The notes under the pieces: model-generated | What the model was told of the DNA's origin: nothing | Database searches by the model: none | Seen by the model: only the letters and a program-made list of their open reading frames with translations | Shown here: positions 1 to 53,456 of the stretch, piece by piece | Layout: each line of letters starts with the position of its first letter | Numbering within the stretch: position 1 is the stretch's first letter | Assembly (NCBI GenBank): GCA_017416685.1 | Contig: JAFQBN010000030.1 | Location: 1 to 53,456 of the forward strand | Source of the DNA: Oscillospiraceae bacterium | GTDB lineage: Bacteria; Bacillota; Clostridia; Oscillospirales; Oscillospiraceae | Direction of reading: 5' to 3' | Length of the DNA: 53,456 nt | Position numbers and translations under genes: made by a program

Positions 1-1
1 A

Positions 2-205
2 CGAATGAAGGAGGGCGAAGCCTGCGACCTGCTTCACCGACTGGCGGCAGAGCCCGCTTTCGGTATGACCGAAGATGAACTCAGTGCTCTGCTCCAACCG
101 GAGGATTACATTGGCCGCTGCCCGGAACAGGTGGATGCGTTCCTTGCAAAAGTACGCCCCTTGCTTGAGGGAGCCTCCGCTGCATCCGGTGATATTGAAC
201 TGTAA
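2..205 (+). CDS. purB: adenylosuccinate lyase, C-terminal fragment
   Basis: This is the last 67 codons of a gene that begins before the window. The tail ending in a [16 protein letters not shown] segment followed by a helical VRPLLE stretch looks like the C-terminus of adenylosuccinate lyase, the enzyme that makes AMP from adenylosuccinate and AICAR from SAICAR. The catalytic core is outside the window, so identity rests on this tail and on the purine gene guaA starting 11 bases downstream. The two genes are very probably co-transcribed: the guaA ribosome binding site (taaggagg) overlaps the purB stop codon region. Confidence 0.7.
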
Positions 206-216
206 GGAGGCCCCCG

Positions 217-1752
217 ATGGAAAAAGTGTTGATTCTGGATTTCGGCGGACAGTATAACCAGCTGATCGCCCGGAGGGTCCGTGAGTGCAATGTCTACTGC
301 GAGGTGCATCCCTATACCATGCCGATAGAGGCTATCAAAGCGTATTCTCCCATTGGCATCATTTTCACCGGAGGCCCCGGCAGCGTATATGAAGCAGATT
401 CTCCACAGGTTGATCCCGCTGTCTTTGAGTTGGGCGTCCCTGTGCTCGGCATTTGCTACGGCTGCCAGCTCCTTGCTCACAATTTGGGTGGTCAGGTAAC
501 GCCTGCCCAGGATGATTCCGCCCGTGAATACGGCAAAACCGAAACTTATTACAATGTATCCAGTCCCATCTTCAAGGGGCTGCCCGAAAAGGGCGTCTCC
601 TGGATGAGCCATGGTGACTATATGGCGAAGGTGCCTGCCGGTTTTCAGCTGACTGCCCGTTCCGCCGCCTGTCCTAATGTGGCCATCGCCGACGATACTC
701 GCCGTTTCTATGGTGTTCAGTTTCATCCGGAGGTCAATCACACGGAGTATGGCACGCAGATGATCCGCAATTTTCTGTACGAAGTCTGTAATGCCCGCGG
801 CGACTGGACCATGGCGGATTACAAGAACACGGCGATCCGCCAGATCCGTGAAAAAGTGGGCAGCGGCAAAGTGCTGTTGGCGCTCAGCGGCGGCGTGGAC
901 AGCTCCGTTTGCGCGGCACTATTGGCGGAAGCGATTGGCAGTCAGCTTACCTGTGTGTTCGTAGACCACGGTTTGATGCGTCTGAATGAAGGGGACGAGG
1001 TTGAACAGGCTTTTTCCAAATGGAGCATGAATTTTATCCGGGTCAATGCTGAGAGCCGATTCCTTTTGAAACTGGCTGGTGAGACTGAGCCGGAACGCAA
1101 ACGCAAGATTATCGGCGAGGAATTCATCCGCGTCTTTGAGGAAGAAGCAAAAAAAATCGGTGCCGTGGACTATCTCGCCCAGGGCACCATATATCCCGAT
1201 GTCATTGAGTCCGGAGCTGGTACCGCCGCTGTCATCAAGAGCCATCACAATGTAGGCGGTTTGCCCGACTATGTGGACTTCAAGGAGATCATCGAGCCGC
1301 TGAATATGCTGTTTAAGGACGAGGTGCGGCAGTTGGGCCGGGAACTTGGTCTTCCGGAATATCTGGTCAGCCGTCAGCCCTTCCCCGGTCCCGGCCTTGC
1401 CATCCGTATCATCGGGGATATTACGAAGGAGAAAGCCGATACCCTGCGGCAGGCAGATTTCATTTTCCGGGAAGAGATCGCCAAGACAGAACAGGATCAG
1501 TGCCTCAGTCAATATTTTGCTGTTCTGACCAACACCCGCAGCGTCGGCGTTATGGGCGACGGCAGAACCTATGACTACACACTGGCGCTCCGTGCTGTCA
1601 CCACCGATGACTTTATGACCGCTGATTGGGCGCGTATTCCCTATGAGGTGCTGGACCGAATTTCTGTGCGTATCGTTAATGAGGTAAGGGGTATCAACCG
1701 CATCGTTTATGATATTACGAGCAAACCCCCGGCCACGGTGGAGTGGGAGTGA
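217..1752 (+). CDS. guaA: GMP synthase (glutamine-hydrolysing)
   Basis: Converts XMP to GMP with ATP and glutamine, the last step of guanylate synthesis, in the cytoplasm. The 511-residue length is normal. The N-terminal class I glutamine amidotransferase domain shows the nucleophile motif GICYGCQ and the [11 protein letters not shown] His/Glu pair; the middle ATP-pyrophosphatase domain has the P-loop LSGGVDSSV; the C-terminal dimerisation domain ends with the usual [10 protein letters not shown]. Start ATG is 7 bases after an AAGGAGG-type site. The 3' end of guaA is a known insertion site for integrative elements, and here it is followed by an AT-richer island with integrase-type repeats, so the last codons may form an attachment site (inference). 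Confidence 0.97.
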
Positions 1753-1782
1753 ACTAATCTAACCGTCTAAGGAGGTGACAAC

Positions 1783-1827
1783 ATGGCTCCTCATGTGCTT
1801 GGCGTCGGTTATCCGTATGATGAATAA
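1783..1827 (+). pseudogene. 14-codon open frame, probable remnant of an element gene
   Basis: A perfect Shine-Dalgarno sequence (AAGGAGGTGA at 1769-1778) precedes an ATG that opens only 14 codons (MAPHVLGVGYPYDE) before TAA. The strength of the ribosome site is out of proportion to the product. It sits between guaA and a cluster of integrase-arm-like repeats, where the 3' end of an integrase gene would be expected, so I read it as the fused two ends of a deleted mobile-element gene. It could instead be a true leader peptide; nothing downstream supports attenuation. Confidence 0.3.
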
Positions 1828-1850
1828 CCAAGTTTGACTGAGTTTGTAAT

Positions 1851-2100
1851 GGGTTAAATTAGGGGTTAAATTAGGAGAGCGATGCCGAAAGCCCTTGATA
1901 CACAAGGGTTTTCGGGTTTGCGAAAAGAAGTAGTACGGTCTGAAGGCTGCTCGTTGCGCGCTCTAGTTCAAATTCCAGTTTCCCTTTTACTATGGGTTAA
2001 ATTAATCTGAACTTAGTTAAGTACATAGTTTTGAAAAGCACGAATCCCAAGTCTGAGCAAGGAAATTTTACTCTTATGGGTTAGCAGATGGGTTAAACTG
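1851..2100. repeat. GGGTTAAATTA repeat cluster with hairpin, attachment-site-like
   Basis: GGGTTAAATTA occurs exactly at 1851-1861, 1863-1873 (12-base period) and 1994-2004, with variants at 2078 (GGGTTAGC) and 2090 (GGGTTAAACTG). Between copies two and three lies a hairpin: CCGAAAGCCCTTG (1885-1897) pairs with 1903-1915 with one mismatch. Paired 11-12 base direct repeats followed by a hairpin are typical of arm-type binding sites of tyrosine integrases just past the integrase gene. The rest of the 466-base gap after guaA holds no recognisable gene. Confidence 0.45.
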
Positions 2101-2136
2101 TTTGTTCATAATCATATCTCTCTTTGATCAATCAGC

Positions 2137-2177
2137 AAGAGCGAGAGCAGTAGATCTGCTCTCGCTCTTTTCTTATT
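2137..2177 (+). terminator. rho-independent terminator
   Basis: AAGAGCGAGAGCAG (2137-2150) pairs perfectly with 2156-2169 around a 5-base loop and is followed by TTTCTTATT. It would stop rightward transcription coming from guaA before the oppositely oriented gene at 2219. Confidence 0.8.
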
Positions 2178-2218
2178 CGGATATCTCTCAATAGGCCGAA
2201 GTACTGGCTGGGCATTTC

Positions 2219-3388
2219 TTACTTTTCATAAGTGCCAAACTTTCTAATTTTATACAGTTTTTCCGACCGATCACGAACCTTCGGCAATTTAATGATTTGT
2301 CTTGCATCTTCCTCGGTCATCTCTCCACGCTCGACTGCCTCTATAGCCTGTTTGCACACGTCTTTCCAGGATTCATATACTCGCTTCATTTCGGACGCCG
2401 TTTTTTTATCACCTGTCTTTATATTATCTCGATACCACTTATCATAAGCCTTCTCGCATTTATCGAACTCTTTTTTTAGCGGGTTTTCGGCCCTATACTT
2501 TTTATAAAAAATATTTGGGCCGATTTCTTCACAACACCTGTTGTTATATTGTGGATTTTTATTGCTGCAGTACACATTGGTGCTCGAATACGGGACGAAA
2601 TACCGCCCGCATAGCTTACACTTGGCAAAGTCGCGATTAATCTCATACCGAAGATTTAGCTCCAATGCTACCAGGCCATAAATATCATTTGCAACAAATT
2701 CTTGTGAATATTTTTTCTGCGCATTCTTTTTAAATAAATTTCTGTCGCCGATTTCAGTGTTCACGCTTACTGTAGCACCTATTGAACATAGCTCTGTTTC
2801 CTCCCGAATCTTATCCGTAGCGGTTCCTTCAAGACATTTAGGCAAGCGGTTTCGAAGGCTCCAAATTTCAGATACCAATACATCGAACCATTTGTAATAC
2901 TCCGCAAAGCATTCTTTCAGTGTGTTAATTTCATTTTCATTGTATTCCTGTTCATTCCCTTCGATAAGTCCTCGAAAGAAATTCCACTTTACTGCTGAAT
3001 GTTTTCTCAACAAGGCCAACCGCTCGTGCAATTCATCTATAGTATACTCTCCATCCCAGAACAGCGTACTCTCTGCTACACTAAACTCATATTTCCTCTG
3101 TTGGATCAAGGCTGGTGATTGTGCACACAGGAGCGGCTGCCACAAGAGAATAGCGCGCAGTATTTTGGAAGCCTCTACAGTTTCAATCAGATTTGGAAGA
3201 TGCTTTATCTCCTGTATAGATTTAGAGCCTTGTTTGACTGCGTTCAAAAAAACCATAACACTATCAATTCCATCGCAAAATGTCTGGGTTAGATTTACAA
3301 TATCGGAAATTATTCCGCCAACGCCCAATGCATACTCTGCTTCGCAAATAATAATTTTCTCGCCCTTTCTCGATCCACTAAATCTCAT
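2219..3388 (-). CDS. zinc-ribbon protein resembling DUF6076, function unknown
   Basis: A 389-residue AT-rich gene. The first two thirds has no motif I recognise. About 130 residues from the end is a zinc-ribbon-like segment, CKLCGRYFVP then YCSN and a CCEEIG group, followed by a basic, helical C-terminus rich in Lys and Tyr. This CxxCGRYF layout is what I associate with the DUF6076 family of Clostridia, often on mobile elements (memory, unchecked). I chose the ATG at 3388 because GAGGAG lies 8 bases upstream; an in-frame TTG at 3463 has no ribosome site. Low GC relative to guaA supports horizontal acquisition. No function is proposed. Confidence 0.6.
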   Translation of the reverse strand: MRFSGSRKGEKIIICEAEYALGVGGIISDIVNLTQTFCDGIDSVMVFLNAVKQGSKSIQEIKHLPNLIETVEASKILRAILLWQPLLCAQSPALIQQRKYEFSVAESTLFWDGEYTIDELHERLALLRKHSAVKWNFFRGLIEGNEQEYNENEINTLKECFAEYYKWFDVLVSEIWSLRNRLPKCLEGTATDKIREETELCSIGATVSVNTEIGDRNLFKKNAQKKYSQEFVANDIYGLVALELNLRYEINRDFAKCKLCGRYFVPYSSTNVYCSNKNPQYNNRCCEEIGPNIFYKKYRAENPLKKEFDKCEKAYDKWYRDNIKTGDKKTASEMKRVYESWKDVCKQAIEAVERGEMTEEDARQIIKLPKVRDRSEKLYKIRKFGTYEK

Positions 3389-3614
3389 ACAGCCATCTCC
3401 TCTATTTCTAATTTCCCGCACAATTTCAAACAACTTAAAACGCAAAACAACGCTTAGAGCCAACTGATATCAGTATACACCATGGCGCAAAAAGTAGGAA
3501 AATATAATTTTAAATAAAATAATATTCCACCATATCACAAAAACATGTGATTTTTCTTGTCCAATCGTTTATTGTATCGGTCAAGGGCCCTACCATTTCA
3601 CACAAGGAGGTCAC

Positions 3615-4838
3615 ATGGGAAGCAAACAATCGAAAATAAGAAACTACAGAATCTACGCATTATATAACCCGTCCAAAAGAATCGCCTTTGTTGGTAAAAG
3701 CTATGCCAAGAATCTTGCCCCGATGTATTCGAAACATCTGTGCGGCAAAAACATCTACACTAACGAGCACTTTGGAAAAACCCTGCCATTAGTTGCTCCC
3801 AAGCTTTCAATCCTTGAAGATGTTAAGGGCACATATCGCGAAGCATACCATCACTTGGTGGCATGGGTCAGAGTTTTTCTCGATGCCGATTACACAATGA
3901 TCATGCAAGAGGGAACTGTCTTCTATGCCAACTCCCTTCATCCAACTTCTCAAGCAATATACAATTCTATTCGCACTATATCTCTGGATGTCGTTCTGCA
4001 GCAAGGCCTCTACCAGCCAATGGCTTCACCGCAAATCAGTCACCCACCTTCAAAAATTGAAAGGAAGTGTAAATCCGTGCAGTTTAACCTCCGCGTATTT
4101 GAAGAGGATATGTTAAATTTCATCCACTTTTGCGAAGAGCAGGGGCTTAGCCGCAAGGAAGCGTTTTCTTTGCTTCTTGGCAACTGCTCACTCGCAAACA
4201 ACTCATATGCACACAAGGAAATCGAGAGGCTGAAAGATCGCCTTGCTGCACAAACAACAGATCTCCAAACCACGCAGGACAAGCTCGCAAGACTGTCCGC
4301 ATCCGTCCGCAATGACTTCCGCTATCAATCACTTTTTTCTGTCACACAATCACTACTGCGGGAATACTGCGAGGTCATGCATCTCGGCTCTGAGGTCCAA
4401 CCTTTCCGCAAACTTAAGATTGGGCCATATCACAGTTTTCCTAACATTAGTCAATATCCTTATCCCGAATCTGAAACCGGCACGCAAACCATCATCTTGA
4501 ACGGATTGGTCTATGGAAAAGGCCGTAGCCCTGCCACATTTGTTTTAGCTCGAAGCGAAAAAAACAATTGTCGTTTAAAATTCCGAGTCTATCCCAAAAA
4601 AGATTATATCGGCATTAGGATTCCCAAAAGCGCATGGATGTATCAAGGCGCTAAATGGCTGGTTTCTTGGCAACGCGCAAATGACGGTGCTATCGAATTA
4701 TGTGCGTCACTCCCGCTTCCTCTTTCTTTAGACACACTCGTCCCGGATGATTACCCGCCTCTGCCTCCCATCGCAGAAAAAAAGACGTCACTTGATGAAA
4801 TCATTCGCCATGCAAACGAAAAAAAGCATTTCTCCTAA
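3615..4838 (+). CDS. unknown protein, possible GIY-YIG-like N-terminus plus ribbon-helix-helix and coiled coil
   Basis: 407 residues with a clear AAGGAGG site 4 bases before the ATG. Residues about 10-45 (YRIYALYNPSKRIAFVGKSY) resemble the start of GIY-YIG nuclease domains (two beta strands, then a VGKT/S-like turn and basic helix); the match is weak and the catalytic set cannot be confirmed by eye. Residues about 150-195 begin with a basic patch then VQFNLRVFEEDMLNFIHFCE and a Ser-Arg-Lys helix, which reads like a ribbon-helix-helix DNA-binding fold of the relaxosome-accessory type. Residues about 198-230 are a predicted coiled coil (heptad Leu). The C-terminal 150 residues are unfamiliar and Pro-rich at the end. 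It lies directly upstream of a cluster of hairpins, so a role in DNA processing is plausible but unproven. Confidence 0.55.
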   Translation: MGSKQSKIRNYRIYALYNPSKRIAFVGKSYAKNLAPMYSKHLCGKNIYTNEHFGKTLPLVAPKLSILEDVKGTYREAYHHLVAWVRVFLDADYTMIMQEGTVFYANSLHPTSQAIYNSIRTISLDVVLQQGLYQPMASPQISHPPSKIERKCKSVQFNLRVFEEDMLNFIHFCEEQGLSRKEAFSLLLGNCSLANNSYAHKEIERLKDRLAAQTTDLQTTQDKLARLSASVRNDFRYQSLFSVTQSLLREYCEVMHLGSEVQPFRKLKIGPYHSFPNISQYPYPESETGTQTIILNGLVYGKGRSPATFVLARSEKNNCRLKFRVYPKKDYIGIRIPKSAWMYQGAKWLVSWQRANDGAIELCASLPLPLSLDTLVPDDYPPLPPIAEKKTSLDEIIRHANEKKHFS

Positions 4839-4871
4839 TTTGTTACGCATTGCTTTGATATAGCAAGCACT

Positions 4872-4991
4872 GGGGCAACAATTAATTAATTGTTGCCCCG
4901 CTCAGGGGGCTTCCCCCTATGACCCCCGCCTCGTATCTCATACAACCATTTACAAGAGATACGAGTTGAGCAACACTCAACCGGCTTCGCC
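4872..4991. other. cluster of inverted repeats, candidate origin of the integrated element
   Basis: Four hairpins follow one another in 120 bases: a perfect 28-base palindrome at 4872-4899 (GGGGCAACAATTAA and its complement), AGGGGG/CCCCCT at 4904-4918, CTCGTATCTC/GAGATACGAG at 4930-4939 and 4956-4965, and GTTGAG/CTCAAC at 4965-4970 and 4976-4981. The first may be the terminator of the gene ending at 4838, although no clear T-run follows. The remainder has the look of an origin of transfer or replication, sitting between a possible ribbon-helix-helix protein and the excisionase and helicase genes. Confidence 0.45.
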
Positions 4992-5039
4992 TCAAAGTTC
5001 CATTCCGAAACAATCATTACCTGAGTGAAAGGAGCACCT

Positions 5040-5240
5040 ATGATAACCACTTACACTTCCTACAGTCAGCTTCCGCTTTCTCTGAACGCTAATGACATTG
5101 CTGCGGTGCTCGGGATCTCCCGCGCCAATGCATACACGCTGATGCGCAGCAAAGGTTTTCCGACAATCTTTATTGGTAAGCGCATGATCGTTCCTCGTGA
5201 CAAGTTTATTGAGTGGATGGACATGCAGATCAACGCCTAG
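5040..5240 (+). CDS. excisionase-type helix-turn-helix protein
   Basis: 66 residues with a winged-helix/HTH_17-type core: LSLNANDIAAVLGISRANAY is the turn motif, followed by the FPTIFIGKRMIVPRDKFIEWM beta-wing typical of AlpA/Xis-like proteins. Such proteins bend DNA at attachment sites and steer the integrase toward excision, or regulate element genes. I start it at the ATG at 5040, which has AAAGGAG 5 bases upstream; the in-frame GTG at 5025 would overlap that site. It sits 13 bases before the helicase gene and is probably co-transcribed with it. Confidence 0.85.
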   Translation: MITTYTSYSQLPLSLNANDIAAVLGISRANAYTLMRSKGFPTIFIGKRMIVPRDKFIEWMDMQINA

Positions 5241-5253
5241 GGAGGTACATACC

Positions 5254-6576
5254 ATGACAACAGAAGATACCCTGCATTTGCAGATCAAATCCCGGTTCAC
5301 CGATTTCCTGAAAGTAGCCGAGCTCCCTTACTGGGAGCCGGCGCTGACAGTCTGCCCGCACTGCGGCGAGCATGCCGGCATCCTCATGGACTTCATGTGG
5401 AGCTGTCAGCACTGCAATAAGCGCGGCGACGTGGTGGACTACGTCATGGCTCTGGAACATCTGGAGACGAAGATGGCAGCCATCAAGCGTGTCTGCCGCG
5501 CTCTGCAGATCAAAGTCACGACCTTGGAAGTCATCAGCGCCGACGAGCTGATGGACAAGCAATTTGAAAATACTGGTGCGCTCATTGATGGCTTCATTGG
5601 GCGCGGCGTGTATCTTCTCGCCGGGTCTCCTAAAATCGGCAAGTCGTGGCTGGTGCTCTGGCTCGCTCACAGAGTTTGCCTTGGCGAAGATGTGTGGGAA
5701 TTCAAATCCAGACAGTGCGACGTTCTTTACATCAGCCTCGAAGATCCCGAGCGGCGCATCCAATCCCGCGTGGCCGAGATCACCCGCGGCGAAACCGGCA
5801 ATCTCTGGTTTGCCACCGAAACCGAACTCATGGGCAGAGGCTTCGAAGAGCAGATCTCCGGATTTCTCTTCGAACACCCTTCCGTAAAATTCATCATCGT
5901 TGACACGTTGCAGAAAGTCCGTCAGCTACGCGCCGACCAATACAGCTACGCCGGTGACTACGAAGTGATCAGCCAAATGAAATCTCTGGCCGATCGCTTT
6001 GGCATCACAATCCTTCTCGTCCATCACACGCGCAAAGCAGGAGCCGCCGATCCCTTCTCCATGATCTCCGGCACAACAGGTCTCAGCGGCGGCGTAGACG
6101 GCTCACTGGTGATGATCAAAGACGAGCGCATGGACAATCGGGCAAAACTCTATATCACCGGCCGCGACACGTTGGACATGGAGCTGGAGCTCATCTTTGA
6201 CCGCGCATCTTCTACTTGGCAATTCCTCGGATACGGCGGTAAAGCGCGCGTCCAGAAACGGGATCGTTTACTCAGCGAAGTGAATGACTTCCTTACCGAC
6301 GAGGGCTCGTTCCACGGAACGGCAACTGAGCTGCTCACGCTTCTTTCTGCCAGAACAGAAATTCAAATTAAGTCGGCAAACAGCTTGACCCGATTGCTCA
6401 ATCCGCAGAAATCTTTTCTCCAGTACGAGTACGGCATTCTCTATAATCTTGAAAGAACCGGCAAGGAGCGCACACTGCATCTGACGCGAGTCACTAATGA
6501 CGATAGTGACGATACCCTGACCCCCGGTGCTAATACCGTCACTATCGTCACAAACGAAAACCTGCTGCAGGGCTAA
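5254..6576 (+). CDS. zinc-finger/RepA-like ATPase (AAA_25), element replication or maintenance
   Basis: 440 residues. Residues 34-54 form a CHC2-like zinc finger (CPHC, then CQHC) as in DnaG-type primases. Residues 124-131 are a Walker A (GSPKIGKS), residues about 214-220 a Walker B (IIVDTLQ), and a VHHTRK motif follows, the arrangement of RepA/DnaB-like hexameric helicases (AAA_25). Zinc-finger plus RepA-like ATPase is a standard replication module of small integrative elements and phage satellites. The C-terminal 100 residues are helical and variable. The ATG at 5254 follows GGGAGG; a longer frame from 5197 runs through the excisionase and is unlikely. No polymerase/primase TOPRIM motif is seen, so priming activity is not claimed. 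Confidence 0.85.
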   Translation: MTTEDTLHLQIKSRFTDFLKVAELPYWEPALTVCPHCGEHAGILMDFMWSCQHCNKRGDVVDYVMALEHLETKMAAIKRVCRALQIKVTTLEVISADELMDKQFENTGALIDGFIGRGVYLLAGSPKIGKSWLVLWLAHRVCLGEDVWEFKSRQCDVLYISLEDPERRIQSRVAEITRGETGNLWFATETELMGRGFEEQISGFLFEHPSVKFIIVDTLQKVRQLRADQYSYAGDYEVISQMKSLADRFGITILLVHHTRKAGAADPFSMISGTTGLSGGVDGSLVMIKDERMDNRAKLYITGRDTLDMELELIFDRASSTWQFLGYGGKARVQKRDRLLSEVNDFLTDEGSFHGTATELLTLLSARTEIQIKSANSLTRLLNPQKSFLQYEYGILYNLERTGKERTLHLTRVTNDDSDDTLTPGANTVTIVTNENLLQG

Positions 6577-6619
6577 CCTGCAGCAGGCAACGGATCATAA
6601 GGAACAGGCTTACTCAAAA

Positions 6620-7855
6620 TTACGAATCTGCTTTCTTCACAAAATCCTCAAGCTCCGGAGAATTTCGAATCCCGAGTGAAAGAAGATATTCTATCTTCAA
6701 GATGCTAAGTGTTTCTGTAGTATCTTCGTTCTTGTAGAGGGCAATCGGTAAGCACATCAATTCATTACGGTCAATTGTGCTGTCCTCGCCAAAATAGGAG
6801 GGCGATTTTGTATCGGTAACCAACCCTCTGCACCCAACAAAGGTAAGGCAAATGAACACTCTTGAAGCATCAACGGTGGGCATGAATTTTTCGAGATAAT
6901 AGTCCACAACGCTTTCAATATCGTCCCACAGTTTGCCGTGAGCCAAAAACTCTCGTTCGCTCCGATTGAAATTTCCAGTATACTCATTATCCAACGCTAA
7001 GAAGCATTCCACAATACCGTTATTGTTTACAAAGCATTCCGACGCACCTTGGTAATGGCAGTAACGCAATCCATCCACATTGGGGAATGGCCGTCCACTA
7101 CAGCCCAAAGAGGAAAACATCGGCGAATACTGCGCTTTACCGCTTCTCATCAGTTGATAAACGCTCTGATTGTAACTGGAATCTGTAAAAGTCTCCGGGA
7201 TAATATGCAGGAGCATGAAACGCAAATCCTTACCACCGGCCGACTCGTTGTTCTCTCGGAAATAATTCAGGCGTTCGCGCCTGTAATCGAGGACATCTCG
7301 TTCTAAGGAACGAGACTGAATAAACATGTTTTTCAACTCCGTATAACTAAGTGGTCGCTTTCCATTGCCGATACGCTTGTAGGCTCGGAAATCCTTTTCG
7401 TTCTCCAAGTGGAGATACGGAGCATAGCTGTCACGCATCACTGCAACGACCACGACGTACTTCTGATTTTCCAATTTGATGAATCTAAATCTCACTGGTG
7501 GCATTTTGGGCAAAATGGGAACCAGATTATTCTTTCGCTCCAGTTCAAACTTGTCCGGGTTGTCGTTGGGAATGCTTACACCGACAATCTCGTTGGCCAA
7601 GCCTTTTTTATCCTTGATACCGTAAATAAGATAACCGCCCTCAGCGTTTGCGAACTGGCACACGTCGCTGCGGAATTCCGCAAAATGCTCCGCTCGTTTC
7701 GGATCACTCTTATCCGTTTCGAGAAACGCAAAGGTGGCCTTATAGTCAATGTAGTCGTTTTCGCAATAGTCGGGGTTATCGATTAAAACCTGTAAATCAG
7801 CCTCGGTGCAATCCATGAAGGATTTTCCGTTAATAGTAGGAAGCACATCTACCAC
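6620..7855 (-). CDS. AlbA_2 (Schlafen-type) domain protein
   Basis: 411 residues. The N-terminal half carries the AlbA_2 signature: NDYIDYKATF near residue 35, then FRSDVCQFANAEGGYLIYGI (Asn-rich turn before a hydrophobic strand) and a later YKRIGNGKRPLSYTELKNMF segment. AlbA_2 domains occur in Schlafen-like proteins, putative nucleic-acid-binding regulators and several phage-defence effectors. The C-terminal 200 residues are unfamiliar. A GTG at 7855 is used as start, with AGAAAGG just upstream; a TATAAT box on the same strand lies at 7874-7879. It is transcribed against its neighbours and is placed next to the integrase, the usual position for cargo such as anti-phage genes (inference). Confidence 0.75.
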   Translation of the reverse strand: MVDVLPTINGKSFMDCTEADLQVLIDNPDYCENDYIDYKATFAFLETDKSDPKRAEHFAEFRSDVCQFANAEGGYLIYGIKDKKGLANEIVGVSIPNDNPDKFELERKNNLVPILPKMPPVRFRFIKLENQKYVVVVAVMRDSYAPYLHLENEKDFRAYKRIGNGKRPLSYTELKNMFIQSRSLERDVLDYRRERLNYFRENNESAGGKDLRFMLLHIIPETFTDSSYNQSVYQLMRSGKAQYSPMFSSLGCSGRPFPNVDGLRYCHYQGASECFVNNNGIVECFLALDNEYTGNFNRSEREFLAHGKLWDDIESVVDYYLEKFMPTVDASRVFICLTFVGCRGLVTDTKSPSYFGEDSTIDRNELMCLPIALYKNEDTTETLSILKIEYLLSLGIRNSPELEDFVKKADS

Positions 7856-8002
7856 CTTGCCTTTCTGAATTTAATTATAGCACACACCGCCCTTTAAAGA
7901 AATCAATTTTTCCGCACCCAGCGGTTCAACCCACTTCCAAAACCAACAAGGTTATGTTAAGCTATAAATGCGAAACGCCTTGTACCAGAGAAAGGAGTAC
8001 AC

Positions 8003-9166
8003 ATGGCAAAAAGACGGGCGAACGGAGAAGGTTCTCTTCGCCAGCGTCCCAACGGACTTTGGGAACTGACCCTCATGGACGGCTTCCAGAGTGATGGCAG
8101 ACGCAAATACAAAAGCTTCTACGCAAAGACTCAGAAAGAAGTAAAACAAAAGGCCCGGGCGTACCAGGACGCCAAGGCCGAGGGTATTGAGGTTGATGTG
8201 GTCTACTACTTCGATGAGTGGGCCGACCTATGGTTCGAAAGCCACAAGGACAACATCATGCCCACCACACAGGAAAATTATCAATACACGCTGCGTATCC
8301 TCAAGGCCGCTTTCCCCCACAAGAAGATCCGCGACATCAAACCCTTTGACATCGAAATGATGCTCAAGAAGCTGCGCCGTGACGGGCGATCCACTTCCTG
8401 TCTCACTCAATGCAGAGGAATGATGTATCAGATCATGAACAAGGCAGAGGCCAACGATCTCATCCGCAAGAATCCGGTGCGCTTCGCAGAAAAGATGCGA
8501 TACCGCGAGCCGGTAAAACGGAAAGATGCGTTCACCGCGGAAGAAGTCTCCATCCTCATGGAACGACTTCCCGAAAATCGTATCGGACTCAGCATCCGGC
8601 TGATGTTGGGCACCGGCATGAGAACGCAGGAGCTCTTGGCATTGGAACCGCGCCACATTGACACAGACGGCTCTCACATCCGCATTGAACAGGCCATCAA
8701 TATGCAGAAAGGAACTGCGGTGGTCGGCTTACCCAAATCCCGGGATAGCTACCGAACCATTCCCGTTCCTCAAAGTCTGCGATGGTGTGCTGTGGCTCTG
8801 AGGCAGACGGAGAAGAAGTTTGTCTGGGAGGAACGGAAGAAGGACAATCCCTGCAATCCCTCTCACTTCCGCGACCAGTTCCGCAAGGCGCTGGAAGCTA
8901 TCCCGGAAGTTCCAACCCTTACGCCTCATTCCTGCCGACATACTTACGTCTCGCAGATGCAGGCATTGGGTGTGGATCTCTCCACCATCCAGAGCATTGT
9001 GGGCCACGCCGATGTGGATATGACGCAGCATTACCTCCACGTACAGGAATCCATCCGACTGGATGCCATTGATCGGTTCAGCAAAGCCTTTCCAACAGGC
9101 CGCAGCGGACCGGACGACCCGGATGGAAGTTCCTGCAGAGTCATCCAATTCCCCAACGTGGGATGA
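8003..9166 (+). CDS. int: tyrosine recombinase (phage/ICE-type integrase)
   Basis: 387 residues in the usual order: an N-terminal arm-binding beta domain (GEGSLRQRPNGLWEL, residues 8-22), a SAM-like core-binding domain (about 70-170) and a catalytic domain with Arg207 (GTGMRTQELLAL), Lys245 (GLPKSRDSYR), His309 and Arg312 (TPHSCRHTYVS), His335 (GHADVDM) and the nucleophile Tyr344 (TQHYLHV). All catalytic residues are present, so it is likely active. The ATG follows AGAAAGGAG. The gene ends 171 bases before the 3' end of tRNA-Ala, the classic place for an integrase, but no duplicated tRNA segment is visible inside this window. The 40 residues after Tyr344 are longer than usual and Pro/Gly/Asp-rich. 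Confidence 0.95.
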   Translation: MAKRRANGEGSLRQRPNGLWELTLMDGFQSDGRRKYKSFYAKTQKEVKQKARAYQDAKAEGIEVDVVYYFDEWADLWFESHKDNIMPTTQENYQYTLRILKAAFPHKKIRDIKPFDIEMMLKKLRRDGRSTSCLTQCRGMMYQIMNKAEANDLIRKNPVRFAEKMRYREPVKRKDAFTAEEVSILMERLPENRIGLSIRLMLGTGMRTQELLALEPRHIDTDGSHIRIEQAINMQKGTAVVGLPKSRDSYRTIPVPQSLRWCAVALRQTEKKFVWEERKKDNPCNPSHFRDQFRKALEAIPEVPTLTPHSCRHTYVSQMQALGVDLSTIQSIVGHADVDMTQHYLHVQESIRLDAIDRFSKAFPTGRSGPDDPDGSSCRVIQFPNVG

Positions 9167-9199
9167 TGTGACACCCTGTCCAGAGTGTGCCATCGTAAT

Positions 9200-9309
9200 T
9201 CTGGTACGAACTCTGGTACATAAAGTTCCGCGGAAAGCAAGTGTTCCGCGACTTCTTGAATAAATGCAATAGAATGGACGAAAAAGACTGATTTCAGACG
9301 AAAAAAGAC
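9200..9309. repeat. paired direct repeats at the right end of the island
   Basis: TCTGGTAC occurs at 9200-9207 and 9212-9219 (12-base period), immediately after the integrase gene, like arm-type integrase sites. A second pair, GACGAAAAAGAC (9277-9288) and GACGAAAAAAGAC (9297-9309), is a degenerate duplication of the 3' half of the tRNA-Ala terminator. GTTCCGCG also occurs twice (9225 and 9242). These mark the likely right junction of the element, although the exact core is not resolved. Confidence 0.5.
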
Positions 9310-9333
9310 CTGAAATCTTTCGATTTCAGGTCT
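9300..9333 (-). terminator. terminator of tRNA-Ala
   Basis: On the minus strand AGACCTGAAATC pairs with GATTTCAGGTCT around a GAAA-type loop and is followed by six T residues, 3 bases after the tRNA CCA end. Confidence 0.9.
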
Positions 9334-9336
9334 ACT

Positions 9337-9412
<76 letters not shown>

Positions 9413-9450
9413 GTACACGCATCATCGGCTTTCGCCTCAGCGCAAGTAGT

Positions 9451-9479
9451 ATATTACCACACCACCATAGGTTTGTCAA
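9451..9479 (-). promoter_or_regulatory. sigma-A promoter of tRNA-Ala
   Basis: Minus strand TTGACA, 17-base spacer, TAATAT; transcription would start about 30 bases before the tRNA. Confidence 0.85.
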
Positions 9480-9502
9480 TTCTTTTTTATATTTCTTTTG
9501 AC

Positions 9503-9540
9503 AAAAAGAAGCGCACCGCAACGATCGTTGCGGTGCGCTT
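9503..9540 (-). terminator. terminator of rpsU
   Basis: A perfect 32-base palindrome at 9509-9540 (GCGCACCGCAACGA and its complement) followed on the minus strand by CTTTTTG, six bases after the rpsU stop. Confidence 0.9.
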
Positions 9541-9546
9541 TTGTTC

Positions 9547-9729
9547 TTAGTAGAACTTCTTGCGGTTCTTGCGGGCAGCCTCGGACTTCTTGCGGCGCTT
9601 GACGCTGGGGCTCTCGTAATGCTCACGCTTACGGACCTCGGCCAGGACACCGGACTTGGCGCAGCTGCGCTTAAAGCGCTTCAGGGCGCTTTCCAGAGAT
9701 TCATTTTCACGAACACGGACTTCCGACAT
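9547..9729 (-). CDS. rpsU: 30S ribosomal protein S21
   Basis: 60 residues, the normal size for bS21, a small basic protein bound near the mRNA exit of the 30S subunit. The N-terminal [20 protein letters not shown] stretch and the Arg/Lys-rich KRREHYE-like and [14 protein letters not shown] tail are diagnostic. It is monocistronic, with a consensus promoter about 75 bases upstream and its own strong terminator. The leader contains a small hairpin (GCCATA/TATGGC near 9780), which might serve autoregulation, but I have no direct evidence. Confidence 0.96.
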
Positions 9730-9804
9730 TGTATATCCCTCCCTCCGAATTGAGGAGTAAACTCCAACATGAAAGAGCCATAGATATGGCTTTAACAGTA
9801 AATT

Positions 9805-9833
9805 ATTATATGCAAAATGATGTCACTTGTCAA
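9805..9833 (-). promoter_or_regulatory. perfect-consensus sigma-A promoter of rpsU
   Basis: On the minus strand TTGACA and TATAAT are both exact, separated by 17 bases; this is the strongest promoter seen in the window and fits a ribosomal protein gene. Confidence 0.95.
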
Positions 9834-9900
9834 GGATGGTTTTGCAAGAAACTTATGAATTTTTTCAAAACTTTCGCCGCTTCTCACTATCCCCCTGTTT

Positions 9901-12336
9901 TCAGGCCTGCGGCTTGAAAATGAGACTTACCAATTTACCCTTGACAACAATGGATTTCACCAAAGTCATACCCTCAGCCAGCTTGGCCACCTTCTCGTCA
10001 GCCAGAGCAGTTGCCACGATCTCCTCGTCGGAGGCATCAGCAGGCACGACGATGTTGGCCTTGACCTTGCCGCTGACCTGAACGGCCATTTGCACAGTGT
10101 CGGCAACAGTCTTGGAGGCATCGTACTCAGGCCAGGACTGCAGGCACACCTGACCGCCGTAGCCGGCCATCTCCCACAGTTCCTCACACATGTGAGGCGC
10201 GAAAGGAGACAGCATCAGCAGCAGAGCCTTCATATCGCCGCGGCTGGCGCCGTTGGCGTAAAACTCGTTGACCAGAGCCATCAGAGCGGCGATGGCGGTG
10301 TTGAACTTCATGGCCTCGATATCCTCGGACACCTTCTTGATGGTCTTGTGGACCAGAGCCTCGTTGTCCTTGGAATACTCGTCGCCGGTATGCTCCTGCT
10401 CGGTGGCCAGATTCCACACGCGGTCCAGGAAACGCTTGCAGCCCTTGACGGCGTTGGCAGACCAGGCGGCAGCCTTCTCAAAGTCACCGATAAACATGAT
10501 GTAGGTGCGCATGGTGTCGGCGCCAAACTCGTCGATAACATCGTTGGGGTTGACCACATTGCCGCGGGACTTGGACATCTTGATGCCGCCCTCACCCAGA
10601 ATCATGCCATGAGAAGTGCGCTTGGCGTAAGGCTCGGGGGTGGACACCACGCCGATGTCGTACAGGAACTTATGCCAGAAGCGGCTGTACAGCAGGTGCA
10701 GGGTGGTATGCTCCATACCGCCGTTGTACCAGTCCACGGGACCCCAGTACTGCTCGGCAGCCTTGCTGACCAGCTCGTTGTTGTTCTTGTTGTCCATGTA
10801 CCGCAAGAAGTACCAGCTGGAGCCGGCCCACTGGGGCATGGTATCGGTCTCGCGCTTGGCCTCACCGCCGCAGCAGGGGCAGGTGGTGCGGACCCAATCA
10901 TGCATCTTAGACAAGGGGGACTCGCCGTCGTCGGTGGGCTCGTAGGACTCCACGTCGGGCAGCAGCAGGGGCAGCTGCTCCTCGGGCATGGGCTGCCAGC
11001 CGCACTTGTCGCACCAGATCATGGGGATGGGCTCGCCCCAATAGCGCTGACGGGAGAAGACCCAGTCGCGCAGCTTGTAGTTGACCTTGGCCTCGCCGAT
11101 GCCCTTCTCCGCCAGCCACTTGGTAATGACGGGAATTGCATCCTTAACGGTCAGGCCGTTGAGGAACTCGGAGTTGACCATGATGCCGGTATCGTCCTTG
11201 GCGGTAAAGGCAGCCTGCTGCACATCCCCGCCGCCAGAGACAACCTCGATGATCTCACAGCCGAACTTCTTGGCAAACTCCCAGTCGCGGTCATCGTGGG
11301 CGGGAACAGCCATAATGGCGCCGGTACCGTAGGTGGACAGCACGTAGTCGGAAATGAAGATAGGAATTTCCTTGCCGTTGACGGGATTGATGCCGCGCAC
11401 GCCGTCCAGGCACACACCGGTCTTTTCCTTGTTCAGCTCGGTGCGCTCCAAATCGGACTTGGATGCGGCGACCTTCTGATAGGCAACGACCTCGTCGGCG
11501 TTGGCCAGCTTGCCGGCATCCAGCCAGCCCTTGACCAGAGCATGCTCGGGAGACAGAACCATGTAGGTAGCACCGAACAGAGTGTCGGGGCGGGTGGTAA
11601 AGACCACGATCTCCTCCCCGGTGGTGGCCTTGAAGGTCACCTCAGCGCCGGTGGAGCGGCCGATCCAGTTCTTCTGCTGGAGCTTGACGCGCTCGATGAA
11701 GTTGACCTGATCCAAATCGTCGATCAGACGCTGGGCGTAGGCGGTGATCTTCAGCATCCACTGGCTCTTCTCTTTGCGGATAACAGGGCTGCCGCAGCGC
11801 TCGCAGCCGCCGTCCACCACTTCCTCGTTGGCCAGCACGCACTTGCAGCTGGTACACCAGTTCACGGGCATGGTGGACTTGTAGGCCAGACCATGCTTAT
11901 AAAGCTGCAGGAAGATCCACTGGGTCCACTTGTAGTAGTTGGGGTCGGTGGTGTCCACAGTGCGGTCCCAATCGAAGGAGTAACCCAGCATCTCCAGCTG
12001 ACGGGTGAAGTTGGCAATGTTGTCCTCGGTCACCTTGGCGGGATGGATGTGGTTCTTGATGGCGTAGTTCTCGGTAGGCAGACCGAAAGCATCAAAGCCC
12101 ATGGGGAACAGCACGTTCATGCCGTCCATGCGCTTTTTGCGGGCGATAACGTCCATGGCGGTGTAGGGACGGGCGTGGCCCACGTGCAGACCGTTGCCGG
12201 AGGGGTAAGGGAACTCCACCAGACCGAAGAACTTGGGTTTGTCGTCGCCGGTCTTGCAGGCAAAGGTATGCTCCTGCTTCCACTTGGTTTGCCACTTCTT
12301 TTCAATGGCAGTAAAATCGTACTTCAAATTGAACAC
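9901..12336 (-). CDS. leuS: leucine--tRNA ligase
   Basis: Charges tRNA-Leu. 811 residues, typical for bacterial LeuRS. Signature sequences in order: the HIGH-type motif [18 protein letters not shown] (residues about 42-59), the zinc-binding CTSC...CERC pair (about 160-185), the CP1 editing domain with the T-rich [13 protein letters not shown] loop, the [10 protein letters not shown] motif, and the anticodon-binding C-terminal domain. No T-box leader is found: the stretch between the promoter and the start codon is only about 60 bases. Convergent/adjacent genes are rpsU downstream and trxA upstream, each with separate signals, so leuS appears monocistronic. Confidence 0.98.
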
Positions 12337-12399
12337 TTCCTATATCTGAAACTTCGGCTTTGCTATGTGCAAAACCGCCATTTGGGTACGCGTTTGTTT

Positions 12400-12428
12400 A
12401 TTATATACGAGTCGACACCAAATTTCAA
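12400..12428 (-). promoter_or_regulatory. sigma-A promoter of leuS
   Basis: Minus strand TTGAAA, 17-base spacer, TATAAT, about 60 bases upstream of the leuS start. Confidence 0.9.
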
Positions 12429-12464
12429 GAGCAAATGCACCTCTCCCCTGCTATTTTTCGCATA

Positions 12465-12494
12465 AAAACGCCGCGGCATCTGCCGCGGCGTTTT
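12465..12494 (-). terminator. terminator of the araC-trxR-trxA operon
   Basis: AAAACGCCGCGGCA pairs with TGCCGCGGCGTTTT around a tiny loop; on the minus strand it ends in TTTTTATG, directly after the trxA stop. Confidence 0.92.
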
Positions 12495-12499
12495 GAAGA

Positions 12500-12814
12500 T
12501 CAGCCAAGCTTGTCCAGCACGTCCTGATATGCCTGTGTGGGCATCACGCCCACCTTGCGGTCCACCTCGGCACCGCCCTTGAAAAAGATGACGGTGGGGA
12601 TGGACATGACGCCGTAACGGATGGCCAGTTCCTGCTCCTCATCCACGTCGATCTTGCCCACGATGGCCTTGCCCTCGTACTGCTCGCCCAGAGCCTCGAT
12701 CGTGGGTGCCAGCATCTTGCAGGGTCCGCACCAGCCGGCCCAAAAATCCACCAACATGGTCTGGCCGGACGCCAGCGCCTTCTCAAATCCCTCTTTGTTG
12801 AAATGAATGGTCAT
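12500..12814 (-). CDS. trxA: thioredoxin
   Basis: 104 residues with the canonical fold and active site DFWAGWCGPCKML (Cys30/Cys33 region), the conserved KIDVDEE strand and the cis-Pro of SIPTVIFF. It reduces protein disulfides in the cytoplasm. It lies 14 bases after the flavoprotein gene and shares its operon, so that flavoprotein is its probable reductase. Confidence 0.97.
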   Translation of the reverse strand: MTIHFNKEGFEKALASGQTMLVDFWAGWCGPCKMLAPTIEALGEQYEGKAIVGKIDVDEEQELAIRYGVMSIPTVIFFKGGAEVDRKVGVMPTQAYQDVLDKLG

Positions 12815-12828
12815 AAATATTATCCTCC

Positions 12829-13683
12829 TTATTGATTCTTACTGTCAAGGTATTCTACTGCACACTCTCCTGCTGTCAAGCCTTCTCCCACTGCTTTTGC
12901 CACCTGATAAGGCCGGCCCGTGCAGTCACCGGCGGCGAAGACACCGGGCAGATTGGTCGTCATAGAACGGTCTACCCGGATGGCGCCGTTTTCCAGTTCC
13001 AGACCCATCAGCAGGTCGGCGGGCGCCACAGCTTTACGCAGGATAAATACACCGTCACAAGGGTACTTTTCCCCGTTCAGAACAATGCCATCCACCCGGT
13101 CCTCTCCGGTCACTTCCAGTTTGCCCAGGGGCAGGTATCCGATACTCTCATTCAGACTTTCCGGTTTCTTTGTGGCAATGTAAGTCACTTTACAGCCTAT
13201 TGATTGCAGGAAGTTTGCCTCCGCCGGAGCATCCTCGGTGCGGCCAACCACTACCACATCCCTGCCCCGGTACAGCATGCCGTCGCAGGTGGCACAGTAA
13301 CTGACACCGCGGCCCAGCAGTTTCTCCTCCCCGGGGTATTTGGCGGTCTGTACCACACCGGGAGTCAGCACCAGCGCACCGCACTGATACACCTCACTGC
13401 CCACGGTCAGGGCGTAGCTGTCGCCCCAGCTCATAGCGGCGATGACACGTCCCGTGATAAACTCCGCGCCCATATTCTTTGCGTGAGTCTGCATCTTTTC
13501 CAGCAGTTCCATGCCGGTCAACCCGGGCAGACCCGGGTAGTTATCCACCCGCTCCGCCTTGGCCAGTGCGCTGCTCTCAATCGGATTACCGATGACCAGC
13601 ACCCGCTTATCCCGGCTGCGGGCGGCAATGGCGGCTGAAAGGCCCGCAGGTCCGCCGCCCAAAACAATGATCGTCTGTTCCAT
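12829..13683 (-). CDS. thioredoxin reductase-like flavoprotein lacking a normal NADPH site
   Basis: 284 residues, slightly shorter than ordinary TrxB (about 310). The FAD-binding GGGPAG motif (9-14), the redox-active CATC (130-133) and the C-terminal GVFAAGDCTGRPYQVAKAVGEG segment are intact. The NADPH domain is not: where TrxB has GGGDSA and HRRxxxRA, this protein has VVGRTEDAPAEA (146-157) and YIATKKPE. That is the pattern of pyridine-nucleotide-independent reductases such as the ferredoxin-dependent flavin thioredoxin reductases (FFTR) known from clostridia. I infer that electrons come from ferredoxin or another donor. The gene lies between araC and trxA in one operon. The alternative is a decayed or differently specific TrxB paralogue. 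Confidence 0.88.
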   Translation of the reverse strand: MEQTIIVLGGGPAGLSAAIAARSRDKRVLVIGNPIESSALAKAERVDNYPGLPGLTGMELLEKMQTHAKNMGAEFITGRVIAAMSWGDSYALTVGSEVYQCGALVLTPGVVQTAKYPGEEKLLGRGVSYCATCDGMLYRGRDVVVVGRTEDAPAEANFLQSIGCKVTYIATKKPESLNESIGYLPLGKLEVTGEDRVDGIVLNGEKYPCDGVFILRKAVAPADLLMGLELENGAIRVDRSMTTNLPGVFAAGDCTGRPYQVAKAVGEGLTAGECAVEYLDSKNQ

Positions 13684-13692
13684 ACTGCCTCC

Positions 13693-14571
13693 TTACGTAC
13701 CCACACTGTCCCGGTAGGCCGTGGGCGCCATACCGGTCACCCGCTTGAACATGCGGGTGAAATGATGGATGCTGGAATACCCCAACTGCTCGGATATCTG
13801 TGTGATGTTATAGCCGCCCTGCCGGATCATCGCCTTGGCCCGCTTGATTTTCAGGCGGGTCCAGTGATCCACGGGGCTGGTGCCGGTCGCTTCCCGGAAG
13901 ATGCGGCACAGGTAGGTGCGGCTGACACTGAAGTGGCGGCACAAAACGTCCAGCGACGGCGGCTCGGCCAGGTGCCGCTCCATATAGCTCTCCACCGAAT
14001 CGGACAGAGAACTCTCCGCCAGACGCCGGGTGTCCGGAGTCTGACTCATGGCCAGCACGGAGTTTTCATCGCTGCGAATGAGGGAAAACAAAAACTCCAC
14101 CAGATAGCACTCCATCAGCTGGGCTGCACCGGGGGCGGCGTGGGAGAAGTCGGGGGCCGCCTTGTCGGCGTAGTCCCCCGGCAGCTTGCCAAGGGCATTT
14201 TGTGCCTCCTCCAAAAACAGGGACAGAATTCTCTTCGGCGCCCGCTCCAGAGTAAAAATCTTGCGATTAAAGAAGGACATCACCGGACTTTTGCACGAAA
14301 AGGACACTACCACCACGTTACTGGCATCCTCGCCATTGGCGATGTGGGAGTGATTCTCCCCCGGCTGGTGGAAGATGACCTGACCCCGGCTGAGGCTGCA
14401 GCCGATACCGTCCACAACGGCGTTGATGTTGCCGTCGTCCACGTAGACCAGCTCCCAGAAATCGTGCCGCTCCGGCGGATGGTAAAAATTCCGGTCAAAC
14501 TCAAAATAGTACAGGGCGTGAAACCCCTCGATTTCTATTTCCCGCTTGACGGGCGCTTGCTCAAAGCTCAT
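13693..14571 (-). CDS. AraC family transcriptional regulator
   Basis: 292 residues. The N-terminal cupin-like sensor domain (HDFWELVYVDDGNINAVVDG, then GQVIFHQPGENHSH) is followed by a linker and two helix-turn-helix motifs in the last 100 residues (LDVLCRHFSVSRTYLCRIFR and ITQISEQLGYSSIHHFTRMF), the XylS/AraC signature. Start ATG follows a GGAGGGAGG site. It is divergent from the sugar cluster at 14716 and its promoter overlaps that intergenic region, so control of the cluster in response to a sugar is the simplest reading. It is also the first gene of an operon with thioredoxin reductase-like and thioredoxin genes (9-base gap), which is unusual for a sugar regulator. Confidence 0.93.
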   Translation of the reverse strand: MSFEQAPVKREIEIEGFHALYYFEFDRNFYHPPERHDFWELVYVDDGNINAVVDGIGCSLSRGQVIFHQPGENHSHIANGEDASNVVVVSFSCKSPVMSFFNRKIFTLERAPKRILSLFLEEAQNALGKLPGDYADKAAPDFSHAAPGAAQLMECYLVEFLFSLIRSDENSVLAMSQTPDTRRLAESSLSDSVESYMERHLAEPPSLDVLCRHFSVSRTYLCRIFREATGTSPVDHWTRLKIKRAKAMIRQGGYNITQISEQLGYSSIHHFTRMFKRVTGMAPTAYRDSVGT

Positions 14572-14637
14572 CCTCCAACCTCCCTCCGTGTACGATGTGT
14601 TAAATATCGGAAACGAATAGGTAAATACTTTTTTTGT

Positions 14638-14666
14638 ATTATACCATATAATTTTATCGTATTCAA
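14638..14666 (-). promoter_or_regulatory. araC promoter, overlapping a divergent -10 box
   Basis: Minus strand TTGAAT, 17-base spacer, TATAAT at 14638-14643, giving leftward transcription of araC. A plus-strand TATAAT at 14647-14652 sits inside the same segment and could serve the sugar cluster, though without a good -35 box, as expected for a promoter that needs an activator. Confidence 0.75.
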
Positions 14667-14715
14667 TAAGCTGCCCCTGTGCAGTTAAAAATAATCAAAC
14701 AGGAGGAAAAGACAA

Positions 14716-15417
14716 ATGAACGTTCTTGCAATCGGCTGCCATCCCGATGACATCGAGGTCGCATGTGCCGGCACCTTGGCCAAGTATGTCAAGCAGGGCC
14801 ACAATGTCACCGTCTGCCACGTGTGCAACGGCAACCTGGGCCACGCCATCATCCAGCCTGACGAGCTGCGCACCATGCGCGCTCAGGAGGCCCGCAACGC
14901 CGGCGCTCTGGCCGGCATCAAGGTGATCACCTGCGACGTGGGCGACCTGCTGGCCTACCCCGACAAGGAGCAGCGCGACCGCGTGGTCAAGGTCATCCGC
15001 GAGGCTCAGCCCGACGTGATCATCACTCACAGCCCCAACGACTATATGCCCGACCACACCGCGGTGAGCAAGCTGGTCTTCGACGCCACCTTCGCCGCCA
15101 GCGTCCCCCACTACATGGACGGCCAGGGCGAGGCTGCTGCCCTGACTCCCCTGTACTACATGGACACCCTGGCCGGTGTCAACTTCCAGCCCACCGAGTA
15201 TGTGGACATCTCCGACACCATCGACCTGAAGCTGGAAATGCTGGAGTGCCACGTCAGCCAGATGAAGTGGATGCGCGACCATGACCACATCGACTTTGCC
15301 GAGTTTGTCAAGACCTGCGCCCGCTTCCGCGGCCTGCAGAGCAACGTCCAGTATGCCGAGGCCTTCACCCAGTGCTACGCCTGGCCCAAGGTGTTCACCA
15401 AACGCATGCTTCCCTGA
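14716..15417 (+). CDS. LmbE/PIG-L family N-deacetylase, first copy
   Basis: 233 residues. The zinc motif CHPDDIE (residues 9-15) and the distal HSPNDYMPDH segment place it in the LmbE/PIG-L family, whose characterised members remove acetyl or other acyl groups from amino-sugar conjugates (MshB, BshB, GlcNAc-PI deacetylase). First gene of a six-gene rightward unit, with a strong AGGAGG site. There is no signal peptide, so it acts on an intracellular substrate. The codons are almost all C/G-ending, as in highly expressed genes such as ackA in this window. The exact substrate is unknown. Confidence 0.9.
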   Translation: MNVLAIGCHPDDIEVACAGTLAKYVKQGHNVTVCHVCNGNLGHAIIQPDELRTMRAQEARNAGALAGIKVITCDVGDLLAYPDKEQRDRVVKVIREAQPDVIITHSPNDYMPDHTAVSKLVFDATFAASVPHYMDGQGEAAALTPLYYMDTLAGVNFQPTEYVDISDTIDLKLEMLECHVSQMKWMRDHDHIDFAEFVKTCARFRGLQSNVQYAEAFTQCYAWPKVFTKRMLP

Positions 15418-15438
15418 CCTTAAAGGAGGCTACATATC

Positions 15439-16308
15439 ATGAGCAAAAAACTGCGCGTTCTGATGATTGGCGCCCATCCCGATGACTGTGACATCTCCTG
15501 CGGCGGCACCGCCCTGAAGTACATTCAGGCCGGTCACACCGTCAAGTTCCTGTCCCTGTGCAACGGTGACCGTGGCCACCACGAGATGACCCCCGAAGAG
15601 ATTCGCGTGCGCCGCCGTGGCGAGTCCTTGGCCGTGGGCAAGTTCGCCGGTCTGGAATATGACGTGTGGGAGGATTCTCACGACTGCATGGTGGAGGCCA
15701 CCATCGCCAACCGCGAGCGTCTGGTGCGCGACATTCGTAAGTTCGCCCCCGACATCATCTTCTGCAACCGTCCCAACGACTACCACGCCGATCACCGCAA
15801 TGCCGCCATTCTGGTACAGGATGCGTCCTACATGCTGATCGTGCCCAACTTCTGCCCCGACACCCCCGCCCTGCCCAGCACGCCCGCCATTCTCTTCTTC
15901 AGCGATGATTTCCAGAATCCCCCCTTCGTTCCCGATGTGGCTGTGGATACCACCGATGTTATCGACAAGCAGTTTGAGATGATGGACCTGCACGTGTCCC
16001 AGATGTACGAGTGGCTGCCCTGGACCTACCACACCCTGGACACCGTGCCCGAAGGCGCCGCGGAGCGTCTGGAGTGGCTGCACGGCACCCGCGTGCCCCG
16101 CGAGGGCACTCCCCTGACGCTGGAGCAGATGAACGAGCCCCAGCAAAGTGAAATCTGCGAGTACCGCTTCGCCCGCAAGACCGCCAAGTTCCGCGACGCA
16201 CTGGTCAAGCGCTACGGTGCCGAGAAGGGCAGCAAGATCCCCTTCGCCGAGTTCTATCAGCTGTGCGAGTACGGCGGCCCCTTCACCGAGGAACTGATTC
16301 CCTTCTGA
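15439..16308 (+). CDS. LmbE/PIG-L family N-deacetylase, second copy
   Basis: 289 residues, a longer paralogue of the preceding gene, 21 bases downstream. It has GAHPDDCDISCGGT (residues about 11-24) and NRPNDYHADHRNA as zinc and catalytic motifs. An extra C-terminal half with a WLPWTYHTLDTVPEGA segment distinguishes it from the first copy. Two adjacent divergent deacetylases imply either two related substrates or a heteromeric enzyme (inference). No secretion signal. Confidence 0.9.
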   Translation: MSKKLRVLMIGAHPDDCDISCGGTALKYIQAGHTVKFLSLCNGDRGHHEMTPEEIRVRRRGESLAVGKFAGLEYDVWEDSHDCMVEATIANRERLVRDIRKFAPDIIFCNRPNDYHADHRNAAILVQDASYMLIVPNFCPDTPALPSTPAILFFSDDFQNPPFVPDVAVDTTDVIDKQFEMMDLHVSQMYEWLPWTYHTLDTVPEGAAERLEWLHGTRVPREGTPLTLEQMNEPQQSEICEYRFARKTAKFRDALVKRYGAEKGSKIPFAEFYQLCEYGGPFTEELIPF

Positions 16309-16372
16309 TCCCCGCACCCAAATCTGTTAAGTTAAAAACTTAAAATAAAACAAACGAAAAGGAGAAATTATC

Positions 16373-17311
16373 ATGGATTTTATGAGCACTGTTAAGAACT
16401 CCCTGCTGGAAGGCTTCTACCCCGCCGGTTGGGATATGGCCAAGATCGACGCCTGCTGCGAGAAGGGTGTGCAGCGCGAGGATTTCTGGCACAAGGACTT
16501 CCAGCCCGTCGCCTGCGACAACATCCACGAGTTTGACATGATGATGGGTCACGAGATCGCCCAGCAGATCAAGCTGGCTCGCGAGCGCGGCGAGAAGCTG
16601 GCCATGATCATCCCCGTTGGCCCCATGGGCATGTACCGCTGGGCCGTCTACTTCCTGAAGGAGTGGAACGTCAAGTGCGACCACTGCTACACCTTCAACA
16701 TGGACGAGTGGGCTGACGAGAACGGCACTACCCTGCCCAACACCGACCCCGCTGCCTTCGAGTTCTGCATGAAGCAGGCCTTCTTCAACCCCCTGGGTGA
16801 GCTGACCATCCCCGAGAATCAGCGCAACTTCGCCACCAAGGACAACCTGCCCACCTACGCCGGCAAGATCGCTGCTCTGAAGGCCGAGGGTGCCAAGCTG
16901 GTGCTGATCTTCGGCATCGGCCGTATGTGCCACATCGCTTTCTGGGAGCCTCAGTTTGCCGCTGAGTTCGCCAGCGAGGCCGAGTGGAAGGCTCAGACCC
17001 ACCGCATCGCCGCCAAGCTGCACCCCCTGACCATCGAGCAGAACGCCATCACCAGCTTCAAGAGCCGCACCACCCTGGTTCCCTGCCGCGCCAACACCGT
17101 TGGCCCCGGCCTGCTGTTCCAGGCTGACTACATCATCGGCGGTGCCGACGGCGCTCTGGGCCGCGGCATGGGCTGGCAGGGCATGAGCTTCCTGACCACC
17201 CTGCACTATGGTCCCAGCATGTGGATCACCTCCAGCTATATGCCCACCTTCCCCGGCAAGCTGTTCTACCTGAGCGAACTGGCCGGTCCCCTGGTCCCCG
17301 ATGTGAACTAA
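16373..17311 (+). CDS. glucosamine-6-phosphate deaminase/isomerase-like protein (divergent NagB family)
   Basis: 312 residues, larger than NagB (about 240-270). The NagB-fold landmarks are present: a PVGPMGMY phosphate-loop-like turn (81-88), FNMDEW (108-113, equivalent of catalytic Asp72 in E. coli) and [13 protein letters not shown] (181-193). In the last motif NagB has NDGHIAFNEP: here His187 and Glu192 are kept, but Asp141 of E. coli NagB is replaced by Met and the Asn by Trp. So the ring-opening/deamination triad is changed and the substrate or reaction probably differs. It follows the two deacetylases and precedes a sugar kinase, which fits amino-sugar use, but the order of steps cannot be fixed from sequence. 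Confidence 0.82.
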
Positions 17312-17312
17312 T

Positions 17313-18338
17313 ATGGGCTGCTGCAAGAAGACTCCCGATCTTTGGATCGGCGGCAACGTCATTGTGGACGTTGTCAAGCGCGTTGACTGCTACCCTCAGC
17401 TGGGTATGCTGGCCAACATCGTGGCTCCTCCCACCCAGTCCGTGGGCGGCTGCGTGACCAACACCATCATCGACCTGGCCAAGATGAACCCCGACTTCGG
17501 TCTGGGTGCCATCGGTCTGGTAGGCAACGACGCCTACGGCGACTATGTTGTAGGTGAGATGGATCGTCACGGTATCAACACCGAGCGCGTACTGCGCACC
17601 GACGATGCCCCCACCAGCTTCACCGACGTCATGAGCCTGCAGGGCGGCGAGCGCACCTTCTTCCAGGCCCGCGGTGCCAATGCGCTGTTCAACCCCGAGT
17701 ACGTTGACCTGTCCACCCTGAAAGGCAAGCTGCTGCACATGGGCTACATCATGCTGCTGGACGGTTTCGACGCCGACGATGCCGAGTACGGCACCGTTAT
17801 GGCCCGTTTCCTCAAGCAGGTACAGGATCTGGGCATCAAGACCTCCATCGACGCGGTCAGCGACAGCATGGGCAACTTCCGCACCAAGATCCCCCCTGCC
17901 CTTGCCTACTGCAACTACGCCATCATCAACGAGATCGAGTGCTGCGCCGTTTGGGATCTGGATCCTTACAATGAGGACGGCTCCCTGAATGAGGGCAACA
18001 TCCGTCTGGCTATGGAAAAGATGGCCGCCTGCGGTGTTAAGGACAAGGTGGTCGTCCACTGCAAGCCTGCCGGCTTCTGCCTGGATGTGCCCACCGGCAC
18101 CTTCACCCGTGTCAACTCCCTGAAGCTGGACCCCGCCCGCATTGCGGGCAGCGTGGGTGCGGGCGACGCCTTCTGCGCGGGCTGCCTGTATTCCATCATG
18201 CAGGGCTACTCCGACGAGGATATGCTGTCCTACGCCTCCGCCGCCGCGGCCGCCAGCCTGTTTGCGGAAAACTCCGTTGACGGTATGCTGCCCGCCGACC
18301 AGGTTTGGGAGCTGGCAAAGACCTGCCCCCGAGTTTAA
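17313..18338 (+). CDS. PfkB family sugar kinase
   Basis: 341 residues, start ATG one base after the stop of the previous gene, so translation is coupled. The ribokinase-like signatures are seen: GGNVIVDVVKRVDCYP near the start, a VGGCVTNTIIDLAKM glycine-rich segment, and GSVGAGDAFCAG (residues about 274-285), which contains the catalytic Asp of the GAGD motif. Members phosphorylate sugars, ketoses or nucleosides at a primary hydroxyl. It would supply the sugar phosphate for the NagB-like enzyme or the two polyol-phosphate dehydrogenases encoded next to it. Confidence 0.92.
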   Translation: MGCCKKTPDLWIGGNVIVDVVKRVDCYPQLGMLANIVAPPTQSVGGCVTNTIIDLAKMNPDFGLGAIGLVGNDAYGDYVVGEMDRHGINTERVLRTDDAPTSFTDVMSLQGGERTFFQARGANALFNPEYVDLSTLKGKLLHMGYIMLLDGFDADDAEYGTVMARFLKQVQDLGIKTSIDAVSDSMGNFRTKIPPALAYCNYAIINEIECCAVWDLDPYNEDGSLNEGNIRLAMEKMAACGVKDKVVVHCKPAGFCLDVPTGTFTRVNSLKLDPARIAGSVGAGDAFCAGCLYSIMQGYSDEDMLSYASAAAAASLFAENSVDGMLPADQVWELAKTCPRV

Positions 18339-18344
18339 TCACAC

Positions 18345-18373
18345 GCCCGACCGACGGGGTCCGTCGGTCGGGC
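18345..18373 (+). other. intra-operon 13-bp hairpin
   Basis: GCCCGACCGACGG pairs perfectly with CCGTCGGTCGGGC around a 3-base loop, 7 bases after the kinase stop. No T-run follows, so it is more likely an mRNA-stability or processing hairpin that sets the relative level of the downstream dehydrogenases than a full terminator. Confidence 0.7.
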
Positions 18374-18394
18374 CTACCAAAGGAGAGAAACAGC

Positions 18395-19612
18395 ATGAAA
18401 CAAGCTGTTATGTACGGCGGCGGCAATATCGGCCGCGGCTTTGTTGGCGCTCTGCTCAGCCAGTCCGGCTATGAGGTCACCTTCATTGATGTGGCCGAGG
18501 CCGTGGTCAACGACCTGCAGCAGCGCCGCACCTACCCTGTGCGCTATGTGTCCAGCCAGGGTCATGAGGACGTGTGGATCGAGAACGTTACTGCTGTCAA
18601 CGGTAACGATACCGCTGCCGCCGCCAACGCCATCGCCAACTGTGACATCATGGCCACCGCCGTGGGCGCCCGCATTCTGAAGTTCATCGTGCCCAACATC
18701 GTGGCCGGTCTGCGTCAGCGCTGGGCAAACAACGGCGGCCCTCTGAACATCATCATCTGCGAAAACCTGATGGACGCCAACAAGGTACTGGAGGGTATGC
18801 TCAAGGAGCAGCTCACCGCTGAGGAGTGCAAGCGCTTCGACGAGACCGTGGGCCTTGTTGAGGCTTCCATCGGCCGCATGGTCCCCGTCCAGACCGAGGA
18901 AATGAAGGACGGCGACCCCATGCGCGTGTGCGTGGAGCGCTACGGCTTCCTGCCCACGGATAAGGAGGCCTTCAAGGGCGGTGTCCCCGACATCCGCAAC
19001 ATGGTCCCCTATGAGCCGTTTGATTTCTACATCAAGCGCAAGCTGTACGTCCACAACATGGGCCATGCCACCTGCGCCTACCTGGGCGACCTGCTGGGTC
19101 TGGACTACATCTACCAGTCCATCGACGTGGCCGAGGTCCGCGTGCTGGTGCAGAACGCCATGCTGGAAAGCGCCATGGCTCTGTGCAAGAAGTACGGTGC
19201 CGACCCCATCCATCTGCAGCTGCACATCACCGACCTGCCGGGCCGCTTCACCAACGCCGCTCTGGGTGATACCTGCCAGCGCGTGGGCGGCGACCCCGCC
19301 CGTAAGCTGGCCCCTGCAGACCGCATGATCGGCTCTTCCCTGCTGGCTCTGGAGCAGGGCATCACCCCCGCCTACATCGCCGTGGGTGCCGCCGCTGCCG
19401 TCCACCGCTATATCCGCGAGGCCGAGGGTATGGAACAGTCCATGGACGCCGCTGCCAAGGTGCTGGCCGAGGTTTCCGGTCTGGCTGCCGACAGCAAGCT
19501 GGCCCAGCTGATCCTGCCCATGTACCAAAAGATCCTTGACGGTGCTGCTCCTGCCGAGCTGCGCCGTGCCGCCGATGCTCTCAAGCACACCAGCATCGGT
19601 GAAGTTGTGTAA
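18395..19612 (+). CDS. mtlD: mannitol-1-phosphate 5-dehydrogenase family protein
   Basis: 405 residues. The N-terminal Rossmann motif MYGGGNIGRGFVG and the C-terminal-domain motif KRKLYVHNMGHATCAYLG (Lys, Asn and His of the polyol dehydrogenase active site) match MtlD, which interconverts mannitol-1-phosphate and fructose-6-phosphate with NAD. I start it at 18395, where AAAGGAG lies just upstream; an earlier in-frame start at 18305 would overlap the kinase and run through the hairpin. There is no mannitol PTS nearby, so the substrate may be another hexitol phosphate made inside the cell. Confidence 0.88.
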   Translation: MKQAVMYGGGNIGRGFVGALLSQSGYEVTFIDVAEAVVNDLQQRRTYPVRYVSSQGHEDVWIENVTAVNGNDTAAAANAIANCDIMATAVGARILKFIVPNIVAGLRQRWANNGGPLNIIICENLMDANKVLEGMLKEQLTAEECKRFDETVGLVEASIGRMVPVQTEEMKDGDPMRVCVERYGFLPTDKEAFKGGVPDIRNMVPYEPFDFYIKRKLYVHNMGHATCAYLGDLLGLDYIYQSIDVAEVRVLVQNAMLESAMALCKKYGADPIHLQLHITDLPGRFTNAALGDTCQRVGGDPARKLAPADRMIGSSLLALEQGITPAYIAVGAAAAVHRYIREAEGMEQSMDAAAKVLAEVSGLAADSKLAQLILPMYQKILDGAAPAELRRAADALKHTSIGEVV

Positions 19613-19627
19613 AGGAGGAATTACACT

Positions 19628-20887
19628 ATGAATACCAAAGCTGTCCGTATCCATGGCAAGATGGACCTGCGTCTGGATGACGTGACCCTGCCCGACGTCG
19701 GCCCCGACGACGTGCGTGTGCGCGTGATCTCCGACAGTATCTGCATGTCCACCTACAAGGCCGCTATTGAGGGTCCCGAGCACAAGCGCGTACCCGACGA
19801 CTGCGACGTGAACCCCACCATCGTGGGTCACGAGTTCTGCGGCGACATCGTGGAGGTCGGCGAGAACTGGAAGCACAAGTATAAGCCCGGCGACAAGTTC
19901 GTCATCCAGCCTGCCCACTTCTACAAGGGTTCCCAGATGGCTCCCGGCTACTCCTACTCCTACTGCGGCGGCAACTCCCAGTACGGCAACGTTCCCATCG
20001 AGAACCTGATCTGCGACTGCCTGCTGCCCTACGATTCCGACACCTACTACTACGGCTCTCTGGCCGAGCCTTTGAGCTGTGTCATCGGCACCTTCCATGC
20101 CATGTACCACACCAAGGCCGGCTCCTACGTCCACGAGATGGGCATCAAGGAGGGCGGCAAGATGGCTCTGCTGGCTTCCGTCGGCCCCATGGGTCTGGCC
20201 GCCATCGACTACGCCATCCACTGTGACCGCCGCCCCTCCCTGCTGGTCATTACCGACATTGATGACGCCCGTCTGAAGCGCGCCGCCTCCATCTACACCG
20301 TGGAAGAGGCCGCCAAGTACGGCATCGAGCTGCACTACGTCAACACCCGCATGGAGAACGCCACCGAGTACCTGCGCAGCCTGACCGGCGGCACCGGCTA
20401 CGACGACGTGGTGTGCTTCGCCCCCGTCGCCCCTGTTATCGAGCAGGCCGACGATATTCTGGGCTTCGACGGCTGCCTGAACTTCTTCGCCGGTCCTACC
20501 GACAGCAAGTTCAAGGCTCCCTTCAACTGGTACAACGTCCACTACCTGTACACTCACGTGGTAGGTACCTCCGGCGGCAACACCGACGATATGCGCGAGG
20601 CTATCGAGATGATGAACGCCGGCAAGCTGAATCCCTCCGCCCTGGTCACCCACATCGGCGGTCTGAATGCAGCCATCGACACCATCCTGAACCTGCCCAA
20701 GATCCCCGGCGGCAAGAAGCTGATCTACAACCACATTGATCTGCCCCTGACCGCCATCGACGAGTTTGAGGAGAAGGGCAAAACCGATCCCATGTTCGCC
20801 GAGCTGGATCGTATGTGCAAGGCCAACCACGGTCTGTGGAACCCTGAGGCTGAGAAGTATCTGCTGGCCAACGCCAAGAAGATCTGA
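19628..20887 (+). CDS. sorE: zinc-dependent dehydrogenase, L-sorbose-1-phosphate reductase-like
   Basis: 419 residues of the medium-chain dehydrogenase family. The segments DSICMSTYKA, HKRVPDD, GHEFCGDIVEVG and FVIQPAHFYKGSQMAPGYSYSYCGG, then GSLAEPLSC and VHEMGI, match my memory of SorE, which reduces L-sorbose-1-phosphate to D-glucitol-6-phosphate. It lacks the four-Cys structural zinc loop of ordinary alcohol dehydrogenases. Fifteen bases separate it from mtlD; together the two could move a ketose phosphate through a hexitol phosphate to another ketose phosphate. A strong terminator follows, ending the first sugar unit. Confidence 0.85.
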   Translation: MNTKAVRIHGKMDLRLDDVTLPDVGPDDVRVRVISDSICMSTYKAAIEGPEHKRVPDDCDVNPTIVGHEFCGDIVEVGENWKHKYKPGDKFVIQPAHFYKGSQMAPGYSYSYCGGNSQYGNVPIENLICDCLLPYDSDTYYYGSLAEPLSCVIGTFHAMYHTKAGSYVHEMGIKEGGKMALLASVGPMGLAAIDYAIHCDRRPSLLVITDIDDARLKRAASIYTVEEAAKYGIELHYVNTRMENATEYLRSLTGGTGYDDVVCFAPVAPVIEQADDILGFDGCLNFFAGPTDSKFKAPFNWYNVHYLYTHVVGTSGGNTDDMREAIEMMNAGKLNPSALVTHIGGLNAAIDTILNLPKIPGGKKLIYNHIDLPLTAIDEFEEKGKTDPMFAELDRMCKANHGLWNPEAEKYLLANAKKI

Positions 20888-20937
20888 TCCGCTGTATAAC
20901 ATTGGTTCTATAACTTATACTTTTAGTCCTAACTGTT

Positions 20938-20970
20938 GGGGCGAGGTTGCAAAACCTCGCCCCTCTTTTT
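20938..20970 (+). terminator. terminator of the first sugar unit
   Basis: GGGGCGAGGTT (20938-20948) pairs with AACCTCGCCCC (20953-20963), followed by TCTTTTTAT. Confidence 0.95.
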
Positions 20971-21102
20971 ATAATAGAATCCATAGATATTTGCTATTTA
21001 CAATATTATGCGTTAATTATATACATGATATTTCCCATGCATTTATTTATAATGGTAACGCCCCTTGCAATTTAAGTCATCGAATGACGGAGGTATTACA
21101 TC

Positions 21103-21900
21103 ATGAAAAAACTGGAACTGGGCCTGCAGATTCACTGCGTGCGCGATGCCTTTATGGAGGACCCCGAAACCACCCTGCAGCGTGTTGCCGCCATGGGTTA
21201 TGACGGCGTGGAAATGGTGCTGCAGTACTGCCCCTTTGAGCCGGAGCGTTACCGCAAGGCGTTGAAGGCTACGGGGCTTGCCTGCTACTCCATGATGCTG
21301 GACTGGAAGTATTTCACTTCCGAGCCGGACATGGAGCGCACCATCGAGCTGGCCCGTGCCATGGACTGCCCCGTCATCATCATGGCTGCCGTGCCCAAGC
21401 CCACGCTGGAAGAAGTCAATAACAACCCCGCTTTGGCCCGCGAACTGGCCGACACCGCCCTGAAGGTCGCCAAGCGCCTGCAGGATGCCGGCTTTGAGAC
21501 CGGCTACCATGACCATGACCGCGACCACATGGTGCTTGTAGACGGCAAAGAGTCCTTCATGGACTACCTGCTACGCAACACCCCCAATGACTATATGTAT
21601 ATGATCGACACCGGCAACGCGATGGCCGGCGGCGCCGACCCCATCGCAAAGGTGAAGCAGTTCCCCCACCGCTCCCGCATCGTCCACTTGAAAGGCTTCG
21701 CCGCCGAGACCCGCTACCTCACCCCCATGTGGAAGTGCGAGATTGACACCGACGAGTTGGTCAAGACTTTGGTCGGCAAGGGCGACGCCGAAATCATCAG
21801 CATCGAGTTCGGCACCGCCGTGGATGCCACCCCCTTCGAGTGGGCACAGCAGTCCTACAACTGGCTGCGTGACAAGCTGACCGCCAACGGTCTGCTGTAA
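21103..21900 (+). CDS. sugar phosphate isomerase/epimerase-like TIM barrel, first of three
   Basis: 265 residues of the xylose-isomerase-like/AP_endonuc_2 barrel. Recognisable metal-site strands are GYDGVEMVLQY, TGYHDHDRDH (residues about 135-144), IDTGNAMAGG, IVHLKGF and a terminal IEFG. This is the pattern of IolE/IolH-like and sugar-keto isomerases or epimerases. No signal peptide. The start follows an ACGGAGG site; a TATAAT-like box lies at 21048-21053 but the -35 is poor. First gene of a four-gene unit, all reading right with gaps of 12-20 bases. Confidence 0.88.
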   Translation: MKKLELGLQIHCVRDAFMEDPETTLQRVAAMGYDGVEMVLQYCPFEPERYRKALKATGLACYSMMLDWKYFTSEPDMERTIELARAMDCPVIIMAAVPKPTLEEVNNNPALARELADTALKVAKRLQDAGFETGYHDHDRDHMVLVDGKESFMDYLLRNTPNDYMYMIDTGNAMAGGADPIAKVKQFPHRSRIVHLKGFAAETRYLTPMWKCEIDTDELVKTLVGKGDAEIISIEFGTAVDATPFEWAQQSYNWLRDKLTANGLL

Positions 21901-21920
21901 ACGAAAGGAGAACCACAGAT

Positions 21921-22745
21921 ATGAAAGTCGGTATCCTTATTAAAGTAGACGAATATCCCAGTCCCTACGAAGCCATTGCCATCAACGCAAAGCTCGGCTT
22001 TGACAACGGCCAGCTGTCCATTTGGGATATGTCCTTATATAGCGACGATGTAATCGCCGAAATCAAGCGGGCATGCAAGGATTTTAACTTTACCGTCACC
22101 GCCGTGTGGTGCGGCTGGTCCGGCCCCGTAGTGTGGCCTTACCCCAACGGCTATCTGACTTTGGGTCTTGTCCCCGCCGAGTACCGCGCCCAGCGCATTC
22201 AGGAACTTTTAAAGGGCGCGGACTTCGCCCACGCCCTGGGTGTGCAGAACATTATCACCCACATCGGCTATCTTCCCGACAACCCCTTCGACCGCGACCA
22301 TCTGGGTGTGGTGCAGGCTCTGCGCTACCTCTGCAAGAAGCTGAAAGAGCGCGACCAGTACTTCCTGCTTGAAACCGGCGAGGAGCTGCCCCTGTCCCTC
22401 GTTTACCTGTTCAATGACGTGGGCGCGGACAATATGGGCATCAACTTCGACCCGGCCAACTTCATCCTCAACGGCCGCGGCAGCCACCCCGTCACCACTC
22501 TGAAGTTTCTGGGCCGGTACGTGCGCGGCTTCCACGCCAAGGATGCCCTGCAGCTGGTCCCCCCCAAGTGCGAAAAGCACGAAATGCCCATTGGCAAGGG
22601 CGACGTAGACTTCCCCGGCCTGATCGAAGTGCTGCGTGAGTACGGCTACGACGGCGTACTGACCATCGAGCGGGAAAACTACGGCGACCCCAACCGCGAG
22701 GCGGAGATCACCGCCGGCAAGGCTTATCTGGAAGCCCTGCTGTAA
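21921..22745 (+). CDS. sugar phosphate isomerase/epimerase-like TIM barrel, second of three
   Basis: 274 residues, same fold as the previous gene but clearly divergent. Divalent-metal ligands can be read as Glu of LLETGEE, Asp/Asn of NFDPANF, His of FHAKDA and Glu of TIERENYG. The FHAKDA and DVDFPGLIEVLREYGYDG segments are typical of the family. Located between two other barrels; AAAGGAG precedes the ATG. It probably acts on an intermediate of the same pathway. Confidence 0.9.
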   Translation: MKVGILIKVDEYPSPYEAIAINAKLGFDNGQLSIWDMSLYSDDVIAEIKRACKDFNFTVTAVWCGWSGPVVWPYPNGYLTLGLVPAEYRAQRIQELLKGADFAHALGVQNIITHIGYLPDNPFDRDHLGVVQALRYLCKKLKERDQYFLLETGEELPLSLVYLFNDVGADNMGINFDPANFILNGRGSHPVTTLKFLGRYVRGFHAKDALQLVPPKCEKHEMPIGKGDVDFPGLIEVLREYGYDGVLTIERENYGDPNREAEITAGKAYLEALL

Positions 22746-22757
22746 GGAGGGACTGCT

Positions 22758-23576
22758 GTGAAAATCGGAACCTTTATGCACCAGCTGTTCGTTATGCAGG
22801 ATCAGCTGGGCTGCGAGACCCTGTCCGGCGTGCTGGCCCGTCCGGAGCTGGCCGGTCTGCAGTGCGTGGACGCCGACAGCCGCCATTTTGAAGTGCGCCC
22901 CATCGGCAAAATCAAGCAGCAGCTGGATGATGCCGGCATCGCCGTGTCCAGCATGTACTGCGACATCAAGCTGGACGCTGTGAAGGCTAAAACGCCCACC
23001 GCTTTGGCCGACGAGATCGACACCCATCTGGAGCGCTGCGCCAATCTGGGCACCAACATTTTTATGCCGGTTCCCCTGTTCAACGGCGAGGTTTCCCGCG
23101 AGGATAAGCAGGCGCAGATTCTGGACTTCCTGCACATGACGGTGGAGCGCTCCCCTCAGTACGGCGTGACCACCGTGCTGGAGAATTTCTCCCGCCAGGA
23201 CAGCACCATCGCTTCGATCGATGACATGAAATTTTACCTGGATCGCGTCCCCGAGCTGCAGTACGTGCTGGATACGGGCAGCTTCTGGATCTCCCAAAGC
23301 TGCAACCCCTACGATGCCTGCGTGGCTCTGCTGGATCGCACCATTCACGTTCACCTGAAGGACATCATCCCCGTGGAGGTGGATCCCCCCAAGCAGATGT
23401 ACGGCCGCGGCTTTGACCACGCCGTCACCGGCGAGGGTATCCTCCCCATTCGCGACATCATCGCCGAACTGGACAATGCCGGATACGACGGCACCCTGTC
23501 CATCGAACTCATCACCAGCAACGAGCCTTTACTCAAAACCCAGAAATCCATCCACAACCTGCAACAGCTCATTTAA
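22758..23576 (+). CDS. sugar phosphate isomerase/epimerase-like TIM barrel, third of three
   Basis: 272 residues, starting at GTG with AAGGAGG 6 bases upstream. Metal-site strands are TVLENFSRQD, VLDTGSFW, HVHLKDI and LSIELI. The GRGFDHAVTGEGILPIRDI stretch matches the loop that follows the His ligand in this family. The low sequence likeness to the other two barrels suggests three different steps, not a recent gene duplication. Confidence 0.9.
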   Translation: MKIGTFMHQLFVMQDQLGCETLSGVLARPELAGLQCVDADSRHFEVRPIGKIKQQLDDAGIAVSSMYCDIKLDAVKAKTPTALADEIDTHLERCANLGTNIFMPVPLFNGEVSREDKQAQILDFLHMTVERSPQYGVTTVLENFSRQDSTIASIDDMKFYLDRVPELQYVLDTGSFWISQSCNPYDACVALLDRTIHVHLKDIIPVEVDPPKQMYGRGFDHAVTGEGILPIRDIIAELDNAGYDGTLSIELITSNEPLLKTQKSIHNLQQLI

Positions 23577-23591
23577 CAAGGAGGAAATCCT

Positions 23592-24608
23592 ATGCTTCGC
23601 TATGCAATTATCGGCTTTGGCGGCCTTGGTAAGGTCCACATGAACAATATGCTCCGTCTGGAACAGGCGCACCCCGGCCGCATGAAGCTGTGCGCCATCT
23701 GCGGTGCGTCCAAGGAAGCCTTTTTTGAGAACGTCAGCCTGAACTTCGGCACTGTGGACATCTCCAAAATCGACCTGACCGAGTGTGGCTTCTACGAAGA
23801 CTACAAGGAACTGATCGACACCGAAAAGCCCGACTTCGTCATTTCCGCCACCCCCACCTTCATGCATGAGGAAGTGGCCCTCTACGCCCTGGAGCGCGGT
23901 ATCCATATCCTGTCCGAAAAGCCCATGGCTCTGACCGAGGAGGGCTGTACCCGCATGATCGAGGCCGCTGACCGCTCCTCCGCCAAGCTGATGATCGGCC
24001 AAAGCGCCCGGTTCACCTCCGCCGCCATCCGCATCAAGCAGTTCCTGGACGAGGGCACCTACGGTAAGGTTCGCCGCATGGAGTTCTGCCGCTACTCCCA
24101 GACCCCCCTGTGGACGTACAACAACTGGATTTTGGATCCGGAGAAGAGCGGCGGCTGCGTGCTGGATATGCACATCCACGACGTGGATTTGATGAACTAC
24201 CTGTTCGGCATGCCCAAGAGCGTCCGCTCCGTTGGCACCCACGATAAGGGTGAGCTGGAAAGCGTCATCACCCGCTACGATTACGATGACAAGGTGGTCA
24301 CCGGCAGCGCCGACTGGTCCATGCCTCAGACCTACCCCTTCACCAAGCAGACCATCATCAACTTCGAAAAGGCCACTGTCGTCTACACCCCCGAAAAGAA
24401 GCTGATGGTTTACACCGACGAGGAGAGCCACGAGGAAAACATTCCTCCCGAGGACTCCCACTTTGTGGAACTGACCACCTTTATTGATTGGATTTTGGAT
24501 GACAAGGATTGCACCCACCTGACCAATCCTCTCTCCGTCCGCGACTCCCTGCGCATCGCCCTGGCCGAAACCAAGTCCCTGCGCACCGGCGAGACCGTCA
24601 GGCTGTAA
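23592..24608 (+). CDS. Gfo/Idh/MocA family NAD(P)-dependent oxidoreductase
   Basis: 338 residues. N-terminal Rossmann fold with GFGGLGKVH, the family hallmark SEKPMAL near residue 110, and the catalytic GGCVLDMHIHDVDLM segment (His/Asp pair) in the C-terminal domain. Such enzymes oxidise or reduce sugars and cyclitols (inositol 2-dehydrogenase, glucose-fructose oxidoreductase, 3-keto-sugar formers). Next to TIM-barrel isomerases it resembles inositol- or 3-keto-sugar-type catabolic sets. Last gene of the second sugar unit; a strong terminator follows. Confidence 0.93.
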   Translation: MLRYAIIGFGGLGKVHMNNMLRLEQAHPGRMKLCAICGASKEAFFENVSLNFGTVDISKIDLTECGFYEDYKELIDTEKPDFVISATPTFMHEEVALYALERGIHILSEKPMALTEEGCTRMIEAADRSSAKLMIGQSARFTSAAIRIKQFLDEGTYGKVRRMEFCRYSQTPLWTYNNWILDPEKSGGCVLDMHIHDVDLMNYLFGMPKSVRSVGTHDKGELESVITRYDYDDKVVTGSADWSMPQTYPFTKQTIINFEKATVVYTPEKKLMVYTDEESHEENIPPEDSHFVELTTFIDWILDDKDCTHLTNPLSVRDSLRIALAETKSLRTGETVRL

Positions 24609-24620
24609 GTTCATCTCTTC

Positions 24621-24651
24621 ACCGCCCCGATTTTATATCGGGGCGGTTTTA
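24621..24651 (+). terminator. terminator of the second sugar unit
   Basis: ACCGCCCCGAT (24621-24631) pairs with ATCGGGGCGGT (24637-24647), followed by TTTATTATTT. Confidence 0.94.
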
Positions 24652-24672
24652 TTATTTAATCGGAATAACCCC

Positions 24673-24702
24673 TTGCAATTCATGGATGTTATGGTGTAAA
24701 AT
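24673..24702 (+). promoter_or_regulatory. promoter of glnS
   Basis: TTGCAA, 18-base spacer, TAAAAT, about 50 bases before the glnS ATG. Confidence 0.7.
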
Positions 24703-24752
24703 AGGGCGTTGAGAATGTAACATTCCCCAATACTGACAGGAGGGATTCTATT

Positions 24753-26459
24753 ATGGCTGACGAGATGATTCTGAACACCGCCGAAGAGGGCGCTGTCACC
24801 AGCCAAAACTTTATCCACGAATTTATTACCGAGGATCTGGCCGAGGGCGGCCGGTGCGAGGGTATGCAGGTACACACCCGCTTCCCGCCCGAGCCTAACG
24901 GCTACCTCCACATCGGCCACTGCAAGGCGCTGATCATCGACTTCGGCTCTGCGGAGAAGTTCGGCGGCATCTGCAACCTGCGTATGGACGACACCAACCC
25001 CGCCAAGGAGGACACCGAGTTTGTGGACGCCATTCAGGAGGACATCCACTGGCTGGGCTTCGACTGGGGCGACCGGTTCTACTACGGCAGTGACTATTTC
25101 GAAAAGACTTACGAGCTGGCGGTTGGCCTGATCAAAAAGGGCCTTGCCTATGTGTGCGAGCTGACCCCCGAACAGTTCAAGGAATACCGCGGCGACATCG
25201 GCACCCCCGCCCGCTCCCCCTGGCGTGACCGTCCCATTGAGGAGTCCCTGGATCTGTTCGAGCGCATGCGCAAGGGTGAGTTCCCCGAGGGTTCCAAGAC
25301 CCTGCGCGCCAAGATCGACCTGGCCAGCGGCAACTTCAACATGCGCGACCCCGTCATCTACCGCATCCGTTATATCCACCATCACCGTCAGGGTGACAAG
25401 TGGTGCATCTTCCCCATGTACGACTTCGCCCACCCCATTCAGGACGCGCTGGAGGGCATCACCCACTCCCTGTGCTCTCTGGAGTACGAGGATCACCGCC
25501 CCCTGTATGACTGGGTCATCAACAACACCGACGTACCCTCCAAGCCCCGTCAGATCGAGTTCGCCCGTCTGGGTATCAACTACACCGTTATGAGCAAGCG
25601 CAAACTGCGCAAGCTGGTGGAGGAGGGCTATGTGTCCGGCTGGAACGACCCCCGCATGCCCACCCTGTGCGGTCTGCGCCGCCGTGGCTACACTCCCGCC
25701 GCCATCCGCGACTTCTGCGACCGCATCGGCGTAGCCAAGAACCCCTCCACCGTGGAGTACGGCTTTTTGGAGCATTGCCTGCGCGAGGATCTGAACGAGT
25801 CCGCCCGCCGCGTCATGGCGGTCCTGCGCCCCATCCCCCTGACCATCACCAACTACCCCGAGGGTCAGTCCGAGACCTTTGAGGTGGAGAACAACCCCAA
25901 CCGTCCCGAGGACGGCACCCGCGAGGTCACCTTCTCCCGCCACCTGTTCATCGAGGCGGACGACTTCATGCAGGAGCCTATCCCCAAGTACAAGCGCCTG
26001 TTCCCCAACGGCCCCGAGTGCCGCCTGAAGGGTGCCTATCTCATCACCTGCACCGGCTGCGTCACCGACGAGGCCGGCAACGTGACCGAGATTCTGGCCA
26101 CCTACGACCCCGAGTCCAAGGGCGGCAACCCCGCCGACGGCCGCAAGGTCAAGGGCGCTACTATCCACTGGGTGGACGCCGCCACCGCCATTGATGCCGA
26201 GGTGCGCCTGTACGACAATCTGTTTGCCGACCCCGATCCCGACGGCGGCGACAAGGATTTTCTGGACTGCCTGAACCCCGCCTCTTTGGAGGTTCTGACC
26301 GGCTGTAAGCTGGAGGCTTCCCTGGCCAACACCGACCCCACCGACCGCTTCCAGTTCATGCGTCTGGGCTACTTCTGCGCCGACAGTGTGGACTCCACTC
26401 CCGAACACCCCGTGTTCAACCGTGCCGTCAGCCTGAAGGACGGTTTCAAAACCAAGTAA
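24753..26459 (+). CDS. glnS: glutamine--tRNA ligase
   Basis: 568 residues. Charges tRNA-Gln directly. Class I signatures: PEPNGYLHIGHCKA (residues 46-59), the CNLRMDDTNPAKE segment that follows in the Glx family, and VMSKRKLRKL as the KMSKS loop. The C-terminal two-barrel anticodon-binding domain is complete (GCVTDEAGNV, then FNRAVSLKD). Many Firmicutes instead use GltX plus GatCAB for Gln-tRNA, so a GlnRS is a notable lineage trait of some Clostridia. ATG after CAGGAGGG; own promoter and a terminator at 26471. Confidence 0.96.
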   Translation: MADEMILNTAEEGAVTSQNFIHEFITEDLAEGGRCEGMQVHTRFPPEPNGYLHIGHCKALIIDFGSAEKFGGICNLRMDDTNPAKEDTEFVDAIQEDIHWLGFDWGDRFYYGSDYFEKTYELAVGLIKKGLAYVCELTPEQFKEYRGDIGTPARSPWRDRPIEESLDLFERMRKGEFPEGSKTLRAKIDLASGNFNMRDPVIYRIRYIHHHRQGDKWCIFPMYDFAHPIQDALEGITHSLCSLEYEDHRPLYDWVINNTDVPSKPRQIEFARLGINYTVMSKRKLRKLVEEGYVSGWNDPRMPTLCGLRRRGYTPAAIRDFCDRIGVAKNPSTVEYGFLEHCLREDLNESARRVMAVLRPIPLTITNYPEGQSETFEVENNPNRPEDGTREVTFSRHLFIEADDFMQEPIPKYKRLFPNGPECRLKGAYLITCTGCVTDEAGNVTEILATYDPESKGGNPADGRKVKGATIHWVDAATAIDAEVRLYDNLFADPDPDGGDKDFLDCLNPASLEVLTGCKLEASLANTDPTDRFQFMRLGYFCADSVDSTPEHPVFNRAVSLKDGFKTK

Positions 26460-26470
26460 ACACACAACCA

Positions 26471-26502
26471 AAACACACCGTCCACGCGCGGTGTGTTTTG
26501 TC
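26471..26502 (+). terminator. terminator after glnS, moderate strength
   Basis: AAACACACCG (26471-26480) pairs with CGGTGTGTTT (26489-26498), followed by TGTCTGT. Because no clear promoter lies before galK, some read-through is likely. Confidence 0.75.
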
Positions 26503-26530
26503 TGTAAACAGATAGAAGCGAGGTAGCATC

Positions 26531-27664
26531 ATGAGTCAAGTGTATCGTTTTTCCGCCCCCGGCCGCACGGAGATCTGCGGCAACCACACCGACCATCAGC
26601 ACGGCTGCGTGCTGGCCGCCGCCGTTGATCTGGAGTCTGTGGCGGAAGTCACCCTGAATGACACCGGTATCATCCGCATCCTGTCCCAGGGGTACGCCCC
26701 TGTGGAAATTGCCGTGAACGACCTGACCCTCCGCGAGGAAGAGAAGAATACCACCGCCTCTCTGGTCCGGGGCGTGGCCGCCGGCTTTGCCCGCCGCGGC
26801 GCGGTGCTGGGCGGGTTTGAGGCATCTGTCACCTCCACTGTTCTGCCCGGCAGCGGCCTGAGTTCCTCTGCCGCCTTTGAGGTCCTCATCGGCACCATTA
26901 TCAACGAGCTGTTTTTTGACCGCAAGCTCAACGCCGTGGAGATCGCCCAGATCGCCCAGTGGGCGGAGAATGCCTACTTCGGCAAGCCCTGCGGCCTGAT
27001 GGATCAGGCCGCCTCCTCCGTGGGCGGAATGGTCTTTATGGACTTCAACGACCCCTCCGCCCCCATTGTGGAGCGCGTAGATTTTGATTTTTCCGCCGCC
27101 GGCCACGCTCTGTGCATCATCGACAGCGGCGCCGACCATGCCGACCTGACCCACGAGTACGCCGCCATTACCCGGGAACTGGGCGCCCTGTGCGCCCACT
27201 TCGGTGCCGAGGTCCTGCGCGAGGTTCCTCAGCAGGAATTCTTCGCCCGCCTACCCCAGCTGAAGGGTCGGGTACCCGACCGGGCCATCCTGCGTGCCAT
27301 CCACTTCTATCAGGAAAATGACCGGGTGTGCCGTCAGGTGGAGGCCCTGCGCCGGGGCGACTTTGATGCTTTCCTGTCTCTGGCCCGCCAGTCCGGCCGC
27401 AGCTCCTGGATGTATCTGCAGAACATCGTACCCACCGGGGCGGTGGAGCATCAGGACGTGGCTGTTGCCCTTGCTCTGTGCGACACCCTGCTGGGCAGCC
27501 GCGGCGCGTTCCGCGTCCACGGCGGCGGCTTTGCCGGCACTGTGCAGGCCTTTGTCCCTCTGGATATGCTGGACAGCTTCAAGACCGGCATCGAGGCCGT
27601 TCTCGGCTCCGGCAGCTGCCACGTGCTGTCCATCCGCCCCGAGGGCGGTGTGCGGCTGGCCTGA
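26531..27664 (+). CDS. galK: galactokinase (GHMP family)
   Basis: 377 residues. All three GHMP motifs are present: PGRTEICGNHTDHQHG (galactokinase signature, residues 10-25), LPGSGLSSSAAFEV (ATP loop) and FRVHGGGFAGTVQAFVP near the C-terminus. It phosphorylates galactose at C1 in the Leloir pathway. The TEICGNHTDHQHG form deviates from the usual VNLIGEHTDY, as in a clostridial subgroup, so another sugar cannot be excluded. No galT or galE is adjacent; instead it is followed after 11 bases by a glycerol-1-phosphate dehydrogenase gene. Confidence 0.88.
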   Translation: MSQVYRFSAPGRTEICGNHTDHQHGCVLAAAVDLESVAEVTLNDTGIIRILSQGYAPVEIAVNDLTLREEEKNTTASLVRGVAAGFARRGAVLGGFEASVTSTVLPGSGLSSSAAFEVLIGTIINELFFDRKLNAVEIAQIAQWAENAYFGKPCGLMDQAASSVGGMVFMDFNDPSAPIVERVDFDFSAAGHALCIIDSGADHADLTHEYAAITRELGALCAHFGAEVLREVPQQEFFARLPQLKGRVPDRAILRAIHFYQENDRVCRQVEALRRGDFDAFLSLARQSGRSSWMYLQNIVPTGAVEHQDVAVALALCDTLLGSRGAFRVHGGGFAGTVQAFVPLDMLDSFKTGIEAVLGSGSCHVLSIRPEGGVRLA

Positions 27665-27675
27665 CTGGAGGACAC

Positions 27676-28926
27676 ATGGACATCAACACATTGCTCAAGG
27701 GTTTGGACTGCCCCTGTGGCCGCCCCCACACCTGCAGCATTCAGGCTGTTTATATCGAACACAACGCCGCCGCGCGTCTTGGTGAGCTCTGCCGTGACGT
27801 GAGCCACGTGCTGCTGGTGGCCGATGAGAACACCTATGCCGCCGCAGGCGCACAGGTTGCCGACGTCCTGCAGGGCAAGTGCGTACAAACAGTCCTGTTC
27901 CCCGGTACACCGCTGCTGATCCCCAACGAAGACGCCATCGAGGCCGTCACCAGCCAGCTGGGCGATACGGAAATGATCGTGGGCGTCGGCTCCGGCGTCA
28001 TTCAGGATCTGTGCAAGTACGTCAGCCACACCAGCGGCATCCCTTACATCATCGTGGCCACCGCCCCCTCCATGGACGGCTACGCCTCCAGCGGTGCGGC
28101 CATGATCACCGGCGGCATGAAGGTGACCTATCCCGTGGGTCTGCCCACCGCCATTCTGGCTGACCCCGCTGTGCTGGCCAACGCTCCCCTTGAGATGATC
28201 AAGGCCGGTTACGGCGACATTATTGGCAAGTACTCCTCCCTGAATGACTGGAAGCTGAGCCATCTGGTCAACAGAGAGTACTTCTGCCAGCAGATTTACG
28301 ATTTGACCTTTGAGCAACTGCAAAACACCATCAAGCTGGCCGAGGGTCTTCTTCGCCGGGATGAAACTGCTATCGCCGCCCTGACGGAAGCGCTGGTGGT
28401 GGTTGGCATCCTGCTCAGTTTTGTAGGCAACTCCCGCCCCGCCTCGGGCAGCGAGCATCACCTGTCCCACTTCTTTGAAATCACCGGCATCATAAATGGC
28501 CGGGACTACTTCCCCCACGGCATCGATGTGGCCTATTCCACCATCGTAACCGCCCAGCTGCGGGAAAAGCTGCTGCAGGGCAAATTCCCCGCCAGGCTTT
28601 ACCGTCCCGACCCTGACCACTATCGTGCGGAGATGGCGCGCGTGTACAAGCAAGTTGCCCCCGGCTGCATGGCACTGCAGGAGGAAATGGGCCGCTATCA
28701 AAGCGACGATGCCGCCCCCTATCTCGACCACGAGGACGCCATCCGCGCCGTGTTGGCCGAGATGCCCTCTGCCAAAGAGATCGAGCGGCTGCTGGGTCTG
28801 GTGGAGCTTGACCCGGCAGAGTTTTACGCTTTCTATGGTGAGGCTTGTATCGCCGATGCCATCCGCTATGCCAAGGATTTGAAGGACCGCTATACCATAC
28901 TATGGATGTACTATGATTTTCATTAA
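27676..28926 (+). CDS. egsA: glycerol-1-phosphate dehydrogenase [NAD(P)+] (EgsA/AraM family)
   Basis: 416 residues. Reduces dihydroxyacetone phosphate to sn-glycerol-1-phosphate. The iron/NAD-dependent dehydrogenase fold shows GVGSGVIQDLCKYVSH, APSMDGYASSGAAM, the Asp metal ligand region IKAGYGDIIGKY, and metal histidines in SEHHLSHFFE and YFPHGIDVAYST. AraM of B. subtilis uses the product to make heptaprenylglyceryl phosphate. I start it at 27676 (ATG after TGGAGG); an upstream extension would overlap galK. Translation is probably coupled to galK. A terminator follows. Confidence 0.88.
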   Translation: MDINTLLKGLDCPCGRPHTCSIQAVYIEHNAAARLGELCRDVSHVLLVADENTYAAAGAQVADVLQGKCVQTVLFPGTPLLIPNEDAIEAVTSQLGDTEMIVGVGSGVIQDLCKYVSHTSGIPYIIVATAPSMDGYASSGAAMITGGMKVTYPVGLPTAILADPAVLANAPLEMIKAGYGDIIGKYSSLNDWKLSHLVNREYFCQQIYDLTFEQLQNTIKLAEGLLRRDETAIAALTEALVVVGILLSFVGNSRPASGSEHHLSHFFEITGIINGRDYFPHGIDVAYSTIVTAQLREKLLQGKFPARLYRPDPDHYRAEMARVYKQVAPGCMALQEEMGRYQSDDAAPYLDHEDAIRAVLAEMPSAKEIERLLGLVELDPAEFYAFYGEACIADAIRYAKDLKDRYTILWMYYDFH

Positions 28927-28935
28927 ACCAAACGC

Positions 28936-28971
28936 AAAAGAGCCGCCACCCGATTGGGTGACGGCTCTTTT
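28936..28971. terminator. bidirectional terminator between egsA and atpC
   Basis: AAAAGAGCCG(CCACCC) pairs with (GGGTGA)CGGCTCTTTT around GATT with one mismatch; A and T runs on both sides serve the convergent egsA and atp transcripts. The core is repeated near 37970 and 38258. Confidence 0.9.
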
Positions 28972-28977
28972 ATGATC

Positions 28978-30638
<1,661 letters not shown>

Positions 30639-30659
30639 CTACCTCGCTCCTTTCTCGAA

Positions 30660-31463
30660 TTACACGCCGCTTCCCGCGACGATCTCTGTGATTTCCTGCG
30701 TAATGGCACTCTGCCGGGCCCGGTTGTACTCCAGTCCCAGCCGGTCGATCATCTCCTGGGCGTTCTTGCCCGCGCTGTCCATGGCCACACGGCGGGCGGC
30801 CACCTCGCTGGCAAAGCTCTCCTTCACACAGGAAAGGATCATGCCCGCAATATACTCGGGAATGACCGCATTGAGGACGGTGGGGGCATCGGGTTCAAAG
30901 ATGGCGTCATCTGCCCTGCCCCGCTCTTCCGGTACAAGGGGCAGCAGCCAGTTGACGTACGCCTCCTGACTCATCATGGAGTGATACCGGGTACACACAA
31001 CGCCCAGTCGGTCAAAATCTTCGGCACAGAACCGCTGGCACAGCGTCTGCGCAAGTGCCATGGCATCAGCGTGGTTATAATGCTCCGCGTGGTGCAGCCG
31101 GCCGCCAAAGCGGTCACAGGCACGCTTGCCGATGGGGATGATCTCCGCATCGGGATACTGGCGCAGCAGGCGGAAGATATTGGCGTTATAGCCGCCGGCA
31201 AGGCCGCGGTCACCTGCCACCACCACAAGGCAGGTCCTGTCACCCTCCCGCTTTGCCATGTAGGGCGTTTTACGGCAATCCTCACTGTTTGCAAGCCGTA
31301 CGATCATCTCGCCCAGCGCATCTGCATATGCCTTGCCCTTGTTCATGGACTCCGTCGCCTTACGGATTTTAGAAGATGCCACAAGGCCCATGGCCTTTGT
31401 CAGATGCAGGGTGGAGTCCACGCTTTTGATGCGTGTGCGCAGCTGTTTGATGTCAGCTCCCAT
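30660..31463 (-). CDS. atpG: F1 ATP synthase gamma subunit
   Basis: 267 residues, a little short of the usual 285. The central rotor shaft: N-terminal IKQLRTRIKSVDSTLHLTKAM helix and C-terminal helix GKNAQEMIDRLGLEYNRARQSAITQEITEIV are typical and coil together inside the alpha3-beta3 ring. Four bases separate it from atpA. Confidence 0.96.
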   Translation of the reverse strand: MGADIKQLRTRIKSVDSTLHLTKAMGLVASSKIRKATESMNKGKAYADALGEMIVRLANSEDCRKTPYMAKREGDRTCLVVVAGDRGLAGGYNANIFRLLRQYPDAEIIPIGKRACDRFGGRLHHAEHYNHADAMALAQTLCQRFCAEDFDRLGVVCTRYHSMMSQEAYVNWLLPLVPEERGRADDAIFEPDAPTVLNAVIPEYIAGMILSCVKESFASEVAARRVAMDSAGKNAQEMIDRLGLEYNRARQSAITQEITEIVAGSGV

Positions 31464-31467
31464 ACCC

Positions 31468-32961
31468 TTACCTCTTCATCTCGTTCAAGGCCTGCTCCAG
31501 TTCGGCAATATCCTTGTCATCCCAGCTGCCGGACTCAACACGCTCAAGGAAGTCGGCATACTTGGCCTCCAGCAGTTCGTAGAGCCGGGCTTCGTATTCC
31601 TTGACCTGTTTGACGGGGGTATCGTTGAGCCAGCCGTTGATGACGGCGTAGACGATGGCCACCTGGCAACCCACACGCACGGGAGAATTTCTGCCCTGTT
31701 TCAGTACCTCCACAATGCGCTCACCCAAGGCCAGTCGTGCCTTGGTATCCGCATCCAGATCGCTGCCGAACTGGGCGAAGGACTGCAGCTCGCGGTACTG
31801 GGAGTACAGCAGCTTCAGCTCACCGGCCACCTTTTTCATACCCTTGAGCTGGGCAGAACCGCCCACGCGGCTGACCGAGATACCGGGGTTGATGGCAGGC
31901 ATAACACCGGCGTGGAACAGCTCCGTCTCCAGAAAGATCTGTCCGTCGGTGATGGAGATCACGTTGGTGGGGATATAGGCGGACACGTCGCCGGCCTGAG
32001 TTTCGATCAAAGGCAGGGCGGTGATAGAGCCGCCGCCGTATTCCGGCGCCACGCAGGCCGCCCGCTCCAGCAGACGGGAGTGGAGATAGAACACGTCGCC
32101 GGGATAGGCCTCGCGCCCCGGAGGACGGCGAATGAGCAGAGACAGGGCGCGGTAGGCCACCGCGTGCTTGGAAAGGTCGTCGTAGATGATCAGCACGTCC
32201 CTGCCCTGCTCGCGGAAATGCTCCGCCATGGCGCAGCCGGAATAGGGCGCCACGTACTGCAAAGGAGCAGACTCGGAGGCAGAGGCAGACACGATGATGG
32301 TGTAGTCCATGGCGCCCGCAGCGGTCAGCTGGTTGGCGATCTGCACCACGGAGCTGTTCTTCTGTCCGATGGCCACGTAGATACAGATAACGCCGGTATT
32401 GCGCTGATTGATGATGGTATCGATGGCGATCTCCGTCTTACCGGTCTGTCGGTCACCGATGATCAGCTCACGCTGACCGCGGCCGATGGGGATCATGCTG
32501 TCGATGGCCTTGATGCCGGTCTGCAGGGGGACGGAAACGCTCTTGCGCTCGATGATGCCGGGAGCCTCCGACTCGATGGGACGGATAGCGTCGGCGGGAA
32601 TGGGGCCTTTACCGTCGATAGGCTCGCCCAGAGCGTTGACCACGCGGCCCAGCATGGCCTGACCCACAGGGACGGACAGCACCTTGCCCGTGCGCTTGAC
32701 GGTGGAACCTTCGCGGATGCTGTTCTCATTGGACAGCAAGGCCACGGAGACGGTCTCCGCCTCCAGATTCTGGGCCATGCCGAAGCTGCCGTCCTCAAAT
32801 TCCAGCAGCTCGCTGGCCATGCAGGCCTGCAGGCCGTAAACACGGGCGATACCGTCGCCCACAAGGATGACCGTGCCGGTCTCCTTCATCTCGATCCTGG
32901 CGTTGTAATTCTTGATTTGTTCCTTGATCACATTGCTGATCTCTTCCGGTCTTGTGGTCAT
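31468..32961 (-). CDS. atpA: F1 ATP synthase alpha subunit
   Basis: 497 residues. Non-catalytic nucleotide-binding subunit with the P-loop [15 protein letters not shown] (about 168-182), the arginine finger region [10 protein letters not shown] (as [15 protein letters not shown]) and the N-terminal stator-binding segment. Its ATG overlaps the atpH stop by 4 bases. Confidence 0.99.
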
Positions 32962-33488
32962 ACTCGTATCACTTCCTTCACTTCGGACAGGCGCTGACGC
33001 AGGCTGCCGTCCAGAATGTTTCCATCCACTTCGACGACCATGCCGCCCAGCAGGCTCTTATCCACAAAGTATTCCGCCCGGACCTGACCCTTGCAGCGCC
33101 GCTCCAGCGCAAGCTGAAGCTTCTGCTTTTCTTCCTCGGTCAGTTCCACGGCACTGGTGATGTTTGCGTTGGCAATATGCTCCGACGCGTCCAAAAGCTC
33201 TTTGTAGGCTTCTGCCGACTCCACAAAGCAGCCGATCCTGCCCTTCTCGCACAACAGCTTGAGATAGGACAACACGTGTTCCGGTGCCATATCGGCAAAG
33301 GCCGCTTCAACGGCGCGCAGCCGCTCTGCCATGGGGATGGCGGGAGAGGCCAGCAGCTGAGGATAGTCCGGCTGGTCCTCGAAGACCGCCTTCACCTGCT
33401 CCAGCACCTGACCGTACTCCTTCTGCCTGCCCTCTTCACAGGCAAGCATAAACAGAGCCTGCGCGTATTCCTTACTGATTTCAGTCAT
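32958..33488 (-). CDS. atpH: ATP synthase delta subunit
   Basis: About 176 residues. Links the b-subunit stalk to the top of F1. N-terminal helical domain starting [20 protein letters not shown] and a C-terminal segment with [20 protein letters not shown], the family signature. I prefer the ATG at 33488, preceded by AGGTG, over the in-frame GTG at 33497; either way it overlaps atpF. Confidence 0.95.
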
Positions 33489-33987
33489 TCTCGTCACCTA
33501 TTTCCTCGATAAACGAATCGATGAGGGCACGGTGATCCTGCCGGTTGATCTCACGCTCCAGCAGCTTTTCGGCCAGAGCGCCGGAGACCTCCACGATTTC
33601 CTGTTTGATGCCGGCGGCAGCCTTCTGCCGCTCCAGCTGGGCCTCGTTCCGGGCCATGCGGACGATGCTGTCCGCCTCGTCCCGTGCTTCGGCTACCAGC
33701 TTGTCGCCGCGGCGGCGGGCATTCTCGGTGGCCGTTTGCAGAATCGTATCTGCCTCGGCCTCGGCACCGGCCAGTTTCTCTTCCCAGGTACGGCGGCTCT
33801 CCTGAGCCTCGGTCCTGGCTTCATCCGCCTCGGCATAGCGGTCATCAATTTGCTTTTGCCGCTGCTCCAGCACCTTCATGACCGGCTTGAACAGGAACTT
33901 CTTCACCAGCAAAAACAGCAGGACGAGATTGAGCAAAGAAATCACGATCTGCCAAAGATTGACAGAAATGACGTCCAGCGTTTGCAT
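33481..33987 (-). CDS. atpF: ATP synthase b subunit
   Basis: 168 residues. One N-terminal membrane helix (WQIVISLLNLVLLFLLVKKF, residues about 12-31) followed by a long charged coiled coil with Ala/Glu/Arg heptads forming the peripheral stalk. A single b gene, so a homodimeric stalk is expected. Confidence 0.96.
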   Translation of the reverse strand: MQTLDVISVNLWQIVISLLNLVLLFLLVKKFLFKPVMKVLEQRQKQIDDRYAEADEARTEAQESRRTWEEKLAGAEAEADTILQTATENARRRGDKLVAEARDEADSIVRMARNEAQLERQKAAAGIKQEIVEVSGALAEKLLEREINRQDHRALIDSFIEEIGDEND

Positions 33988-34003
33988 CGCTTACCTCTCC
34001 TTG

Positions 34004-35201
<1,198 letters not shown>

Positions 35202-35234
35202 AACGCGATCACCCCATTCAGGCAAAGCAAAGTT

Positions 35235-35615
35235 TCATTCGGCTTTCTTATCAAAAAGCGGGCGCAGGGAAATGGCAATGCGCGGGAAAAACAGCGGGAT
35301 GACGGCTGCCCACAGGTTCAGGAACGTTGCTCCCACCGCCGCCACAACGATCAAAAACAGCATACGATAAGTCTGGGACAGCTTCATGGCGGTTTTGGCG
35401 TCCTTTTCGTCTTTTTCCAGCGCCTTCTGCACGGTCAGTCCCATGAAAAAGAAGTTCAGCACTGCGGCAGCCCCACTTAAAGCATTGCCCAGCAGCACCG
35501 TAATATCCCACTGCCGCAGCACCAGAAATACTGCCTGCAGCAGCACGCTGAGTACCAGCACCCAGCTCAGGATATATAAAGTTTCCCTCTGCACGGTGGC
35601 ATCGACTTTTTTCAT
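35235..35615 (-). CDS. atpI: ATP synthase subunit I-like membrane protein
   Basis: 126 residues with four hydrophobic segments, first gene of the atp operon, the usual place of atpI. The middle has a charged loop (VQKALEKDEKDAKTAMKLSQTYRM) between helices 2 and 3. AtpI-type proteins assist c-ring assembly, especially in Na+ enzymes. I use the ATG at 35615, with GAGGTG 7 bases upstream. Sequence similarity in this family is low; the assignment leans on size, topology and position. Confidence 0.8.
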   Translation of the reverse strand: MKKVDATVQRETLYILSWVLVLSVLLQAVFLVLRQWDITVLLGNALSGAAAVLNFFFMGLTVQKALEKDEKDAKTAMKLSQTYRMLFLIVVAAVGATFLNLWAAVIPLFFPRIAISLRPLFDKKAE

Positions 35616-35700
35616 CGCATTACACCTCGCACAAAACACAAGGGAGCACAACGTGCCCTACAGACAGCTGGCTCCCCTTCTCAACATTATTCTGTACAAT

Positions 35701-35729
35701 AGTAAACCATATTTATCCTGCTTTGTCAA
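35701..35729 (-). promoter_or_regulatory. promoter of the atp operon
   Basis: Minus strand TTGACA (35724-35729), 17-base spacer, TTTACT (35701-35706). The roughly 80-base leader contains AGGGAGC/GCTCCC (35641-35647 and 35671-35676), a hairpin followed by a U-rich stretch that might act as an attenuator. Confidence 0.7.
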
Positions 35730-35756
35730 TAGTTTAACGCAGACCCATCTTTATGC

Positions 35757-35792
35757 AAAAATGCCGCCATCCCAACGGATAGCGGCATTTTA
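35757..35792 (-). terminator. terminator of the DUF1295 gene
   Basis: Minus strand AAATGCCGC pairs with GCGGCATTT (stem extended by GGAT/ATCC), followed by TTTGC, just after the stop at 35805. Confidence 0.85.
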
Positions 35793-35804
35793 TTCTCAGT
35801 TTTT

Positions 35805-36608
35805 TCAGGCCACCAGCCATTTGTATCTGACCACGCTGTACAGCGGTATCAGGGGCAGCAGAATGGGGACTGTGGTGCTGTAAGTCTGGTACTCCGGGTC
35901 GGCACCGTAGGTGCGGTTCTGCCGCAGCTCCAACCGGCGGGCGCCGCTGAACATCACATAGACGATACCGATATAGCCGAGGATCGCAATCACCCACTGA
36001 CCGATACCGGTCAGAGTACCGAAGCCCACCACCAGCACACCGGTCCACAAAATCAGCTCGCCCAGATAATTGGGGCAGCGGACGATGCGATACAGCCCGG
36101 TATCCACAAAGCGGCCCGCGTTCTTTGCCTTTGCATTTTTCTTCTCCCGGTCGGCCTCGGCTTCCATCACGAAGCCAATCAAAATCAGGGCCGCGCCCAC
36201 CCAGGTCCACACGTTGTCGGCGCTGCCGTTATTCATTCGGTAGAATACGGGTGCCACCATAGCTACGTACAGCACCGCACAGGCGATCCAGATGGACACT
36301 TTGACAAAGAAAGGAATGGTCTTGCTGTCCTTGATCTCGCTGCCCACGTGCTTGTGATAGGACTTCAGCTTTGCCTCACGATAGGCCAGATACCCGCCCA
36401 AACGGCAGCCGTAAATCACAAGCAGGACACAGCACAAAGCCGTTCCCGGCGTCAGGCTGTTCCAATACAGGCTCAGCAGCAAAACACCTGCTCCGGCGAT
36501 GGCAAAACCATAGCCAATGGAGAAAAACCAGATATACTCTTTGAACCCAATAGCGCTGATGAGAAACGAAACCGCCGCCACCAGCCAGAATTCTGCGGGA
36601 AAAACCAC
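35805..36608 (-). CDS. DUF1295 / isoprenylcysteine methyltransferase-like membrane protein
   Basis: About 267 residues with six or more membrane helices. The C-terminal block GLYRIVRCPNYLGELILWTG and the PEYQTYS tail are the signature of the steroid 5-alpha-reductase/ICMT-like (DUF1295) family; its enzymes reduce or methylate lipid-like substrates. The start is set by the promoter and ribosome site: GGAGGTG is followed 7 bases later by GTG at 36608, while a longer frame from 36665 would begin inside the promoter -35 box. Single-gene transcript with its own promoter and terminator. Substrate unknown. Confidence 0.85.
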   Translation of the reverse strand: MVFPAEFWLVAAVSFLISAIGFKEYIWFFSIGYGFAIAGAGVLLLSLYWNSLTPGTALCCVLLVIYGCRLGGYLAYREAKLKSYHKHVGSEIKDSKTIPFFVKVSIWIACAVLYVAMVAPVFYRMNNGSADNVWTWVGAALILIGFVMEAEADREKKNAKAKNAGRFVDTGLYRIVRCPNYLGELILWTGVLVVGFGTLTGIGQWVIAILGYIGIVYVMFSGARRLELRQNRTYGADPEYQTYSTTVPILLPLIPLYSVVRYKWLVA

Positions 36609-36636
36609 GAACAAACACCTCCAAAAATGTAACTGC

Positions 36637-36665
36637 ATCATAGCATATTGCGCGGTGAAAGGCAA
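36637..36665 (-). promoter_or_regulatory. promoter of the DUF1295 gene
   Basis: Minus strand TTGCCT, 17-base spacer, TATGAT, about 30 bases before the GTG start. Confidence 0.8.
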
Positions 36666-36702
36666 TATGACGACAGGACATCACCCCGGTCAGGCGGTCA
36701 AA

Positions 36703-37881
36703 TCATATCGCTTTCATAATGACTTTCAAACGATATGCCAGCCTGTCGTCCTTTAATTCTTCCAGGTCGATCACCGCCAACTCAAGCTGCGCCGCCCGGT
36801 GCCGCGCAGCAGCGTTGCAGGGTTCAGTGGTAATAATGGCGGCCTTTGCTCCCTTTCCGCCAAACCGGTCCCGCAGGATAGCAAGTTCGTTGAGGGCCTC
36901 GGTTTTCACATCGCCGGTCTTACAGCTGAGAAACAGCGGGACGACCCCCCGCGCAGCCATCACATCGATCTCGTTGGAAACACTCCCGTGACCCACAACA
37001 TCATCCCAGCGCACCACCGCGCTGCTGACAACGTCGTGAAAAATATCAGCATCCATACAGGCCATGTAGGCATACAGCTCCAGCGCACTGCCCACGTCCC
37101 GCAGCCAAGACCGGACGTTGGCATCCCGGAAGCGGAAAGATACCGACTGCTCCGGCACGATCACCAAATCGGAGATAAATCCGATCCCCGCCAGTTCCTT
37201 CAGCGCCGCCTCGTTGGCGAAGACCCTGGCGCCCCGCTCCCCTTTCACCACATAGTCTCCCTCCACGGCCAGTTCGGGCGCCTTGCCGTATTCCGCGGGG
37301 GAGATCCTTTGGATGTAGGTGATGATATTGGGCCAATCGCGGCGAAACCGGAGAAAGCACGAAAAGAACGGAGCAAAATCCTCCATATATCCGGACAAAA
37401 CCCTGTTATCGACCCGTCCGGGAAGCAGCGTTCCGCCCGCCATCAGGAAAAAGTCCTCAACCGAATAGGAAAGTGTGCAGTTCAGATTATCCGCAAACGC
37501 TGCCCCGCTGATGTTGTAGAAGCGATTCTTCCTGCGGGAATAGGTGAAGGCCGGCGCCCCCGTCTGCGCGGAAAACATACCCGCTGCAAACAGCGCCGCA
37601 TCACTGCCGCCGGTGACATCCACTGCACAATCCGGGTATTTTGCGCCAAAGGCAAGCATCTGCTTGAGAATACGGTCCGCCTTAAACAGGCTGACCTCGG
37701 CAAAGATCAGCTCCGGTTCCCACCCCCGGCGCCGGAAAAACGCCCTCAGCTTCTCCTGTCGGCTGCGATTTTGTGCAAGTTCCCTGGGACAGAGATAGAT
37801 AATTCGTTTGGGGCGGAACATGTCCGCTGCCAATATGTTTTCGATGGCACGGTCATCGTATAGCTCAATCAATGTGTCCAT
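36703..37881 (-). CDS. CARF-domain PD-(D/E)xK nuclease, DUF1887 (Card1/Can2-like), stand-alone
   Basis: 392 residues. The N-terminal part (1-150) reads as a CARF domain: alternating strands and helices with IIYLCPRE and the nucleotide-binding turn DVTGGSDAA (88-96). After a linker and winged-helix-like region, the C-terminal nuclease shows ALELYAY (Glu268), NEIDVMAARGVVP (Asp306) and FLSCKTG (Lys321), the DUF1887 form of PD-(D/E)xK. Card1 and Can2 are switched on by cyclic tetra-adenylate from type III CRISPR and cut DNA and RNA. No cas10, Csm/Cmr gene or repeat array is present in this window, so it is either an orphan served by a distant system or answers another cyclic nucleotide. ATG after AAAGGAGG; own promoter. 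Confidence 0.87.
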   Translation of the reverse strand: MDTLIELYDDRAIENILAADMFRPKRIIYLCPRELAQNRSRQEKLRAFFRRRGWEPELIFAEVSLFKADRILKQMLAFGAKYPDCAVDVTGGSDAALFAAGMFSAQTGAPAFTYSRRKNRFYNISGAAFADNLNCTLSYSVEDFFLMAGGTLLPGRVDNRVLSGYMEDFAPFFSCFLRFRRDWPNIITYIQRISPAEYGKAPELAVEGDYVVKGERGARVFANEAALKELAGIGFISDLVIVPEQSVSFRFRDANVRSWLRDVGSALELYAYMACMDADIFHDVVSSAVVRWDDVVGHGSVSNEIDVMAARGVVPLFLSCKTGDVKTEALNELAILRDRFGGKGAKAAIITTEPCNAAARHRAAQLELAVIDLEELKDDRLAYRLKVIMKAI

Positions 37882-37908
37882 GAATCGCCCTCCTTTCTTG
37901 TCACCTAT

Positions 37909-37936
37909 ATTATACCGCGTTTTCAGGTTATTTCAA
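37909..37936 (-). promoter_or_regulatory. promoter of the CARF nuclease gene
   Basis: Minus strand TTGAAA (37931-37936), 16-base spacer, TATAAT (37909-37914). The -35 box ends exactly where a copy of the tRNA-Arg 3' end begins. Confidence 0.85.
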
Positions 37937-38287
37937 GGGTTCGAGTCCCTTCGGAGGGAAGAAACAAAACAGCCGCCACCCGATGGGTGACGGCTGTTTT
38001 GCGCGGACGAAGCCGCGACGAAGCGAAATATGCCGGTGGCATGTTTCGCCGTTGCGGGTCCCTTCCCAAGAAGGCAAGCGGAACGCGACGCCTGATTGGC
38101 GGGCGGGCACGCCCGAAGGGACTCAGCCGCTTGCGCGTCTGCCGTCCTTGCGGCACAGCCGCTGCGGACTTCGCGGCGCAGAACATGCCCCCGGCATGTT
38201 CTGTGACCGCCGCTCACCCTCTCAGGGTTCGAGTCCCTTCGGGGGGAAGAAACAAAACAGCCGCCACCCCATGGGTGACGGCGGTGT
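37936..38287. repeat. tandem module made from tRNA-Arg 3' ends and terminator hairpins
   Basis: A segment of about 67 bases beginning AGGGTTCGAGTCCCTTCGG (T arm and 3' acceptor of tRNA-Arg) and ending in a GCCGCCACCC/GGGTGACGGC terminator hairpin occurs at 37936-38002 and again at 38224-38290, 288 bases apart, on the plus strand, opposite to the tRNA gene. Between them GGCACGCCCGAAGGGACTC, the tRNA 3' end in the gene's own orientation, is repeated at 38106-38124. The intervening GC-rich DNA has more hairpins (GCGAAATATGCC/GGCATGTTTCGC near 38020; CAGAACATGCC/GGCATGTTCTG near 38180). No gene is supported here; open frames with an FLPSEGTRTL tail are read from the tRNA copies. Confidence 0.8.
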
Positions 38288-38363
38288 TGGCACGCCCGAA
38301 GGGACTCGAACCCCCAACTTTCAGAACCGGAATCTGACGCTCTATCCATTGAACTACGGACGC
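38288..38363 (-). tRNA. tRNA-Arg(CCG)
   Basis: 76 bases with encoded CCA. Acceptor GCGTCCG/CGGGCGT with G73, D arm GTTCAATGGATAGAGC, anticodon stem TCAGA/TCTGA around TTCCGGT (anticodon CCG, reads CGG), and T arm with TTCGAGT. The 1-72 pair is G-U, mildly unusual. Downstream on its own strand is a terminator hairpin and then an inverted copy of its T arm. Confidence 0.95.
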
Positions 38364-38380
38364 ATATCAACGACCCTGCC

Positions 38381-38409
38381 ATTATAACAAGGTCGTTCGG
38401 AATTGTAAA
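38381..38409 (-). promoter_or_regulatory. promoter of tRNA-Arg
   Basis: Minus strand TTTACA, 17-base spacer, exact TATAAT, about 18 bases before the tRNA. Confidence 0.9.
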
Positions 38410-38448
38410 GAGAAAAATGTCGCCGCGGGCAAAATTACCCATTCACGC

Positions 38449-38664
38449 TTACAGTACGAAATCTTCGTCCTTGAGGTTGGCAAATTCCGCCTTGGCCGCC
38501 CGGGGCGGGGTACGGCGCAGCGGATCATACTCAAAAGCCCGGCAATGCGACGTCACATCCATCACGCCCTTTTTGGGGCAGACCACCTGTTGGTCATTGA
38601 GATAACGGCTCTTGGCACAGTAGGCACAACGCGGGTCAATCTTCTTTTGAAACAGTTTGGGCAT
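38449..38664 (-). CDS. small Cys-containing conserved protein, function unknown
   Basis: 71 residues. Four cysteines (CAYCAKS, VVCPKKG, SHCRAFEYDP) suggest a small zinc-binding knuckle. The C-terminal YDPLRRTPPRAAK...LKDEDFVL segment is of a type I recall in many clostridial small proteins of unknown role. A good AGGAGG site precedes the ATG. It lies 34 bases after ylbJ on the same strand and could be its operon partner. Confidence 0.75.
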   Translation of the reverse strand: MPKLFQKKIDPRCAYCAKSRYLNDQQVVCPKKGVMDVTSHCRAFEYDPLRRTPPRAAKAEFANLKDEDFVL

Positions 38665-38697
38665 GGTTTCCCCTCCTGCAAGCGTTCATTTGTTTCA

Positions 38698-39852
38698 TTA
38701 TACCGCAATCGGCACCACTTTTCCACCCTTTTTTTCGTATTTCTCGCCGGCAGCTGCAATTACCAGAAAAACTGTCCAAATCAGCCACGCAGCCAACACC
38801 GGCAAAAATACATTGTGCAGTCCCATTCCATGCTCTGCCTGCTGTCCAAGCCAGCCGGCAGCAGGGACCGTTTGCGGAAACCGCCAACTCAACACCGCCA
38901 TGAACAGCGCAGACAACCCTCCGTGCAGCGCCTTTCCGATCAAGTATGCACTCACCCGCAGACCGCTGTCGGAAAGGAAGCACAGCACCTGACAGTGGAC
39001 AGACAATCCGGCCCATCCCAGCATAAACGCTGCCATGGTCAGCCGCCCCCTGCCCTCCAGTCCCGCAACGCCGGAGGACACCTCCAAAAGGCCACTCAAC
39101 AACTGTTTTCCCTGCCCCGCATTCAGTCCCAGGACCGACAGCAGTCGGGCCGCAGCGCCAAGCAATCCGGTCTCAGACAGCATCCGGATCAGCACCGCAA
39201 AGGTCACCACGAACGCACAGATATTCAGCACTCCCGTCAGGGCGGAGCGCACGCTGTCGGTAAATGCCGCAGAAAACCGCACCGTGCGGACAGGCTGTCT
39301 CACGGGAACATTTACCCGCTCCTCTTCCCCGTCGTAAAAGCGAAACAGCACGCCCACACACAGGGATGCCGCGATGTGGACAAGGTACAGCGCCAACCCG
39401 GCCCGATTACTGCCAAACACGCCCGCTCCCACCACGCCCAGAATAAATGCCGGGCCGGAATTGTTGCAGAACGCCAGCAACCGCTCTGTTTCCACCCGGG
39501 AACATTGACCTGTTCTGTACAGTTCAATGGCCGTCCTCGCCCCCACGGGATAGCCGCCCACAAGACCCAGGACCAGCGCGGCGGCTCCGGCTCCGTTGAC
39601 ACGAAACAGTGGGCGCATCATACCTTTCAGCAATTTCCCCAGATAGTTCGCCATCCCAAGCTCCACCACCATGCCGGACAGAACAAAGAACGGAAACAAA
39701 GACGGTATAATGGTCCGGGCGCACAGGTCAAGCCCCTGCCGCACCGTCTGCATACACTGTTGGGGGTAAACCATCAACGCTGCCGCCGCACACAAAAGCA
39801 CCGCCGCTTTGATCGGTTCGCGCAGCGTCGGTCGCAAAAGTGTACGCAGCAC
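38698..39852 (-). CDS. ylbJ: sporulation integral membrane protein YlbJ-like
   Basis: 384 residues with about nine membrane helices and two inverted nucleoside-recognition/Gate-like halves. Family marks are IIPSLFPFFVLSGM, GLVGGYPVGARTA, LLAFCNNSGPAFILG and the second-half GLLEVSSGVAGL. YlbJ is made under sigma-E control in B. subtilis and is needed for spore maturation and lipid/solute handling in the mother cell. Start is GTG at 39852 with GGGGAGG 7 bases upstream. Its presence supports a spore-forming organism. Confidence 0.88.
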   Translation of the reverse strand: MLRTLLRPTLREPIKAAVLLCAAAALMVYPQQCMQTVRQGLDLCARTIIPSLFPFFVLSGMVVELGMANYLGKLLKGMMRPLFRVNGAGAAALVLGLVGGYPVGARTAIELYRTGQCSRVETERLLAFCNNSGPAFILGVVGAGVFGSNRAGLALYLVHIAASLCVGVLFRFYDGEEERVNVPVRQPVRTVRFSAAFTDSVRSALTGVLNICAFVVTFAVLIRMLSETGLLGAAARLLSVLGLNAGQGKQLLSGLLEVSSGVAGLEGRGRLTMAAFMLGWAGLSVHCQVLCFLSDSGLRVSAYLIGKALHGGLSALFMAVLSWRFPQTVPAAGWLGQQAEHGMGLHNVFLPVLAAWLIWTVFLVIAAAGEKYEKKGGKVVPIAV

Positions 39853-39889
39853 ATCGATTCCTCCCCTTCAAAATACTACAAAACAATAT

Positions 39890-39923
39890 GCGCCCCGGAC
39901 GGGAACTTGCCTGTCCGGGGCGC
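39890..39923 (-). terminator. terminator of dacF
   Basis: GCGCCCCGGAC (39890-39900) pairs with GTCCGGGGCGC (39913-39923); followed on the minus strand by ATATTGTTTTG. A T-poor but stable stem. Confidence 0.8.
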
Positions 39924-39942
39924 ACTTTGTATCAAAACGGGG

Positions 39943-41304
39943 TTACTTTCTGCGGCGGCCACGGTAATTGCGGCGACCGCTGTAGCGGCGGCCTCCGTAG
40001 CGGCCGCGGCGGGACGGGGTCAGCACCTTGCGCAGGACCAACGCCACGATGGCAAGGGCCACGATGACAGTAATGATACGCACGATGGGGTGGGAGAAAA
40101 ACTGCTTGATCTGATGCAGGCGGTAGAGGAATGCGGAGCGCTCCGCCGCGCTGACCGACACCAGATCCACCGCGCCAAGCTCCTCCCCCTCGTAGGCCAG
40201 CACCAGTTTGCCCAGCACCTGCCCCTCCTCAACGGGGGCGGCGACTGTATCGCTATCCAGATGCACGGTCTGAGTGACCTTGCTCAAATCCATGTCGTTT
40301 GGCAGGGTACGCTCCAGCTGGGCCGCAGGCCGAACCAGCACGTGGTCGGTACCCGACAGGGTCACATCCACCTGTGCAATGGGGGTGGCGGTATCCACGA
40401 TCTGCCGGCGGCTGAAGTTATCAAAGCCCCAACGGAACAATTCCCGGCTCTCGGTGAAATGACGACGGTCGTTGCGCCCGTTTTCCAGCGGGATCATGGG
40501 GGCATCCAGCACCACACTGATCAGGTACTGTTCCTCATCCTGCGCCGCGGACAGCAGGCAGTAGCCACCCTCGTCCGTGGTGCCGGTCTTGATGCCGATG
40601 GTCTTGTCGTAGATGTAGCTGTCCAGATAATACCAGGTGACCAAAAGCGCGTTGGTGTTGTAAAACACCCGGGCCTCGTGCATATTGGTGGCCGGTACCT
40701 CGTGCCGTTTGGTGGATACGATGGTGCGGAAAATCTCGTTCTCCATGGCCTTGCAGGCAATGCGGTACAGATCCCGGGCGGTGGAGTAATGGTCGGGGTG
40801 GTGCAGACCGTGAGGATTGGCAAACTGCGTACCCTCACATCCAAGTTCCGCCGCCTTGCTGTTCATCCGTTCCACAAACGCCTCAATCGAGCCGTCCACC
40901 GTCTCGGCCAGAATGTTGGCCGCCTCGTTGGCAGAGGGGACCAGCAGGCAGTAGAGCAGGTCACTCAGGGTCATCTGCTCGCCCGCGCGGATATTCTGTG
41001 TAGAGCCGTTGGCAGCAAGTCCCTTGGTAAACGTATTGCTGGCGGTGACGATCTGGTCCATGCGCAGATTGCCCGCATCCACCTCGTCCAGCACCAGCAT
41101 GGCGGTCATGACCTTGGTCAGGCTGGCGGGTACCATGCGCTGGTCTGCGTTCTTTTCATACAGCACCTGATCGTACTTGGCATCCATCAGCAGTGCGGCT
41201 TTGGCGGTCAGTTCCGGCTGCTGCAGGGCCAGCGAGGCAGGACACAGCAAAACTGCCGTCATGACCAAAGATAAAATTGCAGTTAAAACACGACATTTTC
41301 TCAT
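39943..41304 (-). CDS. dacF: D-alanyl-D-alanine carboxypeptidase (DacF/PBP5-like) with Arg/Gly-rich tail
   Basis: 453 residues. Secreted penicillin-binding protein that trims the pentapeptide of peptidoglycan. Signal peptide (residues 1-26, ending in SLALQQP), then SxxK (PASLTKVM), SxN (VPSANEA) and KTG (GIKTGTTDEGG). A C-terminal PBP5-type beta domain is followed by a membrane helix (IVRIITVIVALAIVALVL, about 410-430) and a 22-residue tail that is mostly Arg, Gly and Tyr (SRRGRYGGRRYSGRRNY). A true helix plus basic tail is not the usual amphipathic anchor, and the tail would face the cytoplasm. Confidence 0.95.
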   Translation of the reverse strand: MRKCRVLTAILSLVMTAVLLCPASLALQQPELTAKAALLMDAKYDQVLYEKNADQRMVPASLTKVMTAMLVLDEVDAGNLRMDQIVTASNTFTKGLAANGSTQNIRAGEQMTLSDLLYCLLVPSANEAANILAETVDGSIEAFVERMNSKAAELGCEGTQFANPHGLHHPDHYSTARDLYRIACKAMENEIFRTIVSTKRHEVPATNMHEARVFYNTNALLVTWYYLDSYIYDKTIGIKTGTTDEGGYCLLSAAQDEEQYLISVVLDAPMIPLENGRNDRRHFTESRELFRWGFDNFSRRQIVDTATPIAQVDVTLSGTDHVLVRPAAQLERTLPNDMDLSKVTQTVHLDSDTVAAPVEEGQVLGKLVLAYEGEELGAVDLVSVSAAERSAFLYRLHQIKQFFSHPIVRIITVIVALAIVALVLRKVLTPSRRGRYGGRRYSGRRNYRGRRRK

Positions 41305-41348
41305 AGGAAAAACCTCAAATCTGTGTTAAACTCCAAGGAGATGTTTCC

Positions 41349-41377
41349 ATTATAGCAGATGAAAGCGCCCCATGCAA
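41349..41377 (-). promoter_or_regulatory. promoter of dacF
   Basis: Minus strand TTGCAT, 17-base spacer, exact TATAAT, about 45 bases before the start. Confidence 0.85.
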
Positions 41378-41410
41378 TGGGGAATGTATCACGGGAAAGA
41401 AGTGTTCCGG

Positions 41411-41794
41411 ATGAAAAAGTTGACTGTATACGAGTGGATCGTGCTGATTTTGACGTTGTTCTTTGCATTTTCCTGTATTGTTTGGCTGGGAAATCAACGC
41501 ATTCTCTCCCCCGGCTGGCAGGTCCGCACCGAGCGTTCCGCCCCCTCCATGACCCAACCTCCGGACTCCAATCCCTACCCGGACGGCCTGCTGGAGAACG
41601 AAATCATCAACCTGAATACCGCCACCCGATCCGACCTGCTGCGCCTGCCCAATATCGGCGCCACCCGCGCCGATGCCATTATTTCCTACCGGGAAGAACA
41701 CGGCCCGTTCCAAACCGTGGACGATTTACTGAACGTATTCGGCATCGGTCCGGCCACGCTGGAACAGCTTCGTGCCTACATATGCACCGGATGA
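41411..41794 (+). CDS. ComEA-like helix-hairpin-helix protein
   Basis: About 127 residues: a single N-terminal membrane helix (WIVLILTLFFAFSCIVWL), a 40-residue Pro-rich linker and a C-terminal ComEA-type domain with two helix-hairpin-helix motifs (INLNTATRSDLLRLPNIGAT and TVDDLLNVFGIGPATLEQL). ComEA binds incoming DNA outside the membrane during transformation. No comEB or comEC is adjacent, so transformation is not implied. The start at 41411 is chosen to place the helix at the N-terminus; the ribosome site is weak, and in-frame starts upstream are possible. Confidence 0.85.
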   Translation: MKKLTVYEWIVLILTLFFAFSCIVWLGNQRILSPGWQVRTERSAPSMTQPPDSNPYPDGLLENEIINLNTATRSDLLRLPNIGATRADAIISYREEHGPFQTVDDLLNVFGIGPATLEQLRAYICTG

Positions 41795-41819
41795 TTTTTT
41801 CCGACATCCCCCCTGCGTA

Positions 41820-41848
41820 TGGACTTTATAAACAAATTGTGGTATACT
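41820..41848 (+). promoter_or_regulatory. promoter of the tagA-tmk unit
   Basis: TGGACT, 17-base spacer, TATACT, ending about 44 bases before the TTG start. Confidence 0.6.
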
Positions 41849-41891
41849 TAGCAGTAAGCATATATTTCACCTTATTCTGGAGGTGCATGGA

Positions 41892-42629
41892 TTGAAAATC
41901 AACGTTTTGGGCATCGAATTTGACGCTCTGACCGCCCAGCAGGCGTTGGAACACGGCGCCATGCTGCTGGATTCCGAGGGTTTCCACTACGTGGTCACCC
42001 CCAACCCCGAGTTTATTTTGGCCGCGGAGCAGGATGCAGACTTTCGCCGGGTGCTGAACGGTGCCGATCTGGTACTGCCCGACGGCATCGGTGTCATTTA
42101 CTCCGCCAAGCTGCTTGGCACCCCCCTGAAGGGCCGTGTCCCCGGCATTGAATTTGCCGAGGGTATGCTGGCCCAGCTGGATCGCCGGGGCGGCCGTCTG
42201 TTCCTGCTGGGTGCCAAACCCGGTGTGGCGGAGCAGGCCGGGGCCAACATCTGCGCCAAATACCCCAATCTGGTGCTGTGCGGCACTCATGACGGCTATT
42301 TCAAAGAGGACGAGCCTGTGGTGGAGCAGATCAAAGCCGCACGACCCGACCTGCTGTTTGTCTGTCTGGGCGCTCCCAGACAGGAAAAGTGGATGGCTCA
42401 GTTCGGCCCCGAGACCGGCGCCCGGCTTGCCGCCGGCCTTGGCGGTTCTCTGGACGTGTTTGCCGGTACGGTGCAGCGTGCGCCGGAGGCGTGGCAGAAG
42501 CTGAACATGGAATGGGCCTACCGCCTTGTGAAAGAACCCAAGCGCATTGGACGCATGGCCAAGTTGCCTCTGGTGCTGGTCAAGGCCGCCAAGGCCCGAC
42601 TGTCCGGCGGAACAAGGGAGGATGCGTGA
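41892..42629 (+). CDS. tagA: WecG/TagA/CpsF family glycosyltransferase
   Basis: 245 residues. The family signatures are VVTPNPEFILAAEQDADFRRVLNGADLVLPDGIGV-like first half (Asn-Pro-Glu and PDG motifs) and LFVCLGAPRQEKW with GGSLDVFAG in the second. Members transfer ManNAc or similar sugars to undecaprenyl-diphosphate-GlcNAc in wall teichoic acid or exopolysaccharide synthesis. A TTG at 41892 is chosen because GGAGGT lies 7 bases upstream; the ATG at 41887 is out of frame and closes after two codons. Its stop overlaps the tmk start by one base. Confidence 0.92.
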   Translation: MKINVLGIEFDALTAQQALEHGAMLLDSEGFHYVVTPNPEFILAAEQDADFRRVLNGADLVLPDGIGVIYSAKLLGTPLKGRVPGIEFAEGMLAQLDRRGGRLFLLGAKPGVAEQAGANICAKYPNLVLCGTHDGYFKEDEPVVEQIKAARPDLLFVCLGAPRQEKWMAQFGPETGARLAAGLGGSLDVFAGTVQRAPEAWQKLNMEWAYRLVKEPKRIGRMAKLPLVLVKAAKARLSGGTREDA

Positions 42630-43294
42630 TGGCCGGTAAACTGATCGTGTTCGAGGGAACGGACGGTTCCGGCAAGTCCACCCAGTTCAAGACCCTGTGT
42701 CAGCGGCTGGGCGACAACGGCACCGCCTTCGAGCGCTTGGTCTTTCCCCAGTACAAAGAACCCTCCTCCGCTCTGATCCGCATGTATCTGGCCGGTGAGT
42801 TCGGTTCCCATCCCGGTGACGTGAACCCCTACGCCGCCTCCGCGTTTTACGCCGTGGACCGCTATGCCTCCATGAAGAAAGTGTGGGGCAAGCATTACGA
42901 AAACGGCGGATTGATTTTGGCAGACCGCTACACCACCTCCAACGCCGTGCATCAATCCTGCAAGCTGCCCGAGAACGAGCGGGCGGATTTCTGCCGGTGG
43001 CTGGACGAGTTTGAACACGACAGGCTGGAACTGCCCCGTCCCGATCTTGTTCTGTATTTGGACATGCCCACCGAAACGGCGGTAAAGCTGCTGCGCAGCC
43101 GGGAACAGTCCACCAATACCCACGCCGACATTCATGAGGTGGATACCGGTTATCTGTCCGCCTGCCGTACCGCCGCTCTGCAGGCCGCCCGGGTACTGGG
43201 CTGGACTGTGATCCCCTGTGTGGAAAACGGAAGCCTGCGTTCCATTGAAGATATCCACGAACAGATTTGGTCTCTGGTTTCCTCTGTTATGTAA
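42629..43294 (+). CDS. tmk: thymidylate kinase
   Basis: 221 residues. P-loop FEGTDGSGKST (residues 8-18), the DRY motif in LADRYTTSNAVHQ and the lid region LLRSREQ identify a dTMP kinase, which makes dTDP. The spacing resembles the Firmicutes-type enzyme, although a related deoxynucleotide kinase cannot be excluded. The ATG overlaps the tagA stop (TGATG), so the two genes are translationally coupled. Confidence 0.88.
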   Translation: MAGKLIVFEGTDGSGKSTQFKTLCQRLGDNGTAFERLVFPQYKEPSSALIRMYLAGEFGSHPGDVNPYAASAFYAVDRYASMKKVWGKHYENGGLILADRYTTSNAVHQSCKLPENERADFCRWLDEFEHDRLELPRPDLVLYLDMPTETAVKLLRSREQSTNTHADIHEVDTGYLSACRTAALQAARVLGWTVIPCVENGSLRSIEDIHEQIWSLVSSVM

Positions 43295-43330
43295 AATCCC
43301 TTTACGCCCCTTGAGTTCAGGAGGTTTATT

Positions 43331-43876
43331 ATGGTTTGTTTCCTGCTTGGTACCGGTTTTGAAGAGGCCGAGGCTCTTGTCCCCGTCGACCTGCTGCGTC
43401 GGGCAAACATCCCTGTGTGCATGGCCGGTGTGGACGGCAGCGTGATCCCCGGCGCCCACGGCATTGCCGTCAGCGCCGACTGCCCCCTGTCCGACGTGAA
43501 GCGCGAGGATCTGGAGATGGTGGTCCTGCCCGGCGGTCTGGGCGGCGTTGCCGCCATCCGCGGCAGCCGCGAAGCCATGGACCTGATCCGCTGGGCTTAT
43601 GACAATGGTGTGCGCCTTGCCGCCATCTGTGCCGCCCCCACCATTCTGTCTGATCTGGGTTATCTGGACGGGAAAAAGGCTGTCTGCTACCCCTCCATGC
43701 TGGATCAGCTCACCACGGCCCACACCGCTCACGGCCAAAGCGTGGCAGAGGACGGCTCCATCATCACCGCGGAAGCCGCCGGCAGCGCCTTTGAGTTCGG
43801 CTTTAAGCTGATCGAGGCTCTGCGCGGCCCTGAGGCCGCCGAAAAAGTCAGCCGTGGGATCTATTTCAACCGTTGA
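43331..43876 (+). CDS. DJ-1/PfpI family protein
   Basis: 181 residues. The conserved nucleophile elbow LAAICAAPTIL (Cys about 98-99), GTGFEEAEALVPVDLLRRA near the N-terminus and TAEAAGSAFEFGFKLIE near the C-terminus place it with YajL/ThiJ-type proteins, which protect against glycation or oxidative stress. A strong TCAGGAGG site precedes the ATG. It overlaps the next gene by 23 bases and is surely co-expressed with it. Confidence 0.9.
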   Translation: MVCFLLGTGFEEAEALVPVDLLRRANIPVCMAGVDGSVIPGAHGIAVSADCPLSDVKREDLEMVVLPGGLGGVAAIRGSREAMDLIRWAYDNGVRLAAICAAPTILSDLGYLDGKKAVCYPSMLDQLTTAHTAHGQSVAEDGSIITAEAAGSAFEFGFKLIEALRGPEAAEKVSRGIYFNR

Positions 43877-44411
43877 GGCCAAGGCCGCCCTGCGCCGGGA
43901 CATCCGCGCCCGGCTGGCCGCCATGGACGAGCAGGCCCGACTCGCTCAGGACAGGGTCCTGTTCGATGCCTTTCTTGCCCTGCCTCAGGTGCAGCAGGCA
44001 CAGACCCTGTTTGTGTTCTACGGTGTGGGAACTGAGCCGCATACCGCCGCACTTATTGAAAAACTGATCTCTCTGGGCAAGACCGTCTGTCTGCCCCGCA
44101 TGCTGCCGGGTCATTTGATGGATGTACTGGTGTACGACCCGGCCCGGCCCCTTGTCCAAAACAAATTCGGCCTGTGGGAGCCGGAGGTCACCTGTCCCGC
44201 TCTCGGACCGGAGCAGATCGATCTGGTCCTGGTCCCCGCCCTGTGTTATGACCGGCACAATTACCGCCTTGGCATGGGCGGCGGGTACTACGACCGCTGG
44301 CTGGAGCATTACCACGGCACTACCGTAGGTCTTTGCCGTGCAGCATTGCTTCTTGACCGGCTTCCCGCAGAACCTCACGACCGCCCCGTGGATCTTGTTG
44401 TGAGCGCATAA
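43854..44411 (+). CDS. 5-formyltetrahydrofolate cyclo-ligase
   Basis: 185 residues. Converts 5-formyl-THF to 5,10-methenyl-THF with ATP. N-terminal ALRRDIRARLAAM helix, the FVFYGVGTEPHTAALI strand and the substrate loop GMGGGYYDRWLEHY are all present. A GTG at 43854 opens the frame inside the DJ-1 gene; translation is probably coupled because no independent ribosome site stands out. Ends 4 bases before a shared terminator. Confidence 0.92.
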   Translation: MGSISTVEAKAALRRDIRARLAAMDEQARLAQDRVLFDAFLALPQVQQAQTLFVFYGVGTEPHTAALIEKLISLGKTVCLPRMLPGHLMDVLVYDPARPLVQNKFGLWEPEVTCPALGPEQIDLVLVPALCYDRHNYRLGMGGGYYDRWLEHYHGTTVGLCRAALLLDRLPAEPHDRPVDLVVSA

Positions 44412-44415
44412 GAAA

Positions 44416-44439
44416 AGGACGGAGCCGAAGCTCCGTCCT
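44416..44439. terminator. bidirectional terminator with UUCG-type loop
   Basis: AGGACGGAGC pairs with GCTCCGTCCT around CGAA (TTCG on the minus strand). On the minus strand TTTTCTTA follows, ending the Cys-rich miniprotein transcript; on the plus strand it ends the cyclo-ligase transcript less perfectly. Confidence 0.85.
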
Positions 44440-44447
44440 CTCCCCGT

Positions 44448-44624
44448 TCAGCAGCCGCAGCCGCAATCGTCGCCGCAGCCGCAGCGGTTTCCACCGCAGC
44501 CGTAGTTGTTGCCGCAGCCGCAGCTGTTCCCGCTCCAGCCGTTCCCGCCGCAGCAGCAGCACAGGATGATGATCAGGATGATGATCCACAGACAACCGCC
44601 GTTACCCCAGTTATTACCGCACAT
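44448..44624 (-). CDS. 58-residue Cys/Gly-rich membrane miniprotein
   Basis: Too short for most gene callers but well supported: GAGGTG lies 7 bases before the ATG and a terminator follows the TGA by 8 bases. The product has 14 cysteines in 58 residues. It starts MCGNNWGNGGC, continues with a very hydrophobic Ile/Leu segment (LWIIILIIIL, residues 12-21) that ends in four consecutive Cys (22-25), and finishes with a Gly/Asn/Cys repeat region (NSCGCGNNYGCGGNRCGCG, then DDCGCGC). One short membrane anchor with a Cys-rich tail resembles small spore-coat or metal-binding proteins. I do not recognise the family. Function unknown. Confidence 0.75.
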   Translation of the reverse strand: MCGNNWGNGGCLWIIILIIILCCCCGGNGWSGNSCGCGNNYGCGGNRCGCGDDCGCGC

Positions 44625-44748
44625 GTAACTTCACCTCATTCAAAATAGTCACCTTCCCAGGTTTGGTCAGGTGCCGTACCATCCCATACTATGGCGCGGA
44701 CCTGTCCCCTGTTCCGGCCTTTATGTATTTTTATCAGGAGTTGAGCTT

Positions 44749-45897
44749 ATGTCACAGGAGAACAGCACCCCCCGCCGCAGCAATCGCCGCCGCAGACGCA
44801 GCCGCCGCACCGCCAGCATCACCACACTGTATATCGTTGCGGTACTCGGCCTTTCCGTACTGCTGGCTGCGCTGATCTGGATCGCCGCCAACGATGTTCT
44901 GGCCCTGAACAAACCTGAGCATACCGCCACTGTGGTACTGTCGGAGGATTACTTCAATATCCGCACCAAAACGGACGAGGATGGCAACATCACCACCACC
45001 TACAGGGCAAAGATGGGTAAGGTGGCCAGCCTGCTGAAGCAGAACGACCTCATTGAATTCAAGTCCCTGTTCCGCCTGTTCTCCGGTGCAACGGACGGTG
45101 AAAAGAAGCTGCGCCCCGGTGCCTATCAGCTGAACACCGAAATGGATTACCGTTCCCTCATCGCCGGTATGGGCGCCCACTCGGACAGCCGTGTCATTGT
45201 GGAGGTCACCATTCCCGAGGGTTACACCGTGGCCCAGACCTTCCAGTTGCTGGAGGACAACGGCGTTGCCAGCGCTGAGGTTCTGAACGAATACGCCGCC
45301 AACTACAACTACGGCTTCTCCTTCCTGCAGGATATTCCTCTTGGCGACGCCAACCGGCTGGAAGGCTTCCTGTTCCCCGATACCTACGAGTTCTACGTCA
45401 ACCATGACCCCAAATACGTTATCAACAAGCTTCTGCAGAACTTTGACGCCGTCTACACTCAGGAGATGCGCGATCAGGTTGCCGCCGGCAAATACAGTCT
45501 GCGGGAATACCTGACGGTAGCCTCTCTCATCGAGCGCGAGACCGACGGCTCCGACCGGGGCAAGATCGCCTCCGTCATTTACAACCGCCTGCAAAATCCC
45601 AATTCTTCCGCCGGAACCAACGGTTTCCTGCAGGTGGATGCTACGCTGGTCTATATTACGGGTAACGTCCCCACCGCCGCAGATAAGGAGATAGACTCCC
45701 CCTACAACACCTATAAGTACCGCGGCCTGCCTCCCACCCCCATTGCCAACCCGGGTCTGGCCTCCCTGAAGGCCGCACTTGATCCCGAAAACACCGGTTA
45801 CTACTTCTACGCTCTGGGTGATAACGGCAAGCATCGCTTCTTTGCCGATTACAACAGCATGCGCAATTGGATGAACTCGCAGGAACTCTATAAGTAA
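44749..45897 (+). CDS. mltG: endolytic transglycosylase MltG
   Basis: 382 residues. Cuts nascent glycan strands at the membrane. A very basic cytoplasmic head (RRSNRRRRRSRR), one membrane helix (about 25-45), an LysM-like beta region and the YceG domain with VEVTIPEGYTVAQ, LEGFLFPDTYEF, the catalytic Glu in VASLIERET (about 268) and the RGLPPTPIANPGLASLKAAL signature. The ATG at 44749 follows TCAGGAG; an earlier in-frame start at 44671 would add unrelated residues. A weak promoter (TTGGTC, 18 bases, TACTAT at 44663-44692) lies upstream. Confidence 0.95.
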   Translation: MSQENSTPRRSNRRRRRSRRTASITTLYIVAVLGLSVLLAALIWIAANDVLALNKPEHTATVVLSEDYFNIRTKTDEDGNITTTYRAKMGKVASLLKQNDLIEFKSLFRLFSGATDGEKKLRPGAYQLNTEMDYRSLIAGMGAHSDSRVIVEVTIPEGYTVAQTFQLLEDNGVASAEVLNEYAANYNYGFSFLQDIPLGDANRLEGFLFPDTYEFYVNHDPKYVINKLLQNFDAVYTQEMRDQVAAGKYSLREYLTVASLIERETDGSDRGKIASVIYNRLQNPNSSAGTNGFLQVDATLVYITGNVPTAADKEIDSPYNTYKYRGLPPTPIANPGLASLKAALDPENTGYYFYALGDNGKHRFFADYNSMRNWMNSQELYK

Positions 45898-45905
45898 TAG
45901 TCCTT

Positions 45906-45935
45906 CCGCCCGGATGCCCCAGGGTATCCGGGCGG
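45906..45935 (+). other. hairpin between mltG and trhP
   Basis: CCGCCCGGAT pairs with ATCCGGGCGG around a 10-base loop without a following T-run; a partial terminator or mRNA-stability element. Confidence 0.6.
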
Positions 45936-45957
45936 CCTACTGTGAGGAGGTTTTTCT

Positions 45958-47181
45958 ATGACCACCCCCAATATCGAACTGCTTGCTCCCGCCGGAGACA
46001 TGGAACGGCTGCACATGGCTCTGGCCTACGGTGCGGACGCGGTCTATCTGGCCGGCACCACCTTTGGCATGCGGGCCTTTGCAGGCAACTTTGACCATGA
46101 TGAGCTTTGCGCAGCTGTGAAGCTGGCTCACGCCAAAGGTGTACGGGTCCACGTGACCTGCAATACCATGCCCCGCAACGACGAGATCGCCGCCCTGCCC
46201 CAATGGCTGGAATTCTTACAGGATGCCGGCGTGGATGCCATCATCGCCGCCGATGTGGGTGTTTTGTCTTTGGCAACGCGCCATGCTCCGAAGGTTCAGG
46301 TACATATCTCCACCCAGGCAAGTATCGTCAACTACCACTCTGCCAACGCCTGGCACGATTTGGGCGCCAGCCGGGTCATCCTGGCCCGGGAGCTGTCCCT
46401 GGATGAGATCGCCGCCATCCGGGCCAAGACTCCTGCATCTTTGGAACTCGAGGCCTTTGTCCACGGTGCCATGTGCGTGTCCTATTCCGGCCGATGCCTG
46501 CTGTCCAACTACATGACCGACTCCAGCCGTGACTCCAACCGGGGGGCCTGCGCCCAACCCTGCCGCTATCAGTACACTCTGATGGAGGAAAAGCGCCCCG
46601 GTGAGCATTTCCCCGTCTTTGAGGACGAACAGGGTACGTACATCTTAAACTCCCGGGACATGTGCATGATCGACCACATCCCTGAGTTGATGGCTGCCGG
46701 GCTGAACAGCCTGAAAATTGAGGGCCGGGCCAAGTCCGCCTACTACGCCGCCATCGTTACCGGCGCCTATCGCCACGCCATCGACGCCGCAGCCGCCGGA
46801 CAGGCCCTTGACCCCGCGTGGCGGGAGGAAGTGGAAAAGGTCAGCCACCGCCCCTACTCCACCGGCTTCTACTTTGGCCATCCCGGTCAGTACTACGCCG
46901 ATGGCCGCTACATCCGGGACTGGCAGGTGTGCGCTGTGGTGGAGTCCTGCACCCCCGACGGCCTTGCCACCCTGTCCCTGCGCAACAAATTCACCGCCGG
47001 GGACGAGGTGGAGATCGTCGGTCCCAACACTCCCGCCATGGCTTTTCACGCCCCGGTCATGACCGACATGGACGGCTTTGCATTGGAGCAGCCCCGCAAG
47101 CCGGAAATGCGCTTTACCATGCAGCTGCCCAAGGCCGTCCCTCCCCTGTCCCTGCTGCGCCATCAGGCAGAGGGATTGTAA
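45958..47181 (+). CDS. trhP: peptidase U32 family, tRNA uridine 5-hydroxylation protein TrhP-like
   Basis: 407 residues. N-terminal LLAPAGDMERLHMALAYGADAVYL and central CVSYSGRCLLSNY with RGACAQPCRYQY are the U32 hallmarks; the four Cys of the central region (C in MCVS, GRCL, GACA, QPCR) are the ones expected to bind an Fe-S cluster in TrhP. TrhP (YegQ/YrrN/YrrO) makes 5-hydroxyuridine at the tRNA wobble position with prephenate. In B. subtilis the yrr genes also follow mltG (yrrL), matching this order. No second U32 gene is adjacent here. AGGAGG precedes the ATG. Confidence 0.92.
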   Translation: MTTPNIELLAPAGDMERLHMALAYGADAVYLAGTTFGMRAFAGNFDHDELCAAVKLAHAKGVRVHVTCNTMPRNDEIAALPQWLEFLQDAGVDAIIAADVGVLSLATRHAPKVQVHISTQASIVNYHSANAWHDLGASRVILARELSLDEIAAIRAKTPASLELEAFVHGAMCVSYSGRCLLSNYMTDSSRDSNRGACAQPCRYQYTLMEEKRPGEHFPVFEDEQGTYILNSRDMCMIDHIPELMAAGLNSLKIEGRAKSAYYAAIVTGAYRHAIDAAAAGQALDPAWREEVEKVSHRPYSTGFYFGHPGQYYADGRYIRDWQVCAVVESCTPDGLATLSLRNKFTAGDEVEIVGPNTPAMAFHAPVMTDMDGFALEQPRKPEMRFTMQLPKAVPPLSLLRHQAEGL

Positions 47182-47202
47182 GGTATATCTACTTTGCGTA
47201 GG

Positions 47203-47231
47203 TTGCACCAAGTACTGTTCCATGCTATGCT
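47203..47231 (+). promoter_or_regulatory. promoter of the HTH-desulfoferrodoxin gene
   Basis: TTGCAC, 17-base spacer, TATGCT, ending 25 bases before the ATG. A CTAC/GTAG inverted repeat lies just upstream of the -35 box. Confidence 0.75.
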
Positions 47232-47255
47232 GAAATCAGAAAGGGCGTGGATACT

Positions 47256-47840
47256 ATGAATTCCTATGTCACCGGCGCAGCCATCAAATCGCTGCGAGAA
47301 AGCAAACATCTGACTCAGGCGGAACTGGCCGAACAGCTCGGTGTCAGCGATAAAGCCGTTTCAAAATGGGAGACCGGAAAGGGTTTTCCCGACAGCTCCC
47401 TGTTGCAGCCGCTGGCCGCCGCGCTGGGTGTGTCCGTTATCGAACTTCTCAACGGCAAAGTCATCGTCAACCGCAATGCGTCCGGCAACCTGCTGCGTTC
47501 CAAATGGTATGTCTGCCCCGTCTGCGGCAACGTGATCCATACCACAGGAGATGCTGTCATCAGCTGCTGCGGGGTCACTCTGCCCCCTTTGGAGGCGGAG
47601 GACCCGGACGATGCTCACGCATTGACTGTTGAAAAAGTGGAGGATGAGCATTTTCTCACCATCCACCATCCCATGACCAAGCAGCACTATATCTCTTTTA
47701 TGGCCTTTGTCACATCCGACCGACTTCAGCTGGTCAAGCTCTACCCGGAGGGTGAAGCTCAGACCCGCCTTTCCCTGCGGGGCCGAGGGTTCGTGTATTT
47801 CTATTGCAACAAACACGGCCTGTTTCAGCAGAAGATATAA
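47256..47840 (+). CDS. XRE-family HTH protein fused to a desulfoferrodoxin-like (superoxide reductase) module
   Basis: 194 residues in three parts. Residues 8-65 are an XRE helix-turn-helix (LTQAELAEQLGVSDKAVSKW). Residues 84-111 match the desulforedoxin domain of desulfoferrodoxin: Cys87, Cys90, then adjacent Cys104-Cys105 (CPVCG, later CCG). Residues 113-190 match the superoxide reductase domain, with all expected iron ligands: His121, His138 and His144 (HHPMTKQHY, same six-residue spacing as in desulfoferrodoxin), Cys184 and His187 (YCNKHGLF, same three-residue spacing). It therefore looks like a DNA-binding protein with two iron centres that could sense superoxide, oxygen or iron. The ATG at 47256 is 10 bases after AAAGGG. 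Monocistronic. Confidence 0.88.
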   Translation: MNSYVTGAAIKSLRESKHLTQAELAEQLGVSDKAVSKWETGKGFPDSSLLQPLAAALGVSVIELLNGKVIVNRNASGNLLRSKWYVCPVCGNVIHTTGDAVISCCGVTLPPLEAEDPDDAHALTVEKVEDEHFLTIHHPMTKQHYISFMAFVTSDRLQLVKLYPEGEAQTRLSLRGRGFVYFYCNKHGLFQQKI

Positions 47841-47843
47841 AAA

Positions 47844-47871
47844 CAGCGGCAACACACAGGTGTTGCCGCTG
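47844..47871. terminator. bidirectional terminator
   Basis: CAGCGGCAACA (47844-47854) pairs with TGTTGCCGCTG (47861-47871); CTTTGTTT follows on the plus strand and TTTTTAT on the minus strand, serving both convergent genes. Confidence 0.88.
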
Positions 47872-47877
47872 CTTTGT

Positions 47878-47997
47878 TTATGCCGGGATGTCAAGTTCCT
47901 CCAGCGCCTCCCGCTCGTTATCGGCAGAAAAGCAGAACCGACCCGCGTGGTCGTAAACCTCCACATGACCTCTCACCCAAACGATGCTGTAATCCAT
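47878..47997 (-). CDS. 39-residue conserved-looking small protein
   Basis: AAAGGAG lies about 9 bases before the ATG at 47997. The product, beginning MDYSIVWVRGHVEVYDHAG and ending in an acidic EREALEELDIPA helix, has an amphipathic beta hairpin then a helix; similar small proteins are common in Clostridia by memory only. A longer frame upstream to 48300 is open but runs through hairpin-rich non-coding DNA and is not used. Function unknown. Confidence 0.6.
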   Translation of the reverse strand: MDYSIVWVRGHVEVYDHAGRFCFSADNEREALEELDIPA

Positions 47998-47999
47998 GG

Positions 48000-48596
48000 T
48001 CCGCACTCCTTTCGCTTTCTTATCCTGACCACAGTATAGCAAGAAGAAAGTACCATAAAACGGACTTTTGATTGCCGCTTTGCTGTTTCGCCCTGCGGGG
48101 CGACCTACTTTGCCCGTGTCGGCAAAGTAGGCAAAACGCCACCGGGGTTGGCGTGGGATGAGATTGGACGCTTCGCGCCTGCATCTCATACACGCTGCAC
48201 CCCGGACCCCAAGGGAACGGCTCGTAAGCGGCAGATATTCCTTGCGTCCGGCGCACCTGTGACGATACCACGATGCTTCTTTAGGCTGCCGCCCCGCCAA
48301 GCATCAACTAAACTGCACTCCTACTGGACAAAAGCGCCTGCTGCGATGGGTGTTTCGTTCCTGCAGTGCAAGTCGGCGGGAGTTTGTTAGACGAGCAAAG
48401 TTACAGATAGCACAGAGTGCGGCAGCATAATCGGCGCTGGATGGGTCAGAGGTGACCGCCGACCGTGTAGGTGTGACCCCACGGATATCACCCAAAGGAA
48501 GTTTTAAGAAACCATGGGTTTCTTAACGCCCTTTTCGTGTCTTTTGTGGCGCTACAAAAGACACCCGCCCGGGGGCGGAACATCTTTTTCACAAAA
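48000..48596. other. 600-base non-coding stretch rich in inverted repeats
   Basis: I find no gene here. It contains perfect inverted repeats: CGCCC/GGGCG (48089-48102), CCTACTTTGCC/GGCAAAGTAGG (48104-48114 and 48121-48131), TTAAGAAACC/GGTTTCTTAA (48504-48513 and 48517-48526), GTGTCTTTTGT/ACAAAAGACAC (48537-48547 and 48554-48564) and CCGCCC/GGGCGG (48565-48578). The layout suggests a repetitive intergenic element or a structured RNA. Confidence 0.6.
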
Positions 48597-48625
48597 CAAG
48601 AGCCGCCTCAGTGAGGCGGCTCTTG
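48597..48625 (-). terminator. terminator of metG
   Basis: CAAGAGCCGCCTCA pairs with TGAGGCGGCTCTTG; TTTTGTG follows on the minus strand, 18 bases after the metG stop. Confidence 0.92.
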
Positions 48626-48643
48626 TTGCAATTAAACCCAAAA

Positions 48644-50608
48644 TCAACACATTTTCGCGCCGGCGGGAATTTTGTCATCCAGCATCAGCAGGTTCAGCTT
48701 CTCCTCACCTTTCTCGGTGTGAACGGCGGAGATCAGCATACCGCAGGACTCCTGCCCCATCATCTTGCGGGGAGGCAGGTTGACAATGGCCATCAGGGTC
48801 TTGCCCACCAGTTCCTCGGGCTTATAGAACTTGGCGATACCGGACAGGATCTGCCGGTCGGTTCCGGTGCCGTCATCCAGCGTGAACTTCAGCAGCTTGT
48901 CGCTCTTTTTCACGTTCTCGCAGGCCTTGACCTTCACGGCGCGGAAGTCGGACTTGCAGAAGGTGTCAAAGTCTACCTGCTCGGTCAGCTGAGGCTCCAG
49001 CTCCAGATCGGGCAGGGCGGCCTTCTTGGCGGCCTCTGCAATGGCCTCCAGCTCGGCAATGGCCTTCTCAGCGTCGATACGGGGGAACAGGTTGTCACCG
49101 CGGCATACCTTGGCATCGGCCTTCAGCGAGCCGTACACGGCGGCGCTGTCCCAGCTGGAGCAGCATTCGCAGGCACCGATCTGCTCCAAAATCTTGGCAG
49201 CAGACTCGGGCATGAAGGGGGTCAGCAGGATGGCGGAAATGCGCAGGCACTCCAGCAGGTTGTACATGACGGTGGCAAGGCGGTCGCCGTTGTCGTCCAT
49301 GTCCTTGGCAAGGGTCCAGGGTGCATTCTCGTCGATGTACTTGTTGGCCCGGCCGATGACCTTGAACACCTCGGCCAGGGCGTTCTGGAAGGCGTACTGC
49401 TCCATCTGCTCCTCATAGCGAGCGCGCAGGCCGGAGGCCATAGTCACCAGCTCATCGTCCAGCGCATCAGCCTTGCGGGCGGTGGGCAGCTGGCCGCCAA
49501 AGTACTTGTCCACCATGGACACAGTGCGGCTGAGCAGGTTGCCCAAATCGTTGGCCAGGTCCACATTGATGGTACCGATCAGGCTCTCATTGGAGAAGTT
49601 GCCGTCGGAGCCAAAGGGGAAGGTGCGCAGCAGGAAGAAGCGCAGGGCGTCCACGCCGAACATCTCGGCCAGCACATAGGGGTCAACCACGTTGCCCTTG
49701 GACTTGCTCATCTTACCGCCGTCCAGCAGCAGCCAGCCGTGACCGAAGACCTTCTTGGGCAGGGGCATATCCATGCTCATGAGCATGGCGGGCCAGATGA
49801 TGGAGTGGAACCGGACGATCTCTTTGCCCACGAAGTGAACATCGGCAGGCCAGAAGTCCTTGTAATCGTCGTACTTATCGTTCAGGAAGCCCAAAGCGGT
49901 GGTGTAGTTGAACAGGGCATCCACCCACACGTAGACCACGTGGCCGGGGTCAAAGTCCACAGGCACGCCCCAGGTGAAGCTGGTGCGGGACACGCACAGA
50001 TCCTCCAGACCGGGCTTGATGAAGTTATTGACCATCTCGTTCACGCGGGAACGGGGTTCCAGAAAGTCGGTGTTCTCCAGCAGGTCCTGCACACGGTCGG
50101 CATACTTGGACAGGCGGAAGAAGTAGGCCTCCTCCTCCGCATCCTCCACGGGGCGGCCGCAGTCGGGACACTTGCCGTCCACCAGCTGGCTCTCGGTCCA
50201 GAAGGACTCGCAGGGCTTGCAGTACTTGCCCTTATAGCTGCCCTTATAGATGTCGCCGTTCTCGTACATCTTCTTAAAGATCTTCTGAATGGCGGCAACG
50301 TGGTAGTCGTCGGTGGTGCGGATGAAGCGGTCGTTGGAGATGTTCATCAGCTTCCACAGGTCCAGAATGCCCCGCTCGCCTTTCACGATGTTGTCCACGA
50401 ATTCCTGAGGGGTCACGCCGGCCTGAGCGGCCTTGTCCTCGATCTTCTGTCCATGCTCATCGGTGCCGGTCAGAAACAGCACATCACAGCCGGTCAGCCG
50501 CTTATAGCGGGCCATGGCGTCGGTGGCCACGGTGCAGTAGGTGTGGCCGATGTGCAGCTTGTCGCTGGGGTAGTAAATGGGGGTGGTAATATAGAATTTA
50601 TTGGCCAT
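48644..50608 (-). CDS. metG: methionine--tRNA ligase
   Basis: 654 residues. Charges initiator and elongator tRNA-Met. HIGH motif in DKLHIGHTYCTV (residues 14-25), a single zinc knuckle CKPC...CPDC (about 127-147), KMSKS as GGKMSKSKGNVV, and a C-terminal OB-fold tRNA-binding domain (FDTFCKSDFRAVKVKACENV, then NLPPRKMMGQESCGM). Start ATG at 50608 is preceded by GGAGG; upstream in-frame codons belong to the overlapping gene. The start overlaps the stop of the membrane protein gene by 11 bases. Confidence 0.98.
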   Translation of the reverse strand: MANKFYITTPIYYPSDKLHIGHTYCTVATDAMARYKRLTGCDVLFLTGTDEHGQKIEDKAAQAGVTPQEFVDNIVKGERGILDLWKLMNISNDRFIRTTDDYHVAAIQKIFKKMYENGDIYKGSYKGKYCKPCESFWTESQLVDGKCPDCGRPVEDAEEEAYFFRLSKYADRVQDLLENTDFLEPRSRVNEMVNNFIKPGLEDLCVSRTSFTWGVPVDFDPGHVVYVWVDALFNYTTALGFLNDKYDDYKDFWPADVHFVGKEIVRFHSIIWPAMLMSMDMPLPKKVFGHGWLLLDGGKMSKSKGNVVDPYVLAEMFGVDALRFFLLRTFPFGSDGNFSNESLIGTINVDLANDLGNLLSRTVSMVDKYFGGQLPTARKADALDDELVTMASGLRARYEEQMEQYAFQNALAEVFKVIGRANKYIDENAPWTLAKDMDDNGDRLATVMYNLLECLRISAILLTPFMPESAAKILEQIGACECCSSWDSAAVYGSLKADAKVCRGDNLFPRIDAEKAIAELEAIAEAAKKAALPDLELEPQLTEQVDFDTFCKSDFRAVKVKACENVKKSDKLLKFTLDDGTGTDRQILSGIAKFYKPEELVGKTLMAIVNLPPRKMMGQESCGMLISAVHTEKGEEKLNLLMLDDKIPAGAKMC

Positions 50609-51437
50609 TGTCGGTATCCTCCAATTCAGTTTCTTCTTCAGGCTGTTCCGCTTCCTCCGGGGGACACATTCGCTCGGGTCGTTCCGGACCAAAAGCAGCA
50701 CCCAGCAACATATAGCTCTGTGCGGTCAGCCAGACGGCGCTGCCCAGCCACACCAACGTACAGGCAAGCCCCACACCGTCGGCCAGTGCCGCGCCGGTCA
50801 GGGCGATGGCCAGCAGACCAAACACACAGGTGCGGCCTGCGCCGCCCTTATCAAGTGCCAGCGTCACCTGTCCGTACAGGGCCAACACGATAGCCACAGC
50901 GGACAAAAGCTGCCACGCGTACAGCTGCACCTCCGGCTGCCGGGCATGCTGCTGATAGACCGTGACCAGCCACAGCAGCGTTCCGAATGCGGGACCCATG
51001 AGCAGAATGGGCATCCCCTCCGACCACACGCCCCGGTACATTTTCGGGGCCGCCATGGCGGCCGTGGCGCCGCCCACGATCAGCAGCAGGCTTGCCGCCA
51101 AGCTCAGTATGCTTCGGTCCGCATCCCCATAGGTCAGCCGCAGGGTCAGCACACCGGCGATCAGCATGACCAGTCCGCCGGCCAATGCGGTCATCGCGTA
51201 ACCGGAAGCAGGTGCGTAGAACCAGTCCGGAGCCGCCAATCGCGGCATTCTGCGGCAGGCCGTTATAAATGCCGCTGCAAGGGCCGCCATCAGCAGCACC
51301 AGCAGAATTCCGCCGGCTGTTACGCTCATAAGCCTGGTGGCCGGGTCATAGGCTGTATTCAATTCCCATCTGCGCAGGGCGAACCCCGCGATACCGCCCA
51401 CCCACGCAAGGGCAGGCAGCAGAATGTGCTTTTTCAT
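50598..51437 (-). CDS. multi-pass membrane protein, function unknown
   Basis: 279 residues with about eight hydrophobic helices and a highly acidic C-terminal tail (PEEAEQPEEETELEDTDNG). I do not recognise a family. Start ATG at 51437 is chosen because AAGGAG lies 7 bases upstream, whereas the ATG 6 bases earlier is too close to it. The 3' end overlaps metG by 11 bases, so metG translation is probably coupled to it; the promoter at 51470 would serve both. Confidence 0.7.
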   Translation of the reverse strand: MKKHILLPALAWVGGIAGFALRRWELNTAYDPATRLMSVTAGGILLVLLMAALAAAFITACRRMPRLAAPDWFYAPASGYAMTALAGGLVMLIAGVLTLRLTYGDADRSILSLAASLLLIVGGATAAMAAPKMYRGVWSEGMPILLMGPAFGTLLWLVTVYQQHARQPEVQLYAWQLLSAVAIVLALYGQVTLALDKGGAGRTCVFGLLAIALTGAALADGVGLACTLVWLGSAVWLTAQSYMLLGAAFGPERPERMCPPEEAEQPEEETELEDTDNGQ

Positions 51438-51469
51438 ACTCATTCTCCTTACAGGGACACTAACAAAGT

Positions 51470-51498
51470 ATTATATACCTAATTTATCCAAAAAGCAA
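51470..51498 (-). promoter_or_regulatory. promoter of the membrane protein-metG unit
   Basis: Minus strand TTGCTT, 17-base spacer, exact TATAAT, about 33 bases before the start codon. Confidence 0.85.
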
Positions 51499-51523
51499 CC
51501 GATACAACGGCCTTTCCGCAGGT

Positions 51524-52723
51524 TTATTCCTCCCCCGCCACCGGCCCGCAGGTCCACTCCCGACCCGGCGTGGAAATCGTGTCCATGCACAGGTCATACA
51601 AGTCGGTGCAGCGGCGCTCCAGTTCGAACAGCCGCCGTGCATCGCCGTCCAGCCGCTTGACGTGGGCGGGCTTGGTGATGACGGGCAGAGCGGCTTTTTT
51701 GCGCATTTGAGCCAGCACACGTCTCCCCCGCTCGTTGGACCCCAGCACCCGGATATAGGGCGGCGTTTCCGGTACATCCGCCGCGCTCAGGCCCAAGTAC
51801 GCCCACAGCACCAGCCGCCGCAGCCGGGCATGGGTAAAGCGGCGGGTTTTGGCTCGTTCAAAGAAATCGGCAAGGTCTGCACAGGTTCTGCCTGAGCGCT
51901 CCAGCCGTCGGGTCAGGCCCTCCGTTTCGCCGGAATCGGGCAGTTTGCCCCAATCTTCCGCCGTCATGGTGCGCAGCCGTGCAAGGATGGCTCGCTCGGC
52001 ACGCAAAAGGCTGGGGCGACTTGCCCCCTTCAACACCTCAAGCCCGCCGCAGGGCAAATATCCCTCCACCTCATTCCAGTTCTCCACAGCAATTTCTTCC
52101 CGCAGCTGGGTGGCAGAGCGGAACGCTTCTTCGTTCGTCACCTCGTTATGCCCCGCCCCCTGCCTCAGAACGGTCATGGGCTTGATTTCGCTTTTCAGGG
52201 CATTCAGGGCGCGAATGTATTCCACGCCCAGATTGTTGTTGGGTTTTGCCAACAGGCTGCCCGGCTCCCTGCCCAGCACCTGCTCCACCGCCCGCTGGCG
52301 GCAGGCTGCAAAGCTCTCGCCCTTGTCCAGCAGGGGCGTGAGAGCGGCCCGATAGGCTTCGCTGTCCAGACACTGCGCCACCCGGCACAGCTTGTCCACG
52401 TCGCCGCACTCGCTGCCGAAGCTGATGGCATCGACGACGCCGCAGGCGTGGAGAATGGATACTGCACCACGGGCGAAGGACTCCGCCGAGGACATGGCCC
52501 AAACCGTGGGCAGTTCCAGCACAAGGTCCGCCCCGCCCATCAGGGCAAGTCGCGCACGGGTCCACTTGTCCGCCACGGCGCAGTCGGCCTGCTGCACCCA
52601 GTTGCCGCTCATGACGGCAACCACCGCGCAGTCCCCGCCCATCGCTGCCCGGGTGACCGCGATTTGATGGGCGTGTCCCGTATGGAAGGGGTTATATTCC
52701 GCCACGATGCCGGCAACTTTCAT
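51524..52723 (-). CDS. tmcAL: tRNA(Met) cytidine acetate ligase TmcAL-like nucleotidyltransferase
   Basis: 399 residues. N-terminal HIGH-superfamily nucleotidyltransferase: VAGIVAEYNPFHTGHAHQI (residues 3-21), GNWVQQADCAVADKWTRA and LVLELPTVWAMSSAE. TmcAL (YlbM) uses acetate and ATP to make N4-acetylcytidine at the wobble position of elongator tRNA-Met. The following GVEYIRAL and LREEIAVENW segments fit. Acetate kinase, another acetate enzyme, is divergently encoded next to it. GGGAGTGA precedes the ATG. Confidence 0.93.
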   Translation of the reverse strand: MKVAGIVAEYNPFHTGHAHQIAVTRAAMGGDCAVVAVMSGNWVQQADCAVADKWTRARLALMGGADLVLELPTVWAMSSAESFARGAVSILHACGVVDAISFGSECGDVDKLCRVAQCLDSEAYRAALTPLLDKGESFAACRQRAVEQVLGREPGSLLAKPNNNLGVEYIRALNALKSEIKPMTVLRQGAGHNEVTNEEAFRSATQLREEIAVENWNEVEGYLPCGGLEVLKGASRPSLLRAERAILARLRTMTAEDWGKLPDSGETEGLTRRLERSGRTCADLADFFERAKTRRFTHARLRRLVLWAYLGLSAADVPETPPYIRVLGSNERGRRVLAQMRKKAALPVITKPAHVKRLDGDARRLFELERRCTDLYDLCMDTISTPGREWTCGPVAGEE

Positions 52724-52771
52724 AAAAATTCACTCCCGAGAAAAAATAATGAGAAAATGTCAAAAAACGGC

Positions 52772-52800
52772 TTGTCCTTTTGCAAAAAAAGGATTAGAAT
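52772..52800 (+). promoter_or_regulatory. promoter of ackA
   Basis: TTGTCC, 17-base spacer, TAGAAT, about 75 bases before the ackA start. Confidence 0.65.
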
Positions 52801-52874
52801 GGTTTGTTGTAAATAGTTTAATATATTCCTCGCGCTGAGGCAATAAAAACATCGCTTTGAAGGAGAGAAAATCA

Positions 52875-53456
52875 ATGAACATTCTGGTCATCAACGCCGG
52901 CAGCTCCTCCCTGAAGTATCAGCTGCTCAATCCCGAGACCCAGCAGGTCCTTGCCAAGGGTCTGTGCGAGCGTATCGGCATCGACGGCAAGTTCACTTAC
53001 AAGCCCGACGGCAAGCAGGCCATCAAGGAGGCTGACGTGGCTATGCCCACTCACTCCGAGGCTATCAAGGCCGTTCTGGACGCCCTGGTCGATAAGGATA
53101 ACGGCGTGATCGGCTCCATGGCCGAGATCGACGCTGTTGGTCACCGCGTGGTCCACGGCGGCGAGAAGTTCGCCAAGTCCGTGCTGATCACCGACGAGGT
53201 CATGGCCGCCATCGAGGAGTGCAACCCCCTGGCCCCCCTGCACAACCCTGCCAACATCATCGGCATCAAGGCCTGCCAGTCCCTGATGCCCTCCACCCCC
53301 ATGGTGGCTGTGTTTGACACCGCTTTCCACCAGACTATGCCCCCCGTGGCCTATACTTACGCCCTGCCCTACGAGTACTACGAGAACGACAAGGTCCGCC
53401 GCTACGGCTTCCACGGCACCAGCCACAAGTACGTGGCTCAGCGCGCCGCCGCCATG
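52875..53456 (+). CDS. ackA: acetate kinase, N-terminal part
   Basis: 194 codons up to the window edge; the gene continues beyond. It interconverts acetyl phosphate and acetate with ATP formation, the last step of fermentative acetate production. Signatures: [18 protein letters not shown] at the N-terminus, the [12 protein letters not shown] loop, [11 protein letters not shown] and [13 protein letters not shown]. The ATG follows AAGGAG. Codon use is strongly C/G-ending, like the sugar cluster, indicating high expression. pta is not adjacent on the visible side. Confidence 0.97.

Follow-up and report, generated by a model that had tools for sequence, protein, structure and literature searches.

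A helix-turn-helix protein with a desulfoferrodoxin-derived body and a conserved predicted operator on its own promoter

The window analysed here, a stretch of 53,456 nucleotides from an Oscillospiraceae bacterium (GCA_017416685.1, contig JAFQBN010000030.1), carries a gene for a protein of 194 residues in which an N-terminal DNA-binding domain is followed by the iron ligands of a desulfoferrodoxin, with a predicted operator and promoter in front and a terminator behind. The features at the locus are the following:

47188..47205, + strand: predicted operator TCTACTTTGCGTAGGTTG, matching 14/15 consensus positions
47203..47208, + strand: -35-like element TTGCAC, overlapping the operator, with a 17-base spacer to the -10 element
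47223..47231, + strand: extended -10 element TGC-TATGCT (hexamer 47226-47231), at a fixed distance from the operator
47256..47840, + strand: HTH-Dx-SOR-like protein, 194 aa, ATG start, stop codon at 47838-47840
47283..47447, + strand: XRE/HTH_3 DNA-binding domain, residues 10-64 (PF01381, E 2.6e-14)
47514..47570, + strand: desulforedoxin-like centre I ligands Cys87, Cys90, Cys104 and Cys105 (CX2C-X13-CC), from alignment to 2ji2 and 1dfx
47616..47816, + strand: superoxide-reductase-like centre II ligands His121, His138, His144, Cys184 and His187, from alignment to 2ji2 and 1dfx
47844..47871, + strand: intrinsic terminator right after the stop codon, 12-pair stem with a T-rich tail

The start of the protein lies in a context that is conserved in the alignment of relatives, M(N/D)xY(V/I)TG, and in the predicted structure model the helices of the HTH comprise residues 7-16, 21-28, 32-40, 47-57 and 61-66. 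An HTH_3 match was found in 70/70 members of alignment A2, in agreement with the N-terminal HTH of the HTH-Dx-SOR class. In the body of the protein, H138-X5-H144 and C184-X2-H187 reproduce the class motif HX5H ... CX2H, and the Fe(His)4Cys ligand set of superoxide reductase is present in the sequence. The XRE helix-turn-helix and nine iron ligands, which the earlier note had reported for a single 194-residue protein, are confirmed by the profile match and the alignments, and the body, judged by its sequence, is desulfoferrodoxin-derived and keeps all nine ligands. The profile search for desulfoferrodoxin domains that had been proposed as a check left PF06397 below its cut-off in the window protein. 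A chance resemblance to desulfoferrodoxin is ruled out by the domain match, the alignments, the relatives and the conserved ligands, and a named family for the whole protein was rejected, none of the 25 NCBIfam models listed reaching its cut-off.

We aligned the window protein with the best 80 of 143 relatives retrieved by a scan of GTDB contigs (81 rows, hereafter the main family). All nine ligands are retained in 74/81 rows; in five others Cys105 is replaced by His together with the replacement of His187 by Asp, and in two more only the latter change is present, which gives His187 as Asp in 7/81 and Cys105 as His in 5/81. The double swap, a centre I Cys to His with a centre II His to Asp, is found at loci L053, L054, L056, L060 and L061, whose records are labelled Lachnospiraceae or Eubacterium. 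The equivalent of the catalytic Lys48, the residue before the first His ligand, is Lys in 2/81 fused rows and missing in 79/81, compared with Lys at the same position in 71/71 stand-alone enzymes of the same taxonomic family. In the window protein Asp119-Ala120 precede His121, Ala120 taking the position of the catalytic Lys, and the Glu-Lys that marks an active superoxide reductase before the first His ligand is absent. The stand-alone control was built in two parts. The 30 best-scoring loci and the window genome's own enzyme (n = 31) have Lys and all nine ligands in 31/31 cases; the choice of the best-scoring loci being biased, 40 more were added from the low end of the list, and Glu-Lys-His is found in 40/40 of these; 39 were read by script and one, L217, which is truncated at the end of its contig, was read visually. 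Five of the 40 low-end genes are preceded by 70-174 residues of open frame; with regard to an HTH, the stand-alone label of the control genes is presumptive.

The spacing of the ligands also differs between the two sets. Centre I has CX2C-X13-CC in 81/81 fused rows, against X15 in 39/40 and X16 in 1/40 of the low-end stand-alone enzymes; the four Cys of the CX2CX15CC motif quoted for the HTH-Dx-SOR class are present, with a spacing two residues short. The first two His ligands are arranged as H-X16-H in 81/81 fused rows, against H-X19-H or H-X23-H in 38/39 script-readable low-end stand-alone enzymes, the remaining X13 being maybe a slip of the pattern. Compared with the superoxide reductase motif (E)(K)H-X19-27-H-X5-H-X40-63-C-X2-H, as given in the part of the source available to us (PMC11980386), the fused rows have X16 (81/81), X5 (81/81) and X39 (80/81), and thus depart from the full spacing, although X39 is no real outlier, since 5/40 stand-alone enzymes share it. 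The CX2H spacing is kept in 81/81 fused rows, with the final His being Asp in 7/81. The loops of the fused domain are shortened relative to the stand-alone enzymes, and with the missing Lys48 equivalent and the short desulforedoxin spacing the earlier description of a "complete" desulfoferrodoxin does not hold. The loss of the Lys is no proof of a loss of activity, because the Ignicoccus hospitalis enzyme has Thr at this position, as inferred from the PDB title of its T24K mutant (4brj). In a tree of 35 of the 81 main-family rows (the window and 34 chosen at random), 17 divergent relatives and 31 stand-alone rows, the fused forms are split from the stand-alone enzymes by one branch with a support of 100/100.

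Upstream of the gene, the relatives share an inverted repeat with the consensus TCTACG-N3-CGTAGGTTG, represented in the window by the dyad CTACT-TTG-CGTAG at 47189-47201 (centre 47195). The upstream regions of 79 genes were considered (the 81 minus L005 and L010, which start near a contig end), each over 200 bases or as much sequence as was available, and the motif was found at >=11/15 positions in 76/79 of them, compared with 24/1580 regions obtained by single-base shuffling. The exact CTACG-N3-CGTAG occurs in 32/79 regions, whereas no dyad reached more than 2 when the regions were shuffled 10 times. L066 carries an exact copy 229 bases upstream, beyond the 200 bases scanned, and is thus a 77th gene with the site; at the threshold of >=11/15 the motif is absent from the scanned upstream regions of L046 and L064. 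Taken alone, the match in the 53-kb window, at <=3 mismatches, does not exceed what shuffled sequences yield, and therefore the weight of the operator rests on its conservation.

The promoter elements are conserved together with the operator. When 74 of the upstream regions were stacked on the motif (the 76 with the motif minus two too near an edge), the TTG columns of the -35 element had T in 73, T in 58 and G in 69, and TGnTATnCT followed at a constant distance, with TA in 73/74 and the last T in 73/74. A generic promoter scan gave no call for the -35-like element. The centre of the dyad lies about 43 bases before the predicted transcript start. At the other end of the gene, the terminator hairpin has an MFE of -23.2 kcal/mol (z -5.0; equally stable in 0/200 shuffles), and its position immediately behind the stop codon makes a monocistronic gene likely. 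The inverted-repeat operator on the own promoter, which is the mark of an XRE autoregulator, is found here by sequence conservation, so that DNA binding at the promoter region 47180-47256, named in the earlier note, is well founded as a prediction by the conserved inverted repeat at 47188-47205, and autoregulation through this site appears very probable.

A divergent subfamily suggests that the DNA-binding head and the site change together. An upstream motif at 11-14/15 was found in 14/17 divergent relatives; of the other three genes, two are interrupted and one is truncated at a contig end. The left half-site of these 14 is CTACG in ten, and the right half-site is CGTTT in six, CGTTG in four, and CGTTC, CGTCG, GGTCG or CGTGG in one each, compared with CGTAG in 63/76 of the main family. 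At operator base 13 the 76 main-family sites carry A (71) or G (5), and the 14 divergent ones carry T (11), C (2) or G (1). The recognition helix ends with residue 40, which is Thr in 81/81 main-family rows, whereas in the 14 divergent proteins, read by eye from the alignment, it is Arg in 13 and Cys in one. The sole Cys40 protein, L191, has the one divergent operator with G at base 13. This covariation of residue 40 and base 13 would fit direct recognition, and rests on two clades; in the tree L179 does not group with the rest of the divergent "D" set, so that two changes are required for this set. All five Cys, His138 and His144 are kept in the 17 divergent rows, the His121 column is non-His in 6/17 (for L193 maybe through an alignment shift), and His187 is Asp in 2/17. 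Given the ligand changes in both the divergent subfamily and the main family, the chemistry of the centres is not uniform. Two of the genes, L192 (G082) and L179 (G014), are interrupted at the same point of the recognition helix. The frame before the cut in L192 resembles the C-terminus of a large serine recombinase, and this resemblance and the common cut point suggest that a mobile element may use the recognition helix of HTH-Dx-SOR genes as a target.

We then looked for further occurrences of the operator, using the reversed pattern as a control. In the window genome a single site was found at <=2 mismatches, that of the own promoter, against five for the control, and 21 against 65 at <=3 mismatches. 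Among 200 genomes of the family, 35 sites were found at <=1 mismatch, of which 25 precede an HTH-Dx-SOR gene, one (G034) precedes an HTH-Dx-SOR start cut by a contig end, and nine lie elsewhere, against 27 control sites. At <=2 mismatches, the 30 gene-bearing genomes contain 73 sites against 116 for the control; 27 of the 73 precede the HTH-Dx-SOR gene, in 27/30 genomes, and 46 are elsewhere, with G061, G169 and G181 having no site before the gene at this threshold. Seven of the 46, chosen as recurring or striking, were inspected, and five are inside open frames; that of G131 is a palindrome without a -10 element at the usual distance, and that of G182 resembles a decayed copy of the promoter. 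Two decayed copies of operator and promoter are seen, at position 1907 of L172 and at position 1601 of L211 (G182), close to a small XRE gene (117 residues) that occurs repeatedly. Across 391 genomes of the class, with gene presence known for G066 only, there is one exact site, in G066, before its own copy of the gene.

In the relatives' loci (800,404 bases), one site apart from the gene's own reached 13/15, at position 3937 of L050 (Anaerovibrio sp. RM50). This operator dyad, some 2 kb ahead of the HTH-Dx-SOR gene, stands before a nicotinamidase-like gene, with 44 bases from the start of the site to the start codon. Furthermore, two of the nine sites lying elsewhere in the 200 genomes, at L135 (G050) and L141 (G032), are near-identical operators before other XRE genes with different C-terminal parts, and for this reason the operator may belong to a wider XRE subfamily. 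The upstream regions of 70 stand-alone superoxide reductases gave best matches of only 8-10/15, with one at 11, which is about the level of shuffled sequence. As the genome, locus and stand-alone searches gave no second target at the stringencies used, the own promoter appears to be the only supported target.

The fused gene is widely distributed. The record titles of the best 80 of 143 relatives include Oscillospiraceae, Agathobaculum, Lachnospiraceae, Christensenella, Anaerovibrio, Treponema and one Riflebacteria, and 57/200 genomes of the window's own family have a match covering at least residues 37-189, 40 of them at 57-100% identity and 17 at 41-57%. In L076 (the Riflebacteria record) and in G096 there is one stop codon inside the match. 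No conserved operon partner was found, no cluster of neighbouring frames being common to more than 11 of the best 80 loci; the two commonest clusters, each in 11/80, are ABC ATPase-like and NADPH-FMN-reductase-like. The latter, a flavoprotein-type frame, is found within 4 kb of the HTH-Dx-SOR gene, e.g. at 6942-8225 of L066.

A stand-alone enzyme is also present in 32/57 genomes with the fused gene, and in 25/57 none was found (PF01880, E up to about 1e-12), 15 of these 25 being at least 90% complete. There is no support for the fused gene taking the place of the stand-alone enzyme (Fisher p 0.21). The stand-alone desulfoferrodoxin of the window genome (G000:C25:57031-57282 region, locus L001 1387-2016) has a C-terminal BFD-like [2Fe-2S] domain (PF04324, E 8.8e-10), which is possibly a built-in electron donor.

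Taken together, we propose a single-gene autoregulatory metalloregulator derived from superoxide reductase, with the iron centres as the switch, a reading to which we give an even chance because the fused domain has retained its metal ligands but not the catalytic Lys. The suggestion in the earlier note that the enzyme fold was recruited for regulation gains from the same contrast, with the Lys absent in 79/81 fused and 0/71 stand-alone proteins. The protein would act as a dimer, as the inverted repeat of the operator suggests, and would bind CTACG-N3-CGTAG over the -35 box, with the centre of the site some 43 bases ahead of the predicted start. The switch would then reside in the two centres of the fused domain, Fe(Cys)4 and Fe(His)4Cys, if these are occupied by iron. 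Their oxidation (by superoxide, oxygen or peroxide) or a loss of iron would alter how tightly the DNA-binding domains hold the operator, and this would set the amount of the HTH-Dx-SOR-like protein itself. Repression in the reduced state is preferred since the site covers the -35 element, but sites at about -43 are where class-II activators sit, and by position such a role would be equally possible. In a bolder version, which we consider doubtful, the superoxide reductase would have been retired as an enzyme, and its active site would serve the factor as a direct sensor of superoxide, with the factor's own gene as the sole responder. Superoxide would bind or oxidise centre II, centre I would pass this on to the DNA-binding domains, and sensor, buffer and output would be united in one protein.

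With no second target found, it has to be explained why a regulator confined to its own gene should be kept, and an enzymatic function would provide the explanation. In the chief alternative reading, the protein would be foremost a working superoxide reductase, a trigger enzyme whose HTH merely tunes its own dose, for which PutA, BirA and NadR are the comparison cases. This is consistent with an operator found only at the own promoter in the window genome (<=2 mismatches), with a monocistronic gene, with all ligands retained in 74/81 rows (the window and the best 80 of 143), and with the 25/57 fused-gene genomes that have no stand-alone enzyme, 15 of them at least 90% complete; the Lys itself may be dispensable, as the Thr of the Ignicoccus hospitalis enzyme suggests (title of 4brj). 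However, the Lys is found in 71/71 stand-alone enzymes against 2/81 fused proteins, the loops of the latter are shortened, ligands are lost in the divergent subfamily, and the two genes do not replace each other (both in 32/57; Fisher p 0.21), which makes a primarily enzymatic role rather unlikely in our view.

The same pattern, with ligands better conserved than the catalytic Lys, would also be expected if the centres reported the supply of iron or zinc and the loaded form was a plain autorepressor, and the Cys-to-His and His-to-Asp swaps of some lineages keep a metal-binding character. Yet Fe(His)4Cys is the ligand set of a redox enzyme and no conserved neighbour suggests metal uptake (clusters in at most 11/80 loci, best 80 of 143), so that we regard such a metal sensor as distinctly unlikely. 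A wider regulon, reached through sites unlike that of the own promoter, is very unlikely. The near-identical site before two other XRE genes (G050, G032) and the same dyad before the nicotinamidase-like gene of L050 in Anaerovibrio show that the operator can occur elsewhere; against it stand the unexplained sites, which stay below the control both in the 200 genomes (9/35 against 27, <=1 mismatch) and in the 30 gene-bearing ones (46/73 against 116, <=2 mismatches; five of seven inspected in open frames), and the 8-10/15, with one 11, before 70 stand-alone superoxide reductases. The autoregulatory metalloregulator remains our preferred reading.

For strict anaerobes of the gut and rumen it is vital to detect oxygen without delay, and many of their redox sensors are not known. 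The HTH-Dx-SOR-like group is widespread, being present in 57/200 genomes of the family and also in records labelled Treponema, Lachnospiraceae, Anaerovibrio and others, and its conserved site provides a defined DNA probe, with which the question of iron centres as a gene switch is open to gel shift. If the autoregulation turned out to serve a working enzyme, the protein would offer a clear example of dose control by the enzyme itself.

The architecture itself is not new, having been known since 2011, when SORGOdb recorded the class HTH-Dx-SOR with 19 proteins, according to the part of that paper available to us (PMC3116461). The earlier note knew of no characterised regulator of this kind, and likewise no functional study or characterised member was found in the open-licence literature searched, where the class name was not found in any other paper. 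In the available part of PMC3116461 no operator, target or function is given for the class, and the open-licence literature searched yielded nothing earlier on the operator, on the restriction to a single target or on the loss of the Lys. As in that class, the window protein has an N-terminal HTH before a desulforedoxin and superoxide reductase module with HX5H and CX2H; unlike the motif quoted there, again in the part available (PMC3116461), it has CX2C-X13-CC instead of CX2C-X15-CC, and it has no catalytic Lys. Because of the X13 spacing, and of PF06397 being below cut-off, we describe it as an HTH-Dx-SOR architecture with a variant centre I.

Compared with the class I 2Fe superoxide reductase/desulfoferrodoxin (1dfx, 2ji1) and with the related Treponema pallidum enzyme (1y07), an HTH is added, the Lys48 equivalent is replaced and the loops are shortened. 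Other XRE regulators are tied to oxygen or oxidant response, as the available parts of their descriptions indicate for TrtA of Treponema denticola, of 104 residues and with no known similarity after residue 80 (PMC12724145), and for Xtr of Clostridioides difficile, with a purified His-Xtr of about 47.2 kDa (PMC13260099). As far as those parts of the sources go, size and domain content rule out both as characterised relatives. In contrast to the XRE autoregulators of the P22 c2, 434, SinR and DdrO type, the sensor body here is a metalloenzyme fold.

The enzyme domain of the fosfomycin epoxidase HppE is a cupin fold. HppE (1zz6 and others) likewise has an XRE-like HTH and a non-haem iron enzyme domain in one chain, and shows that an HTH fused to an iron enzyme does not by itself imply regulation; in the present case the conserved site argues for a regulatory role. 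SoxR and PerR have their DNA binding under iron-based redox control, SoxR as a MerR-type protein with a [2Fe-2S] cluster and PerR as a Fur-type protein with a mononuclear site, and neither is built on a superoxide reductase; the HTH-Dx-SOR-like protein would, in our proposal, share with them the iron-based redox control of DNA binding.
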